Origin: a virus
Reading direction: 5' to 3' (one strand)
DNA: 42,343 nucleotides
Virus record (IMG/VR): IMGVR_UViG_3300023223_000117
Coordinates: 1-42,343 of that record
The notes under the pieces were generated by a model. It did not search any database, was not told the DNA's origin, and worked only from the letters and a program-made list of their open reading frames with translations. The position numbers were made by a program, and so were the translations under genes. Of this stretch, positions 1-42,343 are shown in pieces (within the stretch, counting starts at the first letter, position 1; each line of letters opens with the position of its first letter).

Positions 1-29
1 TCTAGGTCTGTGAACTTATCAAGAGCCAT
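1..29 (-). CDS. Start of an unidentified gene, cut by the window edge
   Basis: Only the first nine codons are visible (MALDKFTDL), so no function can be given. The ATG overlaps the stop codon of the 355-aa gene upstream in a TAATG arrangement, which is the usual joining of genes in this arm, and a GGGG run lies about 11 bases before it. The reading frame runs off the left edge. See the note on the right edge: the C-terminal fragment there could belong to the same gene if the molecule is circular, but direct joining is out of frame. Confidence 0.4.
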
Positions 30-1096
30 TAGAATAGGCCCCAGTTCTTAGGGTCCATCATGTCTTTATACTCATCACCAGTCACGCTAATAGTTATCGT
101 TGGAGCATCCTCCGGTGCTTCCTCTGTTCCACAACATTCTGTGCCTTCGTCAGGTACAGAAGCATCAGGTCCAAGTGCTGAAGTCCGTTCATCATATCCA
201 CACTCATTTAATGGGTCATCCATAACAAGAGGAGGAGCATCTTCATAAACTAACTTCCCATCTCTAAGCTGTAGGCACTGGTCAGGCTTACCTATAGCAC
301 TGGCAAAAACCTTCCCCGGTCCCAGATAAACAGGAGGACACGCCTTCAAATATTTTCTCATCTCCCTGTCGAAGTCTTGAAGAAATGCTTCTCGATGGTT
401 ACAATCCCCATCCCCACCTAACCCATTGGTGTCAGGGATAGCACCCTGTCCCAACCCATTGGTGAAAGCACGAGTGCTTGCTAAATCTAACTCTAGCTGT
501 CTAGCGTGTTTCGCGTGAGCAGCTTCAAAGTCAAAGCCATAATCCAGCTTTCTAGGGACATGAGGGCAGGGGTTGCGATTAGCATCGCTGACTGCTACAA
601 GTTCCCCATTCCGGACAATCAAGTATTCATCAGGGGCTAACAGAAAACTACTTCTAGTGCATTCTGCACTTGAATCTAAGAGAACCACTTCTTGGTCATG
701 CTGTCCTATATGACATTTACCACGTGCTAGGTTAAAGGCCAAATGACCATCATTTATAGAAAGGGTGTCTCCTTCAGCTAGAAGATAAGTATACTTGGTA
801 TCTTGATATTCCACTGTGAAGGGTTGATGTCTATCTCCAGAGTAAGTAGGGGGTTCTGCACAGGCTGCAAAACTAAGCTTCCTGTCGAAGCCATGCTTAA
901 AAATAGCCTGCTTAACTAGATGCAGGAGTGTATTACTACAACTATCATCCCTAGCAGCCATATACATAAGATGTTTTAATTCCTTCTCATAATACTTGGA
1001 TAGGGCTTTGAAGTGTTCTGCTTGTTCTTTGTAAACTGCTTCAGCATTAAGGAACATGCTGTCTGGGTAGGATTTTCCGTCTGTATGTTGTCTCAT
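29..1096 (-). CDS. Hypothetical early phage protein, 355 aa, Cys-rich
   Basis: I do not recognise this protein. The N-terminal ~75 residues look helical and charged; the middle contains three short elements of the form L-x-[ILV]-x-[DN]-G-x-L (around SINDGHL, IVRNGEL and QLRDGKL) that suggest repeated beta hairpins; the C-terminal part is acidic and includes a Cys-Cys pair. No signal peptide or membrane segment is seen. The start is supported by AAGGA nine bases upstream of the ATG. It lies 11 bases downstream of the 116-aa gene and would be the second gene transcribed from the strong leftward promoter at 1657-1686, a place where phages often keep host-takeover or anti-defence proteins. That role is only inferred from position. 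Confidence 0.75.
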   Translation of the reverse strand: MRQHTDGKSYPDSMFLNAEAVYKEQAEHFKALSKYYEKELKHLMYMAARDDSCSNTLLHLVKQAIFKHGFDRKLSFAACAEPPTYSGDRHQPFTVEYQDTKYTYLLAEGDTLSINDGHLAFNLARGKCHIGQHDQEVVLLDSSAECTRSSFLLAPDEYLIVRNGELVAVSDANRNPCPHVPRKLDYGFDFEAAHAKHARQLELDLASTRAFTNGLGQGAIPDTNGLGGDGDCNHREAFLQDFDREMRKYLKACPPVYLGPGKVFASAIGKPDQCLQLRDGKLVYEDAPPLVMDDPLNECGYDERTSALGPDASVPDEGTECCGTEEAPEDAPTITISVTGDEYKDMMDPKNWGLF

Positions 1097-1107
1097 TATA
1101 AGTGTCC

Positions 1108-1458
1108 TTATGTAATAGGTTGTTCAAACCATTCAATAATATAATCTACCAATTTATCAACTTCCGATAGTTTTTCAATCATAAAAATTGGCAGGCCAAA
1201 TTGCTGATACTTCTTCATTGTTTCCTTCTTCATTAAACGAGAAGGGTGAAACTTAGATTTGTATTTCCTATATTCAATAATAGCTATCGCTTTCTTATCC
1301 TCATCATAGATAATTAAATCGAAACAACAACCGGGATTAGTTGGTGTTGATTTTATTTTAACTTCTCCTCTAACAATAAAGCCTGCGTCTAGTAGGCGTT
1401 TATATAATTCTGCTTTTATTTCAAATGTTGAATCACTACTAGGGAATTGTATATGCAT
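1108..1458 (-). CDS. Small PD-(D/E)XK nuclease-fold-like protein, first leftward gene
   Basis: This 116-aa protein has a central pattern resembling the restriction-endonuclease-like fold: a beta strand with Asp (CCFDLIIYDED), a short turn, then a strand ending in Glu-Tyr-Arg-Lys (IAIIEYRKYK), in the place of the usual D...(E/Q)xK. The expected Lys is Arg (or shifted by one), so activity is uncertain. A helix rich in Lys follows. The start was chosen at the internal ATG at 1458 because GAGAGGA lies eight bases upstream; a longer frame to 1524 has no ribosome site. It is the first gene after two candidate leftward promoters, so probably made very early. It could be a nuclease, a DNA-binding decoy of that fold, or neither; the assignment rests on a short motif only. 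Confidence 0.7.
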   Translation of the reverse strand: MHIQFPSSDSTFEIKAELYKRLLDAGFIVRGEVKIKSTPTNPGCCFDLIIYDEDKKAIAIIEYRKYKSKFHPSRLMKKETMKKYQQFGLPIFMIEKLSEVDKLVDYIIEWFEQPIT

Positions 1459-1492
1459 TATGTATCCTCTCTTTTTTAAATACTTGATGTAT

Positions 1493-1520
1493 ATAATATC
1501 TGAATGAGTGTTTGTAACAA
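1493..1520 (-). promoter_or_regulatory. Secondary leftward sigma70-like promoter candidate
   Basis: On the minus strand TTGTTA (1520-1515) is followed after 16 bases by TATTAT (1498-1493). Both hexamers deviate from consensus by one or two bases. Transcription would start near 1486 and give a leader of about 28 bases for the 116-aa gene. It is weaker than the upstream perfect site and may be chance in AT-rich DNA. Confidence 0.35.
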
Positions 1521-1556
1521 ACATGAATGAAGATATTATTCTTATTAGATAGTTTA

Positions 1557-1650
1557 CTTAAGGGCGAAGCCCATTAACTAAACATTAGATGATATATCAG
1601 ATTAGATATATCTGATGCTGCTCGGAGCAGCTCTGAAGCCCTTAAGGGCT
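1557..1650 (-). ncRNA. Structured 5' leader of the leftward transcript
   Basis: Starting at the predicted +1 (1650), the minus-strand RNA contains in order: the palindrome AGCCCTTAAGGGCT (1650-1637), a hairpin GCTGCT-CCG-AGCAGC (1631-1617), a hairpin ATCAGA/TCTGAT with a nine-base loop (1616-1596), and a hairpin GGGC-TTC-GCCC (1572-1562). The segment CTTAAGGGC (1646-1638) can also pair over nine bases with GCCCTTAAG (1565-1557), closing a multibranch structure that excludes the first and last hairpins. None has a U-run, so these are not ordinary terminators. Possible roles are transcript stability, translational control or a switch; no known RNA family was recognised. Confidence 0.5.
1590..1613. 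promoter_or_regulatory. Tandem palindromes, operator-like
   Basis: Two 10-bp palindromes, TGATATATCA (1590-1599) and AGATATATCT (1604-1613), share the core GATATATC and have a 14-bp centre-to-centre spacing. They lie downstream of the strong leftward promoter and upstream of the secondary one. This could be a repressor or activator site, for example for the XRE-type protein at 30786, but they also form part of the leader RNA hairpins, so the signal may act in RNA instead. Confidence 0.35.
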
Positions 1651-1656
1651 AAAACC

Positions 1657-1686
1657 ATTATACCGGACCTCCAAAAAACGTGTCAA
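1657..1686 (-). promoter_or_regulatory. Perfect-consensus sigma70 promoter, leftward
   Basis: The minus strand has TTGACA (1686-1681), an 18-base spacer and TATAAT (1662-1657), both hexamers perfect. An AT-rich tract upstream of the -35 (TTTTATTTTAAATGA) looks like an UP element, and an A at 1650 is well placed as +1. It points to the leftward gene at 1458 and, if the genome is circular, to the whole replication arm. Such strong host promoters drive early genes in T7-like phages. Confidence 0.85.
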
Positions 1687-1711
1687 TCATTTAAAATAAA
1701 AGTGAAGGAGT

Positions 1712-1741
1712 TTGCCAAACATGTTAAATAAAATTTATATA
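1712..1741 (+). promoter_or_regulatory. Weak rightward promoter candidate for the late arm
   Basis: TTGCCA (1712-1717), an 18-base spacer and TATATA (1736-1741) face the first rightward gene at 1807. The -35 matches five of six bases and the -10 only four of six, in an AT-rich stretch, so this is a weak call. No repeated phage-type promoter was found in the late arm. The rest of the 1687-1806 stretch shows no other clear feature apart from a possible 14-codon leader frame at 1721-1765. Confidence 0.25.
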
Positions 1742-1806
1742 GTTAGCTATTACATATCACAATAGTAGGATGATAATGAAAATTATCCATCTAGGGACCA
1801 CCTATA

Positions 1807-2190
1807 ATGAAACCAATAATCTTATGTTATAACATTGAACTTCCCACCATGAACAAGCTGTTAAGAGTAGTGACAGGAACGGAGATGGCTATCCGTTATG
1901 ATAAGCGGTATGGTCCTATTCCACCCCTACAGAGTTTTATAGATGGAAGCTGTCTGGGGGCTTTCTTATTTCAGGAGTCCACAGAGAAGGGGGTTAATTT
2001 TTATATGATAGCTATCCCTGAAAAATATGATGCTCATGTTGTCTACCATGAGGCTCTCCATGCTACAACTCGAATGTGGTATGATTTAGGAGCAAATTTA
2101 GAGATACCTCTTAATGATGAGGTGTTAACATACACCATGAATTATATTGCAGAATACATTGAGGAACATTGTTATGTCCATCCCAAGTAA
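1807..2190 (+). CDS. Small zinc metalloprotease-like phage protein (HExxH)
   Basis: The 127-aa protein carries HEALH at residues 81-85, the zinc-binding and catalytic motif of gluzincin/metzincin-type metallopeptidases, and a conserved-looking acidic site (D104-E105) about 20 residues later in a helix, which could be the third ligand. Phages often encode a compact protein of this kind near head genes; its substrate is generally unknown. There is no signal peptide, so it should act in the cytoplasm or inside the virion. AGGG ten bases before the ATG supports the start. It opens the rightward arm and overlaps the next gene by 17 bases. A role in processing structural or host proteins is inference. 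Confidence 0.75.
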   Translation: MKPIILCYNIELPTMNKLLRVVTGTEMAIRYDKRYGPIPPLQSFIDGSCLGAFLFQESTEKGVNFYMIAIPEKYDAHVVYHEALHATTRMWYDLGANLEIPLNDEVLTYTMNYIAEYIEEHCYVHPK

Positions 2191-2464
2191 GTTTGTATCC
2201 AAAACAGGAGTAGGAGCATCAGCAGCAATTGATGTCCTAGATACAAATGATATTAGAATCTCCTACTCAGTAGTAGTGAGCGGGACAGTGACATACACTG
2301 TACAGCATTCTGTTGGGGGTGATGCCTTTGTAGACAACACCGATAATAAAGACCAGACAACTACGCAGGATGGGAATTATGTTATGCCTGTTCAGAAAGT
2401 GAGAGTTAACAATACAGCAGGAACTGGCACGACTACGCTGCATGTTCGACAGCTTGTAGTGTAG
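2174..2464 (+). CDS. Hypothetical small structural protein, 96 aa
   Basis: Beta-rich, Thr/Val/Ser-rich sequence typical of a small virion or decoration-type protein (many alternating V/T residues, ending in HVRQLVV). The start at 2174 is preferred over an earlier in-frame ATG because GAGGAA lies 7-12 bases upstream; it overlaps the metalloprotease-like gene by 17 bases. The fibre gene follows after nine bases. No family recognised; virion location is inferred from composition and neighbours. Confidence 0.65.
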   Translation: MSIPSKFVSKTGVGASAAIDVLDTNDIRISYSVVVSGTVTYTVQHSVGGDAFVDNTDNKDQTTTQDGNYVMPVQKVRVNNTAGTGTTTLHVRQLVV

Positions 2465-2473
2465 GGGAACCTT

Positions 2474-3388
2474 ATGAGTAAGTTAGGTAGTAATTTTGTA
2501 TCGGAAGATACTGATGCCAGAGGTCAGACAGGAGCAACTGGTTCTACTGGACCCACCGGACCAACAGGTCCAACGGGACCAACAGGCCCGATAGGACCAG
2601 CAGGACCGAATACAACTAAAGGGGATATTGAAGGGTTTGATACTGTAGCAGCTCGTATTCCTATTGGGGCTGATACTTTTGTGCTGACAGCTGATTCAGC
2701 TGAAGCTCTTGGTCTTAAATGGGCTGCCCCAGCAGGAGGCGACCCTCTCACTACGAAAGGAGATTTATTCACTTTCGATACTGATGCACAAAGACTTGCG
2801 GTAGGTACTGATACGTTTGTATTGACCGCCGACAGTGCAGAGGCCACAGGGTTAAAATGGGCTGCTCCAGCAGCAGCAGGGGTTAGTCCTGTAATAATAT
2901 TCCATCCAACTGCTACTGCAATACATGGATTCGCATCCATTTCTGATGCTGCTCAAGGTATGGCTTTTAATTGTAAGGCTAATTTAACAATTCAGACACT
3001 TGTATTTTATACTGGAACAGATAATGCAGCCACCTACAATGCGATGATAGTAGAGGTGTCTGGAGCATCAGATACCATTGATGTAATATTAGTAACAACT
3101 TTTACTACAGCAGCACTGACTGTGACTGCTTCCAGAGCAAACAGTTTTACATTTAGTGCAGGGATACCTTTGGTGTCTGGAAAGTCGTATGCATTTTTAT
3201 TAGTCAGAAAAGACGGAACAGGTAGTGCTATAAATAGGTTAGGTTTTAATTCTCTAAATTATAGTGATACAAATTTAGAGTATCGGTCATTCTGCGTTCT
3301 TGAAAGTAATGACCCTATTGTCACTGATGTTCTTAGATTCGATACAACAAATGCAACTAATATGGATATTTCATATACATTGGATTAG
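2474..3388 (+). CDS. Collagen-like phage fibre/appendage protein
   Basis: A 304-aa protein with three parts. Residues 17-45 are ten Gly-x-y triplets (mostly GPT), which form collagen-like trimeric stalks in phage fibres. Residues 47-86 and 93-132 are two copies of a 46-residue-period repeat beginning TTKGD and ending GLKWAAP, a module common in phage fibres and head appendages. The C-terminal ~165 residues are beta-rich with many Thr/Val and probably form a trimeric tip or receptor-facing domain. It lies before the terminase genes, away from the other tail genes. A head or tail fibre are both possible. GGGGAACC upstream supplies a weak ribosome site. Confidence 0.8.
2522..2608 (+). repeat. 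Collagen-like Gly-x-y triplet repeat
   Basis: Ten consecutive codon triplets encode G-x-y units, with GPT repeated five times, at the DNA level seen as degenerate nine-base repeats of the type GGACCAACA. Such tracts can change length by slippage or recombination and so alter fibre length. Confidence 0.85.
2612..2869 (+). repeat. Two tandem copies of the TTKGD...GLKWAAP fibre module
   Basis: Copy one spans 2612-2731 and copy two 2750-2869, a period of 138 bases (46 codons). They share [17 protein letters not shown] and GLKWAAP but have diverged elsewhere, so duplication is not recent. Confidence 0.85.
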
Positions 3389-3397
3389 GAGATAATG

Positions 3398-3631
3398 ATG
3401 AGCTTAAAGATAAATTACAAAGGGACTTCCATGGTGGTTCCATTTGATTATATGTGTCCTGACTGTGGTCACACATGTTCCATTGAACATAAGCGTAATG
3501 AGGATATGGAACATCGTAAATGTCCTAAGAAGAAATGTAAGGGGACATTAAGGCGGTACATTCATACTGCCCCCATGCTAGATGCTGACTACCACGAGAG
3601 TCATAAATTTCATAACATCGGATGGGAATAG
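3398..3631 (+). CDS. Small zinc-ribbon protein, FmdB-like
   Basis: The 77-aa protein has a CPDC pair at residues 20-23 and a second pair C42/C47 (CPKKKC), followed by TLRRYIHTAP, which matches the layout of FmdB-type zinc ribbons (CxxC, ~18 residues, Cys pair, LRR...P). Phages often carry such a protein near the terminase; its job is not established. Two adjacent ATGs exist; the second (3398) sits six bases after AGGAG and is preferred. Just upstream of TerS in the same operon. Confidence 0.7.
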   Translation: MSLKINYKGTSMVVPFDYMCPDCGHTCSIEHKRNEDMEHRKCPKKKCKGTLRRYIHTAPMLDADYHESHKFHNIGWE

Positions 3632-3634
3632 TAG

Positions 3635-4192
3635 ATGAAAGACAGTGATGAAGAAGACCTAAAGCAGACATATAAGGATAGCCTAGTCCCTAAACCAGAT
3701 GATGAACTACCTATTGATGTACTCTTGAGACATTGCACCAAGGCATTATTTTATGAGTTTAGACATCAGACAACCATGACAGGGAAGGGTATACGAGCGC
3801 CCTATACCTTGAAGTCTTATGACTGGATTAATGATGGCATCACCTACCGTTCGATGTATCATATTTATCTGAGATGCGATAGTGAATATGAAGCAGCAAT
3901 AATGTTGTTAGGTTCCTATGCCCATTGGCAGAGACTAAAGAGGTGTAAGTGGTTCATCCCTTATTTAGAAGTATGGGAGCTTGAGCGTAATACACGCGAC
4001 GAAGCTATTGCCCGGCATATTTTAATTCAACAGGCAGAGCAAGGAAATGTATCAGCAGCTCGTAGTATTTATACCCATAGTAAGAATGCTGGTAAGGTAG
4101 GTGCTCCAAGACGTAACGGTAAACGTACCCCTACTGATGGGATATATGAGCTGGATGAGATGTTAGGAAGGAGCGAAGAGGCCGATGGATAA
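3635..4192 (+). CDS. Putative terminase small subunit
   Basis: A 185-aa, mostly helical, charged protein two genes before TerL. The C-terminal segment AEQGNVSAARSIYTHSKNAG followed by a Lys/Arg-rich tail resembles the oligomerisation/linker part of phage TerS proteins, in which a helix with GN-x2-A-A packs in the ring. A helix-rich N-terminal half could hold the DNA-binding domain. TerS recognises phage DNA and hands it to the large subunit. Position and size are the main evidence; sequence support is modest. It overlaps the next gene by eight bases. Confidence 0.65.
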   Translation: MKDSDEEDLKQTYKDSLVPKPDDELPIDVLLRHCTKALFYEFRHQTTMTGKGIRAPYTLKSYDWINDGITYRSMYHIYLRCDSEYEAAIMLLGSYAHWQRLKRCKWFIPYLEVWELERNTRDEAIARHILIQQAEQGNVSAARSIYTHSKNAGKVGAPRRNGKRTPTDGIYELDEMLGRSEEADG

Positions 4193-4433
4193 TGGATGGA
4201 TAGCAGTTATACAGGCAGTCATGCTAATCCCCATGGCTTATTTGTTTGCTTTAATTAGAGGTTTGTCAGTGCGACTGGACGCTATGCATCGAGAATATTT
4301 TGACAAGACTGAGACTTTGAAAATGATTGAACTCCATCAGGAGCCTATCAAAGTGGAGCTTGCAAACATAAATCAGAATATAACAGACCTTAAGGGATTA
4401 CTTCAGAGACTCCTAGATGATAAGTCAAAGTAA
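4185..4433 (+). CDS. Small membrane protein with coiled coil, spanin- or holin-like
   Basis: This 82-aa protein has one N-terminal hydrophobic segment (about residues 5-27) followed by a charged helical region that looks like a coiled coil. In T7 the gene between the small and large terminase genes encodes the Rz-type inner-membrane spanin, and this protein has the same position and plan but is shorter. A holin is the alternative. No embedded lipoprotein frame for an outer-membrane partner was found. It overlaps TerS by eight bases and TerL by 17 bases. Confidence 0.55.
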   Translation: MDNGWIAVIQAVMLIPMAYLFALIRGLSVRLDAMHREYFDKTETLKMIELHQEPIKVELANINQNITDLKGLLQRLLDDKSK

Positions 4434-6006
4434 ACGTCGACAGGACCAACTAGTTGTCCTACGTGAAGAATGCTTCCACTCCTTGTGGAAGTTTGCATGT
4501 TGTGTGGAACCACACCGGGTATACGGGGAATGTCACCGAGAGTTGTTTGAATTCTGGCAGCAGTCTGAATTATATGAGATTGAAAATACACTAGCACTCA
4601 TGCCACGTGACCATCAAAAGAGTCACTGTTTAGCGGTACGGTGTGCATGGGAGATATATCGTAACCCCGCTATCACTATTATCTATGTCTCAGCTACTAC
4701 TAAGTTGGCCGAAAGACAGCTTGTGGATATCCAAAACATACTAGAGTCTAAGCATTTTAGGATGTTAAGTCCTAAGATGATTAACGTGGACGAAGGTAAA
4801 CGTTCCATGTGGAACACCAAGGAAATAAGTGTTGACCATCCTGCCCGTAAAGCAGCAGGGGTTCGTGACCCAACTGTTGCAACTTGTGGTCTTACTACTA
4901 ATACAGCTGGCTGGCATTGTTATTTCTTGGCTAAGGATGATGTGGTTGTAAAAGAGAATGCTTATACATCTGATATGCGTGAGAAGGTTGAAGCAGCTTG
5001 CTCTCAACTTGCCTCAGTGTTAACTACTGGAGGGATAGAATGTGCAGTAGGCACCCGCTATCATCCAAGGGACCACTACAATACTCTGAAGAATATGAAA
5101 GAGAATATTCATGATGAGGAGACAGGGGAAATTCTGGATACAAAGTATGTCTATGCAGTTCATGAGAGACAGGTAGAAGTGGAGGGTGTTTTCTTATGGC
5201 CCCGGCAGGCACGTAAAACCGATGGGGAGATGTTCGGGTTTAACTGGGTACAGCTTGCCCGGAAGAAAGCCAAGTATGTTGATACATTACAATTCTTTGC
5301 ACAGTACTATAACAACCCTAATGATTTGGAGAACCGTTCGATTGATAGAACTAACTTCCAATATTATAAGCGGGAACATATAGTAATGCGCCAAGGCTTG
5401 TGGTATTACAAAGACCGGAAGCTTAAGGTCTATGCAGCCATGGATTTTGCCTATAGTTTGAACAGCGATGCCGACTTTACAGTGATTGTAGTTGTGGGGA
5501 TAGACTGGGAATTCAATGTGTATATTCTTGATATTTATAGATTTAAAACTAGGCGTATCAAGATATACTTTGACAACTTGAGAGATGCTATCATCAAGTG
5601 GGAATTTTCCAGAATGAGAGCTGAAGTTACAGTTGCTCAAGTAGTTATTGTTCAGTCATTAAAAGACCTTGTATCTGATGAAGGTATACATTGCCGCATC
5701 CATGACCATCGACCTTTAGGTAAAGATGGCTCCAAAGAGGAGCGTATAGATGCAGCCCTAACTCCGAAGTATGAAGATAATAAAATGTTTCATTTCAAGG
5801 GAGGACTTTGTTCCATCCTAGAAGAAGAGTTACTATTGGATAATCCAGAACATGATGATATTAAGGATGCACTAGCGTCCTGTTTGTCAGCTGATTATGT
5901 CAAGAAGCCTCGGCGACCAGTCCAAGAGGAAGACATGGATGCCATTACAAGTAGTTTACAATTCCAGCATCGACTGGGAGGAAGTAGGTTTGGAGGAGAC
6001 TTATAA
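4417..6006 (+). CDS. terL: Terminase large subunit (ATPase/nuclease)
   Basis: This 529-aa protein pumps DNA into the prohead and cuts the concatemer. An N-terminal ATPase region has a Walker A-like loop PRDHQKS at residues 63-69 and an acidic Walker B-like end AKDD at 172-175; GTRYHPRD at 212-219 fits the coupling motif of T7-type terminases. The nuclease half has its first metal Asp in YAAMDFAYS (D343) and a distal acidic cluster HDDIKDAL at 479-486. Size fits the family. The Walker A loop lacks the usual glycines, keeping only K68-S69. Its stop overlaps the portal start (TAATG), giving tight coupling. Confidence 0.93.
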   Translation: MISQSKRRQDQLVVLREECFHSLWKFACCVEPHRVYGECHRELFEFWQQSELYEIENTLALMPRDHQKSHCLAVRCAWEIYRNPAITIIYVSATTKLAERQLVDIQNILESKHFRMLSPKMINVDEGKRSMWNTKEISVDHPARKAAGVRDPTVATCGLTTNTAGWHCYFLAKDDVVVKENAYTSDMREKVEAACSQLASVLTTGGIECAVGTRYHPRDHYNTLKNMKENIHDEETGEILDTKYVYAVHERQVEVEGVFLWPRQARKTDGEMFGFNWVQLARKKAKYVDTLQFFAQYYNNPNDLENRSIDRTNFQYYKREHIVMRQGLWYYKDRKLKVYAAMDFAYSLNSDADFTVIVVVGIDWEFNVYILDIYRFKTRRIKIYFDNLRDAIIKWEFSRMRAEVTVAQVVIVQSLKDLVSDEGIHCRIHDHRPLGKDGSKEERIDAALTPKYEDNKMFHFKGGLCSILEEELLLDNPEHDDIKDALASCLSADYVKKPRRPVQEEDMDAITSSLQFQHRLGGSRFGGDL

Positions 6007-7847
6007 TGAACACTAACGTACAGGTGCTGATTACAGCATTAACCCCAGAAGATATGGCAGATGAAATTCTTATCTTGTGGCAACGTTTCAGAGAAGCTAG
6101 GGTATCGTGGGAAAGTGAAATGGTTGAGCTAAGGGCTTTTCAATTTGCAACCAGTACCAGAACAACTGAGGCTAACCAGCCGGGGTTTAAAAATAGTACC
6201 ACTATTCCTAAGCTATCCCATATCGCTAATAATCTCCGAGCGAACTTCAATGCTCATTTATTTGGTAATCCTAAATGGATACAGTTTGAAGCATTCGATA
6301 GAGATGCAGCTTCTATTGTCTCGCGTAGAAATGTCGAAGCTTATGCTCGGACTAAAGCTACAAGAAAAGATTATGAAGGGGTAATGAGTACCTGTCTTGA
6401 TGATTGGTTATTTGCCGGGGCATGTTTCGCACAGCAACGGTATGTAACTGAGGTTGAGCTGGATGCCCAAGATAATCCCAAGGTGCTCTATCAAGGTAGT
6501 GTACTTGAACGATTGAATCCTGAAGATATTGTATTTGATGTAACAGCTGAGAGTTTTCAAAAAGCACGTAAGGTTATTCGTAAGGTGTACACATTAGGTG
6601 ATATTGCGAAGCTAGTAAACAGTGATGCTCATGCAGCATTCACACAAGACCTCCTTGATAATATCCGAACAACCCGAACTCTGGTTCGTTCTTCTGGAAT
6701 AATCAGAGTACCTGAAGGTGTTGATTGGAAGAGTACATCATTAACGAGAGATGGGTTTGGTGAACTTTTAGAATATGTTAATTCAGATTTGGTTGAGGTG
6801 CATGAGTTTTATGGTGATATGTATTCCCTAAAGACAGGGGAATTCTTGGAGAACCATAGGATTACTGTATTAGACAGACGGATGATTATTGAGAAGAAGT
6901 CCATGGGTACGAACAATGGTTCTCAGTATCTCTATTATGCTACTCCTGAAACTAGACCCGATAATCTTATCGGTATGTCTCCATTAGCCCGGTTAGTGGG
7001 TATGCAATATAAGTTGGATAAGCTTGAGAATATGAGAGCTGATATCTTTGACCAGATAGCCAACCCTATTACTGTTGAGATAGGGGATGTGGAATTTTAT
7101 CCTAATAAGAATGGAGTGGGTGGTAGGTATCTCGTGGATGAGAGTGGTAATGTTAAGTATTTAGTACCTGATACTACAATTCTTTCTGCTGATTTCCAGA
7201 TAGATAAAGTAATGCTCATCATGGAAGAGATGGCTGGTAGTCCACGGAATGCATCAGGGTTCCGTACTCCCGGTGAGAAGACTAAGTTTGAAGTACAGGT
7301 ATTGGATAATGGTGGCAATAGAATCTTCAGAGATAGAACTAAATCCTTTGAGAAGACTTTCATTGAGCCTATTTTAAATGACATGATTCAACTGGCCAGA
7401 GATAATCTTGGCGAGGTTGATTTAGTTACCAGTGAAGGAGAGCAGTTTAATACTCAAGAGTTTCTTGAGATAGATGCAAATGATTTAGCAGTAAGCGGTA
7501 AGCTACGGGCGCGTGGTAGTCAGTTGTTCGCTGAGAAAGCGAATGCCTTACAAAATTTGATGGGTATATTGGGTAGCCCTGCTATGCCATTAATCACACC
7601 ACATACCTCTCGTATAGGGGTAGCTAAGGCGCTTGAAGACCTTGCTGACTTGTCCATATTTAACTTATTCCTTCAAGATATTGGTATACAGGAAGACCAG
7701 CAGAGTCAACGATTAGCACAAAAAGCACAAGCTAATACAGAATCTGCTGAAGCAATTGATGCTATGCCTGCTGCTGAAGAACTTGAAGAAGATGACACTG
7801 AAGGTATCACTAATGAAGGCACTCCACCTCCTGAAGAAATTTCATAA
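6006..7847 (+). CDS. Portal (head-tail connector) protein
   Basis: A 613-aa protein directly after TerL and before scaffold and capsid, the standard place of the portal. The N-terminal region with STTIPKLSHIANNLRANFNAHLF is typical of podovirus portals, in which this segment belongs to the clip/stem fold. The protein forms the dodecameric ring at one vertex for DNA passage. The C-terminus is acidic and low-complexity (EEDDTE..., PPPEE), as seen in other portals facing the head interior. Start supported by GGAGGAG nine bases upstream, inside the TerL end. Confidence 0.9.
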   Translation: MNTNVQVLITALTPEDMADEILILWQRFREARVSWESEMVELRAFQFATSTRTTEANQPGFKNSTTIPKLSHIANNLRANFNAHLFGNPKWIQFEAFDRDAASIVSRRNVEAYARTKATRKDYEGVMSTCLDDWLFAGACFAQQRYVTEVELDAQDNPKVLYQGSVLERLNPEDIVFDVTAESFQKARKVIRKVYTLGDIAKLVNSDAHAAFTQDLLDNIRTTRTLVRSSGIIRVPEGVDWKSTSLTRDGFGELLEYVNSDLVEVHEFYGDMYSLKTGEFLENHRITVLDRRMIIEKKSMGTNNGSQYLYYATPETRPDNLIGMSPLARLVGMQYKLDKLENMRADIFDQIANPITVEIGDVEFYPNKNGVGGRYLVDESGNVKYLVPDTTILSADFQIDKVMLIMEEMAGSPRNASGFRTPGEKTKFEVQVLDNGGNRIFRDRTKSFEKTFIEPILNDMIQLARDNLGEVDLVTSEGEQFNTQEFLEIDANDLAVSGKLRARGSQLFAEKANALQNLMGILGSPAMPLITPHTSRIGVAKALEDLADLSIFNLFLQDIGIQEDQQSQRLAQKAQANTESAEAIDAMPAAEELEEDDTEGITNEGTPPPEEIS

Positions 7848-8109
7848 TTTAACTCCCGCCGAAGAACGCCAAATGGCTTTGGCGTTGAAGAAAGGAAAGA
7901 AAGCTATTGTAATTATTAAAGACTTCCTACAACTGGAAGTGCTAAAAGCGGATAAGGAATTGAATAATCCACAGGCTATCTATAAGCATGTTCAGAATCC
8001 AGATTCATATATTGGTTGCCTTTTAGCACAAAGAGCTACTAATATGAAATTACTAAATTTACTTATTGAAGAAGTAGATATACTTGACGCTGACAAAGCG
8101 GGAGATTAA
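7813..8109 (+). CDS. Hypothetical small protein between portal and scaffold
   Basis: A 98-aa helical, Lys-rich protein starting inside the portal 3' end (35-base overlap) at an ATG with GAAGG upstream. It contains ALKKGKKAIVIIKDFLQ and an Asp-rich C-terminus. No family recognised; many podoviruses have a small gene at this place whose role in assembly is unclear. The scaffold gene starts one base after its stop. Confidence 0.65.
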   Translation: MKALHLLKKFHNLTPAEERQMALALKKGKKAIVIIKDFLQLEVLKADKELNNPQAIYKHVQNPDSYIGCLLAQRATNMKLLNLLIEEVDILDADKAGD

Positions 8110-8110
8110 C

Positions 8111-8857
8111 ATGAGTACTGCAAATGAATTATTTGGTGATGTGAAACCAACTGGTAAGGATGACCAACACGAGTTAACTGGCGAGGAGGCATTAGCCTCT
8201 TTAGTAGGAGAAGGTAAGAAGTACGCCACAGCTGAAGATATGGCTAAAGGAATGGCTTACGGACAGCAGCATATCACCACATTAGAGCAGGAGAACTCTT
8301 CATTGAGGGATTCTGCAATCAAAGCCAAGGGTGTAGACGATATACTTGAGGCGATGAAGGGACAACAAAACGGAAACTTAGATGATGACCAGAACCATGA
8401 TGACAATCATGACGATGGCTCTAAACCACCAGATGTACAAGCCCTCATTGATGCAACATTAGCGAAACGTGATGCAAGCGTTTTAGCTGGACAAAAGGAA
8501 GAGAACATTAAGTCTGTCGTCAAACAGCTTTCTGATAAATATGGACCAGTTAAAGGACACGAGATTTATAATAAAGTTGGTAACGACCTTGGTATAAATT
8601 TAGATGACCTTGCAGAAAAGTCTCCTGATGCAGTAATGAAACTTGTAGCCGATGCACGACCAGTACACGCCACAGATTCAGGACTACCGCCTAGTAGTCA
8701 CCATGCCCCTTTAAATATGGGTACTCAAGGCATCCTTAATAAGGAAGCTATTGATAAAATGTATACGGCTGGGCAGATAAAGTTACACGAGAAGCATCAG
8801 TTGGAAAACAAGATGCTTACTGAATTAGGACCAGATGAATTCTGGAAAAAAGGTTAG
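8111..8857 (+). CDS. Capsid assembly scaffolding protein
   Basis: A 248-aa, acidic, helical protein just before the major capsid gene. It has a coiled-coil segment (QQHITTLEQENSSLRD, about residues 60-75), an Asp/Asn/His-rich flexible stretch (around residues 85-105), and a C-terminal charged helix (IKLHEKHQLENKM...FWKKG) of the sort that contacts coat protein in T7-type scaffolds. Start at 8111 chosen over an upstream in-frame ATG because GGGAG precedes it. Scaffolds guide prohead assembly and leave before maturation. Confidence 0.85.
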   Translation: MSTANELFGDVKPTGKDDQHELTGEEALASLVGEGKKYATAEDMAKGMAYGQQHITTLEQENSSLRDSAIKAKGVDDILEAMKGQQNGNLDDDQNHDDNHDDGSKPPDVQALIDATLAKRDASVLAGQKEENIKSVVKQLSDKYGPVKGHEIYNKVGNDLGINLDDLAEKSPDAVMKLVADARPVHATDSGLPPSSHHAPLNMGTQGILNKEAIDKMYTAGQIKLHEKHQLENKMLTELGPDEFWKKG

Positions 8858-8860
8858 ATT

Positions 8861-9811
8861 ATGAGTGGTAATACTACGAGTAATTCAGGCTCAATTATTC
8901 GGTCGGAGCTATGGCAATCAGAACTGGAAGAGATTCTACACGAACATCTTACAGGTATGCCGATGGTACGCCAAGTCGACTTCCCGGATGGAACAGCCTT
9001 TACAATGCCTTCTTTGGGTACACCTTTAGTGCGTGACTTCCCAGAAGGTTCCGAAGCAATTTTCGATGCATTAGATAATGGTGAAACACAAATCACTATG
9101 AACGTCCCAATCATTGCAGCGAACTCAATCTCTGAAGTCTTATTAGAAGACTCAATGTGGGCTAATGATTTGTTATCAACAGTCCCAGCAGAGCAGGCCC
9201 AAGCGATTTTGGAACGGTTTGAAACTGACACGTTGGCATTACAAAACCAACAGTTTGCAGGTGTGAATGACCAGAACTTAATCAATGGTGTTGCTCACCG
9301 CCGTATTGCAGGTGGTACAAACGAAGTTATGGAGCCGCAAGACTTCGCATTCGCAGGCTATTCTTTAAAGATAGCTAAGATTGCACGTATGAACCTCATT
9401 GCAATTGTAGACCCTTCAGTAGCATTTGCTCTGGAGACAACAACCAACCTCGTTAACATTAGTAACAACCCTCGATGGGAAGGTATTATTGAAACAGGTA
9501 TCGAGCAGAACTTCCGCTTCATCCGTAACGTGTATGGCTTCGATGTATTTGAATCCAACTTGCTACCTACCATGAATGAGACTATCGATGGTAAAACTAC
9601 CACCGCTGGTAAAGCAAACTTGTTTATGTCAGCAGCACGTCCGGGTATCTTGCCATTTGTTTTGGCATGGAGACGCAAGCCTAAGTTAATCTCTGAGATG
9701 GACAACAAACTCCATCAACTAGAGATTCAAACCACTGCACGTTGGGGTTCAGGTTTGGTTCGTGACGAAAACCTTGTTGTTATCGGTGCTGATACAGACC
9801 AAGTAACATAG
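8861..9811 (+). CDS. Major capsid protein
   Basis: A 316-aa protein directly after the scaffold, with the composition and layout of an HK97-fold coat protein: N-terminal arm, long spine-helix region (around TDTLALQNQQFAGVNDQ), and a C-terminal segment with FVLAWRRKPKLISEMDN and TTARWGSGLVRDENLVVIGAD, the last being characteristic of phage coat proteins that end on a beta strand. No separate protease is visible next to it. Codon use appears regular, as expected for an abundant protein. A terminator lies two genes downstream. Confidence 0.92.
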   Translation: MSGNTTSNSGSIIRSELWQSELEEILHEHLTGMPMVRQVDFPDGTAFTMPSLGTPLVRDFPEGSEAIFDALDNGETQITMNVPIIAANSISEVLLEDSMWANDLLSTVPAEQAQAILERFETDTLALQNQQFAGVNDQNLINGVAHRRIAGGTNEVMEPQDFAFAGYSLKIAKIARMNLIAIVDPSVAFALETTTNLVNISNNPRWEGIIETGIEQNFRFIRNVYGFDVFESNLLPTMNETIDGKTTTAGKANLFMSAARPGILPFVLAWRRKPKLISEMDNKLHQLEIQTTARWGSGLVRDENLVVIGADTDQVT

Positions 9812-9823
9812 GAGTAAAAAATC

Positions 9824-10327
9824 ATGACTAGAATCGCAATCACAACAGGTGTATCAGGTGGTAGTTCTCGTAGAGCAGCTACACACTATGGCCCAAGGGA
9901 AATTGAAGATGTGTTGCCGGGACGTTTCGCAGGCAGTCAAGGTAAAGAGGTATTTGAATATACCTTTAGCTTTGATGACTTGCCTGTTCCGGGTTTGGAT
10001 GAAGCTATCCTTCGTCTTCCCGCTAACTCACGGATTGTATCCGCAACCTTACGAGTGCTAATCGGCTTTGCTGGTGGTACTTCCTATAATATTGGGGTAA
10101 CTCAACCAGACGGTACAGCTATTGACGCTGATGGTATTGATGCAGGTATCTTAACAGCAGCTATCAATGTAGTAGGTGAAACTGTCCTATGTAATGGTGC
10201 TCTGGTTAATAACCTAGATGGTATCGGCACAGCCGCTGGACAAGTAGATATTGTAGCTACTGGTACATTCACAGCAGGTAAAGCAGTTCTCTCTGTAGAG
10301 TTTGAAGACTTGCTTGATAGAGCGTAA
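9824..10327 (+). CDS. Capsid decoration / head structural protein
   Basis: A 167-aa beta-rich protein right after the coat gene, with GGAG ribosome site ~12 bases upstream. Segments such as LPANSRIVSATLRVLIGFAGG and IGVTQPDGTAIDADGID recall a group of small phage head proteins that coat the capsid surface. It is the last gene before the strong terminator, so coat and decoration proteins share the most abundant transcript. A head-completion role is the alternative. Confidence 0.7.
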   Translation: MTRIAITTGVSGGSSRRAATHYGPREIEDVLPGRFAGSQGKEVFEYTFSFDDLPVPGLDEAILRLPANSRIVSATLRVLIGFAGGTSYNIGVTQPDGTAIDADGIDAGILTAAINVVGETVLCNGALVNNLDGIGTAAGQVDIVATGTFTAGKAVLSVEFEDLLDRA

Positions 10328-10351
10328 GCTCTTGATAGCATATAAGTAACT

Positions 10352-10374
10352 GGGGGCAGCTAGCCCCCCTTTTT
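10352..10374 (+). terminator. Rho-independent terminator after capsid genes
   Basis: GGGGGC (10352-10357), a five-base loop AGCTA, GCCCCC (10363-10368), then C and five T. T7-like phages place a partially effective terminator just after the coat gene; here it likewise separates head genes from tail genes, presumably reducing but not blocking readthrough. The 63-base gap between the flanking genes contains nothing else obvious. Confidence 0.93.
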
Positions 10375-10390
10375 ATTAAGGATTAAACTA

Positions 10391-11659
10391 ATGGCACTTC
10401 ATAAGGACCAAACGGGAGCTAACCTGCACGAGCCTATAGCTATAGCAACTGCATTGGTTGACAAAGTGTATGTTGCTGATGGTGCTGGCTCTGGTGACTT
10501 TAAATTCTTCAAGCCTAGGAGTGTAGAGCTTGTTAATGCTATGACGGATTTCCCTGCGGCTGTAGCAGGTGTTCGCACCTTACTTGATAATAAGATATAT
10601 GTTGTCGGAACGTCTATCAGCACAGCTGATAGGTTTGTTTTAGGCGTTGCAAACATGATTACTTCGTTAAGTATCGAAGGACCGAAACTTACTTATACAG
10701 GGACAGATGCTATGTTTACTGGAGTTGATAAGAATTTCCAAGTAGACCAAGCAAACTTAGATTGTCCTAATGGGACAGTACTTGATATGTCAGGTACAGG
10801 TGGTACTGGATTCATACGATTTGATAAAACACGTGTGAATAATGCCGTTAAACTAGGTAAGTTTACAAATATGATAGGGGTAGTATTTTCTAGGTGTGCT
10901 CTCTTAAATCTTGATGACGGTATTGAGTTACTGGGTGCAAACCAGTACGCTGTTGTGTCTGTTGAAAAACTCAGAACGACTACCACATCAGCGACATATA
11001 CCTTCCTAGATTTGGGAACGATAGAGACTGTTACCTGTGAAGTTACAGATATTATCTTTGATGGTCCTGCTGGTGCTGTCGCAATTAAAGGTGCCACAGG
11101 CAGTGCTAATATTGCTGCTAATAAATTAGCAATTGTAGCCAGTTGTGAATTTGACCCTGATATGACCGCACTAAGTGGTCTTACTATTGAGGATATTAGA
11201 TGGGAATTTAGGGCTAATTCTGGATTGGCTAATAGTATTAAGGCAACCGATACATTTATCACTGCGAGTGAAGTAGTGACTATTGGTTCAGCAGGAGTTT
11301 TTGTAGCAATTGGAGGAACTGCATGGACTAGTGATATATCTAGTAGGTTTACAACCACGTCAGCAGGAGTACTAACTTATATTAGTGAGCAAGATTCTAT
11401 CTTCCTCGTGTCAGGGGTTGCCACTATTGAGAAAGTAGTGGGTGGCACCGATGTATTAGAGATGCGTATTGCTAAGAATGGTACAACCATTCCTAAGTCT
11501 GGTAGTTTTACAGAGGCAGCAACTCCGACAACAGTGTCTTCACAAGCATTATTAAGCCTAACAAAGAATGATACATTACAGTTGTTTGTCGCAAATAACA
11601 CTAGTGCAGGTAATATTGATGTGAACATTGCTAATTTAACGGCACGTGCATCAGGCTAG
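10391..11659 (+). CDS. Fibre/head-appendage protein with C-terminal jelly-roll-like domain
   Basis: A 422-aa beta-rich protein. The N-terminus HKDQTGANLHEPIAIATA and VYVADGAGSGDF matches a short anchoring module often seen at the start of phage head fibres. The middle has irregular beta repeats with Asn/Asp/Gly turns, like a beta-helix shaft. The last ~110 residues (from SSRFTTTSAGVLTYIS onward, with IAKNGTTIPKSGSF and LFVANNTSAGNIDVNIANLTA) resemble trimeric jelly-roll (C1q/TNF-like) tips. Probably a receptor-interacting or head fibre. It lies first after the terminator. Confidence 0.7.
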   Translation: MALHKDQTGANLHEPIAIATALVDKVYVADGAGSGDFKFFKPRSVELVNAMTDFPAAVAGVRTLLDNKIYVVGTSISTADRFVLGVANMITSLSIEGPKLTYTGTDAMFTGVDKNFQVDQANLDCPNGTVLDMSGTGGTGFIRFDKTRVNNAVKLGKFTNMIGVVFSRCALLNLDDGIELLGANQYAVVSVEKLRTTTTSATYTFLDLGTIETVTCEVTDIIFDGPAGAVAIKGATGSANIAANKLAIVASCEFDPDMTALSGLTIEDIRWEFRANSGLANSIKATDTFITASEVVTIGSAGVFVAIGGTAWTSDISSRFTTTSAGVLTYISEQDSIFLVSGVATIEKVVGGTDVLEMRIAKNGTTIPKSGSFTEAATPTTVSSQALLSLTKNDTLQLFVANNTSAGNIDVNIANLTARASG

Positions 11660-11668
11660 GAGATAATC

Positions 11669-14140
11669 ATGGCAAGACGCAGAGGTGTTGACCAGAAGAT
11701 ACAGGTTACTAAGGGGTTTGTTACAGAGTTTACTCCCGTAGCATTTCCCCAAGAAGCTGCTATTGATATAGAGAACTGTGTCATAGACTCTGATGGTAGT
11801 ATTAGACGTAGGCCGGGTATTGATTTAGAACAGCAGTTTAAACTTAACAGCATCAATGGTGGTGTTATATCTGTCGCTGAATTAGAGACAGTGGGCTTGT
11901 CTAATCATCTATGGGAATTCGTCAGTAATTCCGGTACATTAAATATTGTCGTATACCAAGTGGGAGTGACTCTGCAATTCTTTGCTCAGATAGGTGCGGT
12001 ATCCGCTAATCTATTAGGCTCTGTTGATTTAACTCCGTTCGCTGTTGATGCAGCGCAACTTCAGACATCTCAAGTTGAAGTAGCATCAGGACTTGGTGAT
12101 TTGTATGTCGTTAATAGATTCATGGACCCTATACGGGTAACTTTTGATGGAACTACATTTAGTATAGAACGAATTACTATCAGAATTCGGGACTTTGAAG
12201 GGCTTGATGATTCATTAAAAGTAGATGAACGCCCAGCCGTCCTTAAACGTAATCACTATTATAATCTGCGTAATCAGGGATGGACTGATGTTAATATAAA
12301 GACCTTTGGTATAGCACTCCAGAGTGTTGATTTATGTAATGAAGCCTCAGCTGGTACAATTGAGAGAGGAGGTTTTTTTGGTAAGGTATTTACAGACCCA
12401 GAAACAGGACTTAGGTCAGGGGCAACATGGCCAAGTAATTCCGATATTATGACTGTTGGTATTGTTACAGACAGTGGTGGTGCTTTAACCTTTGCTCCGA
12501 GTTTTATTCGTAGTGATTTCTTAGGTAATACCCCAGCCCCTAAAGGGCATTTTATTCTTGATGCATTTAATCAGGATTTAGATACAGCACTAGGATGTGC
12601 AGGTACAGGTAGTAGAGTGTTTCCAACCCGACCAGATGCCGTAGCATTTCATCAAGGTCGAGCTTTCTTTACTTCTCCTATTGTACAGAATCGAATTAAT
12701 GGGGTGTATTTTAGTCAACAGCTTACTACCAAAGATAGAGTGGGTAATTGCTTCCAAGAAGCCGACCCTACAGCATCAGAGATTAATGACCTAATTGATA
12801 CGGATGGTGGGTTCATACCTATGCCGGGAATAGGTGAGATATATGCCTTACGGGAAATGGCTAATGGTGTAGTGGCTGTTGCTTCTAATGGGATATGGTA
12901 TATCACAGGGGCATCAGATGGCTCTGGGATTACAGCTACTAATATTAGAGTTCAGCGTGTCAGTAAAGAAGGAGCACTAAGTGCATCGAGTATCGTTGAA
13001 GCAGAAGGGAACATATTTTATATGGGGATTGATGGGATACTTACTATATCAACTGGTGAACTCGGTGATTTAACAGTTAACAATATTACTCAAAATGTTA
13101 TTCAGACTTTTTATATTAACATTAATGCTAAGTCCCGTCAGGGTGCAGCAGCGGTATATATCCCAGAACAAAGGAAAATCTTCTGGGCTTATCGAGATGC
13201 ATTAGCTACTACTGCTCCCACCACTAGGAGCTTTAATAAGTTTTTGGTATTGGATTTTGATATTGGAGGATTCTATAAATATACTATTGGCGTATCAACT
13301 CAGACGACATTTCCTGAAATTGTGGGGTTGTCTTTTGTTAAACCATTAAGTGAAAATACAACTGAATTACCTCTCACGCAAATAGATGGAGAGGCTATCT
13401 TTAATAATGCAGGCGACCCGATTACAGGTAGTGCCACACAGGATGAGGGACAGATAACACAGCTTAAATGTGCTGTGTTAGCTTTCTCTACAGTGGATTC
13501 AGGATTCAAGACATCCTTTGCCACGTTTATTAGTCGGAGTTTTACAGATTGGCATAATGTTTCGACGGACGGTACAGGTATTGCTATGTCATCCTTTGTT
13601 GAGTTTGCTGAATTCAATATGAATGCCGTACATACCAAGGGTAGGCCAACATATATTCATAGCTATTACAGTAGGACTAGTAAAAACTTAGAGCCGGGAG
13701 GGTATTATGAACTGCCTCCATTATTCTTTGTAAGCACTGGAGTTAGGATTAGTCAATCAGTATTAGAAGTTTTAAACAGACCATCATCTAACCTGAGAGT
13801 AAGTCAGTCTGTATTAGAGACATTATATGTTGCCCCTTCTGATTTATTCATAACACAAGCAATGGTTGAGGTAGTTAATGAAATGGCAGTAGCAGCTGAA
13901 GCAGAGATGACAGCAGCTTTTGTAGCTCTTAATCAGTATGAGAGTGCTTTAGCATTTATGAACTCCGCAGGTATACCAGCCATTATCAATGCCGTGAGCT
14001 TGCCAGCAATGCTAGCAGATACAGGTGAGATATACGAAAAGATAAAAATAGCATTTGACGCAGCAGCAGCTAAGAGAACGTCACTAGGCGGCGGCGGCTC
14101 TGGTTCAATGACAGACCCAGACGCTCGTTCATGTGGCTAA
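11669..14140 (+). CDS. Tail nozzle / tail tubular protein B-like
   Basis: An 823-aa protein. The N-terminal KGFVTEFTPVAFPQEAAIDIENCVIDSDG, followed by IRRRPG, is characteristic of T7 gp12-like nozzle proteins and related podovirus tail proteins; here it is split in short motifs VTEFTPVAFP and AAIDIENCVI. The middle (ANGVVAVASNGIWYITG, EGNIFYMGIDGI) has blade-like repeats consistent with a beta-propeller. Two short paralogous elements near residue 690-730 (RISQSVLEVLN and RVSQSVLETLY) add a repeat. It would form the distal part of the short tail and seal the channel. The C-terminal ~100 residues are Ala-rich helical, then Gly-rich. Confidence 0.75.
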   Translation: MARRRGVDQKIQVTKGFVTEFTPVAFPQEAAIDIENCVIDSDGSIRRRPGIDLEQQFKLNSINGGVISVAELETVGLSNHLWEFVSNSGTLNIVVYQVGVTLQFFAQIGAVSANLLGSVDLTPFAVDAAQLQTSQVEVASGLGDLYVVNRFMDPIRVTFDGTTFSIERITIRIRDFEGLDDSLKVDERPAVLKRNHYYNLRNQGWTDVNIKTFGIALQSVDLCNEASAGTIERGGFFGKVFTDPETGLRSGATWPSNSDIMTVGIVTDSGGALTFAPSFIRSDFLGNTPAPKGHFILDAFNQDLDTALGCAGTGSRVFPTRPDAVAFHQGRAFFTSPIVQNRINGVYFSQQLTTKDRVGNCFQEADPTASEINDLIDTDGGFIPMPGIGEIYALREMANGVVAVASNGIWYITGASDGSGITATNIRVQRVSKEGALSASSIVEAEGNIFYMGIDGILTISTGELGDLTVNNITQNVIQTFYININAKSRQGAAAVYIPEQRKIFWAYRDALATTAPTTRSFNKFLVLDFDIGGFYKYTIGVSTQTTFPEIVGLSFVKPLSENTTELPLTQIDGEAIFNNAGDPITGSATQDEGQITQLKCAVLAFSTVDSGFKTSFATFISRSFTDWHNVSTDGTGIAMSSFVEFAEFNMNAVHTKGRPTYIHSYYSRTSKNLEPGGYYELPPLFFVSTGVRISQSVLEVLNRPSSNLRVSQSVLETLYVAPSDLFITQAMVEVVNEMAVAAEAEMTAAFVALNQYESALAFMNSAGIPAIINAVSLPAMLADTGEIYEKIKIAFDAAAAKRTSLGGGGSGSMTDPDARSCG

Positions 14141-14155
14141 CTAATAGGAGATAAT

Positions 14156-15289
14156 ATGAGTTTATTATTTGTTGATGGCTTCGACCATTATGACGACATC
14201 AGATTAAAATGGGTGGCTCCTAGTGTGATGGAAGACCCTGACTTTGTTGATGGACGTACAGGTGGACAAGCGCTACAGAAACAATTCCAGAATGGTAGTG
14301 GTATAAGAAAGAGTCTAACAAAGCAGGCAGAGGTGGTTATTGGACTGGCCATCTATACTGGGGATGATGGTCTCTCGTATCAACGGATTCCTTTCGATGC
14401 AGATGAAGCGACCGAAGTTCGTGTGAAAAGCTTTCCTGCTGATGACCTGATAACATTCAAGGACAGTGCAGATGTCACTATAATGACTCTTAAATTTATA
14501 CAGTTGGGACTCCCTACTAGTGGTTCTGGGAGGTTAGAGATAGAGTATCCGGGACCAACACTAAACATTATTGTTGATAGTTTTCAGACATGGAGTACTG
14601 AACAATGGGAATACATACAAGTTAAATATCATCCCAATAAAACTGGAGGTCTTATTGAAGTAGTAGATGGAACTGGGTCACTATTATTTCAAGCCACTGG
14701 CCGTACTACTGAGGAAGATGATAATGATATAGAGGTGATACAGTTGATGGGAACTGCAACTAACTCTGCAAGATACAGGATAGATGATTTGTATATCCTG
14801 AACACTTTAGGAGCAGACAACAATGATTACTTAGGAGATGTAAGGGTCACTCCATTTGTATTACGTTCTACCCTAGCAGCCCAGAGTACCGCTGCCCCTG
14901 CACCACACCATTCAGCACTGAATGAGACTGTGATGGATACAAACACAAAAGTTACTATGGGTGAAATAGGAATACTGGACAACTACGAGGTTGAAGGTTT
15001 TATATGTCATGGCTACACACCAATAGGTACTATAAAAGGGATACAGTATAACATAGCAGCAGCTAAGGATAACGCTGGTATTATAAAGTATCAGCACAGA
15101 GTGAACTCTACTGACTCTGGTGTTGATGTGGTAGCTCAGACCTTTACGGGAATAGGAGATAGTTCAGGCTTTGGGATTGATTCAAGAGTATATGACACAG
15201 ACCCAGCAGATAGCTTAGACTGGACAGAGGCTAAGATAGAAGCAATAGAAGTAGGTTTCAAACTAACAGTAAGAGAAGGAGGCGCATAA
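14156..15289 (+). CDS. Lectin-like structural protein, paralogue 1 (DGFDHY)
   Basis: A 377-aa protein starting LLFVDGFDHYDDI, the signature start of a group of phage virion proteins with a concanavalin A/laminin-G-like beta sandwich. Later it has YIQVKYHPNKTGGLIEVV and YRIDDLYILNTLGADNNDYLGDVRV, which fit that fold, then a C-terminal domain of about 140 residues ending TEAKIEAIEVGFKLTVRE. It likely lies on the tail or head surface and may bind carbohydrate. It shares its plan with the next gene, whose ATG overlaps its stop (TAATG). Confidence 0.75.
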   Translation: MSLLFVDGFDHYDDIRLKWVAPSVMEDPDFVDGRTGGQALQKQFQNGSGIRKSLTKQAEVVIGLAIYTGDDGLSYQRIPFDADEATEVRVKSFPADDLITFKDSADVTIMTLKFIQLGLPTSGSGRLEIEYPGPTLNIIVDSFQTWSTEQWEYIQVKYHPNKTGGLIEVVDGTGSLLFQATGRTTEEDDNDIEVIQLMGTATNSARYRIDDLYILNTLGADNNDYLGDVRVTPFVLRSTLAAQSTAAPAPHHSALNETVMDTNTKVTMGEIGILDNYEVEGFICHGYTPIGTIKGIQYNIAAAKDNAGIIKYQHRVNSTDSGVDVVAQTFTGIGDSSGFGIDSRVYDTDPADSLDWTEAKIEAIEVGFKLTVREGGA

Positions 15290-16323
15290 TGGCGCTATTA
15301 TTCATAGATGGTTTTGACCATTACAACGAGATACGGGAAAAGTGGCTAGTGAGTAGCACCTTTGACCAACCTACTTTCGTTGCAGGCAGGTTCGGAGGTC
15401 AAGCATTGGCTGTACAGTTTCAAAATATGGCAGGCACTATCAAACAAACCTTAGGAATTCAAATAGAGATGTTTGTAGGCTTTGCTTTCTTTGCCCCCGG
15501 TATAAACACTGAGGAACATATTGAGTTCCTCGATGTAGCAGGCACAATAAGAGCCACTTTGTTTGTGAATTCAGACGGCTCAGTTACTGTAACTTCAACA
15601 GGCGCAGCAGGTTCGGATACATCCGCAACAGGTATAATTACTAACTCCCAATTTCACTACATTGAATTGCACTACCGTCCACACTCCACGGTAGGCATTT
15701 TCGAGTGTCGTGTGGACGAGGTAGTGGTAGCCTCTGTTACAGGAGCTACAAGTTCTGGAGCAGATGATGATGTCGCACAAGTGGTCTTAGCACATAACGG
15801 CACTAATGCTCCACAATACCTATATGACGATTTTTATATTCTGAATTCATTAGGAGCTATTAACACAGATTACTTGGGAGATGTGAGGGTAACGACTCTC
15901 TATCCCAAAGCCAATGGCAATATAAATAACTTCACACCAACTGGTGCTACCAACAATTTTGAAGCGGTTGATGAGATTGTATTAGATGGGGACACTACCT
16001 TTGTAGAATCTGGACTGCTGCTAGCGAAAGAGGATTATGACAACGATAACTTCGCAGACTTAGGTGTAGCACCGGGTGCTATCTTTGGAGTGCAGACTAC
16101 TAATGCTGCCAAGAAGACGGATGCTGGTACTATCAAGTACAAAGATGAGATGGTAGTTGCAGGCCTTCGATTTGACGATGGCACTGAGATTACTCCCGGC
16201 AGTAGTGCTTATTTCTGTTCCACATTCATCAGAGATACTGACCCTTCCGATGGTGTAGCGTGGACAGAAGCTAAAGTAGCAGCCGTAGGCTCTGGATTCA
16301 CTATAACTTTTAGGGAGATATAA
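15289..16323 (+). CDS. Lectin-like structural protein, paralogue 2 (DGFDHY)
   Basis: A 344-aa protein with the same order of motifs as its left neighbour: LLFIDGFDHYNEI, GGQALAVQFQN, YIELHYRPHSTVGIFECRVD, YDDFYILNSLGAINTDYLGDVRVT and WTEAKVAAVGSGFTITFRE. Identity by eye is moderate, highest in these motifs, so the pair comes from an old tandem duplication. Probably a second copy of the same virion structure or a heteromeric partner. Stop and next start overlap. Confidence 0.75.
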   Translation: MALLFIDGFDHYNEIREKWLVSSTFDQPTFVAGRFGGQALAVQFQNMAGTIKQTLGIQIEMFVGFAFFAPGINTEEHIEFLDVAGTIRATLFVNSDGSVTVTSTGAAGSDTSATGIITNSQFHYIELHYRPHSTVGIFECRVDEVVVASVTGATSSGADDDVAQVVLAHNGTNAPQYLYDDFYILNSLGAINTDYLGDVRVTTLYPKANGNINNFTPTGATNNFEAVDEIVLDGDTTFVESGLLLAKEDYDNDNFADLGVAPGAIFGVQTTNAAKKTDAGTIKYKDEMVVAGLRFDDGTEITPGSSAYFCSTFIRDTDPSDGVAWTEAKVAAVGSGFTITFREI

Positions 16324-16604
16324 TGACGTTATCAGATACTTATAGTTGTATGCTTACGGTGAAGTTTGACTTTGCTATTGATAACAGTGCAGGTAAGTGG
16401 AGCACACCACAGGAGACATACAAGTTAAGCACGCGTAGATTGGTAGGGACTAACGAAGCGAACTATCCATTTAAGGTAATTGATACCAGAGTTAGAGCAC
16501 GAGGCACTGGTCGAGTGGTAGTAATGAGATATGAATCATCACCGGGGAAGGACTTCGAGTTAATCGGAAGAGTAACCCCATTCACGTTCGAGACAGAAGG
16601 ATAA
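16323..16604 (+). CDS. Hypothetical protein, 93 aa, in tail module
   Basis: Beta-rich short protein (KVIDTRVRARGTGRVVVMRYES, FELIGRVTPFTFE) with no recognised family. The sequence around GTGRVVVMRYESSPGKDFEL resembles the end of larger phage structural proteins, so it may be a tail-tip accessory. It joins the preceding gene through an overlap and is followed by two small basic genes. Confidence 0.6.
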   Translation: MTLSDTYSCMLTVKFDFAIDNSAGKWSTPQETYKLSTRRLVGTNEANYPFKVIDTRVRARGTGRVVVMRYESSPGKDFELIGRVTPFTFETEG

Positions 16605-16608
16605 TATA

Positions 16609-16725
16609 ATGCCAGAACATACAGAAGCAGAACAAAAGAAACGTAGACTTGCAGCACAGCGAAGGAATGCTTTGAAGAAGCGCAAGAAGCGTAAAGTAAG
16701 AAAGCTCAGAGGGGTCAGGAAGTAA
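16609..16725 (+). CDS. Small highly basic protein, 38 aa
   Basis: The frame encodes MPEHTEAEQKKRRLAAQRRN and then almost only Lys/Arg, with AGAAGGA 8-14 bases upstream of the ATG and a TAATG overlap with the next gene. Such very basic peptides in phages may be packaged with DNA or bind nucleic acid; this is inference. It is too short for homology by eye but the tight overlap on both sides supports it. Confidence 0.6.
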   Translation: MPEHTEAEQKKRRLAAQRRNALKKRKKRKVRKLRGVRK

Positions 16726-16865
16726 TGGCTATTCGTAAACGAGGCAATAAGTTTATTGTCACGAACAAGGCTGGTACTAAAGTGCTTGGCACCCATAATA
16801 CACGAAAGGAAGCATTGAAACAGCTTGCAGCTATTGAGGCAGGTAAGAAACGTAGGGGTAAATAA
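16725..16865 (+). CDS. Small basic protein, 46 aa, KRGNKFIVTN type
   Basis: The protein begins MAIRKRGNKFIVTNKAGTKV and continues with a helix THNTRKEALKQLAAIEAGKK. This strand-then-helix plan, in which a K-x-[WF]-x-V segment is followed by T-[KR]-x-[EK]-A-x-x-Q-L, is common in tiny phage proteins near tail genes; function unknown. TAATG overlaps at both ends place it firmly in the operon. Confidence 0.65.
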   Translation: MAIRKRGNKFIVTNKAGTKVLGTHNTRKEALKQLAAIEAGKKRRGK

Positions 16866-17623
16866 TGGCTAAGAAAACTTTACTCAAGATTGTACAGCGT
16901 ATAGGTGAAGCTATAGGGTCAGATGAGATTGACACTCTCACTGAAACTATCGAGTCCATTGAGATTACCAACATCGTTGAGGATACCTTTATTGAGGTGA
17001 TAAGTCGTAGGGACTGGGAATTCCTACGTGATAGGGCATTGCAGTTAGATGCACGTGATGCAGGTGACACTAAGATAATGAATCTCAAGATTCCATCTAA
17101 TGTCACCCGGCTCCAGTGTGTTCAGTACATAGATGAGAATGGTAAATTTAGAGACCTTACTTATTTACCTGCTTGTGATTTTCTCAGACGGCTGCAAGGA
17201 CGTAATGTAGCTGATGATAATATCACTGCTATTGCTAATGATGACGGGGTGTTACTCAATATCATCACTGACCAGTTTCCTACGATGTATACTTCATTTG
17301 ATGAGTTGAACATTACCTTTGATGCACACGATGCAACAAGGGGAGTTGGTAATCTGGTGGCAGACTCTGTGATAGTGGCTAATATTATCCCACTTATGGA
17401 TTTTACTGCCCCTCTAGCTACCTTACCAGTGCCTGAAAGGATGGAGACACTGATTATTAATGAAGCTAAAACAACAGCAGGAGTACACTTAAGACAAGTA
17501 CAAGACCCAAGAGCAGACCGCATAGCACGTAGACAAGGGATTAAGCTACGTGAATTAGAACCACAAACCAACCGTGACAAACCGGAGTTAAATTATGGAC
17601 GCAGGACAAGTTCAACGCGATAA
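16865..17623 (+). CDS. Tail tubular protein A-like head-tail adaptor
   Basis: A 252-aa protein with the pattern of podovirus adaptor proteins: an N-terminal helical part LLKIVQRIGEAIGSDEIDTL...VEDTFIEVISRRDWEFLRDRALQ, an Ile/Pro motif KIPSNVTRLQCVQYID, then YLPACDFLRRLQG and a C-terminal helix with NEAKTTAGVHLRQVQDPRADRIARRQ. T7 gp11 and its relatives connect portal to nozzle. Here it lies downstream of the nozzle gene instead of directly upstream as in T7. Overlaps the next gene by 29 bases. Confidence 0.75.
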   Translation: MAKKTLLKIVQRIGEAIGSDEIDTLTETIESIEITNIVEDTFIEVISRRDWEFLRDRALQLDARDAGDTKIMNLKIPSNVTRLQCVQYIDENGKFRDLTYLPACDFLRRLQGRNVADDNITAIANDDGVLLNIITDQFPTMYTSFDELNITFDAHDATRGVGNLVADSVIVANIIPLMDFTAPLATLPVPERMETLIINEAKTTAGVHLRQVQDPRADRIARRQGIKLRELEPQTNRDKPELNYGRRTSSTR

Positions 17624-17906
17624 AGTTTTATTAGGAACAACACCTAATGGTAAGAATCTTTATTATGTTCGCAGACCACTCAAGTCTGTGAGATTTATAG
17701 CATTTGGAGATGGAGGACAGCTACCAGCTATGTTAGCCGGGGGCTTTAGTTCCCAGAGAGCAGCTAAAAATATGGTGGATTCCTACTTAGCTAAGATGGC
17801 AAGGAAGGAGATAGATGCAGAAGGTAATCCAATAGTGCTTAAGCCTAAACCTATAGTTAAACCTAAAACTAAAGCTAAGGCTAAAACGAGTAGGGAGGGA
17901 TTCTAA
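17595..17906 (+). CDS. Hypothetical small protein, Lys/Pro-rich tail
   Basis: A 103-aa protein; GGAG seven bases before the ATG fixes the start inside the adaptor gene end. It has LPAMLAGGFSSQRAAKNMVDSYL, in which GGF-[TS]-S-x2-A-A-x3-[IVM]-x2-Y-L is a pattern repeatedly found in short podovirus proteins of unknown role, then a low-complexity tail of KPKP/KTKAK repeats. The tail could bind DNA or the phage head interior. Two bases before the GNAT gene. Confidence 0.6.
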   Translation: MDAGQVQRDKVLLGTTPNGKNLYYVRRPLKSVRFIAFGDGGQLPAMLAGGFSSQRAAKNMVDSYLAKMARKEIDAEGNPIVLKPKPIVKPKTKAKAKTSREGF

Positions 17907-17907
17907 T

Positions 17908-18363
17908 ATGAATATTAAGAGGGTATCATTTGCCGAAGCCTATGATGCAATGTATCAAGATATGCTTGCCCATTGGGATGAAGTCCCATTAGGGAACTTT
18001 GATTTAGAGCTAGACCTTGATACTGAGAAGTATATGGAAGCAGAAGAGGCAGGGTATGCGTGTTATTATCTTGTACGTGATGATTCTGGACAAGCTATAG
18101 CTTATATGAGTGTCTTTGCTAGCCCTATGTGCCAGCACAAAGGTCTTATGTCTGCGGTTACTGATGCCTTCTATGTTGCTCCTGAACACCGAGACAGTGG
18201 TGTGTTTGCTGAACTACTAGAGTTTGTTGAGAAGGATTTAACATCATGTGGCATAGATTATTTTACTGTAGTACATAACCCAAGGTACAAAGGGCGCACT
18301 GCTTTATTTTTAGAACATATCGGATACTGTAAAACAGAAGTGTTATACACTAAGGAACTATAA
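17908..18363 (+). CDS. GNAT-family N-acetyltransferase
   Basis: A 151-aa protein with the GNAT core: strand pair YLVRDDSGQAIAYMSVFASP, then DAFYVAPEHRDSGVFAELLEFVEKDL (residues ~86-111) holding the acetyl-CoA loop R-x-S-G-V-F, and a C-terminal YKGRTALFLEHIGYCKTEVLYTKEL typical of the fold's last helix and strand. It would move an acetyl group from acetyl-CoA to an amine. Several podoviruses have such a gene among tail genes; the substrate is not known and modification of a virion or host protein is speculation. Starts two bases after the previous stop with GGAGGG upstream. Confidence 0.8.
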   Translation: MNIKRVSFAEAYDAMYQDMLAHWDEVPLGNFDLELDLDTEKYMEAEEAGYACYYLVRDDSGQAIAYMSVFASPMCQHKGLMSAVTDAFYVAPEHRDSGVFAELLEFVEKDLTSCGIDYFTVVHNPRYKGRTALFLEHIGYCKTEVLYTKEL

Positions 18364-18854
18364 TGTCAGGTGTCGCATTAGGTTTAGCAATCTTTGGAAC
18401 AGTTGGTTCCCTAGTAGAACAACGGAAAGTAGCTAAAGCCCAGCAGAAGCAGGCTGAAGTAGCAAATCGTATAGCTTCTAATAAGCGGGTACGTGATATC
18501 AAGAGGGCAGTAGCCCTTAGTCGTATTAGACGAGGTGAGCTTCAATCAGCAGGGTTCCAGCTTGGAGTTGCTGGAAGCACCACTGTAGCTGGGGCTACCG
18601 GAGGAGCACAGTCTGATGTAGCCTCTCAAATATCCGCAGCTAATCAACAATTCACTGGCCAACAGGCTATTGCTACTTTATCTGAGAGGATTGCTGGGTT
18701 TCAGGCTCGTGCTGCGACATTTGCAGGTGTTGGTGCAATCGCAGGACAGTTTACAGGTGGCACTGGTAGTGTAGGTGCTCAGAATAGAGCAGCTGTCTCT
18801 GATTTCTTTGGCTTCAATTCTAGTTCAGCTCCAGTTGTTGACCTGAGTAGGTAA
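18363..18854 (+). CDS. Internal virion protein, T7 gp14-like
   Basis: A 163-aa Ala/Gly/Gln-rich helical protein: a hydrophobic N-terminal segment VALGLAIFGTVGSLVEQ followed by helices KVAKAQQKQAEVANRIA and a Gly-rich central stretch. This composition and the position directly before two very large proteins fit the small ejection protein that inserts into the outer membrane in T7-type infection. Function is inferred from position and composition. TAATG overlap with the GNAT gene. Confidence 0.7.
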   Translation: MSGVALGLAIFGTVGSLVEQRKVAKAQQKQAEVANRIASNKRVRDIKRAVALSRIRRGELQSAGFQLGVAGSTTVAGATGGAQSDVASQISAANQQFTGQQAIATLSERIAGFQARAATFAGVGAIAGQFTGGTGSVGAQNRAAVSDFFGFNSSSAPVVDLSR

Positions 18855-18863
18855 GGAACAATT

Positions 18864-21800
18864 ATGGCTGTTGAAAAGAGTGAGTTTAATGCAGACGAAT
18901 TTCAAAGCATAATATCTCCTGAAGCTATCACACCTGAAAAACTGGAGTTTGACCCAGAAGAATTTAGGCAGTTGTTATTAGGGGACCGACCCTTACAAAG
19001 TCCTGTTACCCATGCCTCTGCTACAGCACAGTTGGCAGCAGCAAGGGGTAAACTTTTAGAGACACAGGCATTAGAGGCAGCGTCCGTAGTACCTGACCAA
19101 GATGATGAACTCAGTAGAGCAGCCAATGAGCTAATGGATGAGGTAGAGGCAGAAATAGCTGGTGTTGCCTCACAAGTAGCAGGCACTCATCCCGCAGGAG
19201 TAAAGGGGGCATTGGATGAGCTGAATGCAGGAATGAAAGCAGTTAATCGTAGGCGTAACCACCCTGTCTTTCCTGAGATGGTGGTCATAGAGCAAGCAAC
19301 CACTATTCCACTCGCTGAAAGACTCCATGAAGATATGGCAGTTAATTTAGCTAACAAGAATGTGTTACATAAGATGATGGATGAGCAGGGACTCTTTAGT
19401 GTTGCGACAGGGATAGAGTTCTTAGGGTTATCAGTACCTCTTCGTCATACTTTAATATGGGAACAGATTAAAGAGGGAATTGAGAATAATGATGTACTGA
19501 GCCTACATATTACTGGTGACAGTATAGCTGGTATGATTACTTCTTTTCAAAGGCTCTCTCCAGCCAAGCGGCAAATCTTATTTCCAGTGCTAATGAACAC
19601 AGTAATTGCAGCTTCTGGTATAGAAAGTCCAATCCTCCCAAGCGGTCAGCTTACCGATAAGAATATGTTAGGAGCTATATCTGCTTTAATATTTTTTTTA
19701 GACCCTGAAGGTGCTAATCGTGCCTCACTTGAGCAGAAAGTAATATTAGGCTTAGATTTAATTCCTGCCTTGGCTGCTATAAGAAACTTGAATAGGGTTA
19801 GACCTACACTGGGTAACATTGAGGCATTCACAGCGGCTAGGAAAGCTGCGGAGGCTCGGGCTACCGGAGGTGCGCGTAGACCTAGGCCCGATACAGGATT
19901 TGGCTTCGACCCTAAGAGAGAAAGGGAGACCACTACTGTTGACGGAGAGTTTACAGTTAAAACTAATAAGGCTATAGCTGGCTTGCCTAAGCCAGTGAGA
20001 CAGCGTATGGAATTACTCTTACGTGATGCCACTGTTCGTGCCACTAGAGAGGACAGTCTGATGAGTCTTATTGCTAGGACAGGTGATAAGCTCCAAGCTG
20101 CAAGATTTGGCGTTGCTGCCATGCATGATGATGTCATCTTAAGGGCAGCTGGTATTAATGTGCAAGATATACTGCATAGTGCTATGCCTTGGCAAAATAA
20201 AGAATGGATTAATGCCACCATTCCAAACATAATTCCTGAATTACAGCAGGAGTTTAATGACTTTCACCGAAGGCTTGAAGGAAGCCTACGTGCTCTTAGT
20301 ACAGAGTCAGACTTAATGCAGATAGGGGCATTAAATGCGATAGAAAAAATAGCTGCCAAGGAGAGTTTCTTTGAGAAAATGCAGAAAGTGACCTCTGATT
20401 ATATGTTGGAGGGTACTCACCTCACTGGATTGAAAGTTGGTACGGAAACCGCAGGTGGATTTGAGTTTGAATACACACTCGCTAGTGTTACTGGTTTATT
20501 TCGAGAGGTGAAAGGCACTGTTGCATGGGGTATTGATGATGTCACAGGGAATTTTACTGAGACAGTTAAGAATCTAAAGGAGAGTCCTCTTGGAGACCTC
20601 CCCGGTCAATCACCTTTCTCATGGAGTAGCACCAAGCCGGGGATAGAAAGGGATTTCGGTGATTCTGTGCTAACAGCGGTACGAGCAAGTGACTTAGCTG
20701 TTGCACTCAAGAAAAGAACACTTGAGTTTTGGCGTAACGCCTCTTCTTCTATTGCACTGTCGCAGAAGAAGCAGCGCAGGGTGCAAGCTGTGGAGATGGC
20801 AGGTAGTGACTACATCAATGAAGGGACACAGCAACGTGGTCGTGTGTTCACTCCTGCTGAACTAACTATGGGTATTCCTATCTCTCCTAGAATAGTTCAA
20901 CAGTTTGGATTGAAGGAAACTAGAATCAGATTGAATGACCCAGCAGAAGTATTGGCCTATTACAAGCGTAGAGACTACACAGATTACCTTAATGGTGTTA
21001 CTAATTTTGCATTACGTAGAGAATTACAAGTTGAAAAATACAACACCTATTTTATTAATTCACCAGCAGGTGAAAAATCTACGCTGGTACGTCCATTCCC
21101 AACCCTCGCTGATGCTCTTGTAGAGATACGAGGTAAGGTTGGGTTTCATATCTATGACCAAGCCACTATGACTACCCAACCTGTGACCAAGAGCCTGCTC
21201 ACTACGTTATATGAGCAAGGCAGAGCCTTGGGTAGAAGTAGGGAGGATTGGAACATCTCTGGTAATGACTTGGCGACAGGGGGTGAGGTTGTTGAGTTCT
21301 TTATTATTGACCCAGTACAGATTTTCCCCCTACCTGACCAGATAGCACACTATCATCCGGGGTATGTACCTGATATTTCCCTCGGTGTTGAGTTTGTTGT
21401 TAGACAAAAATTCCCTGTTCAGAAGAGAGGTGTAAGCGAGAGGTTTGTTAACAAAGCACTTCGTAAGTTTGCTTCCCGTAAGGATGCGAAGACGTATATC
21501 GAGTTGATGAAGGTACAGTATGCTAAGAAACATCCTAATATATCACCTAAACAATTGGAGACTATGTTTGAGATAGCTGATGGCTCTCAGATGTCTCAGT
21601 ACCGTAGAGCAGTGGATAATCTAGGTGGTATGAACGGCTTGGTAACAGGTACACGAGCACAGGATGATATTCTACTTGGTCTGGAAGGTATACATCCTGA
21701 TAGGGTATCACCTAATGATGCATTGGGTCGTGCCTTAGATATCATTGGAGATAAGCTCACTATTAATGTTTGGCGTATGGGAGAACAACAGCGATGGCTT

Positions 21801-23858
21801 AATACAGTTAAGGCCGAGACAGGGAGAACACCACTCCTAGGCTTTAAAGCTACCCCCGTACCCCCCGGTCCATTAGGGGATGCATTGAATCAGATGCGTA
21901 AACAAATTGAGGTCTGGACTGGGGTGCCAACAGCAAAAGAAACTGCCTTTGAGACGCTAGTGCAGAGATACCATGATAGTGCTCTGACTGGGGTGAGGGC
22001 TTTTGATAAATTTACTGGCATGGGCTTAAGTAAAGAGGGTATTAAACATGCACTATGGCTCAAACATGCTGACCCTCTCGCCGCATGGCGTAATGCCAAT
22101 ACCCACATTTTGCTAGGATTTTTGAATCCTTCACAACTAGCGGTACAAGCATCAGCTATGTCGGTAGCTCTCTCTTTATCTGAGATTAAGAATATCCCCG
22201 GTATATTACATACCACAGCTATGTGGACCATCTTGGATAATATTCAGGATGAGACAGCATTAAGTAAAATGCTGGAGTTACTCAAGCCTATCATTGGAGA
22301 GGTAACAAATGGTGAACTTAAAGCCTTAGATGATGGTATGTATATGATGTGGAGAAGGGGAGGACTGTTAGAGGCTATCGAAAATAATGCAGATATCCGA
22401 CAGGTGACTCAGACCGGAGTAGGACTTAGTGCTATGGTGTTGCGTAGGCTAAAGAATATCAGTTTAGTAGCCTATAGAGCAGGTGAGGCTATAAATAGGC
22501 GTGTAGCATTCATTGCTGCTCATGCACGTGTAAAGAAAGCGCGGCCACATGCCAAGTTAGATGATGAGTTTCTAGTTGAGACATTGAATGAAGCGAATAA
22601 AACGATGATGTTATTGAATCCTGCAAACAGGTCATACTGGCAGGGTGGTCCTCAAGCTGGCACAGCACAGAATCTGTTAGCTACTATGACTCAGTTCTGG
22701 CAGGTGGGTGTGAAGCCTATGGAGATGTTAGCTAAGCCAGAAAAACGAGGGGGCTTTAGCGGACGACAAAAGAACAGGGGAGTCATGGGACAGTGGATTC
22801 TGTTTGGAGCCATGGGTCTCCCGTTCCTAGGAGCGTATGGTCCCGGCTTTGTACGTTGGACAGCAGACAAAATGGGCTTAGACTCTGAGAATCCAGATGA
22901 TTTAGCAATACTGGGAAATGTAGCTAGTCTCTTTAACCAAGGACCAATCGGGTTTATGTCCCTGATGTTAACAGGGATAGAAGTAGATTTATCAGGCAGG
23001 TTCTCTATTGGTAGAGGTCCATTTGATTTACTAAATGATTTACTTACAGGAGAAGACCCTCTCTGGGTACGCGCATTGGGTCTTACTAATGAAACACTCA
23101 AGAGAGTGGGAGAAGCAACAGTGGATGTCGCTGCCGAATTGGGCGTCACTAACTTTTCCCAATTGATGGTAGCACTGGGCAGACTTAGCCCATTAGCATT
23201 AGCTGACAGGTCAGAAGACCCACCACTAACTGCTGAAAAATTCTTAACAGTGGCTCAGGAGATATTTGATATAGGTCTCACTATTCCTTCATCAGGAAGA
23301 AAAATATTACAGACCCGTATTATGGTTAACGCGGGTGTTATTCTGAATCGAAGGGGACAAGTGGTAACTCGTAGAGACTTTACTACCGCTGAAAAACTAG
23401 CCACCATCTTTGGCTTCACCCTTACAAGTGTCAGTGGTATATATGAAATGCAACGTACCGAAAGGGATGAGGACTTAATGGTACGCTATGCATCAGATGT
23501 GTTTATCCGTAAGATGCATAGATGGGTGTACCTATATAAGATGGACCCTAAATTCGCAGCTAGTGTGACAGACATGAAGGCTACTCTCGATAAGAGCTTT
23601 AATAGTAATTTTTTAAGAGAGCAATTTAGAGCAAACATTGCCCGTAGAATATGGGAAGACCCTCAGACACTGGAAGAAAAGCAGTTGCTTAGGTTCTTTG
23701 AGAAACAAGCAGTAGATGAGATAACTAATGGTGCTCTGTTAGATATAAATAATTGGATAGGTGCTAAGGGTGTGCTCAGTAGACAACCAGTAGTTGTACC
23801 GTTTGCAAACAGAGAACACATCTTTGGTAATCAAGATGTAGATGAGGAGAATGAATAA
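18864..23858 (+). CDS. Very large internal virion / DNA ejection protein (gp16-like)
   Basis: At 1664 aa this is the largest gene, 12% of the window. It is mainly helical. The C-terminal half holds hydrophobic or amphipathic helices around WRNANTHILLGFLNPSQLA, GQWILFGAMGLPFLGAYGPG and NQGPIGFMSLMLTGIEVDL, which resemble the membrane-active C-terminal part of T7 gp16-type ejection proteins. Unlike T7 gp16, I see no lytic transglycosylase motif at its N-terminus; that activity may sit in the separate gene at 25686. Its N-terminal ~60 residues have a double motif (EFNADEFQSII and EFDPEEFRQLL) that may be a packaging tag. It should form the channel core for genome delivery. Confidence 0.75.
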   Translation: MAVEKSEFNADEFQSIISPEAITPEKLEFDPEEFRQLLLGDRPLQSPVTHASATAQLAAARGKLLETQALEAASVVPDQDDELSRAANELMDEVEAEIAGVASQVAGTHPAGVKGALDELNAGMKAVNRRRNHPVFPEMVVIEQATTIPLAERLHEDMAVNLANKNVLHKMMDEQGLFSVATGIEFLGLSVPLRHTLIWEQIKEGIENNDVLSLHITGDSIAGMITSFQRLSPAKRQILFPVLMNTVIAASGIESPILPSGQLTDKNMLGAISALIFFLDPEGANRASLEQKVILGLDLIPALAAIRNLNRVRPTLGNIEAFTAARKAAEARATGGARRPRPDTGFGFDPKRERETTTVDGEFTVKTNKAIAGLPKPVRQRMELLLRDATVRATREDSLMSLIARTGDKLQAARFGVAAMHDDVILRAAGINVQDILHSAMPWQNKEWINATIPNIIPELQQEFNDFHRRLEGSLRALSTESDLMQIGALNAIEKIAAKESFFEKMQKVTSDYMLEGTHLTGLKVGTETAGGFEFEYTLASVTGLFREVKGTVAWGIDDVTGNFTETVKNLKESPLGDLPGQSPFSWSSTKPGIERDFGDSVLTAVRASDLAVALKKRTLEFWRNASSSIALSQKKQRRVQAVEMAGSDYINEGTQQRGRVFTPAELTMGIPISPRIVQQFGLKETRIRLNDPAEVLAYYKRRDYTDYLNGVTNFALRRELQVEKYNTYFINSPAGEKSTLVRPFPTLADALVEIRGKVGFHIYDQATMTTQPVTKSLLTTLYEQGRALGRSREDWNISGNDLATGGEVVEFFIIDPVQIFPLPDQIAHYHPGYVPDISLGVEFVVRQKFPVQKRGVSERFVNKALRKFASRKDAKTYIELMKVQYAKKHPNISPKQLETMFEIADGSQMSQYRRAVDNLGGMNGLVTGTRAQDDILLGLEGIHPDRVSPNDALGRALDIIGDKLTINVWRMGEQQRWLNTVKAETGRTPLLGFKATPVPPGPLGDALNQMRKQIEVWTGVPTAKETAFETLVQRYHDSALTGVRAFDKFTGMGLSKEGIKHALWLKHADPLAAWRNANTHILLGFLNPSQLAVQASAMSVALSLSEIKNIPGILHTTAMWTILDNIQDETALSKMLELLKPIIGEVTNGELKALDDGMYMMWRRGGLLEAIENNADIRQVTQTGVGLSAMVLRRLKNISLVAYRAGEAINRRVAFIAAHARVKKARPHAKLDDEFLVETLNEANKTMMLLNPANRSYWQGGPQAGTAQNLLATMTQFWQVGVKPMEMLAKPEKRGGFSGRQKNRGVMGQWILFGAMGLPFLGAYGPGFVRWTADKMGLDSENPDDLAILGNVASLFNQGPIGFMSLMLTGIEVDLSGRFSIGRGPFDLLNDLLTGEDPLWVRALGLTNETLKRVGEATVDVAAELGVTNFSQLMVALGRLSPLALADRSEDPPLTAEKFLTVAQEIFDIGLTIPSSGRKILQTRIMVNAGVILNRRGQVVTRRDFTTAEKLATIFGFTLTSVSGIYEMQRTERDEDLMVRYASDVFIRKMHRWVYLYKMDPKFAASVTDMKATLDKSFNSNFLREQFRANIARRIWEDPQTLEEKQLLRFFEKQAVDEITNGALLDINNWIGAKGVLSRQPVVVPFANREHIFGNQDVDEENE

Positions 23859-25651
23859 TGGCTGAGCGTCCTAGAGCAGCACCCTTTAAAAGTCAGCAGC
23901 TACCTGACATAGCTCCAGCACGACAGATTGGGGGAGTTAAGCGTGGCCCCGGCCCTGTTGATGCTGTTAAAGCAGTGTCTGGTATCTTAGTACCAGCTAT
24001 CAGAGAACAACATATCCAAGGGCTTAAAGAGGATGTGTTAGGTCAGACCAAGACAGTTAAAGAATTCCTTAAGCTAGCTCGTACTCCTTCCCTGTTACTC
24101 ACTGAGTTTGGTACTGAGGCGATAGAGAATCCCGCAGTACGTGCTGCAATCAATGACTTTGTAGCGGTAAGGGATGCCACTGACCAAGGTAAACTACCAC
24201 AGCAGTTTGCCCTTGAGCGTCTGGAAACTATACAGAACAATGCTATCCGTGATGCGCCTGAATTTGAGAAGGAGATTAGGCAGGCTATGATACAGGCTAC
24301 GGGTCAAGACCCAGCCAAGACTTTGTTTGCTCAGTTCCTATCCACCACTAAGACAGCTCTCACTCCTCAACAGAAAGCAGCTAATAACATAGCACAGCAA
24401 GCAGCTGAGCATAGTTTCACCTTTGAACAACAGCTGGAACAGAGTCACAATATAGCCCTTAGTGAAGGAGAGCAAGCAAAATTCAAACTGCTTGCGGCTC
24501 AAGGTAAGATTACCGCCTTTGGAATTTCAGACCAAATTAATAGGATAGCTGGTACAGCCATGCTTAGAGTACTCTCTCTTGCCAGAAAAGAATTGAAACG
24601 TAATGGTAAGTTGTCACAGGATTTTGTTAGATTCCTCAAGGTAGAAGCAGGAACAATTCAAGCTGCTGCACAGCTCGACGCGGTATCTCAATTGAAAAAC
24701 TTAGACCCTACAGCTGTATCTAATGCTACTGCACCAATACGAGAGATAGCTAAGAACGTAAGTGCCATGCTCGACGATGGTGCAATGCTTGGATTCTTGC
24801 AAGATGAAGTGGCTGTACAGAAACTGGTTATCGAGAATAAAGTACTTGATATCCCCGGAATAGGTACTGCCTATGGCATAGCTGGTCCCCAAGGCTTTGC
24901 ACAAATGCTAAAGGGACTCAAGTTTATAGCAGGTAGCGTGGCTAGAAAGAAAACACTTCTTGATTTAGACCCTCAAACGGCAGCACTCTTTGCTTTGACA
25001 GATATACCAATCCCAAAAATGGTGAATGTAATACCTAACCTATACCGTGGGATAGTACCTATAAATAAAACAGAGCAGGGAGCCTTCCTTCTTATGGGTG
25101 GCAATCAATTGAAAGGAGTATTAACAGAATCAGAAAGACAAACTATCATGGAAGGGATGGATACTCTTAGTCCTAGCATTCTTTGGACATCCTTGGGTAA
25201 TCCTGAGATAGTGGCCCGGAATAGAGAAAGTAAAACAGGAATAGCTAAAGTAATCGAGGCACAGGAACGACAGTCAGCTTTGTTAGCTGATGAGTTTTTA
25301 CTAATTGCTCGTACACCGGGCTTTGACCTGAAGAGATTTACATTTGTGAATGACACACTCACGGTAGAGCGTGACCCTGAAGAACAGGCAGGGGTAGGGG
25401 ATGTTGAAGCGGTGAACCTAGCGAGACAGTTTGCTGGTAGATTCAACAGAGCTAATAATATCTCAGCTATCAATCACAGAGCACAGATACTACCTAAGAA
25501 TAGTTGGTCAAGTACTGAGATGTATTGGAATGCTATCACTAATCCTGAGTCTCCTCAGAATAAGGAGAGAGTAGAACAGGCACCACCTACTCCGAAGGTA
25601 GACCTTGAAGTAATATTTGATGCCGATGGCAACCTCATATTTAAAGAATAA
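23858..25651 (+). CDS. Internal virion protein, gp15-like
   Basis: A 597-aa protein, almost wholly helical, rich in Ala/Gln/Glu (AANNIAQQAAEHSFTFEQQL, IAKNVSAMLDDGAMLGFLQD), without enzymatic motifs. It sits directly after the 1664-aa protein and shares its late-operon overlap (TAATG), as expected for the second large ejection component. Its C-terminus ends with a short strand VDLEVIFDADGNLIFKE. A role in the ejection tube is inferred from context. Confidence 0.7.
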   Translation: MAERPRAAPFKSQQLPDIAPARQIGGVKRGPGPVDAVKAVSGILVPAIREQHIQGLKEDVLGQTKTVKEFLKLARTPSLLLTEFGTEAIENPAVRAAINDFVAVRDATDQGKLPQQFALERLETIQNNAIRDAPEFEKEIRQAMIQATGQDPAKTLFAQFLSTTKTALTPQQKAANNIAQQAAEHSFTFEQQLEQSHNIALSEGEQAKFKLLAAQGKITAFGISDQINRIAGTAMLRVLSLARKELKRNGKLSQDFVRFLKVEAGTIQAAAQLDAVSQLKNLDPTAVSNATAPIREIAKNVSAMLDDGAMLGFLQDEVAVQKLVIENKVLDIPGIGTAYGIAGPQGFAQMLKGLKFIAGSVARKKTLLDLDPQTAALFALTDIPIPKMVNVIPNLYRGIVPINKTEQGAFLLMGGNQLKGVLTESERQTIMEGMDTLSPSILWTSLGNPEIVARNRESKTGIAKVIEAQERQSALLADEFLLIARTPGFDLKRFTFVNDTLTVERDPEEQAGVGDVEAVNLARQFAGRFNRANNISAINHRAQILPKNSWSSTEMYWNAITNPESPQNKERVEQAPPTPKVDLEVIFDADGNLIFKE

Positions 25652-25685
25652 TGTCCTACTATGGGTAATCTTAGGAGTAAGTACG

Positions 25686-26678
25686 ATGGCACAAGCAATT
25701 AAGTTTCAGGACAAGGTATATAATTTTCCTGATACTGCAACAAGAAGTCAGATACTTGAGTTCCTACAAATTAAGGCTAGTGGTTCTATTGCTAAGCCTG
25801 ACTTTCCTATAACCGAGGAGGATGAGGCTATCATAGGAGAGGCAGTGGAGAAACAGAGTACCTTCTTTGAGCGAGAAGGAATACGTGCTACGCCTGTAAG
25901 AGGAGCAGTTGAAGCAGCCTTACAAATTTCTAAGCAGGGCTTGGCTGACCAACCAGCAGCACCTATTGAGAAACCTACAGCACCCAGTGCTGTCTCTGTC
26001 CCAGCAGGACCAGAGCTAGCGATGACCACTAAACAAGCTACCCACTATGATGTCATTAAAAAGATAGAGGTGGGTGACAGGGAACAACCATTCATTCGCA
26101 CCACAGTGGCCCCTACGAAACCAAAAGAACGTGGCTCTACTGCTTATGGCCCACTCCAGATAACCAGTGGGTTACTGGGTGGATATTTAAAAACTAGGCT
26201 CAAGCTATTCACTAATAACGAAGCTCAAGCTATGCGCCTTCTCCGAGAACGGCAAGAGATAGCCATTAAGGTTGGTGGTAAGTTTGACAGGCCCAAGTTT
26301 GAAAAAGGTGGAGCACAGAGAGCATGGGCAGATTCACAGGCAGAGGCCATGGGCTATGAAACAACCAAGGATTTCTTGGATGCCTTTGATTATGGTGGCA
26401 ACTACGGTTTGCACACCGATAAAACTTTTATGAAATTGTATGATAATTTCTCCAAGAAAATGCTCAATGATGTATTGAAACTAGCGAAGGGGATAGGTGT
26501 TGACGCTGCTGCTATATGGCATGGAGGTCCAGACTGGAAGACAAGTAAACATGCAGCTTCTACCAAAGCATACATAGCTCTCTATATAAACTATGAAAAA
26601 AGGCTGGGTCAAAGCCCAGCCATTAAGGGTACTCCTGCGAGACCTAGTATTGTTCAAAATATTCCTCCTAAGAAGTAG
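25686..26678 (+). CDS. Virion-associated peptidoglycan hydrolase (transglycosylase-like)
   Basis: A 330-aa protein. Residues 1-30 (AIKFQDKVYNFPDTATRSQILEFLQ) are a small module often attached to virion proteins. Residues ~117-280 resemble a lysozyme/lytic transglycosylase: a candidate catalytic Glu at 128 (KKIEVGD), followed by STAYGPLQIT (151-160), the Gly/Gln-Ile-Thr element of that superfamily. It would open the cell wall for genome entry and might also serve as lysis enzyme, as no other endolysin is seen. Start at 25686 is chosen for AGGAG ten bases upstream rather than a longer frame. Its 3' end overlaps the convergent gene by 11 bases and hosts an antisense terminator. Confidence 0.75.
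   Translation: MAQAIKFQDKVYNFPDTATRSQILEFLQIKASGSIAKPDFPITEEDEAIIGEAVEKQSTFFEREGIRATPVRGAVEAALQISKQGLADQPAAPIEKPTAPSAVSVPAGPELAMTTKQATHYDVIKKIEVGDREQPFIRTTVAPTKPKERGSTAYGPLQITSGLLGGYLKTRLKLFTNNEAQAMRLLRERQEIAIKVGGKFDRPKFEKGGAQRAWADSQAEAMGYETTKDFLDAFDYGGNYGLHTDKTFMKLYDNFSKKMLNDVLKLAKGIGVDAAAIWHGGPDWKTSKHAASTKAYIALYINYEKRLGQSPAIKGTPARPSIVQNIPPKK
26596..26621 (-). terminator. Leftward rho-independent terminator inside the hydrolase gene
   Basis: Read leftward, GGCTGGG (26621-26615 complement), loop of six, CCCAGCC and then six T (26601-26596). The stem is seven perfect base pairs. It lies 47 bases past the stop of the last leftward gene (26668), and should end the replication-arm transcript. 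Read rightward it has no U-run. Confidence 0.9.
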
Positions 26679-27036
26679 GACATCCTGCCCTATAGATTGA
26701 CTGAGCAACAACGACTACCTTCTCCTTATGTGTCCCATCACCTGCAACATGGAGTGCTACCCCCTCTATCATTCCCTGTGCATAGCTTGAGTAAGCATTG
26801 ATAACCATGGCATGTCCCTCCATGTAAGGTTCTAACGCCTTGAGATGGATAACTGCCTTGTTGTCATACCCTGACATAGTAGCCAGTGAAGCACAGTCTG
26901 AATGCCATTTGATTATCTGGTCAATGGACATCGTATTTTCACTGGCCTCAACCGTAGTCGCATAAGCCTGTATTACTGTAGATATTGCAAAGCCTACACA
27001 CATACTAATTAAGAATATCCTTGTGGAATCTTTCAT
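26668..27036 (-). CDS. Hypothetical exported or membrane-anchored protein, 122 aa
   Basis: Residues 6-27 (RIFLISMCVGFAISTVIQAYA) look like a signal peptide or anchor, with a plausible cleavage after AYA. The mature part has two Cys (CASL and CPTS near the end) that could form a disulphide, and a conserved-looking helix pair. No lipobox. It may act in the periplasm, for example on superinfection or lysis, but I do not recognise it. The start at 27036 lies one base after the MazG-like stop; a longer frame has no ribosome site. It is the last gene of the leftward arm. Confidence 0.65.
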   Translation of the reverse strand: MKDSTRIFLISMCVGFAISTVIQAYATTVEASENTMSIDQIIKWHSDCASLATMSGYDNKAVIHLKALEPYMEGHAMVINAYSSYAQGMIEGVALHVAGDGTHKEKVVVVAQSIYRAGCPTS

Positions 27037-27037
27037 C

Positions 27038-27406
27038 TTAGAATCTCTTACCGCCTTGCTTCCTGCGGTTCTCTGGTTTATGGTCTGTTCGTGTCTCATT
27101 ATAAGCCACCTTCTCCACCAAAGCACCACCTAGGTCTAGCCCCAAAGCTCCACCTAAATCAAGCACTCGTATCAGGACATCAGCCAGCTCTACCTCCACT
27201 GACTTACGATGAGGCAGGTGTTCATCCCATGCATCAAGACGATATCCTTCCATAGCCTCACTCACTTCACTGTGTATCAGCCCTAATCGGGTGCCAATTA
27301 ACAGATGATTATCAGGACTCAGTGCAGACCACCAGCCATGGACTATTGACTTGCTATGGCAATAGCACACTAGCTCATTAACATTATCTTTAAGTCGTTC
27401 ATTCAT
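27038..27406 (-). CDS. MazG-like nucleotide pyrophosphohydrolase
   Basis: A 122-aa protein with the MazG metal-binding helices: LGLIHSEVSEAMEGYR (E47, E50, E53) and VEVELADVLIRVLDLGG (E73, D76), followed by the helical tail KVAYNETRTDHK that is typical of phage MazG. These enzymes hydrolyse NTPs or dNTPs to monophosphate and pyrophosphate, and phage versions are thought to clean up or alter nucleotide pools or alarmone signals. Starts within an ATGA overlap with the upstream membrane protein gene. Confidence 0.85.
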   Translation of the reverse strand: MNERLKDNVNELVCYCHSKSIVHGWWSALSPDNHLLIGTRLGLIHSEVSEAMEGYRLDAWDEHLPHRKSVEVELADVLIRVLDLGGALGLDLGGALVEKVAYNETRTDHKPENRRKQGGKRF

Positions 27407-27903
27407 AATCTGCTCCTGTATTTTGTATGTAGACTACCATGTATAACGTCGTCCATCTCCCTGTGTAATGCTCTATAAATTCTATCTTCTTCCTCCATTC
27501 TTTTCACATACACTTCATCCTTCTCCTTTGGAGTATGAGCATCAGGGTTCTTGATGTGTCCATGGATAGCCTTGTGTAGCCTGCGTAGATATCGTAGCCC
27601 ATACATAGAGCCAAGGAAGGCTCCAGTCCACAGGTATACATCAATGGGGATGTGTACAATAACGACATCGAACAATATAACTCCAATACACAAGCCCACC
27701 CATAGTACAACACACCCTACCCATGTTATTACGGTCGCTTCAAACCAGAGTGTCGCGTCTTTAGTTTTTTCATCATCCACATAACACCACAGATGATAGC
27801 CAATGCGCCAGCAAATATAAGCGCACGTAATAGTGACAGCAAGAACAAGGCAGCCAACACCAAGCAGCTGAAATATATTAAGGGTTTCATATAACTCATT
27901 CAT
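27403..27903 (-). CDS. Membrane protein, three predicted TM segments
   Basis: A 166-aa protein with hydrophobic segments at about residues 11-33, 55-80 and 85-105, and a charged cytoplasmic-looking C-terminal tail rich in Lys, Glu and His. No family recognised. Could be a holin-like, superinfection-exclusion or host-envelope protein; nothing in the sequence decides. AGAGG six bases upstream and overlap of eight bases with the HNH gene support the start. Confidence 0.65.
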   Translation of the reverse strand: MNELYETLNIFQLLGVGCLVLAVTITCAYICWRIGYHLWCYVDDEKTKDATLWFEATVITWVGCVVLWVGLCIGVILFDVVIVHIPIDVYLWTGAFLGSMYGLRYLRRLHKAIHGHIKNPDAHTPKEKDEVYVKRMEEEDRIYRALHREMDDVIHGSLHTKYRSRL

Positions 27904-28453
27904 AATTACCTCTCGTTAATAGATGCTGTCGATAGACAGCGATACGTTGTTTAGCATTCGTTGCCTTGAGAGATAATTTATAAATCTCAAGTACAACCTT
28001 CTGCATGCCAGCAGTAAGATTTTTAAAAACTATCACCTCCTTCTCTAACTTAGCTTCTTCAAAGCTCATGTCATACCGTTCAGCATGGGTGATTATCTTA
28101 TGACATGACGTGCATACAACCTGTATGCTATCGAAATTTATATGCATTAGCCTGTACATCCATTGTTCAAAGTCATCCCATCCCTTGAATGAACCAGCTG
28201 ACACAATGTGGTCTACCTGTGATTCGTATTCTCGCACCACAGTACCGCATTGCTCGCATCTTGCACACCATACCTCACCAGTTGGGTTATTCTTAGTAAT
28301 GCGTCCCAAGGTGGCGCGTATACGATGTCTCAGCTTGTATGCATGTTTGATTGGATGTCTTGCCCATGCCCTCCTCATCTGTCCTCGTAACCATACAAAG
28401 TAGGCAGACTGAGTGGGCCATACCTCGGGGAGTTCTTCCCATGGTTCCTTCAT
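27896..28453 (-). CDS. HNH endonuclease
   Basis: A 185-aa protein with a zinc-bound HNH fold: CARCEQCG (C66/C69 pair), QVDHIVSAG with the first catalytic His (H82), and VCTSCHKIITHAE (C114, C117, H118, H123). It probably nicks or cuts DNA. The N-terminal ~60 residues (LRGQMRRAWARHPIKHAYK) are basic and seen in phage HNH enzymes of this kind. It is not inside another gene and shows no flanking homing-type footprint, so it could be an ordinary recombination or host-DNA degradation enzyme. ATGA overlap with the upstream gene. Confidence 0.88.
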   Translation of the reverse strand: MKEPWEELPEVWPTQSAYFVWLRGQMRRAWARHPIKHAYKLRHRIRATLGRITKNNPTGEVWCARCEQCGTVVREYESQVDHIVSAGSFKGWDDFEQWMYRLMHINFDSIQVVCTSCHKIITHAERYDMSFEEAKLEKEVIVFKNLTAGMQKVVLEIYKLSLKATNAKQRIAVYRQHLLTRGNYE

Positions 28454-28788
28454 TTAAGTGCCTCCTCTAATATATCTAATTCTTCCATTATTGCGTGAGT
28501 ATCCCCAGACCATGCAACACTACGGAGCCTTGCTATAGCTACATACACATCCTTATATAATTCCCTAGCAAGCATAGTTCTAGCATCTTGCATAGCACAT
28601 GCATACTCTGCCTGATTACATCTAAACATAGTGTTAATCTTTAATTGAAGGCAATACTCATATATCATAGGATGCGCTGTGTCTACACGAGTCTGATAGA
28701 TAGTGCTAGCTACACTAGTTTTCTCATTTCTTGCAAGGTCACGCATACCTGTAGCTTGTGCTTGAAGTTTATCTAATATCCTACTCAT
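28450..28788 (-). CDS. Hypothetical helical protein, 112 aa
   Basis: Helical throughout, with several Cys and Met (FRCNQAEYACAMQDARTM) and a C-terminal acidic helix MEELDILEEAL. No family recognised. Good ribosome site AAGGGG upstream; stop overlaps the HNH start. Position among nucleotide and DNA enzymes hints at a replication-accessory role, without proof. Confidence 0.65.
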   Translation of the reverse strand: MSRILDKLQAQATGMRDLARNEKTSVASTIYQTRVDTAHPMIYEYCLQLKINTMFRCNQAEYACAMQDARTMLARELYKDVYVAIARLRSVAWSGDTHAIMEELDILEEALK

Positions 28789-28790
28789 AC

Positions 28791-29066
28791 TTAATTCCCC
28801 TTAGTACCAACAGCTAGGAGCTTAGGCACCCACTTCACATGGATAGACAGAAAGGCTAAGTCCACGTAGGTAGTCCAGACATAGTGCTCATCCAAACTTA
28901 GGAAACACATCCCTTCCACCGGAGCACCCTTCTCCTTTAATACACGGAGGAATGGTTGACTACTGATGGGAGTATCTTGCAACTTCGCATTAGTAATTTC
29001 ACATTCCCCCGCTGTACGTTCCTTCTCTCTCTTTATAAAATGTTTACTAACATTCATGATGGTCAT
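28791..29066 (-). CDS. Hypothetical protein, 91 aa
   Basis: Small mixed alpha/beta protein, with PVEGMCFLSLDEHYVWTTYVDLAFLSIHVKW as its most ordered region, probably strands. No motif recognised. The ATG at 29066 follows AGGGG by about six bases. Neighbouring genes join within two to nine bases. Confidence 0.6.
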   Translation of the reverse strand: MTIMNVSKHFIKREKERTAGECEITNAKLQDTPISSQPFLRVLKEKGAPVEGMCFLSLDEHYVWTTYVDLAFLSIHVKWVPKLLAVGTKGN

Positions 29067-29075
29067 ATCAATCCC

Positions 29076-29339
29076 CTATCTTATTAATGTGTCAATATCC
29101 TTCTTAAGTTTAGATACCTCTTCCTGTAGAGTATCCACTAGCTCTGCTTCCTCGCATCCCCATCTACGCAGGTCTTCGTGAAGCTCTTTCAGTTCCTCCA
29201 GTTGTTGCACTAGGAGATAGACATCTCCAGTTCCTATATTTATACCAATACAATCCTCAGCAATCTTAATAGCTACATCAATATACTCACAGTTGTATGG
29301 GGTAGGACAACGGTCATGTTCGTCATAACGATTCTTCAT
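29076..29339 (-). CDS. Hypothetical coiled-coil protein, 87 aa
   Basis: The first half has a Cys pair (RCPTPYNCEY); the second is a long coiled coil (LLVQQLEELKELHEDL...LQEEVSKLKKDIDTLI). Start at 29339 chosen for GGGAGGG eight bases upstream instead of an ATG five codons earlier. No function can be given; coiled coils here suggest a small oligomer or partner-binding protein. Confidence 0.6.
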   Translation of the reverse strand: MKNRYDEHDRCPTPYNCEYIDVAIKIAEDCIGINIGTGDVYLLVQQLEELKELHEDLRRWGCEEAELVDTLQEEVSKLKKDIDTLIR

Positions 29340-29505
29340 CACACCCTCCCTCATTAATTAGGTGTTCAGCCAAAGCTTTCCAATGGTCACGTTCCAATGT
29401 GATAGCTGCAAGCTTACGCTTCAATAATTTAATACAAGTCTTAGCCTCCCTCAAATCTATTGAAGGAGGGTTAACTCTCTTACGTCCAAAGTCATCATTA
29501 AACAT
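29323..29505 (-). CDS. Hypothetical small protein, 60 aa
   Basis: Begins MFNDDFGRKRVNPPSIDLRE and continues as one charged helix. Its ATG lies inside the PhoH 3' end (eight-base overlap) after GAGAGA; a longer frame to 29589 overlaps PhoH more and lacks a ribosome site. Ends 17 bases inside the next gene. No family recognised. Confidence 0.55.
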   Translation of the reverse strand: MFNDDFGRKRVNPPSIDLREAKTCIKLLKRKLAAITLERDHWKALAEHLINEGGCDEESL

Positions 29506-30208
29506 TAGGATGGTCTCTCTCAAATGCTTCAAATGCCATACCCCAAGCCTTAGCCTCATCTCCACGAACACAGTATTCCCAGCTGTCAAAGTTAATAATG
29601 ACAGGGGGAACCTCCATGTACTCCGCCACCTGTATCAAATGTTGTAGTCCTGAGTGTTGATAGAGGTCTTGCTGTGCCAAGTCACCAGTGATAACCATTT
29701 GAGAACGAATACCCATCCGGGTAACGAGACTCTTGGCAACACCGGGGTCAAGGTCTTCAGCCTCGTCAATGATAAGGAAGGTATCATCCCATGACCTGCC
29801 CTTCACTTGCTCAAGGGCTAACAGTTCTATCTTCTCCACTTTAAGACAGTACTCAAAGAATGATAGGCCAAGGCACCGCTTCAATGTGTCAGTGACTGGG
29901 CTGCACCATCCCCCTAGCTTGTCATCCTTGGTACCTTTAAAGAATCCGACAGACTTACCTCGTCCTTCGGTGGGACGGGCAACCACTATCTTGTCTATCT
30001 TCTTCTTCATCAGCATGACTGCTGCCATCTTAGCAGGGATAAATGTCTTGGCACTACCAAGTACCCCAATACATAACACCATAGAATTATTTTCTATTGC
30101 GTTGATGTATTCTGCTTGACGTTCATTGAGAGGTTCTAAGGGTGTGGTGTCGACGGCATCGGTTAGTTTATATTTACGGTTTGTTTGAGAATTGTTCTGG
30201 CCTTTCAT
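29498..30208 (-). CDS. phoH: PhoH-like ATPase
   Basis: A 236-aa P-loop protein with Walker A GVLGSAKT (48-55), Walker B FLIIDEAEDL (D148-E149) and the PhoH features VVARPTEGRGKSVGF and VITGDLAQQDLY. Phage phoH genes are common in aquatic phages; a helicase or RNA-remodelling ATPase function has been proposed, and host homologues can belong to the phosphate regulon, but no phosphate-box is apparent here. CAGGAG eight bases before the ATG. Confidence 0.92.
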   Translation of the reverse strand: MKGQNNSQTNRKYKLTDAVDTTPLEPLNERQAEYINAIENNSMVLCIGVLGSAKTFIPAKMAAVMLMKKKIDKIVVARPTEGRGKSVGFFKGTKDDKLGGWCSPVTDTLKRCLGLSFFEYCLKVEKIELLALEQVKGRSWDDTFLIIDEAEDLDPGVAKSLVTRMGIRSQMVITGDLAQQDLYQHSGLQHLIQVAEYMEVPPVIINFDSWEYCVRGDEAKAWGMAFEAFERDHPNV

Positions 30209-30242
30209 GGCAGACTCCTGAGTATCTAGTACACAGGTATTA

Positions 30243-30284
30243 TTACTCCTCCCATTCTATTTTGATAGTGGCTGTTAATTTCAT
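30243..30284 (-). CDS. Possible 13-codon micropeptide
   Basis: MKLTATIKIEWEE starts with an ATGA overlap with the preceding 54-aa gene and has AAGGA eight bases before its ATG. Its last codons contain GGGAGGAG, but no start codon follows at a useful distance. It may be a real mini-gene, a degenerate gene end, or translation noise. It fills most of the space before phoH, where no other gene is visible. Confidence 0.3.
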   Translation of the reverse strand: MKLTATIKIEWEE

Positions 30285-30445
30285 AGGTCTTCCTTCTTGT
30301 ATAACTTATACAATACATAAGGTAGGAATGTGAGCTTTATAAAATCCCATACCCCTTCTGGTAATCGAGTGTGCCACATGTGATGCATGATTGCACAACA
30401 CAACATCTGTCCCAAATAGAACATAATAATAATAATAATAATCAT
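30281..30445 (-). CDS. Small hydrophobic protein starting with an Ile run, 54 aa
   Basis: Encodes M, six Ile, then MFYLGQMLCCAIMHHMWHTR and a C-terminal FIKLTFLPYVLYKLYKKEDL. The six Ile come from an (ATT)6 tract directly after the ATG, and a second in-frame ATG follows it, so the real start may be either. Start overlaps the upstream stop (ATGA). One membrane-associated helix is likely. No family recognised. Confidence 0.5.
   Translation of the reverse strand: MIIIIIIMFYLGQMLCCAIMHHMWHTRLPEGVWDFIKLTFLPYVLYKLYKKEDL
30423..30442. repeat. Trinucleotide (AAT)6 microsatellite
   Basis: Six uninterrupted AAT units (30425-30442) plus a partial unit. On the coding (minus) strand they are ATT Ile codons just after a start codon. 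Slippage would change length in units of one codon without frame loss. Confidence 0.85.
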
Positions 30446-30633
30446 AACTTTCTCCACTCTCTACGTTCAGCCTTGGTGCTCAGTTCAATAGCCCTCATTG
30501 CTGTCCTTGCACAGTCAGGGCAGGTGAGCACTCCCTCTGTCACCACTGTGCCTGTCATCTCACGGCACAGACTCTGATCTCCATGCCCCCTAAGATGAGT
30601 CATCCCTTCTTTATCTGTTATTACTTTAGCCAT
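30442..30633 (-). CDS. Small Cys/His protein, possible zinc finger, 63 aa
   Basis: Contains H-L-R-G-H-G-D-Q-S-L-C and then VLTCPDCARTAMRAIE, so one Cys plus a CPDC pair and His are available for zinc binding. Proteins of the form H...SLC...CPxC...A are widespread in phages and uncharacterised. AAGG ten bases upstream of ATG; overlaps the upstream gene by eight bases. Confidence 0.65.
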   Translation of the reverse strand: MAKVITDKEGMTHLRGHGDQSLCREMTGTVVTEGVLTCPDCARTAMRAIELSTKAERREWRKL

Positions 30634-30802
30634 TGTTGATTGCCTTTTTTAATGATTGATGTACACCAGAGACTAATATCTGTTCCTTAGTTTCCAGTAC
30701 TCCCACATGGCATAGCTCCATGAGTTTTAACATAGCGTTTGCCTCGTCGAGGGTCCATGATGATACCACAGACACCTCAGTAAACTTACTTGCTGTCGCC
30801 AT
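30626..30802 (-). CDS. Hypothetical small protein, 58 aa
   Basis: Reads MATASKFTEVSVVSSWTLDE and continues ANAMLKLMELCHVGVLETKE to NNG. A classic AGGAG 8-12 bases before the ATG and overlaps of 17 and 8 bases with its neighbours support it. A strand followed by helix LDEANAMLKLMEL is visible; no family recognised. It lies between the XRE regulator and a zinc-finger-like gene. Confidence 0.6.
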   Translation of the reverse strand: MATASKFTEVSVVSSWTLDEANAMLKLMELCHVGVLETKEQILVSGVHQSLKKAINNG

Positions 30803-31013
30803 CAAACTTCTCCTTAAAATATAGACGGGTGATGTATTTAATTTCTATCATCTTGAGGTCAGCTACCATCCGTTTAGAGGGTGGTCTCTTCTTGCTAAAC
30901 ACCAGTGATAGATAGCTAGGGTCCATCCCGATATGCTTTGCATACTCCCTTTGATTTTTAAAATTACGAGCGATGTGTACCTTTAGTTCAATTAAGAATT
31001 GGTCTTGTTTCAT
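30786..31013 (-). CDS. XRE/Cro-type helix-turn-helix regulator
   Basis: A 75-aa protein of which residues ~20-48 (NQREYAKHIGMDPSYLSLVFSKKRPPS, in which the second recognition helix is DPSYLSLVFSK) have the lambda-repressor-like HTH pattern. As the only transcription-factor-like gene in the window it is the candidate for binding the tandem palindromes at 1590-1613, but it is encoded far from them and this pairing is untested. AGGAG before the ATG. No dimerisation domain beyond the HTH. Confidence 0.8.
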   Translation of the reverse strand: MKQDQFLIELKVHIARNFKNQREYAKHIGMDPSYLSLVFSKKRPPSKRMVADLKMIEIKYITRLYFKEKFDGDSK

Positions 31014-31023
31014 GTTAGTCTCC

Positions 31024-32079
31024 TTACAATATTGCTTTCACTATTCCAGAGGGATAATCCACCCAGCATCCACACTCCAAGATGTCCTGTGTGATGGGAA
31101 TAAACCTATCATCAGGGGTACGGAGCATGTATAGCAGGTTGGCTATCTCTTGGAACACTGCCCCAACAGGCACTATCACTTCCTGAGATGGGTACTTCTT
31201 ACGCTTAGCTTCAACGAAGGCAGCGTCTTGATACTCAGGGTCATCATACTTCTCATCCCACCACCACGGGGTATAGGTGTGTGCATGTCCGTAATACTTG
31301 ACGTACTCCTGCCACACCAGCAGTTCCATATCCTCCCTTGTTTCACAATCAAGCAGCAGCTTCTCTGCTTTCTTTTCACCTACCCCCTTGATACCGGGGA
31401 TGTTATCCACTCTGTCACCCATCAGCATCTGCTTATAGAATGACCACCACCCATCCAGTTCTGTTACCTGAAATACACCATGCTTCTTGTTAGCCCTACC
31501 GGGAGCACAATGAAGACCGGGCATCTGGTCTAAGTCCTTATCCACAGCAGCTAAGATAAACTTAGTCTTTGGTCTATCCTTACCTCCATAGAGGGCCATA
31601 CATGCGGCATCATCTGCCTCCCACTTAGCATAGGTCTTGGCTTTGTACCTGCTCCTTAGATAGTTACGGATATCCTTATAGTAGACAGGCTTAACTAGGT
31701 CATCCCTATTACCCTTGTACTTAAGGAGTGTCGCTAGATGGGTACGAAAATCCATGCCTCCCTTGGTGAGCAGCACGTGATAGCGGGTGCATCCTGACAG
31801 TTCCATGATGTTTTTAATCCAGCCATCAACAGCGATACGTGCTTCACTAAATGGAAGTAGTTCTTCAGTCAGGTCATAATGAATATCTTCTTGTAACTCA
31901 GGAACTTGTTGTTTAAACCACTTGTTATATTTTCGCTTATCCTCTGTCTGATAGATTATTTTGCCGCTAACAACAGCGAAGTGCATCTTCTTTTCACAGA
32001 TAAATCCACAGGCATATACACAGACATCAGCATCTATTATCAGCAGCTTGTCGGTAGGTTTAATGTAATTTTGAGTCAT
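31024..32079 (-). CDS. 5'-3' exonuclease / flap endonuclease
   Basis: A 351-aa PIN-like FEN nuclease with the acidic centre D16/D18 (LLIIDADV), E154-D156-D157 (KWEADDAACMALYGG), D180/D182 (AVDKDLDQ) and D222/D225 plus the helix-hairpin-helix GDRVDNIPGIKGVGEKKA (221-238). It removes RNA primers and 5' flaps in replication, and may degrade host DNA. It is longer at its N-terminal part than the T5/T7 versions, with an insertion around residues 30-80. Start overlaps the end of the next upstream gene by 20 bases. Confidence 0.92.
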   Translation of the reverse strand: MTQNYIKPTDKLLIIDADVCVYACGFICEKKMHFAVVSGKIIYQTEDKRKYNKWFKQQVPELQEDIHYDLTEELLPFSEARIAVDGWIKNIMELSGCTRYHVLLTKGGMDFRTHLATLLKYKGNRDDLVKPVYYKDIRNYLRSRYKAKTYAKWEADDAACMALYGGKDRPKTKFILAAVDKDLDQMPGLHCAPGRANKKHGVFQVTELDGWWSFYKQMLMGDRVDNIPGIKGVGEKKAEKLLLDCETREDMELLVWQEYVKYYGHAHTYTPWWWDEKYDDPEYQDAAFVEAKRKKYPSQEVIVPVGAVFQEIANLLYMLRTPDDRFIPITQDILECGCWVDYPSGIVKAIL

Positions 32080-32383
32080 GAATTTCTCCTTCTTTAATAC
32101 TAATTATTAAGGCACGGCATGTAGCCAACACTATGTCTTCATAATCCTTACCTTTCTGATTTTTGAGGTCAATCTGCTTAGCTGCAAGCCATCCTGCCAA
32201 CATACAGTTCATGTGTTCATCCAAAGCATTAGACCCCCACATCTGACAGATAGCCTCCACTTGATTAGTGTTATCTGGATTAGTATTGTTATGGTCAGTC
32301 ATGTATATGAAACAGTTCTTAGCTTTCACAATGTCAAGGATAAACTCAGTTAACAGTTCTTCATTTACATATTTAATTTCCAT
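32060..32383 (-). CDS. Hypothetical protein, 107 aa
   Basis: A mixed alpha/beta protein (NEELLTEFILDIVKAKNCFIYM, then AICQMWGSNALDEHMNCMLAG). The ATG at 32383 has GGAG seven bases upstream and is preferred over an earlier TTG. No family recognised. It lies between the SSB and exonuclease genes in the replication module. Confidence 0.6.
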   Translation of the reverse strand: MEIKYVNEELLTEFILDIVKAKNCFIYMTDHNNTNPDNTNQVEAICQMWGSNALDEHMNCMLAGWLAAKQIDLKNQKGKDYEDIVLATCRALIISIKEGEIHDSKLH

Positions 32384-32394
32384 GGTGTACTCCA

Positions 32395-32413
32395 AGGGGG
32401 AAGGACTCCCCCT
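32395..32413. other. GC-rich hairpin between SSB and next gene
   Basis: AGGGGGA (32395-32401), a five-base loop, TCCCCCT (32407-32413): seven base pairs. It lies between the SSB stop and the ribosome site of the next leftward gene. There is no T-run on the leftward strand, so it may be an mRNA 3'-end stabiliser for the abundant SSB message or a weak terminator. Confidence 0.45.
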
Positions 32414-32427
32414 ATTTAATGTTACTG

Positions 32428-33147
32428 CTAGTCAGGCACATCTTCTGCGTAGCGTTCTTCATCCTTAGGGTTTTTGCGGGTATCCTCAGTACCACGCTCA
32501 TAAAACCCATCCATGATATCGTCTGCTACATCATCATACTTATCGAACAGACGCTTAGCCTCTATCTCAATGAGTGCGATGATAGCGTCCATGTGCTCAG
32601 CCTTTTTCGTAGGTAACTTCACTAATCCCTGTGTCACTAGCAAATCGACAGTTCTTATCGCTGTGTTCTGTGCGGATTGCAATCGGATGAGGTTATCTTT
32701 CCTTGTCCATTCTTCCTTGGTCATTTTATCTTCTTTCGAATTACCACCACCGCCTCCTCTGCTAGAACTACGGCTACTGCTGCGGTTACGACTACCACGA
32801 CCACCACTGCTGCGGTTACTCCGAGAGCTAGCCCGGCTGCTGCCTTGACTACGGCTACTGCCATGTCGAGAGTTACCCCTACCACGGTCTCTGTTACCTC
32901 CTCTATTATCTCGACCACGCCCCCGGTCTGGTGCCTGCTGTAAGATAACCAACGTGTCAACATCCACGTTCTCAAAGTCTCCGTTCATGCTTATCTCGAA
33001 CTCAACCTCTGCTCCTACATCAAACTCAGGTTCATCAAAGCCATGACCAAACCAGTCACCATCTACCTTAATACTCCATAAATCATTCTTCCCTCTCGTG
33101 GGCTTGGAGGAGATGTCCTCCACAATGCCCGACATCATATCACTCAT
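32428..33147 (-). CDS. Single-stranded DNA-binding protein with Arg/Gly/Ser-rich linker
   Basis: A 239-aa protein. Residues 1-72 look like an OB-fold (SGIVEDISSKP, WSIKVDGDWF, VGAEVEFEISMNGDFENVDVDTLVIL). Residues ~75-137 form a disordered linker made almost only of Arg, Gly, Ser and Asn, with 17 Arg and no Lys. Then a helical part (TKEEWTRKDNLIRLQSAQNTAIRTVDLLV) and an acidic C-terminal tail (DEERYAEDVPD), the kind used by SSBs to recruit replication enzymes. It protects and presents ssDNA. AAGGAG nine bases before the ATG. The long RG/RS linker is unusual. Confidence 0.75.
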   Translation of the reverse strand: MSDMMSGIVEDISSKPTRGKNDLWSIKVDGDWFGHGFDEPEFDVGAEVEFEISMNGDFENVDVDTLVILQQAPDRGRGRDNRGGNRDRGRGNSRHGSSRSQGSSRASSRSNRSSGGRGSRNRSSSRSSSRGGGGGNSKEDKMTKEEWTRKDNLIRLQSAQNTAIRTVDLLVTQGLVKLPTKKAEHMDAIIALIEIEAKRLFDKYDDVADDIMDGFYERGTEDTRKNPKDEERYAEDVPD

Positions 33148-33418
33148 CAGTTACTCCTTCTTGTCCGTTGTCTGGTGATGCAATCAGTTCATCATCATCT
33201 ACTTCTGCTGCCATAGCACAGTATACTCCCACCCCTTCTATCTCAGGCTGGAAATGACCTTCATAGTGTGCATCATGGGACCATGCCCCACCATCAGGAC
33301 TTAAAGCTGATACTTTAAATGTCCCATCAGCATTCTTAAAAGTCACGTCATTGCAACGTGCATTATCAATGTGCTGTTCACTAGCTTTATAGACAGCGCC
33401 TACAATATATCCACTCAT
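33140..33418 (-). CDS. WSKD-family small protein, divergent member, 92 aa
   Basis: Third member of a family also encoded at 38390 and 41851: a start Y-x-V-G-x-x-Y, a middle GTFKV, then WSHDAHYEGHF (others have WSKD...Y.G) and a Gly-Val-Gly-x-x-C element. This copy has lost some of the Cys residues of the others. Unknown function; small beta-barrel-like zinc or DNA-binding protein possible. GGGAG 7-11 bases upstream; eight-base overlap with SSB. Confidence 0.65.
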   Translation of the reverse strand: MSGYIVGAVYKASEQHIDNARCNDVTFKNADGTFKVSALSPDGGAWSHDAHYEGHFQPEIEGVGVYCAMAAEVDDDELIASPDNGQEGVTDE

Positions 33419-33591
33419 AATTCTCTCCCAGTTTTAAATATTCTCTTTACTCTTTTGTAAAGAGCACGGCCACACCGAGGGTCTAAGTACATAGTGCGAG
33501 ACCCCTTACGTGTTAAATAGATAGCGTGTCTAATATCACGCCCACTCATACGAGCTATCTTACGTATCATCTTTGCTTTCTTACCATTCAT
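33415..33591 (-). CDS. Small highly basic protein, 58 aa
   Basis: Begins MNGKKAKMIRKIARMSGRDI and ends with KRVKRIFKTGREL, with 20 or so Arg/Lys. The ATG is one base after the polymerase stop and has GGGAG seven bases upstream; the stop overlaps the next ATG (TTATGAG). A nucleic-acid-binding partner of polymerase or SSB is plausible from charge and place only. Confidence 0.65.
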   Translation of the reverse strand: MNGKKAKMIRKIARMSGRDIRHAIYLTRKGSRTMYLDPRCGRALYKRVKRIFKTGREL

Positions 33592-33592
33592 C

Positions 33593-35584
33593 TTATTCTC
33601 CCACCCAATCGGTGTTTAAGTTGGTGTAATCAATCCCTTCCATTTTATAGGGAGACATTGGCACACATTTTAGTTCTGTCCCTGTACCCCAGTTCGTGCC
33701 TATCTTACAGCCGACTCCGAGAGGAACGTTGAACTCCACGTTATAAACTTCTTTGAGGTAGTGATACACCAGATGTGTAAAGGCATACTTGCTACACTCC
33801 ATAAACTCCTTATGTTCTTTAGGGTGCAGCTCAGCTATGGCTGAGTCATGCACTGTGTTAATGAGAAAAGACTTCATAGCTTTCATCAGGTGCCATAGAT
33901 AGACGACAGCTATCGGTATAATCTCAGCAGTTGCAAAGTGTTGCACCGGGTAGTTACAGATGTTAGTGCTCTGCTCTATGTACCCCGAGGGTGTCAACCT
34001 ACAATAGGGGAAGTAGAATGTAAAGCCATGCAACATCCTCACCTTCTTAGTGGTGAGAGCTTGGTCCAGCCATCCTTGCTGTGCCTCTGATATCCCAATG
34101 TAATGCTTAGCAAACCACTTATAATAAGCCATCTGTCCCGGTGTCCCTGTCTTACCTCCATACAGGGGCTTGAATGTATCAGACTTAGCTAGCCTGCGTA
34201 ACTCACTTGTAATTTTATTTAAAGGTAGGTTGTTAATGATAGAGGCTGACTGTTTATGTACGTCCACCCCATTCACTATCTCTTGTGTGGCTATGCGACA
34301 CTGCCCTAAGAAAGCAGCTACCCTGAACTCCAGCTGACAAGCATCAGCTTCTCCTACACTCCAGCCCTTATGTCGTGAGCACATCACACGCTTGAACTCA
34401 CTCTTAAAGTTCTGGAACTGTACAGACTTGGTGATAACTTTCCCGTCATCATCTAAGATATGAGGAAAGGTACGGGGTATACCACTGGAGGATAGACGAT
34501 GAGTTACCGTAATACACTGGTTAAACTGAGCATGAAAGATAGGTTTCTTATACCTCGTATCGGATGTTACTCCTTTGAAGTACAGCAGATTCTTACCTAC
34601 ATCTGCGTTATAACCTGAGAAGTTTTTCTTTAGTCGAATGAATTCCTTTTGCTTCTTAGTGGTAGCTTTGAGAGCTAACAGGTCTTCTGTCTTGGTGCTA
34701 TAGATTGGAGTGGCATTGCGCCCCTTGCCCCGCATCTTAGGCTTGAACTTAAGGATGTCGTAGACATACTCCTTAACCTGCGGCCAGCTTCTGGGATTAA
34801 TACCTCCAGTGAATGTATCTATCTCAGCCGTGGCAGTAGCCAGCTTCATAGCACGGTCATTGTAAAGCTCATCAACAGCCTCTACATCAAGACACATACC
34901 CTTGGCCTCTATGTCTGCCAAAGCAGGCGAGAGCAGGCATCTGGTGTACACATGCCCGAGTAAACCACGTTGTTCTATCTTCCTCCTTTGTTTAAGGAAC
35001 AGGTCACGTGTCTGTTTCACATCACGGTTGCACCTGTCAATGAGCATAGACCTAGGCATTTCAGATGGGTCCACTCCTCCTTTCATACAAATATCTATGA
35101 AGTGTTCCTTCCCATAGCCAAGGTACTTGGTAGCTAAGCTATCTAAATCCAATGGTGTCCTCCGATTCCCATTGATACAGTACTCAGCTATCGCTGTGTC
35201 ATATAAGATTATCTTATGGGGGTCCAGCCCTGCCCTCATCATCCAGCCAATATCAAACTTACCAAATTGAGCCACGATAAAATCAGCCTGCTCCAGTACA
35301 TTCACCAGATTAAACATCTCCAGCTCATTACCATACATATTGTAGACAGTACTATCCACACCACATGTCCAACTGGCACACACCATGCTGTTTTGTTTCC
35401 AGCATGGGGCTGGGCTACCACTCTTCTTACCCTTGGGTATGTCACCCTTGGTGGTGGTTTCAATATCAAACACCACAAAGTTATCACTCAGGTATATGCT
35501 AGGGTCTGGATTAATAAGAAAGGGAGGTAAACGTTTGAGCAATTTCATAGGCACCCTGCTCAAGATTGGGTGTGGATTAGCCAT
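33593..35584 (-). CDS. Family A DNA polymerase with 3'-5' exonuclease domain
   Basis: 663 aa from the ATG at 35584, preferred over the longer frame because GGGAG is seven bases upstream. Exonuclease: DIETT (D40, E42), KFD with D111, D129 in DTAIAEYC, and D188. Polymerase motif A DACQLEFR (D414), the nearby THRLSSSG (361-368), motif B R463-x3-K467-x3-F471-x3-Y475-G476, motif C VHDS (H579, D580). The exo III Tyr (four before D188) is Arg, and motif C has Ser instead of the usual Glu after the catalytic Asp. Main replicase; closest in plan to T7-type polymerases. Confidence 0.95.
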   Translation of the reverse strand: MANPHPILSRVPMKLLKRLPPFLINPDPSIYLSDNFVVFDIETTTKGDIPKGKKSGSPAPCWKQNSMVCASWTCGVDSTVYNMYGNELEMFNLVNVLEQADFIVAQFGKFDIGWMMRAGLDPHKIILYDTAIAEYCINGNRRTPLDLDSLATKYLGYGKEHFIDICMKGGVDPSEMPRSMLIDRCNRDVKQTRDLFLKQRRKIEQRGLLGHVYTRCLLSPALADIEAKGMCLDVEAVDELYNDRAMKLATATAEIDTFTGGINPRSWPQVKEYVYDILKFKPKMRGKGRNATPIYSTKTEDLLALKATTKKQKEFIRLKKNFSGYNADVGKNLLYFKGVTSDTRYKKPIFHAQFNQCITVTHRLSSSGIPRTFPHILDDDGKVITKSVQFQNFKSEFKRVMCSRHKGWSVGEADACQLEFRVAAFLGQCRIATQEIVNGVDVHKQSASIINNLPLNKITSELRRLAKSDTFKPLYGGKTGTPGQMAYYKWFAKHYIGISEAQQGWLDQALTTKKVRMLHGFTFYFPYCRLTPSGYIEQSTNICNYPVQHFATAEIIPIAVVYLWHLMKAMKSFLINTVHDSAIAELHPKEHKEFMECSKYAFTHLVYHYLKEVYNVEFNVPLGVGCKIGTNWGTGTELKCVPMSPYKMEGIDYTNLNTDWVGE

Positions 35585-35852
35585 CATTTCTCTCCCTTGT
35601 TCGCACCTTTCTATCAGCATGGTAGCAGTCAAGAGCGTGGCTCCAGTCAACATGACCACCGCTAACATGGAGTGTTGCCAAGGCAACCCAATGCAAACAG
35701 TGATACTCTAGTTCATCAGCACGTTCTGTCTCCTCCTCTACTAGTTTTTCTAGCTGTCTGAACTCCTGCCCTAGCTTAGCCAAGTCACACCCAGTACCAC
35801 AACAGCTCATATACTGTGGCTTATCGCTTGGATTTTTTGGTAGGCTTCTCAT
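35577..35852 (-). CDS. Hypothetical helical protein, 91 aa, Cys/His-rich
   Basis: N-terminal part with a CCGTGC element, then a helix EFRQLEKLVEEETERADELEYH and ATLHVSGGHVDWSHALDCYHADR. Start at 35852 is set by GGAGGAG five bases upstream. It overlaps the upstream gene by 32 bases and the polymerase start by 8. No known family; with several Cys and His a metal site is possible. Confidence 0.6.
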   Translation of the reverse strand: MRSLPKNPSDKPQYMSCCGTGCDLAKLGQEFRQLEKLVEEETERADELEYHCLHWVALATLHVSGGHVDWSHALDCYHADRKVRTRERNDG

Positions 35853-36048
35853 GTTTCTCCTCCACCACCTCATAGGAATCATGTTTAAATGCATACCCCG
35901 CATCACTACACCATGACGTATCCGTTGAGTGTTCACTTAGCAAACTACCAAGGATGCTTACACCCCATGGCTGGAGCACAGCCTCATATACATGACCTAC
36001 GATGTCACAATCTTGGTATCCAGCATCAGTAATTAATTTTACTTTCAT
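35821..36048 (-). CDS. Small beta-rich protein, SH3-like cluster member 1
   Basis: 75 aa: MKVKLITDAGYQDCDIVGHVY, then VSILGSLLSE and a C-terminal DSYEVVEE before a Lys-rich tail. Together with the genes at 36053, 36292 and perhaps 36711 it shares the plan MKVKI-x...VVG-x-V-[YV]-E-A...-[FY]-E-[IV]-V-EE, like short SH3-type barrels common in phage early regions. Function unknown. Start at 36048 follows AAGG; a GTG one codon earlier is possible. Confidence 0.65.
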   Translation of the reverse strand: MKVKLITDAGYQDCDIVGHVYEAVLQPWGVSILGSLLSEHSTDTSWCSDAGYAFKHDSYEVVEEKHEKPTKKSKR

Positions 36049-36052
36049 CACA

Positions 36053-36289
36053 TCACCTTCCTAAGAATTTTCTGGTTGCTTCCAGTAAATCTACTGGCTT
36101 TTGGTTAGGGACTGGCACTTCTGCCTCGTGAACTGCTTCAAATCGTCGGCAAAGATAGTCCATCTCATCCCCGTTATCCGCAATGATACTTACATAACCC
36201 CTAGATAAATCCGTACCATTCATCGTTAAATACGTGCGACCTAGGGTTAGATAACGTAGCCCGTTATTTTCAATACATCTTATTCTCAT
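36053..36289 (-). CDS. Small beta-rich protein, SH3-like cluster member 2
   Basis: 78 aa: MRIRCIENNGLRYLTLGRTYL, then SIIADNGDEMDYLCRRFEAV, a plan known from many small phage proteins ('RCI...LT-x-G-[KR]-x-Y...DD-x-G...Y-x-x-x-R-F-E'). It ends with an added helix LLEATRKFLGR. GGAGG upstream of the ATG. Unknown function. Confidence 0.7.
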   Translation of the reverse strand: MRIRCIENNGLRYLTLGRTYLTMNGTDLSRGYVSIIADNGDEMDYLCRRFEAVHEAEVPVPNQKPVDLLEATRKFLGR

Positions 36290-36291
36290 AA

Positions 36292-36498
36292 CTATTCCTC
36301 CACTATTTCAAAGCAACTAGGGTTGAACCAGTAATGAAAGGTTCTATCCCATGGGTCCACTCCTCCACAATCACAAAGGTCGGCTCCCAGTATAGTTGCA
36401 TACCCACTTACTTCAACGGTGGCTTCAACCACCTTGCCCACAATCCCTACATCATCGTAGGGAGTGCTCATTACTGCCTCTAATATTTTAACTTTCAT
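36292..36498 (-). CDS. Small beta-rich protein, SH3-like cluster member 3
   Basis: 68 aa: MKVKILEAVMST, VGIVGKVVEATVEVSGYATIL, and the ending SCFEIVEE. Closest by eye to the gene at 35821 (MKVK start, VVGxV.EA, ending E-x-V-EE), so these look like a duplicated pair. A CDCGG stretch adds two Cys. GGAGAGGA before the ATG. Confidence 0.65.
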   Translation of the reverse strand: MKVKILEAVMSTPYDDVGIVGKVVEATVEVSGYATILGADLCDCGGVDPWDRTFHYWFNPSCFEIVEE

Positions 36499-36512
36499 AA
36501 CTCGTCCTCTCC

Positions 36513-36707
36513 TTAATACTTCTGAATGCTAGTGATACTACCGAACACTGCCTTAGCAGCAGAGATAGTGGGATAGATGATAGTATCGAATGCAGTTATC
36601 ACACCTGCCTTACCAGCGCGAGTCTTCCACGTAGTGTTACCATCTCTATGTAAATCATACCCATTACCATTATTAGGTACTGTAATGTGTTGTGTTTTAA
36701 ATTTCAT
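36513..36707 (-). CDS. Hypothetical protein, 64 aa
   Basis: Beta-then-helix protein: MKFKTQHITVPNN, a turn with GYDLHRDGNTTWKTRAGK, then FDTIIYPTISAAKAVFGSI. No family recognised. Ribosome site AGGAG is within 7-12 bases of the ATG. Lies inside the small-protein cluster. Confidence 0.6.
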   Translation of the reverse strand: MKFKTQHITVPNNGNGYDLHRDGNTTWKTRAGKAGVITAFDTIIYPTISAAKAVFGSITSIQKY

Positions 36708-36710
36708 GAG

Positions 36711-36935
36711 TTACTCCTCTGTTACTTCCACTACAGTTACGTGCTGATAGCGTGTTACAACTACATCACCAACATCATCTATAATTACCACGGCATCTGG
36801 CTCTGGCCTCCCGTGGTCTATACCCACAGACTGTACAAGGTAAGACTTATTTAATGTACAGTCTCTATAAGGGAAGTTATCAAAATCTTCAGGGTTGAAT
36901 ATTACTTTATCATTTACTTGTATTGTGTTTAACAT
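36711..36935 (-). CDS. Small beta-rich protein, cluster member 4
   Basis: 74 aa: NTIQVNDKVIFNPEDF, LNKSYLVQSVGIDHG, AVVIIDDVGDVVVTRYQHVTVVEVTEE. The order (strand, Gly/Asn-Lys-x-Tyr-x-V, I-x-D-D-x-G, then [RQ][FH]-x-x-V) matches the SH3-like plan of the neighbouring genes, though N-terminal residues differ. Overlaps the helicase stop by seven bases; GAGGAA before ATG. Confidence 0.6.
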   Translation of the reverse strand: MLNTIQVNDKVIFNPEDFDNFPYRDCTLNKSYLVQSVGIDHGRPEPDAVVIIDDVGDVVVTRYQHVTVVEVTEE

Positions 36936-38140
36936 AATTCGATTCCTCTTAGCATACTGATTTCATTATACAATTTGACTGGTAGGTTAACGTGTGGCCC
37001 TCCTAATTTATTCTTGGTAATACACAACATGCGTCTACCCATAGTTTCATAGTTATAATTCATACCTATCCCCACCATGGCATCACACTGCCCTTGTACA
37101 GCTATGTTGCTGTAATAAATATTCTTAATAGTGAGGTACAGTTTACCGATAGAATCATCATCAGCCTGACTTACACTTATCCCGGCTATACCATGTTTCG
37201 CATAGAACATTCGCATATGGTAGGCTAACACCTCTAATTTCTGTGTCTTCTCTGGCTCTTTACCCGTACCCACTATCAGGTTGGGGAGCTGGTCGATGAT
37301 AACAACTTCTGGCATGTATTCTAAGATGAGTGCTTGCACTTGTGACAGTGTGCCGGGTGACAGTGGAATGAATATTAAATTACTCCACCCCCTGCTACGT
37401 GCCAACTTCATTGCAGCTGGCTTATCTCTCATCACTTGTTTCAATGTTCGCCTCGTAAACCGACATAACATACGGTTGAGGTACATGTCAGGTGTCTCTT
37501 CATTACCAAAATACATAATTACTCTACCGCTCACTGCTATGCCATAGGCAAAGTTAATAGCAGCAGCTGTCTTGCCCACCTCTGGTGGAGCATACAATAT
37601 TAGATGTCCACCTTTTATCAAGCCACCTCCGAGGTTATCATTTAATACTCGCGGTGCTATAGGGATGCGGTTCTCTATCTTCAAGCTCTCGGTGAAGTCA
37701 TCTGCTTCGGCATCCCGATACACTCTGGGTGCATCATCTGGATTATCCAGCGTTGTATTAGTGAGAGCTTGGTATTTATCTAGGAATGGTTGGGCTTTAG
37801 TATAGTTGCCCTCTATCAGTAAGCTACCTGCTGACTCAGCAGCAGCTATGCGTTTCATATCACGGTAGTCATCCAATATATTGTCCACTGATACGGGACG
37901 TAGGCTATGGATAAACTTCTCAAATTTTTCTGCATGGTTAGGGTATTGTGTTTGTAATCTGGATAACAAGGACTCCTTATCTACCTTCTGTGCATCAGGG
38001 TCACGATGATAGTATTTCACTATCTTTCTATACACTAGCTCACCTAAATCAGTGAAGTCGTCAGCCTCATAGAATTTACGAACGGTCTCGTATGCTTCAC
38101 GGTTCTGTATGATGGCGGCTAATACCTTATTTTCTATCAT
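36929..38140 (-). CDS. DnaB-like replicative helicase
   Basis: 403 aa from the ATG at 38140 (GGAG nine bases upstream). The N-terminal ~110 residues are helical, like the DnaB N-terminal domain (ENKVLAAIIQNREAYETVRKFY). The RecA-like domain has Walker A APPEVGKT (184-191), with Ala where the first Gly of GxxxxGKT would be, NEETPDMYLNRM, and Walker B VVIIDQLPNL. It ends in a DnaB-type SQADDDSIGKL...CDAMVGIG segment. It unwinds the fork with the separate primase at 38849. In T7 these two activities are fused. Confidence 0.92.
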   Translation of the reverse strand: MIENKVLAAIIQNREAYETVRKFYEADDFTDLGELVYRKIVKYYHRDPDAQKVDKESLLSRLQTQYPNHAEKFEKFIHSLRPVSVDNILDDYRDMKRIAAAESAGSLLIEGNYTKAQPFLDKYQALTNTTLDNPDDAPRVYRDAEADDFTESLKIENRIPIAPRVLNDNLGGGLIKGGHLILYAPPEVGKTAAAINFAYGIAVSGRVIMYFGNEETPDMYLNRMLCRFTRRTLKQVMRDKPAAMKLARSRGWSNLIFIPLSPGTLSQVQALILEYMPEVVIIDQLPNLIVGTGKEPEKTQKLEVLAYHMRMFYAKHGIAGISVSQADDDSIGKLYLTIKNIYYSNIAVQGQCDAMVGIGMNYNYETMGRRMLCITKNKLGGPHVNLPVKLYNEISMLRGIELC

Positions 38141-38393
38141 CCTTATGTACTCCTCGTATGAAGCACTCCCACCCATCAGCACTATCGTAATGAACTATCA
38201 GGTTGATGGTCTGTCCTTTGTGCATACTGTCTGGTATCCCTGCCATAAAGTACCCACGGATATAACTTTGAGCATTACGGGTGGGCGCACTCAATTCCTC
38301 ATTGAGCACGTGTTCCATTGTGTTTAAAGTAAGAGTCCCAAAAGATTTGTGTAATGCAGCACATACATGCACTGCTTTTTGTACTGTGCTCAC
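38127..38393 (-). CDS. Hypothetical protein, 88 aa
   Basis: Starts at GTG within a GTGA overlap with the upstream gene. It has HVCAALHKSFGTLTLNTMEHVLNEEL, NLIVHYDSADGWECFIRG and a charged end. No family recognised. Ends 14 bases inside the helicase start. Placed between helicase and a WSKD protein. Confidence 0.55.
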   Translation of the reverse strand: MSTVQKAVHVCAALHKSFGTLTLNTMEHVLNEELSAPTRNAQSYIRGYFMAGIPDSMHKGQTINLIVHYDSADGWECFIRGVHKDDRK

Positions 38394-38647
38394 TGCTCAC
38401 CTGAGACTAGTGTGAATACACCCTGTACCAGCTGTTTGTGCCTGCCACAACAAGTACCCTGTACTGGATGTGCTAAGTGTCCTTCATACAGCACATCCTT
38501 CGACCAACAGAATCCCTGCTCATCTACATGATGGCATCTGAATTGTCCAGTCTCTGGAAAGGTAAGGAATGCAGTCAGACCTGCTACCATGGCATGGCCC
38601 TTATCGATTTGGTAGGTCTTGCCTACCTCAAATTGTTTCTCACTCAT
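38390..38647 (-). CDS. WSKD-family small Cys-rich protein, 85 aa
   Basis: Contains EVGKTYQIDKGHAMV, then TGQFRCHHVDEQGFCWSKDV-x-Y-E-G and a CC pair, followed by GVFTLVSGE. Shared with the gene at 41851: VG-x-T-Y-Q, TG-x-F-x-C-x-HV-x-E-x-G-x-CWSKD-x-x-Y-x-G, and G-x-[VF]-T-L-V. Cys and His positions could bind zinc. Unknown function. ATG preceded by TAGGAG-like site. Confidence 0.7.
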   Translation of the reverse strand: MSEKQFEVGKTYQIDKGHAMVAGLTAFLTFPETGQFRCHHVDEQGFCWSKDVLYEGHLAHPVQGTCCGRHKQLVQGVFTLVSGEQ

Positions 38648-38649
38648 AA

Positions 38650-38844
38650 CTAGCTCCTATGAATTTTATGTAGCAGTACGGATACTCCAACTGCTGCCGC
38701 AGATAGCCAGCTTCCCAATGAGAAGAAAACTAAGAATATTGTACGTGCCTTGGTGCAACGGTAGATTTTATTAAAGTCATACCAGCCAGCAGCAAATGCC
38801 ACAATGTACCCTAGTATGTAGATAATAAATGTTAATGGTTCCAT
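38650..38844 (-). CDS. Small membrane protein, two TM helices, 64 aa
   Basis: Hydrophobic segments at residues ~5-22 and ~36-58 with a Lys/Arg-rich loop (KIYRCTKAR) between, ending in a basic tail. Could be a holin-like or superinfection-related protein; nothing else in the sequence decides. Placed between primase and a WSKD gene. Ribosome site GAGG is upstream. Confidence 0.6.
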   Translation of the reverse strand: MEPLTFIIYILGYIVAFAAGWYDFNKIYRCTKARTIFLVFFSLGSWLSAAAVGVSVLLHKIHRS

Positions 38845-38848
38845 AATA

Positions 38849-39682
38849 TTATTCCTCTGTTAGTTTTTGAAATGTAGTTGCTAGCTCCTCGAATGACATG
38901 TCCTTTGGGTCCACTCCTATTAAAGGAACTATCACTGTATTAGGGAAATTAATAGATAGCAATCGTTTCATCTTAACTGCCTTGCTAATAGCATCCTTAT
39001 CCAACACAACAATAACTTCCTTCACTCCCAGTTGTAGCAAGGTGCTCACCATACTGTCATACAGGTTGGTTCCACCGAGGCAACAGGTTGGAATGTGTAA
39101 CTGTGAACTCATACGCAATGAGGATAGGTAATCCTCCACTAATGCTACTCGTTTCTGGGTCCGTATCATGGCCAATACTTCCATGTTAGGAAAGCATAAG
39201 CCTGTCTGAGTGGACACTACAGGTTTCCAAATAGCTTTAGGGTATGGTCCTAATGGGTAGCCTGCCAACTCCTCATAATGACGGGCTATATAGCCCACAA
39301 TCCTACCTGATAGGTCATACTGTGGATAGTAGACACGCTTGTCGTTCTCACCCCAGCGCACAGCATACAACCAGCTCGGTTTTATCTGGAACTTGTGCAT
39401 CAGGAAGTCAACCTCAGTTGAGATTAAATGAGAGAGCCGCCCATCAAACAAGTGAACCTTGCGGCTTGGTGTTAGGTGATGCAAGTGCTTGCCTGTCTTG
39501 CTATCTATCCTCCCTTGAAAGGTACAGCTGGCACGAAAACAGATGTACTTTAATTGTCCATCTTCACGTGTCAGGTTGAATGAACCTGTTACACCACACG
39601 ATGGACATGCACTATGACTATCAGTGCACCCATCAGGCAGGGATAACGCCAGTTCTTTTACTGCATCATGTAAATTATTCAT
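38849..39682 (-). CDS. DNA primase (zinc ribbon + TOPRIM)
   Basis: A 277-aa protein with an N-terminal zinc ribbon (C26, C29, C48, C53: CPSCG and CFRASC), then a linker and a TOPRIM core: VALVEDYLSSLRMS with E183 (near D184), and VIVVLDKDA with D228 and D230, ending DPKDMS. It makes RNA primers for the lagging strand. It is a stand-alone primase as in several RNA-polymerase-lacking T7-like phages, while T7 fuses it to helicase. Closely followed by a membrane protein gene. Confidence 0.9.
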   Translation of the reverse strand: MNNLHDAVKELALSLPDGCTDSHSACPSCGVTGSFNLTREDGQLKYICFRASCTFQGRIDSKTGKHLHHLTPSRKVHLFDGRLSHLISTEVDFLMHKFQIKPSWLYAVRWGENDKRVYYPQYDLSGRIVGYIARHYEELAGYPLGPYPKAIWKPVVSTQTGLCFPNMEVLAMIRTQKRVALVEDYLSSLRMSSQLHIPTCCLGGTNLYDSMVSTLLQLGVKEVIVVLDKDAISKAVKMKRLLSINFPNTVIVPLIGVDPKDMSFEELATTFQKLTEE

Positions 39683-39705
39683 ATAAGTAACGCTCCAAAT
39701 TTAAG

Positions 39706-39828
39706 TTATATTGGGGTAAACAACACACCTAGCCCGAGTATTATGGAATACAAAGCCCAATAGACATCCTTAGTTCTAAGCCACATTACGAAACACCCTA
39801 TCTCCATTAAGAATAATATCCAAATCAT
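39706..39828 (-). CDS. Small membrane protein, 40 aa
   Basis: Reads MIWILFLMEIGCFVMWLRTK, then a second hydrophobic helix ending GLGVLFTPI: two short membrane segments with a charged turn. GGAGGAC nine bases before the ATG is a strong ribosome site. It fills the space between the upstream gene and primase. No family; size and topology resemble small phage membrane proteins. Confidence 0.55.
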   Translation of the reverse strand: MIWILFLMEIGCFVMWLRTKDVYWALYSIILGLGVLFTPI

Positions 39829-39830
39829 AT

Positions 39831-40286
39831 CTAGTCCTCCTCACCAAGAAACAACCAATTGATATGGTCATTGAGTACGGCTACACCCTTGCTATAGACT
39901 GTAACCTTGGGGTTCCACTGCTTAGTATCATCTCGTAAACACTCCACCACTATCCCACTAGAAGCAAGCATCACGCAGTGGGTGACAGGCTCAATAGCTA
40001 TCAACTCTTTAGGAGTGAGCTGATACATAGCAGACAATACATACCTCACCATATCAGCATAGAATTTAGTCTCACATGTGATAGGTTGCTTGCGTTTTAA
40101 CCTTGCTAGTAGAGAACCTACTAACTTCACCACTGTCTCACTCCGACCACCTAACGTTAGACATATAGTTTGTGTGTAATCCATGGTGTAGGACAGGTAT
40201 ACATAGGTGACAGGTGTATCTGCCACCTCTACACTGAGAGTCAGTGCATCTAAGTAATCCACTAAGTCTTGAGCACGTTTACCCAT
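39831..40286 (-). CDS. Hypothetical protein, 151 aa
   Basis: Alpha/beta protein: VADTPVTYVYLSYTMDYTQTICL, then a helix VVKLVGSLLARLKRK, and YVLSAMYQLTPKEL; the end has VVECLRDDTKQWNPKVTVYSKG. No family or motif recognised. Ribosome site GGAAGG lies 10-15 bases upstream. It is the largest unknown of the right-end cluster. Confidence 0.6.
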   Translation of the reverse strand: MGKRAQDLVDYLDALTLSVEVADTPVTYVYLSYTMDYTQTICLTLGGRSETVVKLVGSLLARLKRKQPITCETKFYADMVRYVLSAMYQLTPKELIAIEPVTHCVMLASSGIVVECLRDDTKQWNPKVTVYSKGVAVLNDHINWLFLGEED

Positions 40287-40292
40287 AAGATG

Positions 40293-40403
40293 TTACCTTC
40301 CTCTCTCGTTAGCTGTCCTCCTTATACCCAATGGGGATAGCTTAAACTTAAAACGTATGCCAAGCACTACGATTGGCTTTGGCTTAGCCTCTTTCTTAGT
40401 CAT
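40293..40403 (-). CDS. Small basic peptide, 36 aa
   Basis: Reads MTKKEAKPKPIVVLGIRFKF and ends LGIRRTANERGR. ATG overlaps the upstream stop in an ATGA arrangement and has GGAG eleven bases before it; the stop lies seven bases before the next gene start. Basic and Pro-rich at the start. Possibly a nucleic-acid-binding peptide; not recognised. Confidence 0.5.
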   Translation of the reverse strand: MTKKEAKPKPIVVLGIRFKFKLSPLGIRRTANERGR

Positions 40404-40651
40404 TGCAATCTCACTCCATTTAATGTGTCATCAGGCATTTCCACTACTACGACACTAAGTTTATGATAGCTATCTGTCCCATATATAATAGACAGCTCTT
40501 TCAGTTCAGCCTCCTCCATAGTGAAAGCAAGCAAGGAAATAAGAGCCGCTGCCGCCTGCTCTTGCGTAACATGATGTGCTTCTATCACATCAGCCAGTGC
40601 CATTGGCAAGGCCGGGTCCATCTCATCATGAGTTATCGTTTTCATTTCCAT
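40400..40651 (-). CDS. Hypothetical protein, 83 aa
   Basis: N-terminal helix LADVIEAHHVTQEQAAAALISLL, then strands SIIYGTDSYHKLSVVVVEMPDD. Length and helix-strand plan resemble the proteins at 40626, 40846 and 41394, a possible set of diverged paralogues. AGGAG seven bases before the ATG; overlaps upstream gene by 26 bases. Function unknown. Confidence 0.6.
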   Translation of the reverse strand: MEMKTITHDEMDPALPMALADVIEAHHVTQEQAAAALISLLAFTMEEAELKELSIIYGTDSYHKLSVVVVEMPDDTLNGVRLQ

Positions 40652-40856
40652 CAGGCACTCCTGTACAGCTAAATGTAATAGTATTTACACCACCTCTCAT
40701 CGTAATTGATTTATTAGGTGCTTTCATTAGTGTCGGATAGATAACACATGCAAAGATTTTCATCCCTTCCCCTTGAGTACAGTTATTATCAGTAAGAACA
40801 TCATTCATCTTCTGAGCTAGAGCTAATAGCTCCTCTTCCGTTTTATCAACCATCAT
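40626..40856 (-). CDS. Hypothetical protein, 76 aa
   Basis: Helix EEELLALAQKMNDVLTDNN, a Gly-rich turn GEGM, then ITMRGGVNTITFSCTGV strands. Of the same size and order as its two neighbours. Adjacent ATGs at 40856 and 40853; GAGGG fits either. Overlaps upstream gene by 11 bases. Confidence 0.55.
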   Translation of the reverse strand: MMVDKTEEELLALAQKMNDVLTDNNCTQGEGMKIFACVIYPTLMKAPNKSITMRGGVNTITFSCTGVPDGNENDNS

Positions 40857-41070
40857 GTGTACCCTCAGTTAAGTCAATACTCACAGTGACATGCACATTA
40901 GGCTCAAGTTCAAAGGTATCTTCAAACACCCCATTGGCTGACATACCCAGAGTGACAACATGTAAGATAGCTGCACATCCCTCTGGTACATTACTGTCAC
41001 TCTCTGCCAACACTTTGAGAATGCTTCGACGAATACTTATTACTTTATCTCTTCTAATTTTCTTAGACAT
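40846..41070 (-). CDS. Hypothetical protein, 74 aa
   Basis: Basic N-terminus MSKKIRRDKVISIRRSIL, then VPEGCAAILHVVTLGM and strands VHVTVSIDLTEG. Plan similar to the 40626 protein (helix, EG turn, strands, acidic tail). GGAGA before ATG. Function unknown. Confidence 0.6.
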   Translation of the reverse strand: MSKKIRRDKVISIRRSILKVLAESDSNVPEGCAAILHVVTLGMSANGVFEDTFELEPNVHVTVSIDLTEGTHDG

Positions 41071-41081
41071 AATATGTCTCC

Positions 41082-41240
41082 TTAATGTTGTTCAAGCCAG
41101 TTGGCTATCTGTTTAAGGGTGAAGTTTGTGACATCCACCCAGTTACAAGATGCATCCATATAATATAGCCGTCCGTTAGATATCTTTGTGTTGATACCAT
41201 GTTGAATGGCTATATCTTGGAGCAGTATCAGGTTATTCAT
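41082..41240 (-). CDS. Hypothetical protein, 52 aa
   Basis: Reads MNNLILLQDIAIQHGINTKI, then GRLYYMDASCNWVDVTNFTLKQIANWLEQH. Start at 41240 lies two bases after the upstream stop (coupled); a longer frame overlaps more and lacks a ribosome site. Possibly a small strand-helix domain; not recognised. Confidence 0.55.
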   Translation of the reverse strand: MNNLILLQDIAIQHGINTKISNGRLYYMDASCNWVDVTNFTLKQIANWLEQH

Positions 41241-41242
41241 CA

Positions 41243-41410
41243 CTATTCTAAAATGAAGCCGTGATGTACGGCGTGATGTGCGGCTTGGTATGTCCCATAT
41301 ACTAACTCGCCTAGCTCCCATCCCCTACCAATGACATGATACTTAAACCCACCGATAAATGAGCCAACTATCACAATGACATAGGGATATATATCACCTA
41401 CTGTTTTCAT
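41243..41410 (-). CDS. Small membrane protein, 55 aa
   Basis: One hydrophobic segment YPYVIVIVGSFIGGF (about residues 8-23), followed by a His-rich end QAAHHAVHHGF. Start at 41410 is set by AAGGAG ten bases upstream. The His cluster could bind metal, but no family is known to me. Confidence 0.55.
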   Translation of the reverse strand: MKTVGDIYPYVIVIVGSFIGGFKYHVIGRGWELGELVYGTYQAAHHAVHHGFILE

Positions 41411-41648
41411 CAGGTTTCTCCTTTGGTGCTGGATGTAGAGTAAACTCAATGCTACTGCCATCCTTATAATTAGCAATGAAGCCTACACGTCCACTCTGTG
41501 CTAGCATCTGGTCAACAAGCAATGCAATAGCATTATCTACAATTACATTCTTTAAGCGCCTATCATTGAGTATGTGTCCCAGCTCATCAGCCAAGTCCCT
41601 CGCTGCCTGTGCCTCTTCACTACTCACATTATCTTTAACTTCAAACAT
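41394..41648 (-). CDS. Hypothetical protein, 84 aa
   Basis: Helices EEAQAARDLADELGHILND and VIVDNAIALLVDQMLA, then strands VGFIANYKDGSSIEFTLHPA and an acidic tail. The helix/strand order and size resemble 40400, 40626 and 40846. GAGGAG upstream of ATG. Overlaps the next gene by 17 bases. Confidence 0.6.
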   Translation of the reverse strand: MFEVKDNVSSEEAQAARDLADELGHILNDRRLKNVIVDNAIALLVDQMLAQSGRVGFIANYKDGSSIEFTLHPAPKEKPDENSR

Positions 41649-41651
41649 TAT

Positions 41652-41849
41652 CTATCTCCTCTTGATTTGGTCACGGTTCTTAGCTCGGATACGAGCATAC
41701 ACTTTAGCCTCCTTATAGTTGCTGATTAAATCAATACCCTTGAGTACCCACACAACTAAAGTGAGTACTGCGAACACCAGTATTGTCGTTGTGAACAGTG
41801 GACCTCCAAACGTATCCAGTCCACTGATTATCCAGTTAAATAACTCCAT
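41652..41849 (-). CDS. Small single-pass membrane protein, 65 aa
   Basis: A hydrophobic segment LFTTTILVFAVLTLVVWVL (about residues 18-36), with a basic helical tail rich in Arg and Lys (EAKVYARIRAKNRDQIKRR). N-out/C-in topology is likely. The basic tail could bind nucleic acid or membrane. One base after the upstream stop; ribosome site weak. Confidence 0.6.
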   Translation of the reverse strand: MELFNWIISGLDTFGGPLFTTTILVFAVLTLVVWVLKGIDLISNYKEAKVYARIRAKNRDQIKRR

Positions 41850-41850
41850 G

Positions 41851-42174
41851 TTATTGAGTTACTAAGGTGACAGCACCACGTTCAAGAGCATAAAGAGGAG
41901 CACACATCCAGCCAACACCCTTAACTCTTGGGTCTCCCCCGTCATCACCAACATACTTAGCATCCTTGCTCCAGCAACAGCCATCTTCACCAACATGAGA
42001 GCAAGTAAAGCTGCCAGTGGGAGGTAGCTTAATGTCATGGGCCAGTGCATCAGCTATATGAAAAGCATCAGCCTGATAGGTGGCACCAACTGTATATGTT
42101 GGGCTATCACCTGTGTTTATGCCACCAAGTAGCTCATCAATTAGGTTTTGTCCTGCATCTTTGTTATTGTTCAT
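41851..42174 (-). CDS. WSKD-family small Cys-rich protein, 107 aa
   Basis: The longest member of the family: an acidic N-terminal extension (~26 residues), then YTVGATYQADAFHI, TGSFTCSHVGEDGCCWSKDA-x-Y and a WMCAPL element, ending RGAVTLVT. Compare the gene at 38390 (second member) and 33140 (third). Cys and His spacing could bind zinc. AGAGG upstream of ATG. Function unknown. Confidence 0.7.
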   Translation of the reverse strand: MNNNKDAGQNLIDELLGGINTGDSPTYTVGATYQADAFHIADALAHDIKLPPTGSFTCSHVGEDGCCWSKDAKYVGDDGGDPRVKGVGWMCAPLYALERGAVTLVTQ

Positions 42175-42214
42175 AACGATTACCTCTTGTTTGGGTTAAT
42201 ATAATACACAACGC

Positions 42215-42261
42215 TATACCATGTTGGTATATTGAATAGCACTCAATCCCTAAGTGCTATT
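42215..42261. other. Two adjacent hairpins in an intergenic gap
   Basis: TATACC-ATGTT-GGTATA (42215-42231, six-base stem) and AATAGCACT...AGTGCTATT (42235-42261, nine-base perfect stem, nine-base loop). They lie in the 106 bases between a truncated gene (ending 42281) and the gene at 42174. No T-run follows on the leftward strand, so they may be transcript processing or regulatory structures, not an intrinsic terminator. No convincing promoter was found in the gap. Confidence 0.5.
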
Positions 42262-42280
42262 GGTTATACCTTAGTTATAT

Positions 42281-42343
42281 CTATTCGTTATACACAAACA
42301 TAAAATCGTATGACTCATCATCATACACAGCATCACCATCCAC
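42281..42343 (-). CDS. C-terminal end of an unidentified gene, cut by the window edge
   Basis: Twenty codons are visible, an acidic sequence VDGDAVYDDESY ending FMFVYNE and a TAG stop. The frame is open to the edge, and the composition is like other acidic C-termini here. Nothing can be said of function. If the molecule is circular, the nine-codon start at the left edge might belong to this gene, but the two edges are not in the same frame. Confidence 0.45.
   Translation of the reverse strand: MDGDAVYDDESYDFMFVYNE

Follow-up and report, generated by a model that had tools for sequence, protein, structure and literature searches.

The window, a complete viral record of 42,343 bases, carried identifiable genes for terminase, a head-tail adaptor, DNA polymerase A, a DnaB-like helicase, primase, an exonuclease, and PhoH. 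The terminase was 53% identical to that of Vibrio phage 1.015.O and reached 77% identity with those of other viral contigs, and the two-arm divergent gene order matched that of Zobellviridae. No RNA polymerase was detected among the proteins scanned, which were a subset of the open reading frames (ORFs), and members of Zobellviridae have no RNA polymerase of their own (PMC9960094). As judged from these comparisons, the phage is Zobellviridae-like and uses the host polymerase. A 33-codon membrane-protein-like frame that crosses the junction of positions 42343 and 1 is coupled through TAATG to the gene at 29-1096; the record therefore most probably represents a circularly permuted genome. Given host polymerase use and circular permutation, a single leftward promoter would head an operon of ~17 kb, extending from 1650 to 1 and then from 42343 to 26668, with an intrinsic terminator-like hairpin at its far end (Table 1). 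The product of the first gene of this operon (1108-1458) had a weak restriction-nuclease-like match (Pfam HSDR_N_2, E = 0.023) that fell below the family's cut-off. A frame from ATG 1524 has no recognizable ribosome-binding site and overlaps hairpin H5, which makes ATG 1458 the likely start; AGAGAGGATACATA lies between H5 and this codon.

The initial annotation had described a perfect left-facing promoter, and the consensus match agreed at every position. This site stood alone in the window: the runner-up on either strand scored 10/12, no further promoter scoring at least 10/12 was found on the minus strand of the early arm, and 0.12 perfect promoters were expected per shuffled window. The palindrome AGCCCTTAAGGGCT occupies 1650-1637; its first base, 1650, is the seventh past the -10 box and hence the predicted +1, which accords with the earlier proposal that the transcript begins at a 14-base palindrome. 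Palindromes of 14 bp are singly not rare (2 in the window versus 2.8 expected); the features above chance are the entire fold and the coincidence of the palindrome with +1. From the predicted +1 to ATG 1458 the leader measures ~192 nt, in line with the long leader of ~190 bases first described.

Table 1. Coordinates of predicted features at the head and far end of the leftward operon
Feature	Position	RNA position	Strand	Remark
Sigma-70 promoter TTGACA-18-TATAAT	1686-1657		minus	consensus match 12/12
Predicted +1 (A)	1650		minus	7th base after -10 hexamer; read from sequence
H1, AGCCC-UUAA-GGGCU, 5'-terminal hairpin/palindrome	1650-1637	1-14	minus	-7.0 kcal/mol
H2, GCUGCU-CCG-AGCAGC	1633-1614	18-37	minus	-8.7 kcal/mol
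H3, GAUAUAUC-UAAUCU-GAUAUAUC	1612-1591	39-60	minus	-7.4 kcal/mol
H4, GUUUA-UUAA-GGGC-UUC-GCCC-UUAA-UAAAC	1583-1552	68-99	minus	-12.0 kcal/mol
Distal GCCCTTAAG	1565-1557	86-94	minus	sequence
H5, AU-rich nested hairpin	1539-1493	112-158	minus	-9.3 kcal/mol
First early-operon gene, 116 aa, start ATG 1458	1458-1108		minus	AGAGAGGA upstream
Intrinsic terminator-like hairpin with T6, far end of operon	26621-26602		minus	sequence

Folding of the leader recovered the two enclosed hairpins that had been reported (H2 and H3) and two more beyond them (H4 and H5). The first 101 nt of the RNA (1650-1550, minus strand) had a minimum free energy (MFE) of -38.6 kcal/mol, compared with a shuffle mean of -20.7 kcal/mol (z = -5.9), and the complementary plus strand had a z score of -4.1. 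Over 1531-1650, the minus strand again exceeded its complement in fold stability against shuffles (z = -5.1 versus -3.4), and over the full 192 nt both strands folded about alike (z = -4.9 versus -5.3). In a window-wide fold scan, in which 200 shuffles were used to retest the top-scoring windows, the leader (1531-1650, minus) ranked second among the retested windows and was the most structured noncoding stretch found. The first-ranked fold was antisense to 2474-3388, a tail-fiber protein gene with a collagen-like Gly-X-Y stretch, and its score is an artifact of the collagen-like repeats. A second strongly folded early-strand stretch, at 41090-41290 on the minus strand (z = -5.3), overlaps a short reading frame that appears noncoding in its N-terminal part. 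Other windows of the genome, coding ones included, reached z scores of -4 to -5, and the leader was absent from every relative examined, as would be expected of an AT-rich spacer that has no specific function and folds well by chance. Such a spacer is unlikely, as none of 300 shuffles of the first 101 nt folded as well and the palindrome coincides exactly with +1 of the one perfect promoter.

Each of the 34 pairs predicted for RNA positions 1 to 101 was Watson-Crick, with no G-U pairs (11% G-U expected from shuffles), a pattern that cannot by itself prove selection on the RNA rather than on the DNA. The dyads might therefore be read as a DNA-level element, whether an origin, a portion of the terminal-repeat or packaging region, or a set of operator half-sites (TTAAGGGC/GCCCTTAA), with the RNA fold as a by-product. 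Consistent with such an element, the plus strand has three copies of TTAAGGGC in 42 kb, two of which fall in the leader region; the relatives VpV262 and ICBM1 have their annotated terminal repeats in this same divergent region; and the hairpins (GC content, 0.41) are flanked by AT-rich DNA (0.23 and 0.26). We nevertheless consider a DNA-level element rather unlikely, because the dyads start precisely at +1 and all lie downstream of it, because over the first 101 nt the transcribed strand outperforms its complement in folding, and because the five dyads differ in sequence, so that no single reader protein would be expected.

The initial annotation had interpreted the leader as a switch in which CUUAAGGGC near the 5' end pairs either locally or with a distal copy. 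The second copy was found downstream of the 5' end as described (Table 1), where H4 includes it as GCCCUUAAG, and the nine complementary bases do flank two hairpins; mutually exclusive pairing, in the manner of a riboswitch, attenuator, or thermometer, did not withstand computation of alternative structures. Forced pairing of CUUAAGGGC (RNA positions 5 to 13) with GCCCUUAAG (RNA positions 86 to 94) gave -33.5 kcal/mol, 5.1 kcal/mol less stable than the free MFE structure, with an ensemble probability of 3e-4. Both partners already sit in hairpins, the long-range pairing would require two formed hairpins to open, and H1 is predicted to be complete long before the distal copy is transcribed. Inverted pairs of 9-mers 20 to 120 nt apart occurred in the window at chance frequency (21 observed versus 20.2 expected), and 1.4% of shuffled leaders contained such a pair. 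No terminator was found on the minus strand of the leader, and a search of the leader fold for sequestration of the ribosome site revealed none that was convincing, the site being weakly paired in the MFE structure and open in the centroid. An Rfam search of the leader gave no match (SCARNA7, at E = 1.2, was noise), in keeping with the original statement that no phage leader family was known to have this order of elements. The leader thus resembles riboswitch and attenuator leaders in being a long structured 5' untranslated region and differs from them in having no competing structures near in energy, no terminator, and no Rfam match. Energy, probability, and chance frequency all led to rejection of the switch, which, according to the modeled folding, is very improbable unless a ligand or protein adds more than about 5 kcal/mol.

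A homologous leader was sought in viral contigs with the flanking proteins and with exact matches to the promoter and to the palindrome, and none was found. Terminase searches recovered relatives among viral contigs, none with such a leader, and gave no match among genome contigs; one 98% identical contig (L012) is 5.2 kb long and starts inside the terminase. The pattern of the promoter followed by GCCC-N4-GGGC had six matches, among which no matching leader was seen. In a contig with 74% terminase identity (L007), the promoter TTGACA-17-TAAAAT (11/12) precedes a hairpin that starts at about +3 and two GTTTAAAA/TTTAAAAC hairpins, and this leader was not unusually stable (z = -0.7). In L008, L011, L057, and Vibrio phage 1.015.O, early promoters matching at 11/12 positions precede pyrimidine-rich, poorly folded leaders, which ruled out a structured leader as a family trait. 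A common CUUA/UUAA loop in the hairpins of relatives was also considered and was dropped as too weak. Across the sequences compared, the pairing of promoter and leader is unusual for Zobellviridae.

Other putative noncoding elements were observed in the relatives. Two noncoding blocks with 77 to 79% identity are conserved between L005 (minus strand, 2600-2220) and L007 (minus strand, 2470-2110); a strong terminator closes them, a tRNA gene (Rfam match) lies inside in L007, and the blocks possibly represent a phage noncoding RNA. In L008 (minus strand, about 3320-2480), L011 (minus strand, about 3610-2620), and L057, a strong promoter precedes a pyrimidine-rich RNA of ~220 nt, followed in L008 and L011 by a terminator-like CCCTC-N-GAGGGCTTT. 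A downstream noncoding block of ~300 nt is 74% conserved and contains GAGGCTCTTAGAGCCATTCTAAGC. The region resembles a small RNA gene and perhaps an origin.

Divergent regions were also scored on both strands for the rrn-type boxA core, G[CT]TCTTT[AG]A. Exact cores in the divergent regions of six GenBank relatives numbered eight on the early strand and none on the other strand, with 0.4 expected. The relatives with these cores were ICP2 (L014), Vibrio phage 1.070.O (L015), VpV262 (L025/L032), PP21 (L027), T5S1 (L028), and Pecta (L035/L030), and an extended form, YGYTCTTTAACAATNTG, was present at several of the sites. Among 45 metagenomic loci the signal was sparse, with one full match (L066), which would confine boxA to some lineages. 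These sequence matches suggest that part of Zobellviridae uses Nus-factor antitermination in the early operon; a brief literature search returned no report of boxA-type antitermination in the early operons of this family. The leader of the window shares its genomic position, the head of the early operon, with these rrn/lambda-type boxA elements. It differs from them in that the divergent region of the window has no boxA core (best match, 7/9) and has hairpins in its place.

The presence of boxA in the same region of several relatives suggests that elongation control is placed there in Zobellviridae, and the nascent hairpins might bind the host elongation complex and confer resistance to pausing and termination over the ~17-kb early operon. 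HK022 put RNA counteracts termination via the beta' zinc-binding domain and needs no phage protein. Its putL site lies directly downstream of an early promoter (PMC9378689). The leader has the same location, and the two have in common a structured RNA with successive stem-loops immediately after a sigma-70 early promoter in a phage that uses the host polymerase. A put-like role would also fit an operon that, from 1650 onward, has no second early-arm promoter at the threshold given above. The sequence determinants of putL are nonetheless absent: the HK022 site was located by 15 published putL positions (15/15 matching there), and the best match in the leader was 9/15. The leader reads GCUCCG at +23 to +28, where a -10-like NANNAT would be expected, and has four hairpins within its first 100 nt instead of a two-stem fold of about 70 nt; its four to five hairpins are mostly simple Watson-Crick stems. 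Few strong intrinsic terminators were found on the minus strand inside the operon. By this analysis a put-like function is the main rival, less likely than a protective leader and somewhat unlikely overall. Its most specific form, a protein-free antiterminator RNA unrelated to put in sequence that replaces the boxA of relatives at the head of the single 17-kb early operon of a lytic phage, is quite unlikely.

Read from the observed sequence, promoter match, predicted stable fold, and operon layout, the element is tentatively modeled as the 5' untranslated leader of the single long early operon of the phage, transcribed by host sigma-70 RNA polymerase. Its favored function is that of a structured 5' leader that would protect the transcript end, rather than a switch (probability, about 0.4). 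If transcription begins at 1650, the first transcribed nucleotide is already paired in H1, so pyrophosphohydrolase and RNase E, if the host has these enzymes, would be left without a single-stranded 5' end at which to enter. H1 to H4, predicted to form in order on the growing transcript, would fold successively on leaving the polymerase to give a compact, protected block at the 5' end; beyond it, an AU-rich stretch would keep the ribosome-binding site free. The chief consequence would be a long life of the early messenger, possibly with a put-like effect on polymerase processivity as well. Pairing of the 5' terminus is described as an established stabilizer (Bouvet and Belasco 1992; Emory et al. 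1992, both as cited in PMC3997798), and a transcript start within a hairpin, with the next 100 nt folded, is a known means of resisting 5'-end-dependent decay (literature listed in PMC3997798).

Protection of the transcript end is favored by the palindrome at RNA positions 1 to 14 of the sole strong promoter, by a fold that exceeded all shuffles, and by the advantage of the transcribed strand over its complement in the first 101 to 120 nt. The predicted sequential hairpins, with no terminator found and the ribosome site not stably occluded, are also consistent with it. Against it, no relative found keeps the leader, the start is a predicted one, the two strands are about equal at full length, and the all-Watson-Crick pairs may reflect DNA-level dyads. 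Moreover, one 5' hairpin would suffice, and five are present. As in the stabilizing stem-loops of ompA and papA, the predicted transcript begins in a hairpin with no free 5' nucleotides; unlike in those messengers, three or four more hairpins follow directly.

Few studies have addressed how host polymerase passes through the whole early arm of podophages that have no RNA polymerase of their own. A leader that protected the messenger or altered the polymerase would be a compact, directly testable cis-acting part. The enrichment of boxA in relatives leads to a concrete hypothesis for the family, namely, that early-operon processivity may be set in the divergent region by RNA elements that differ among lineages.
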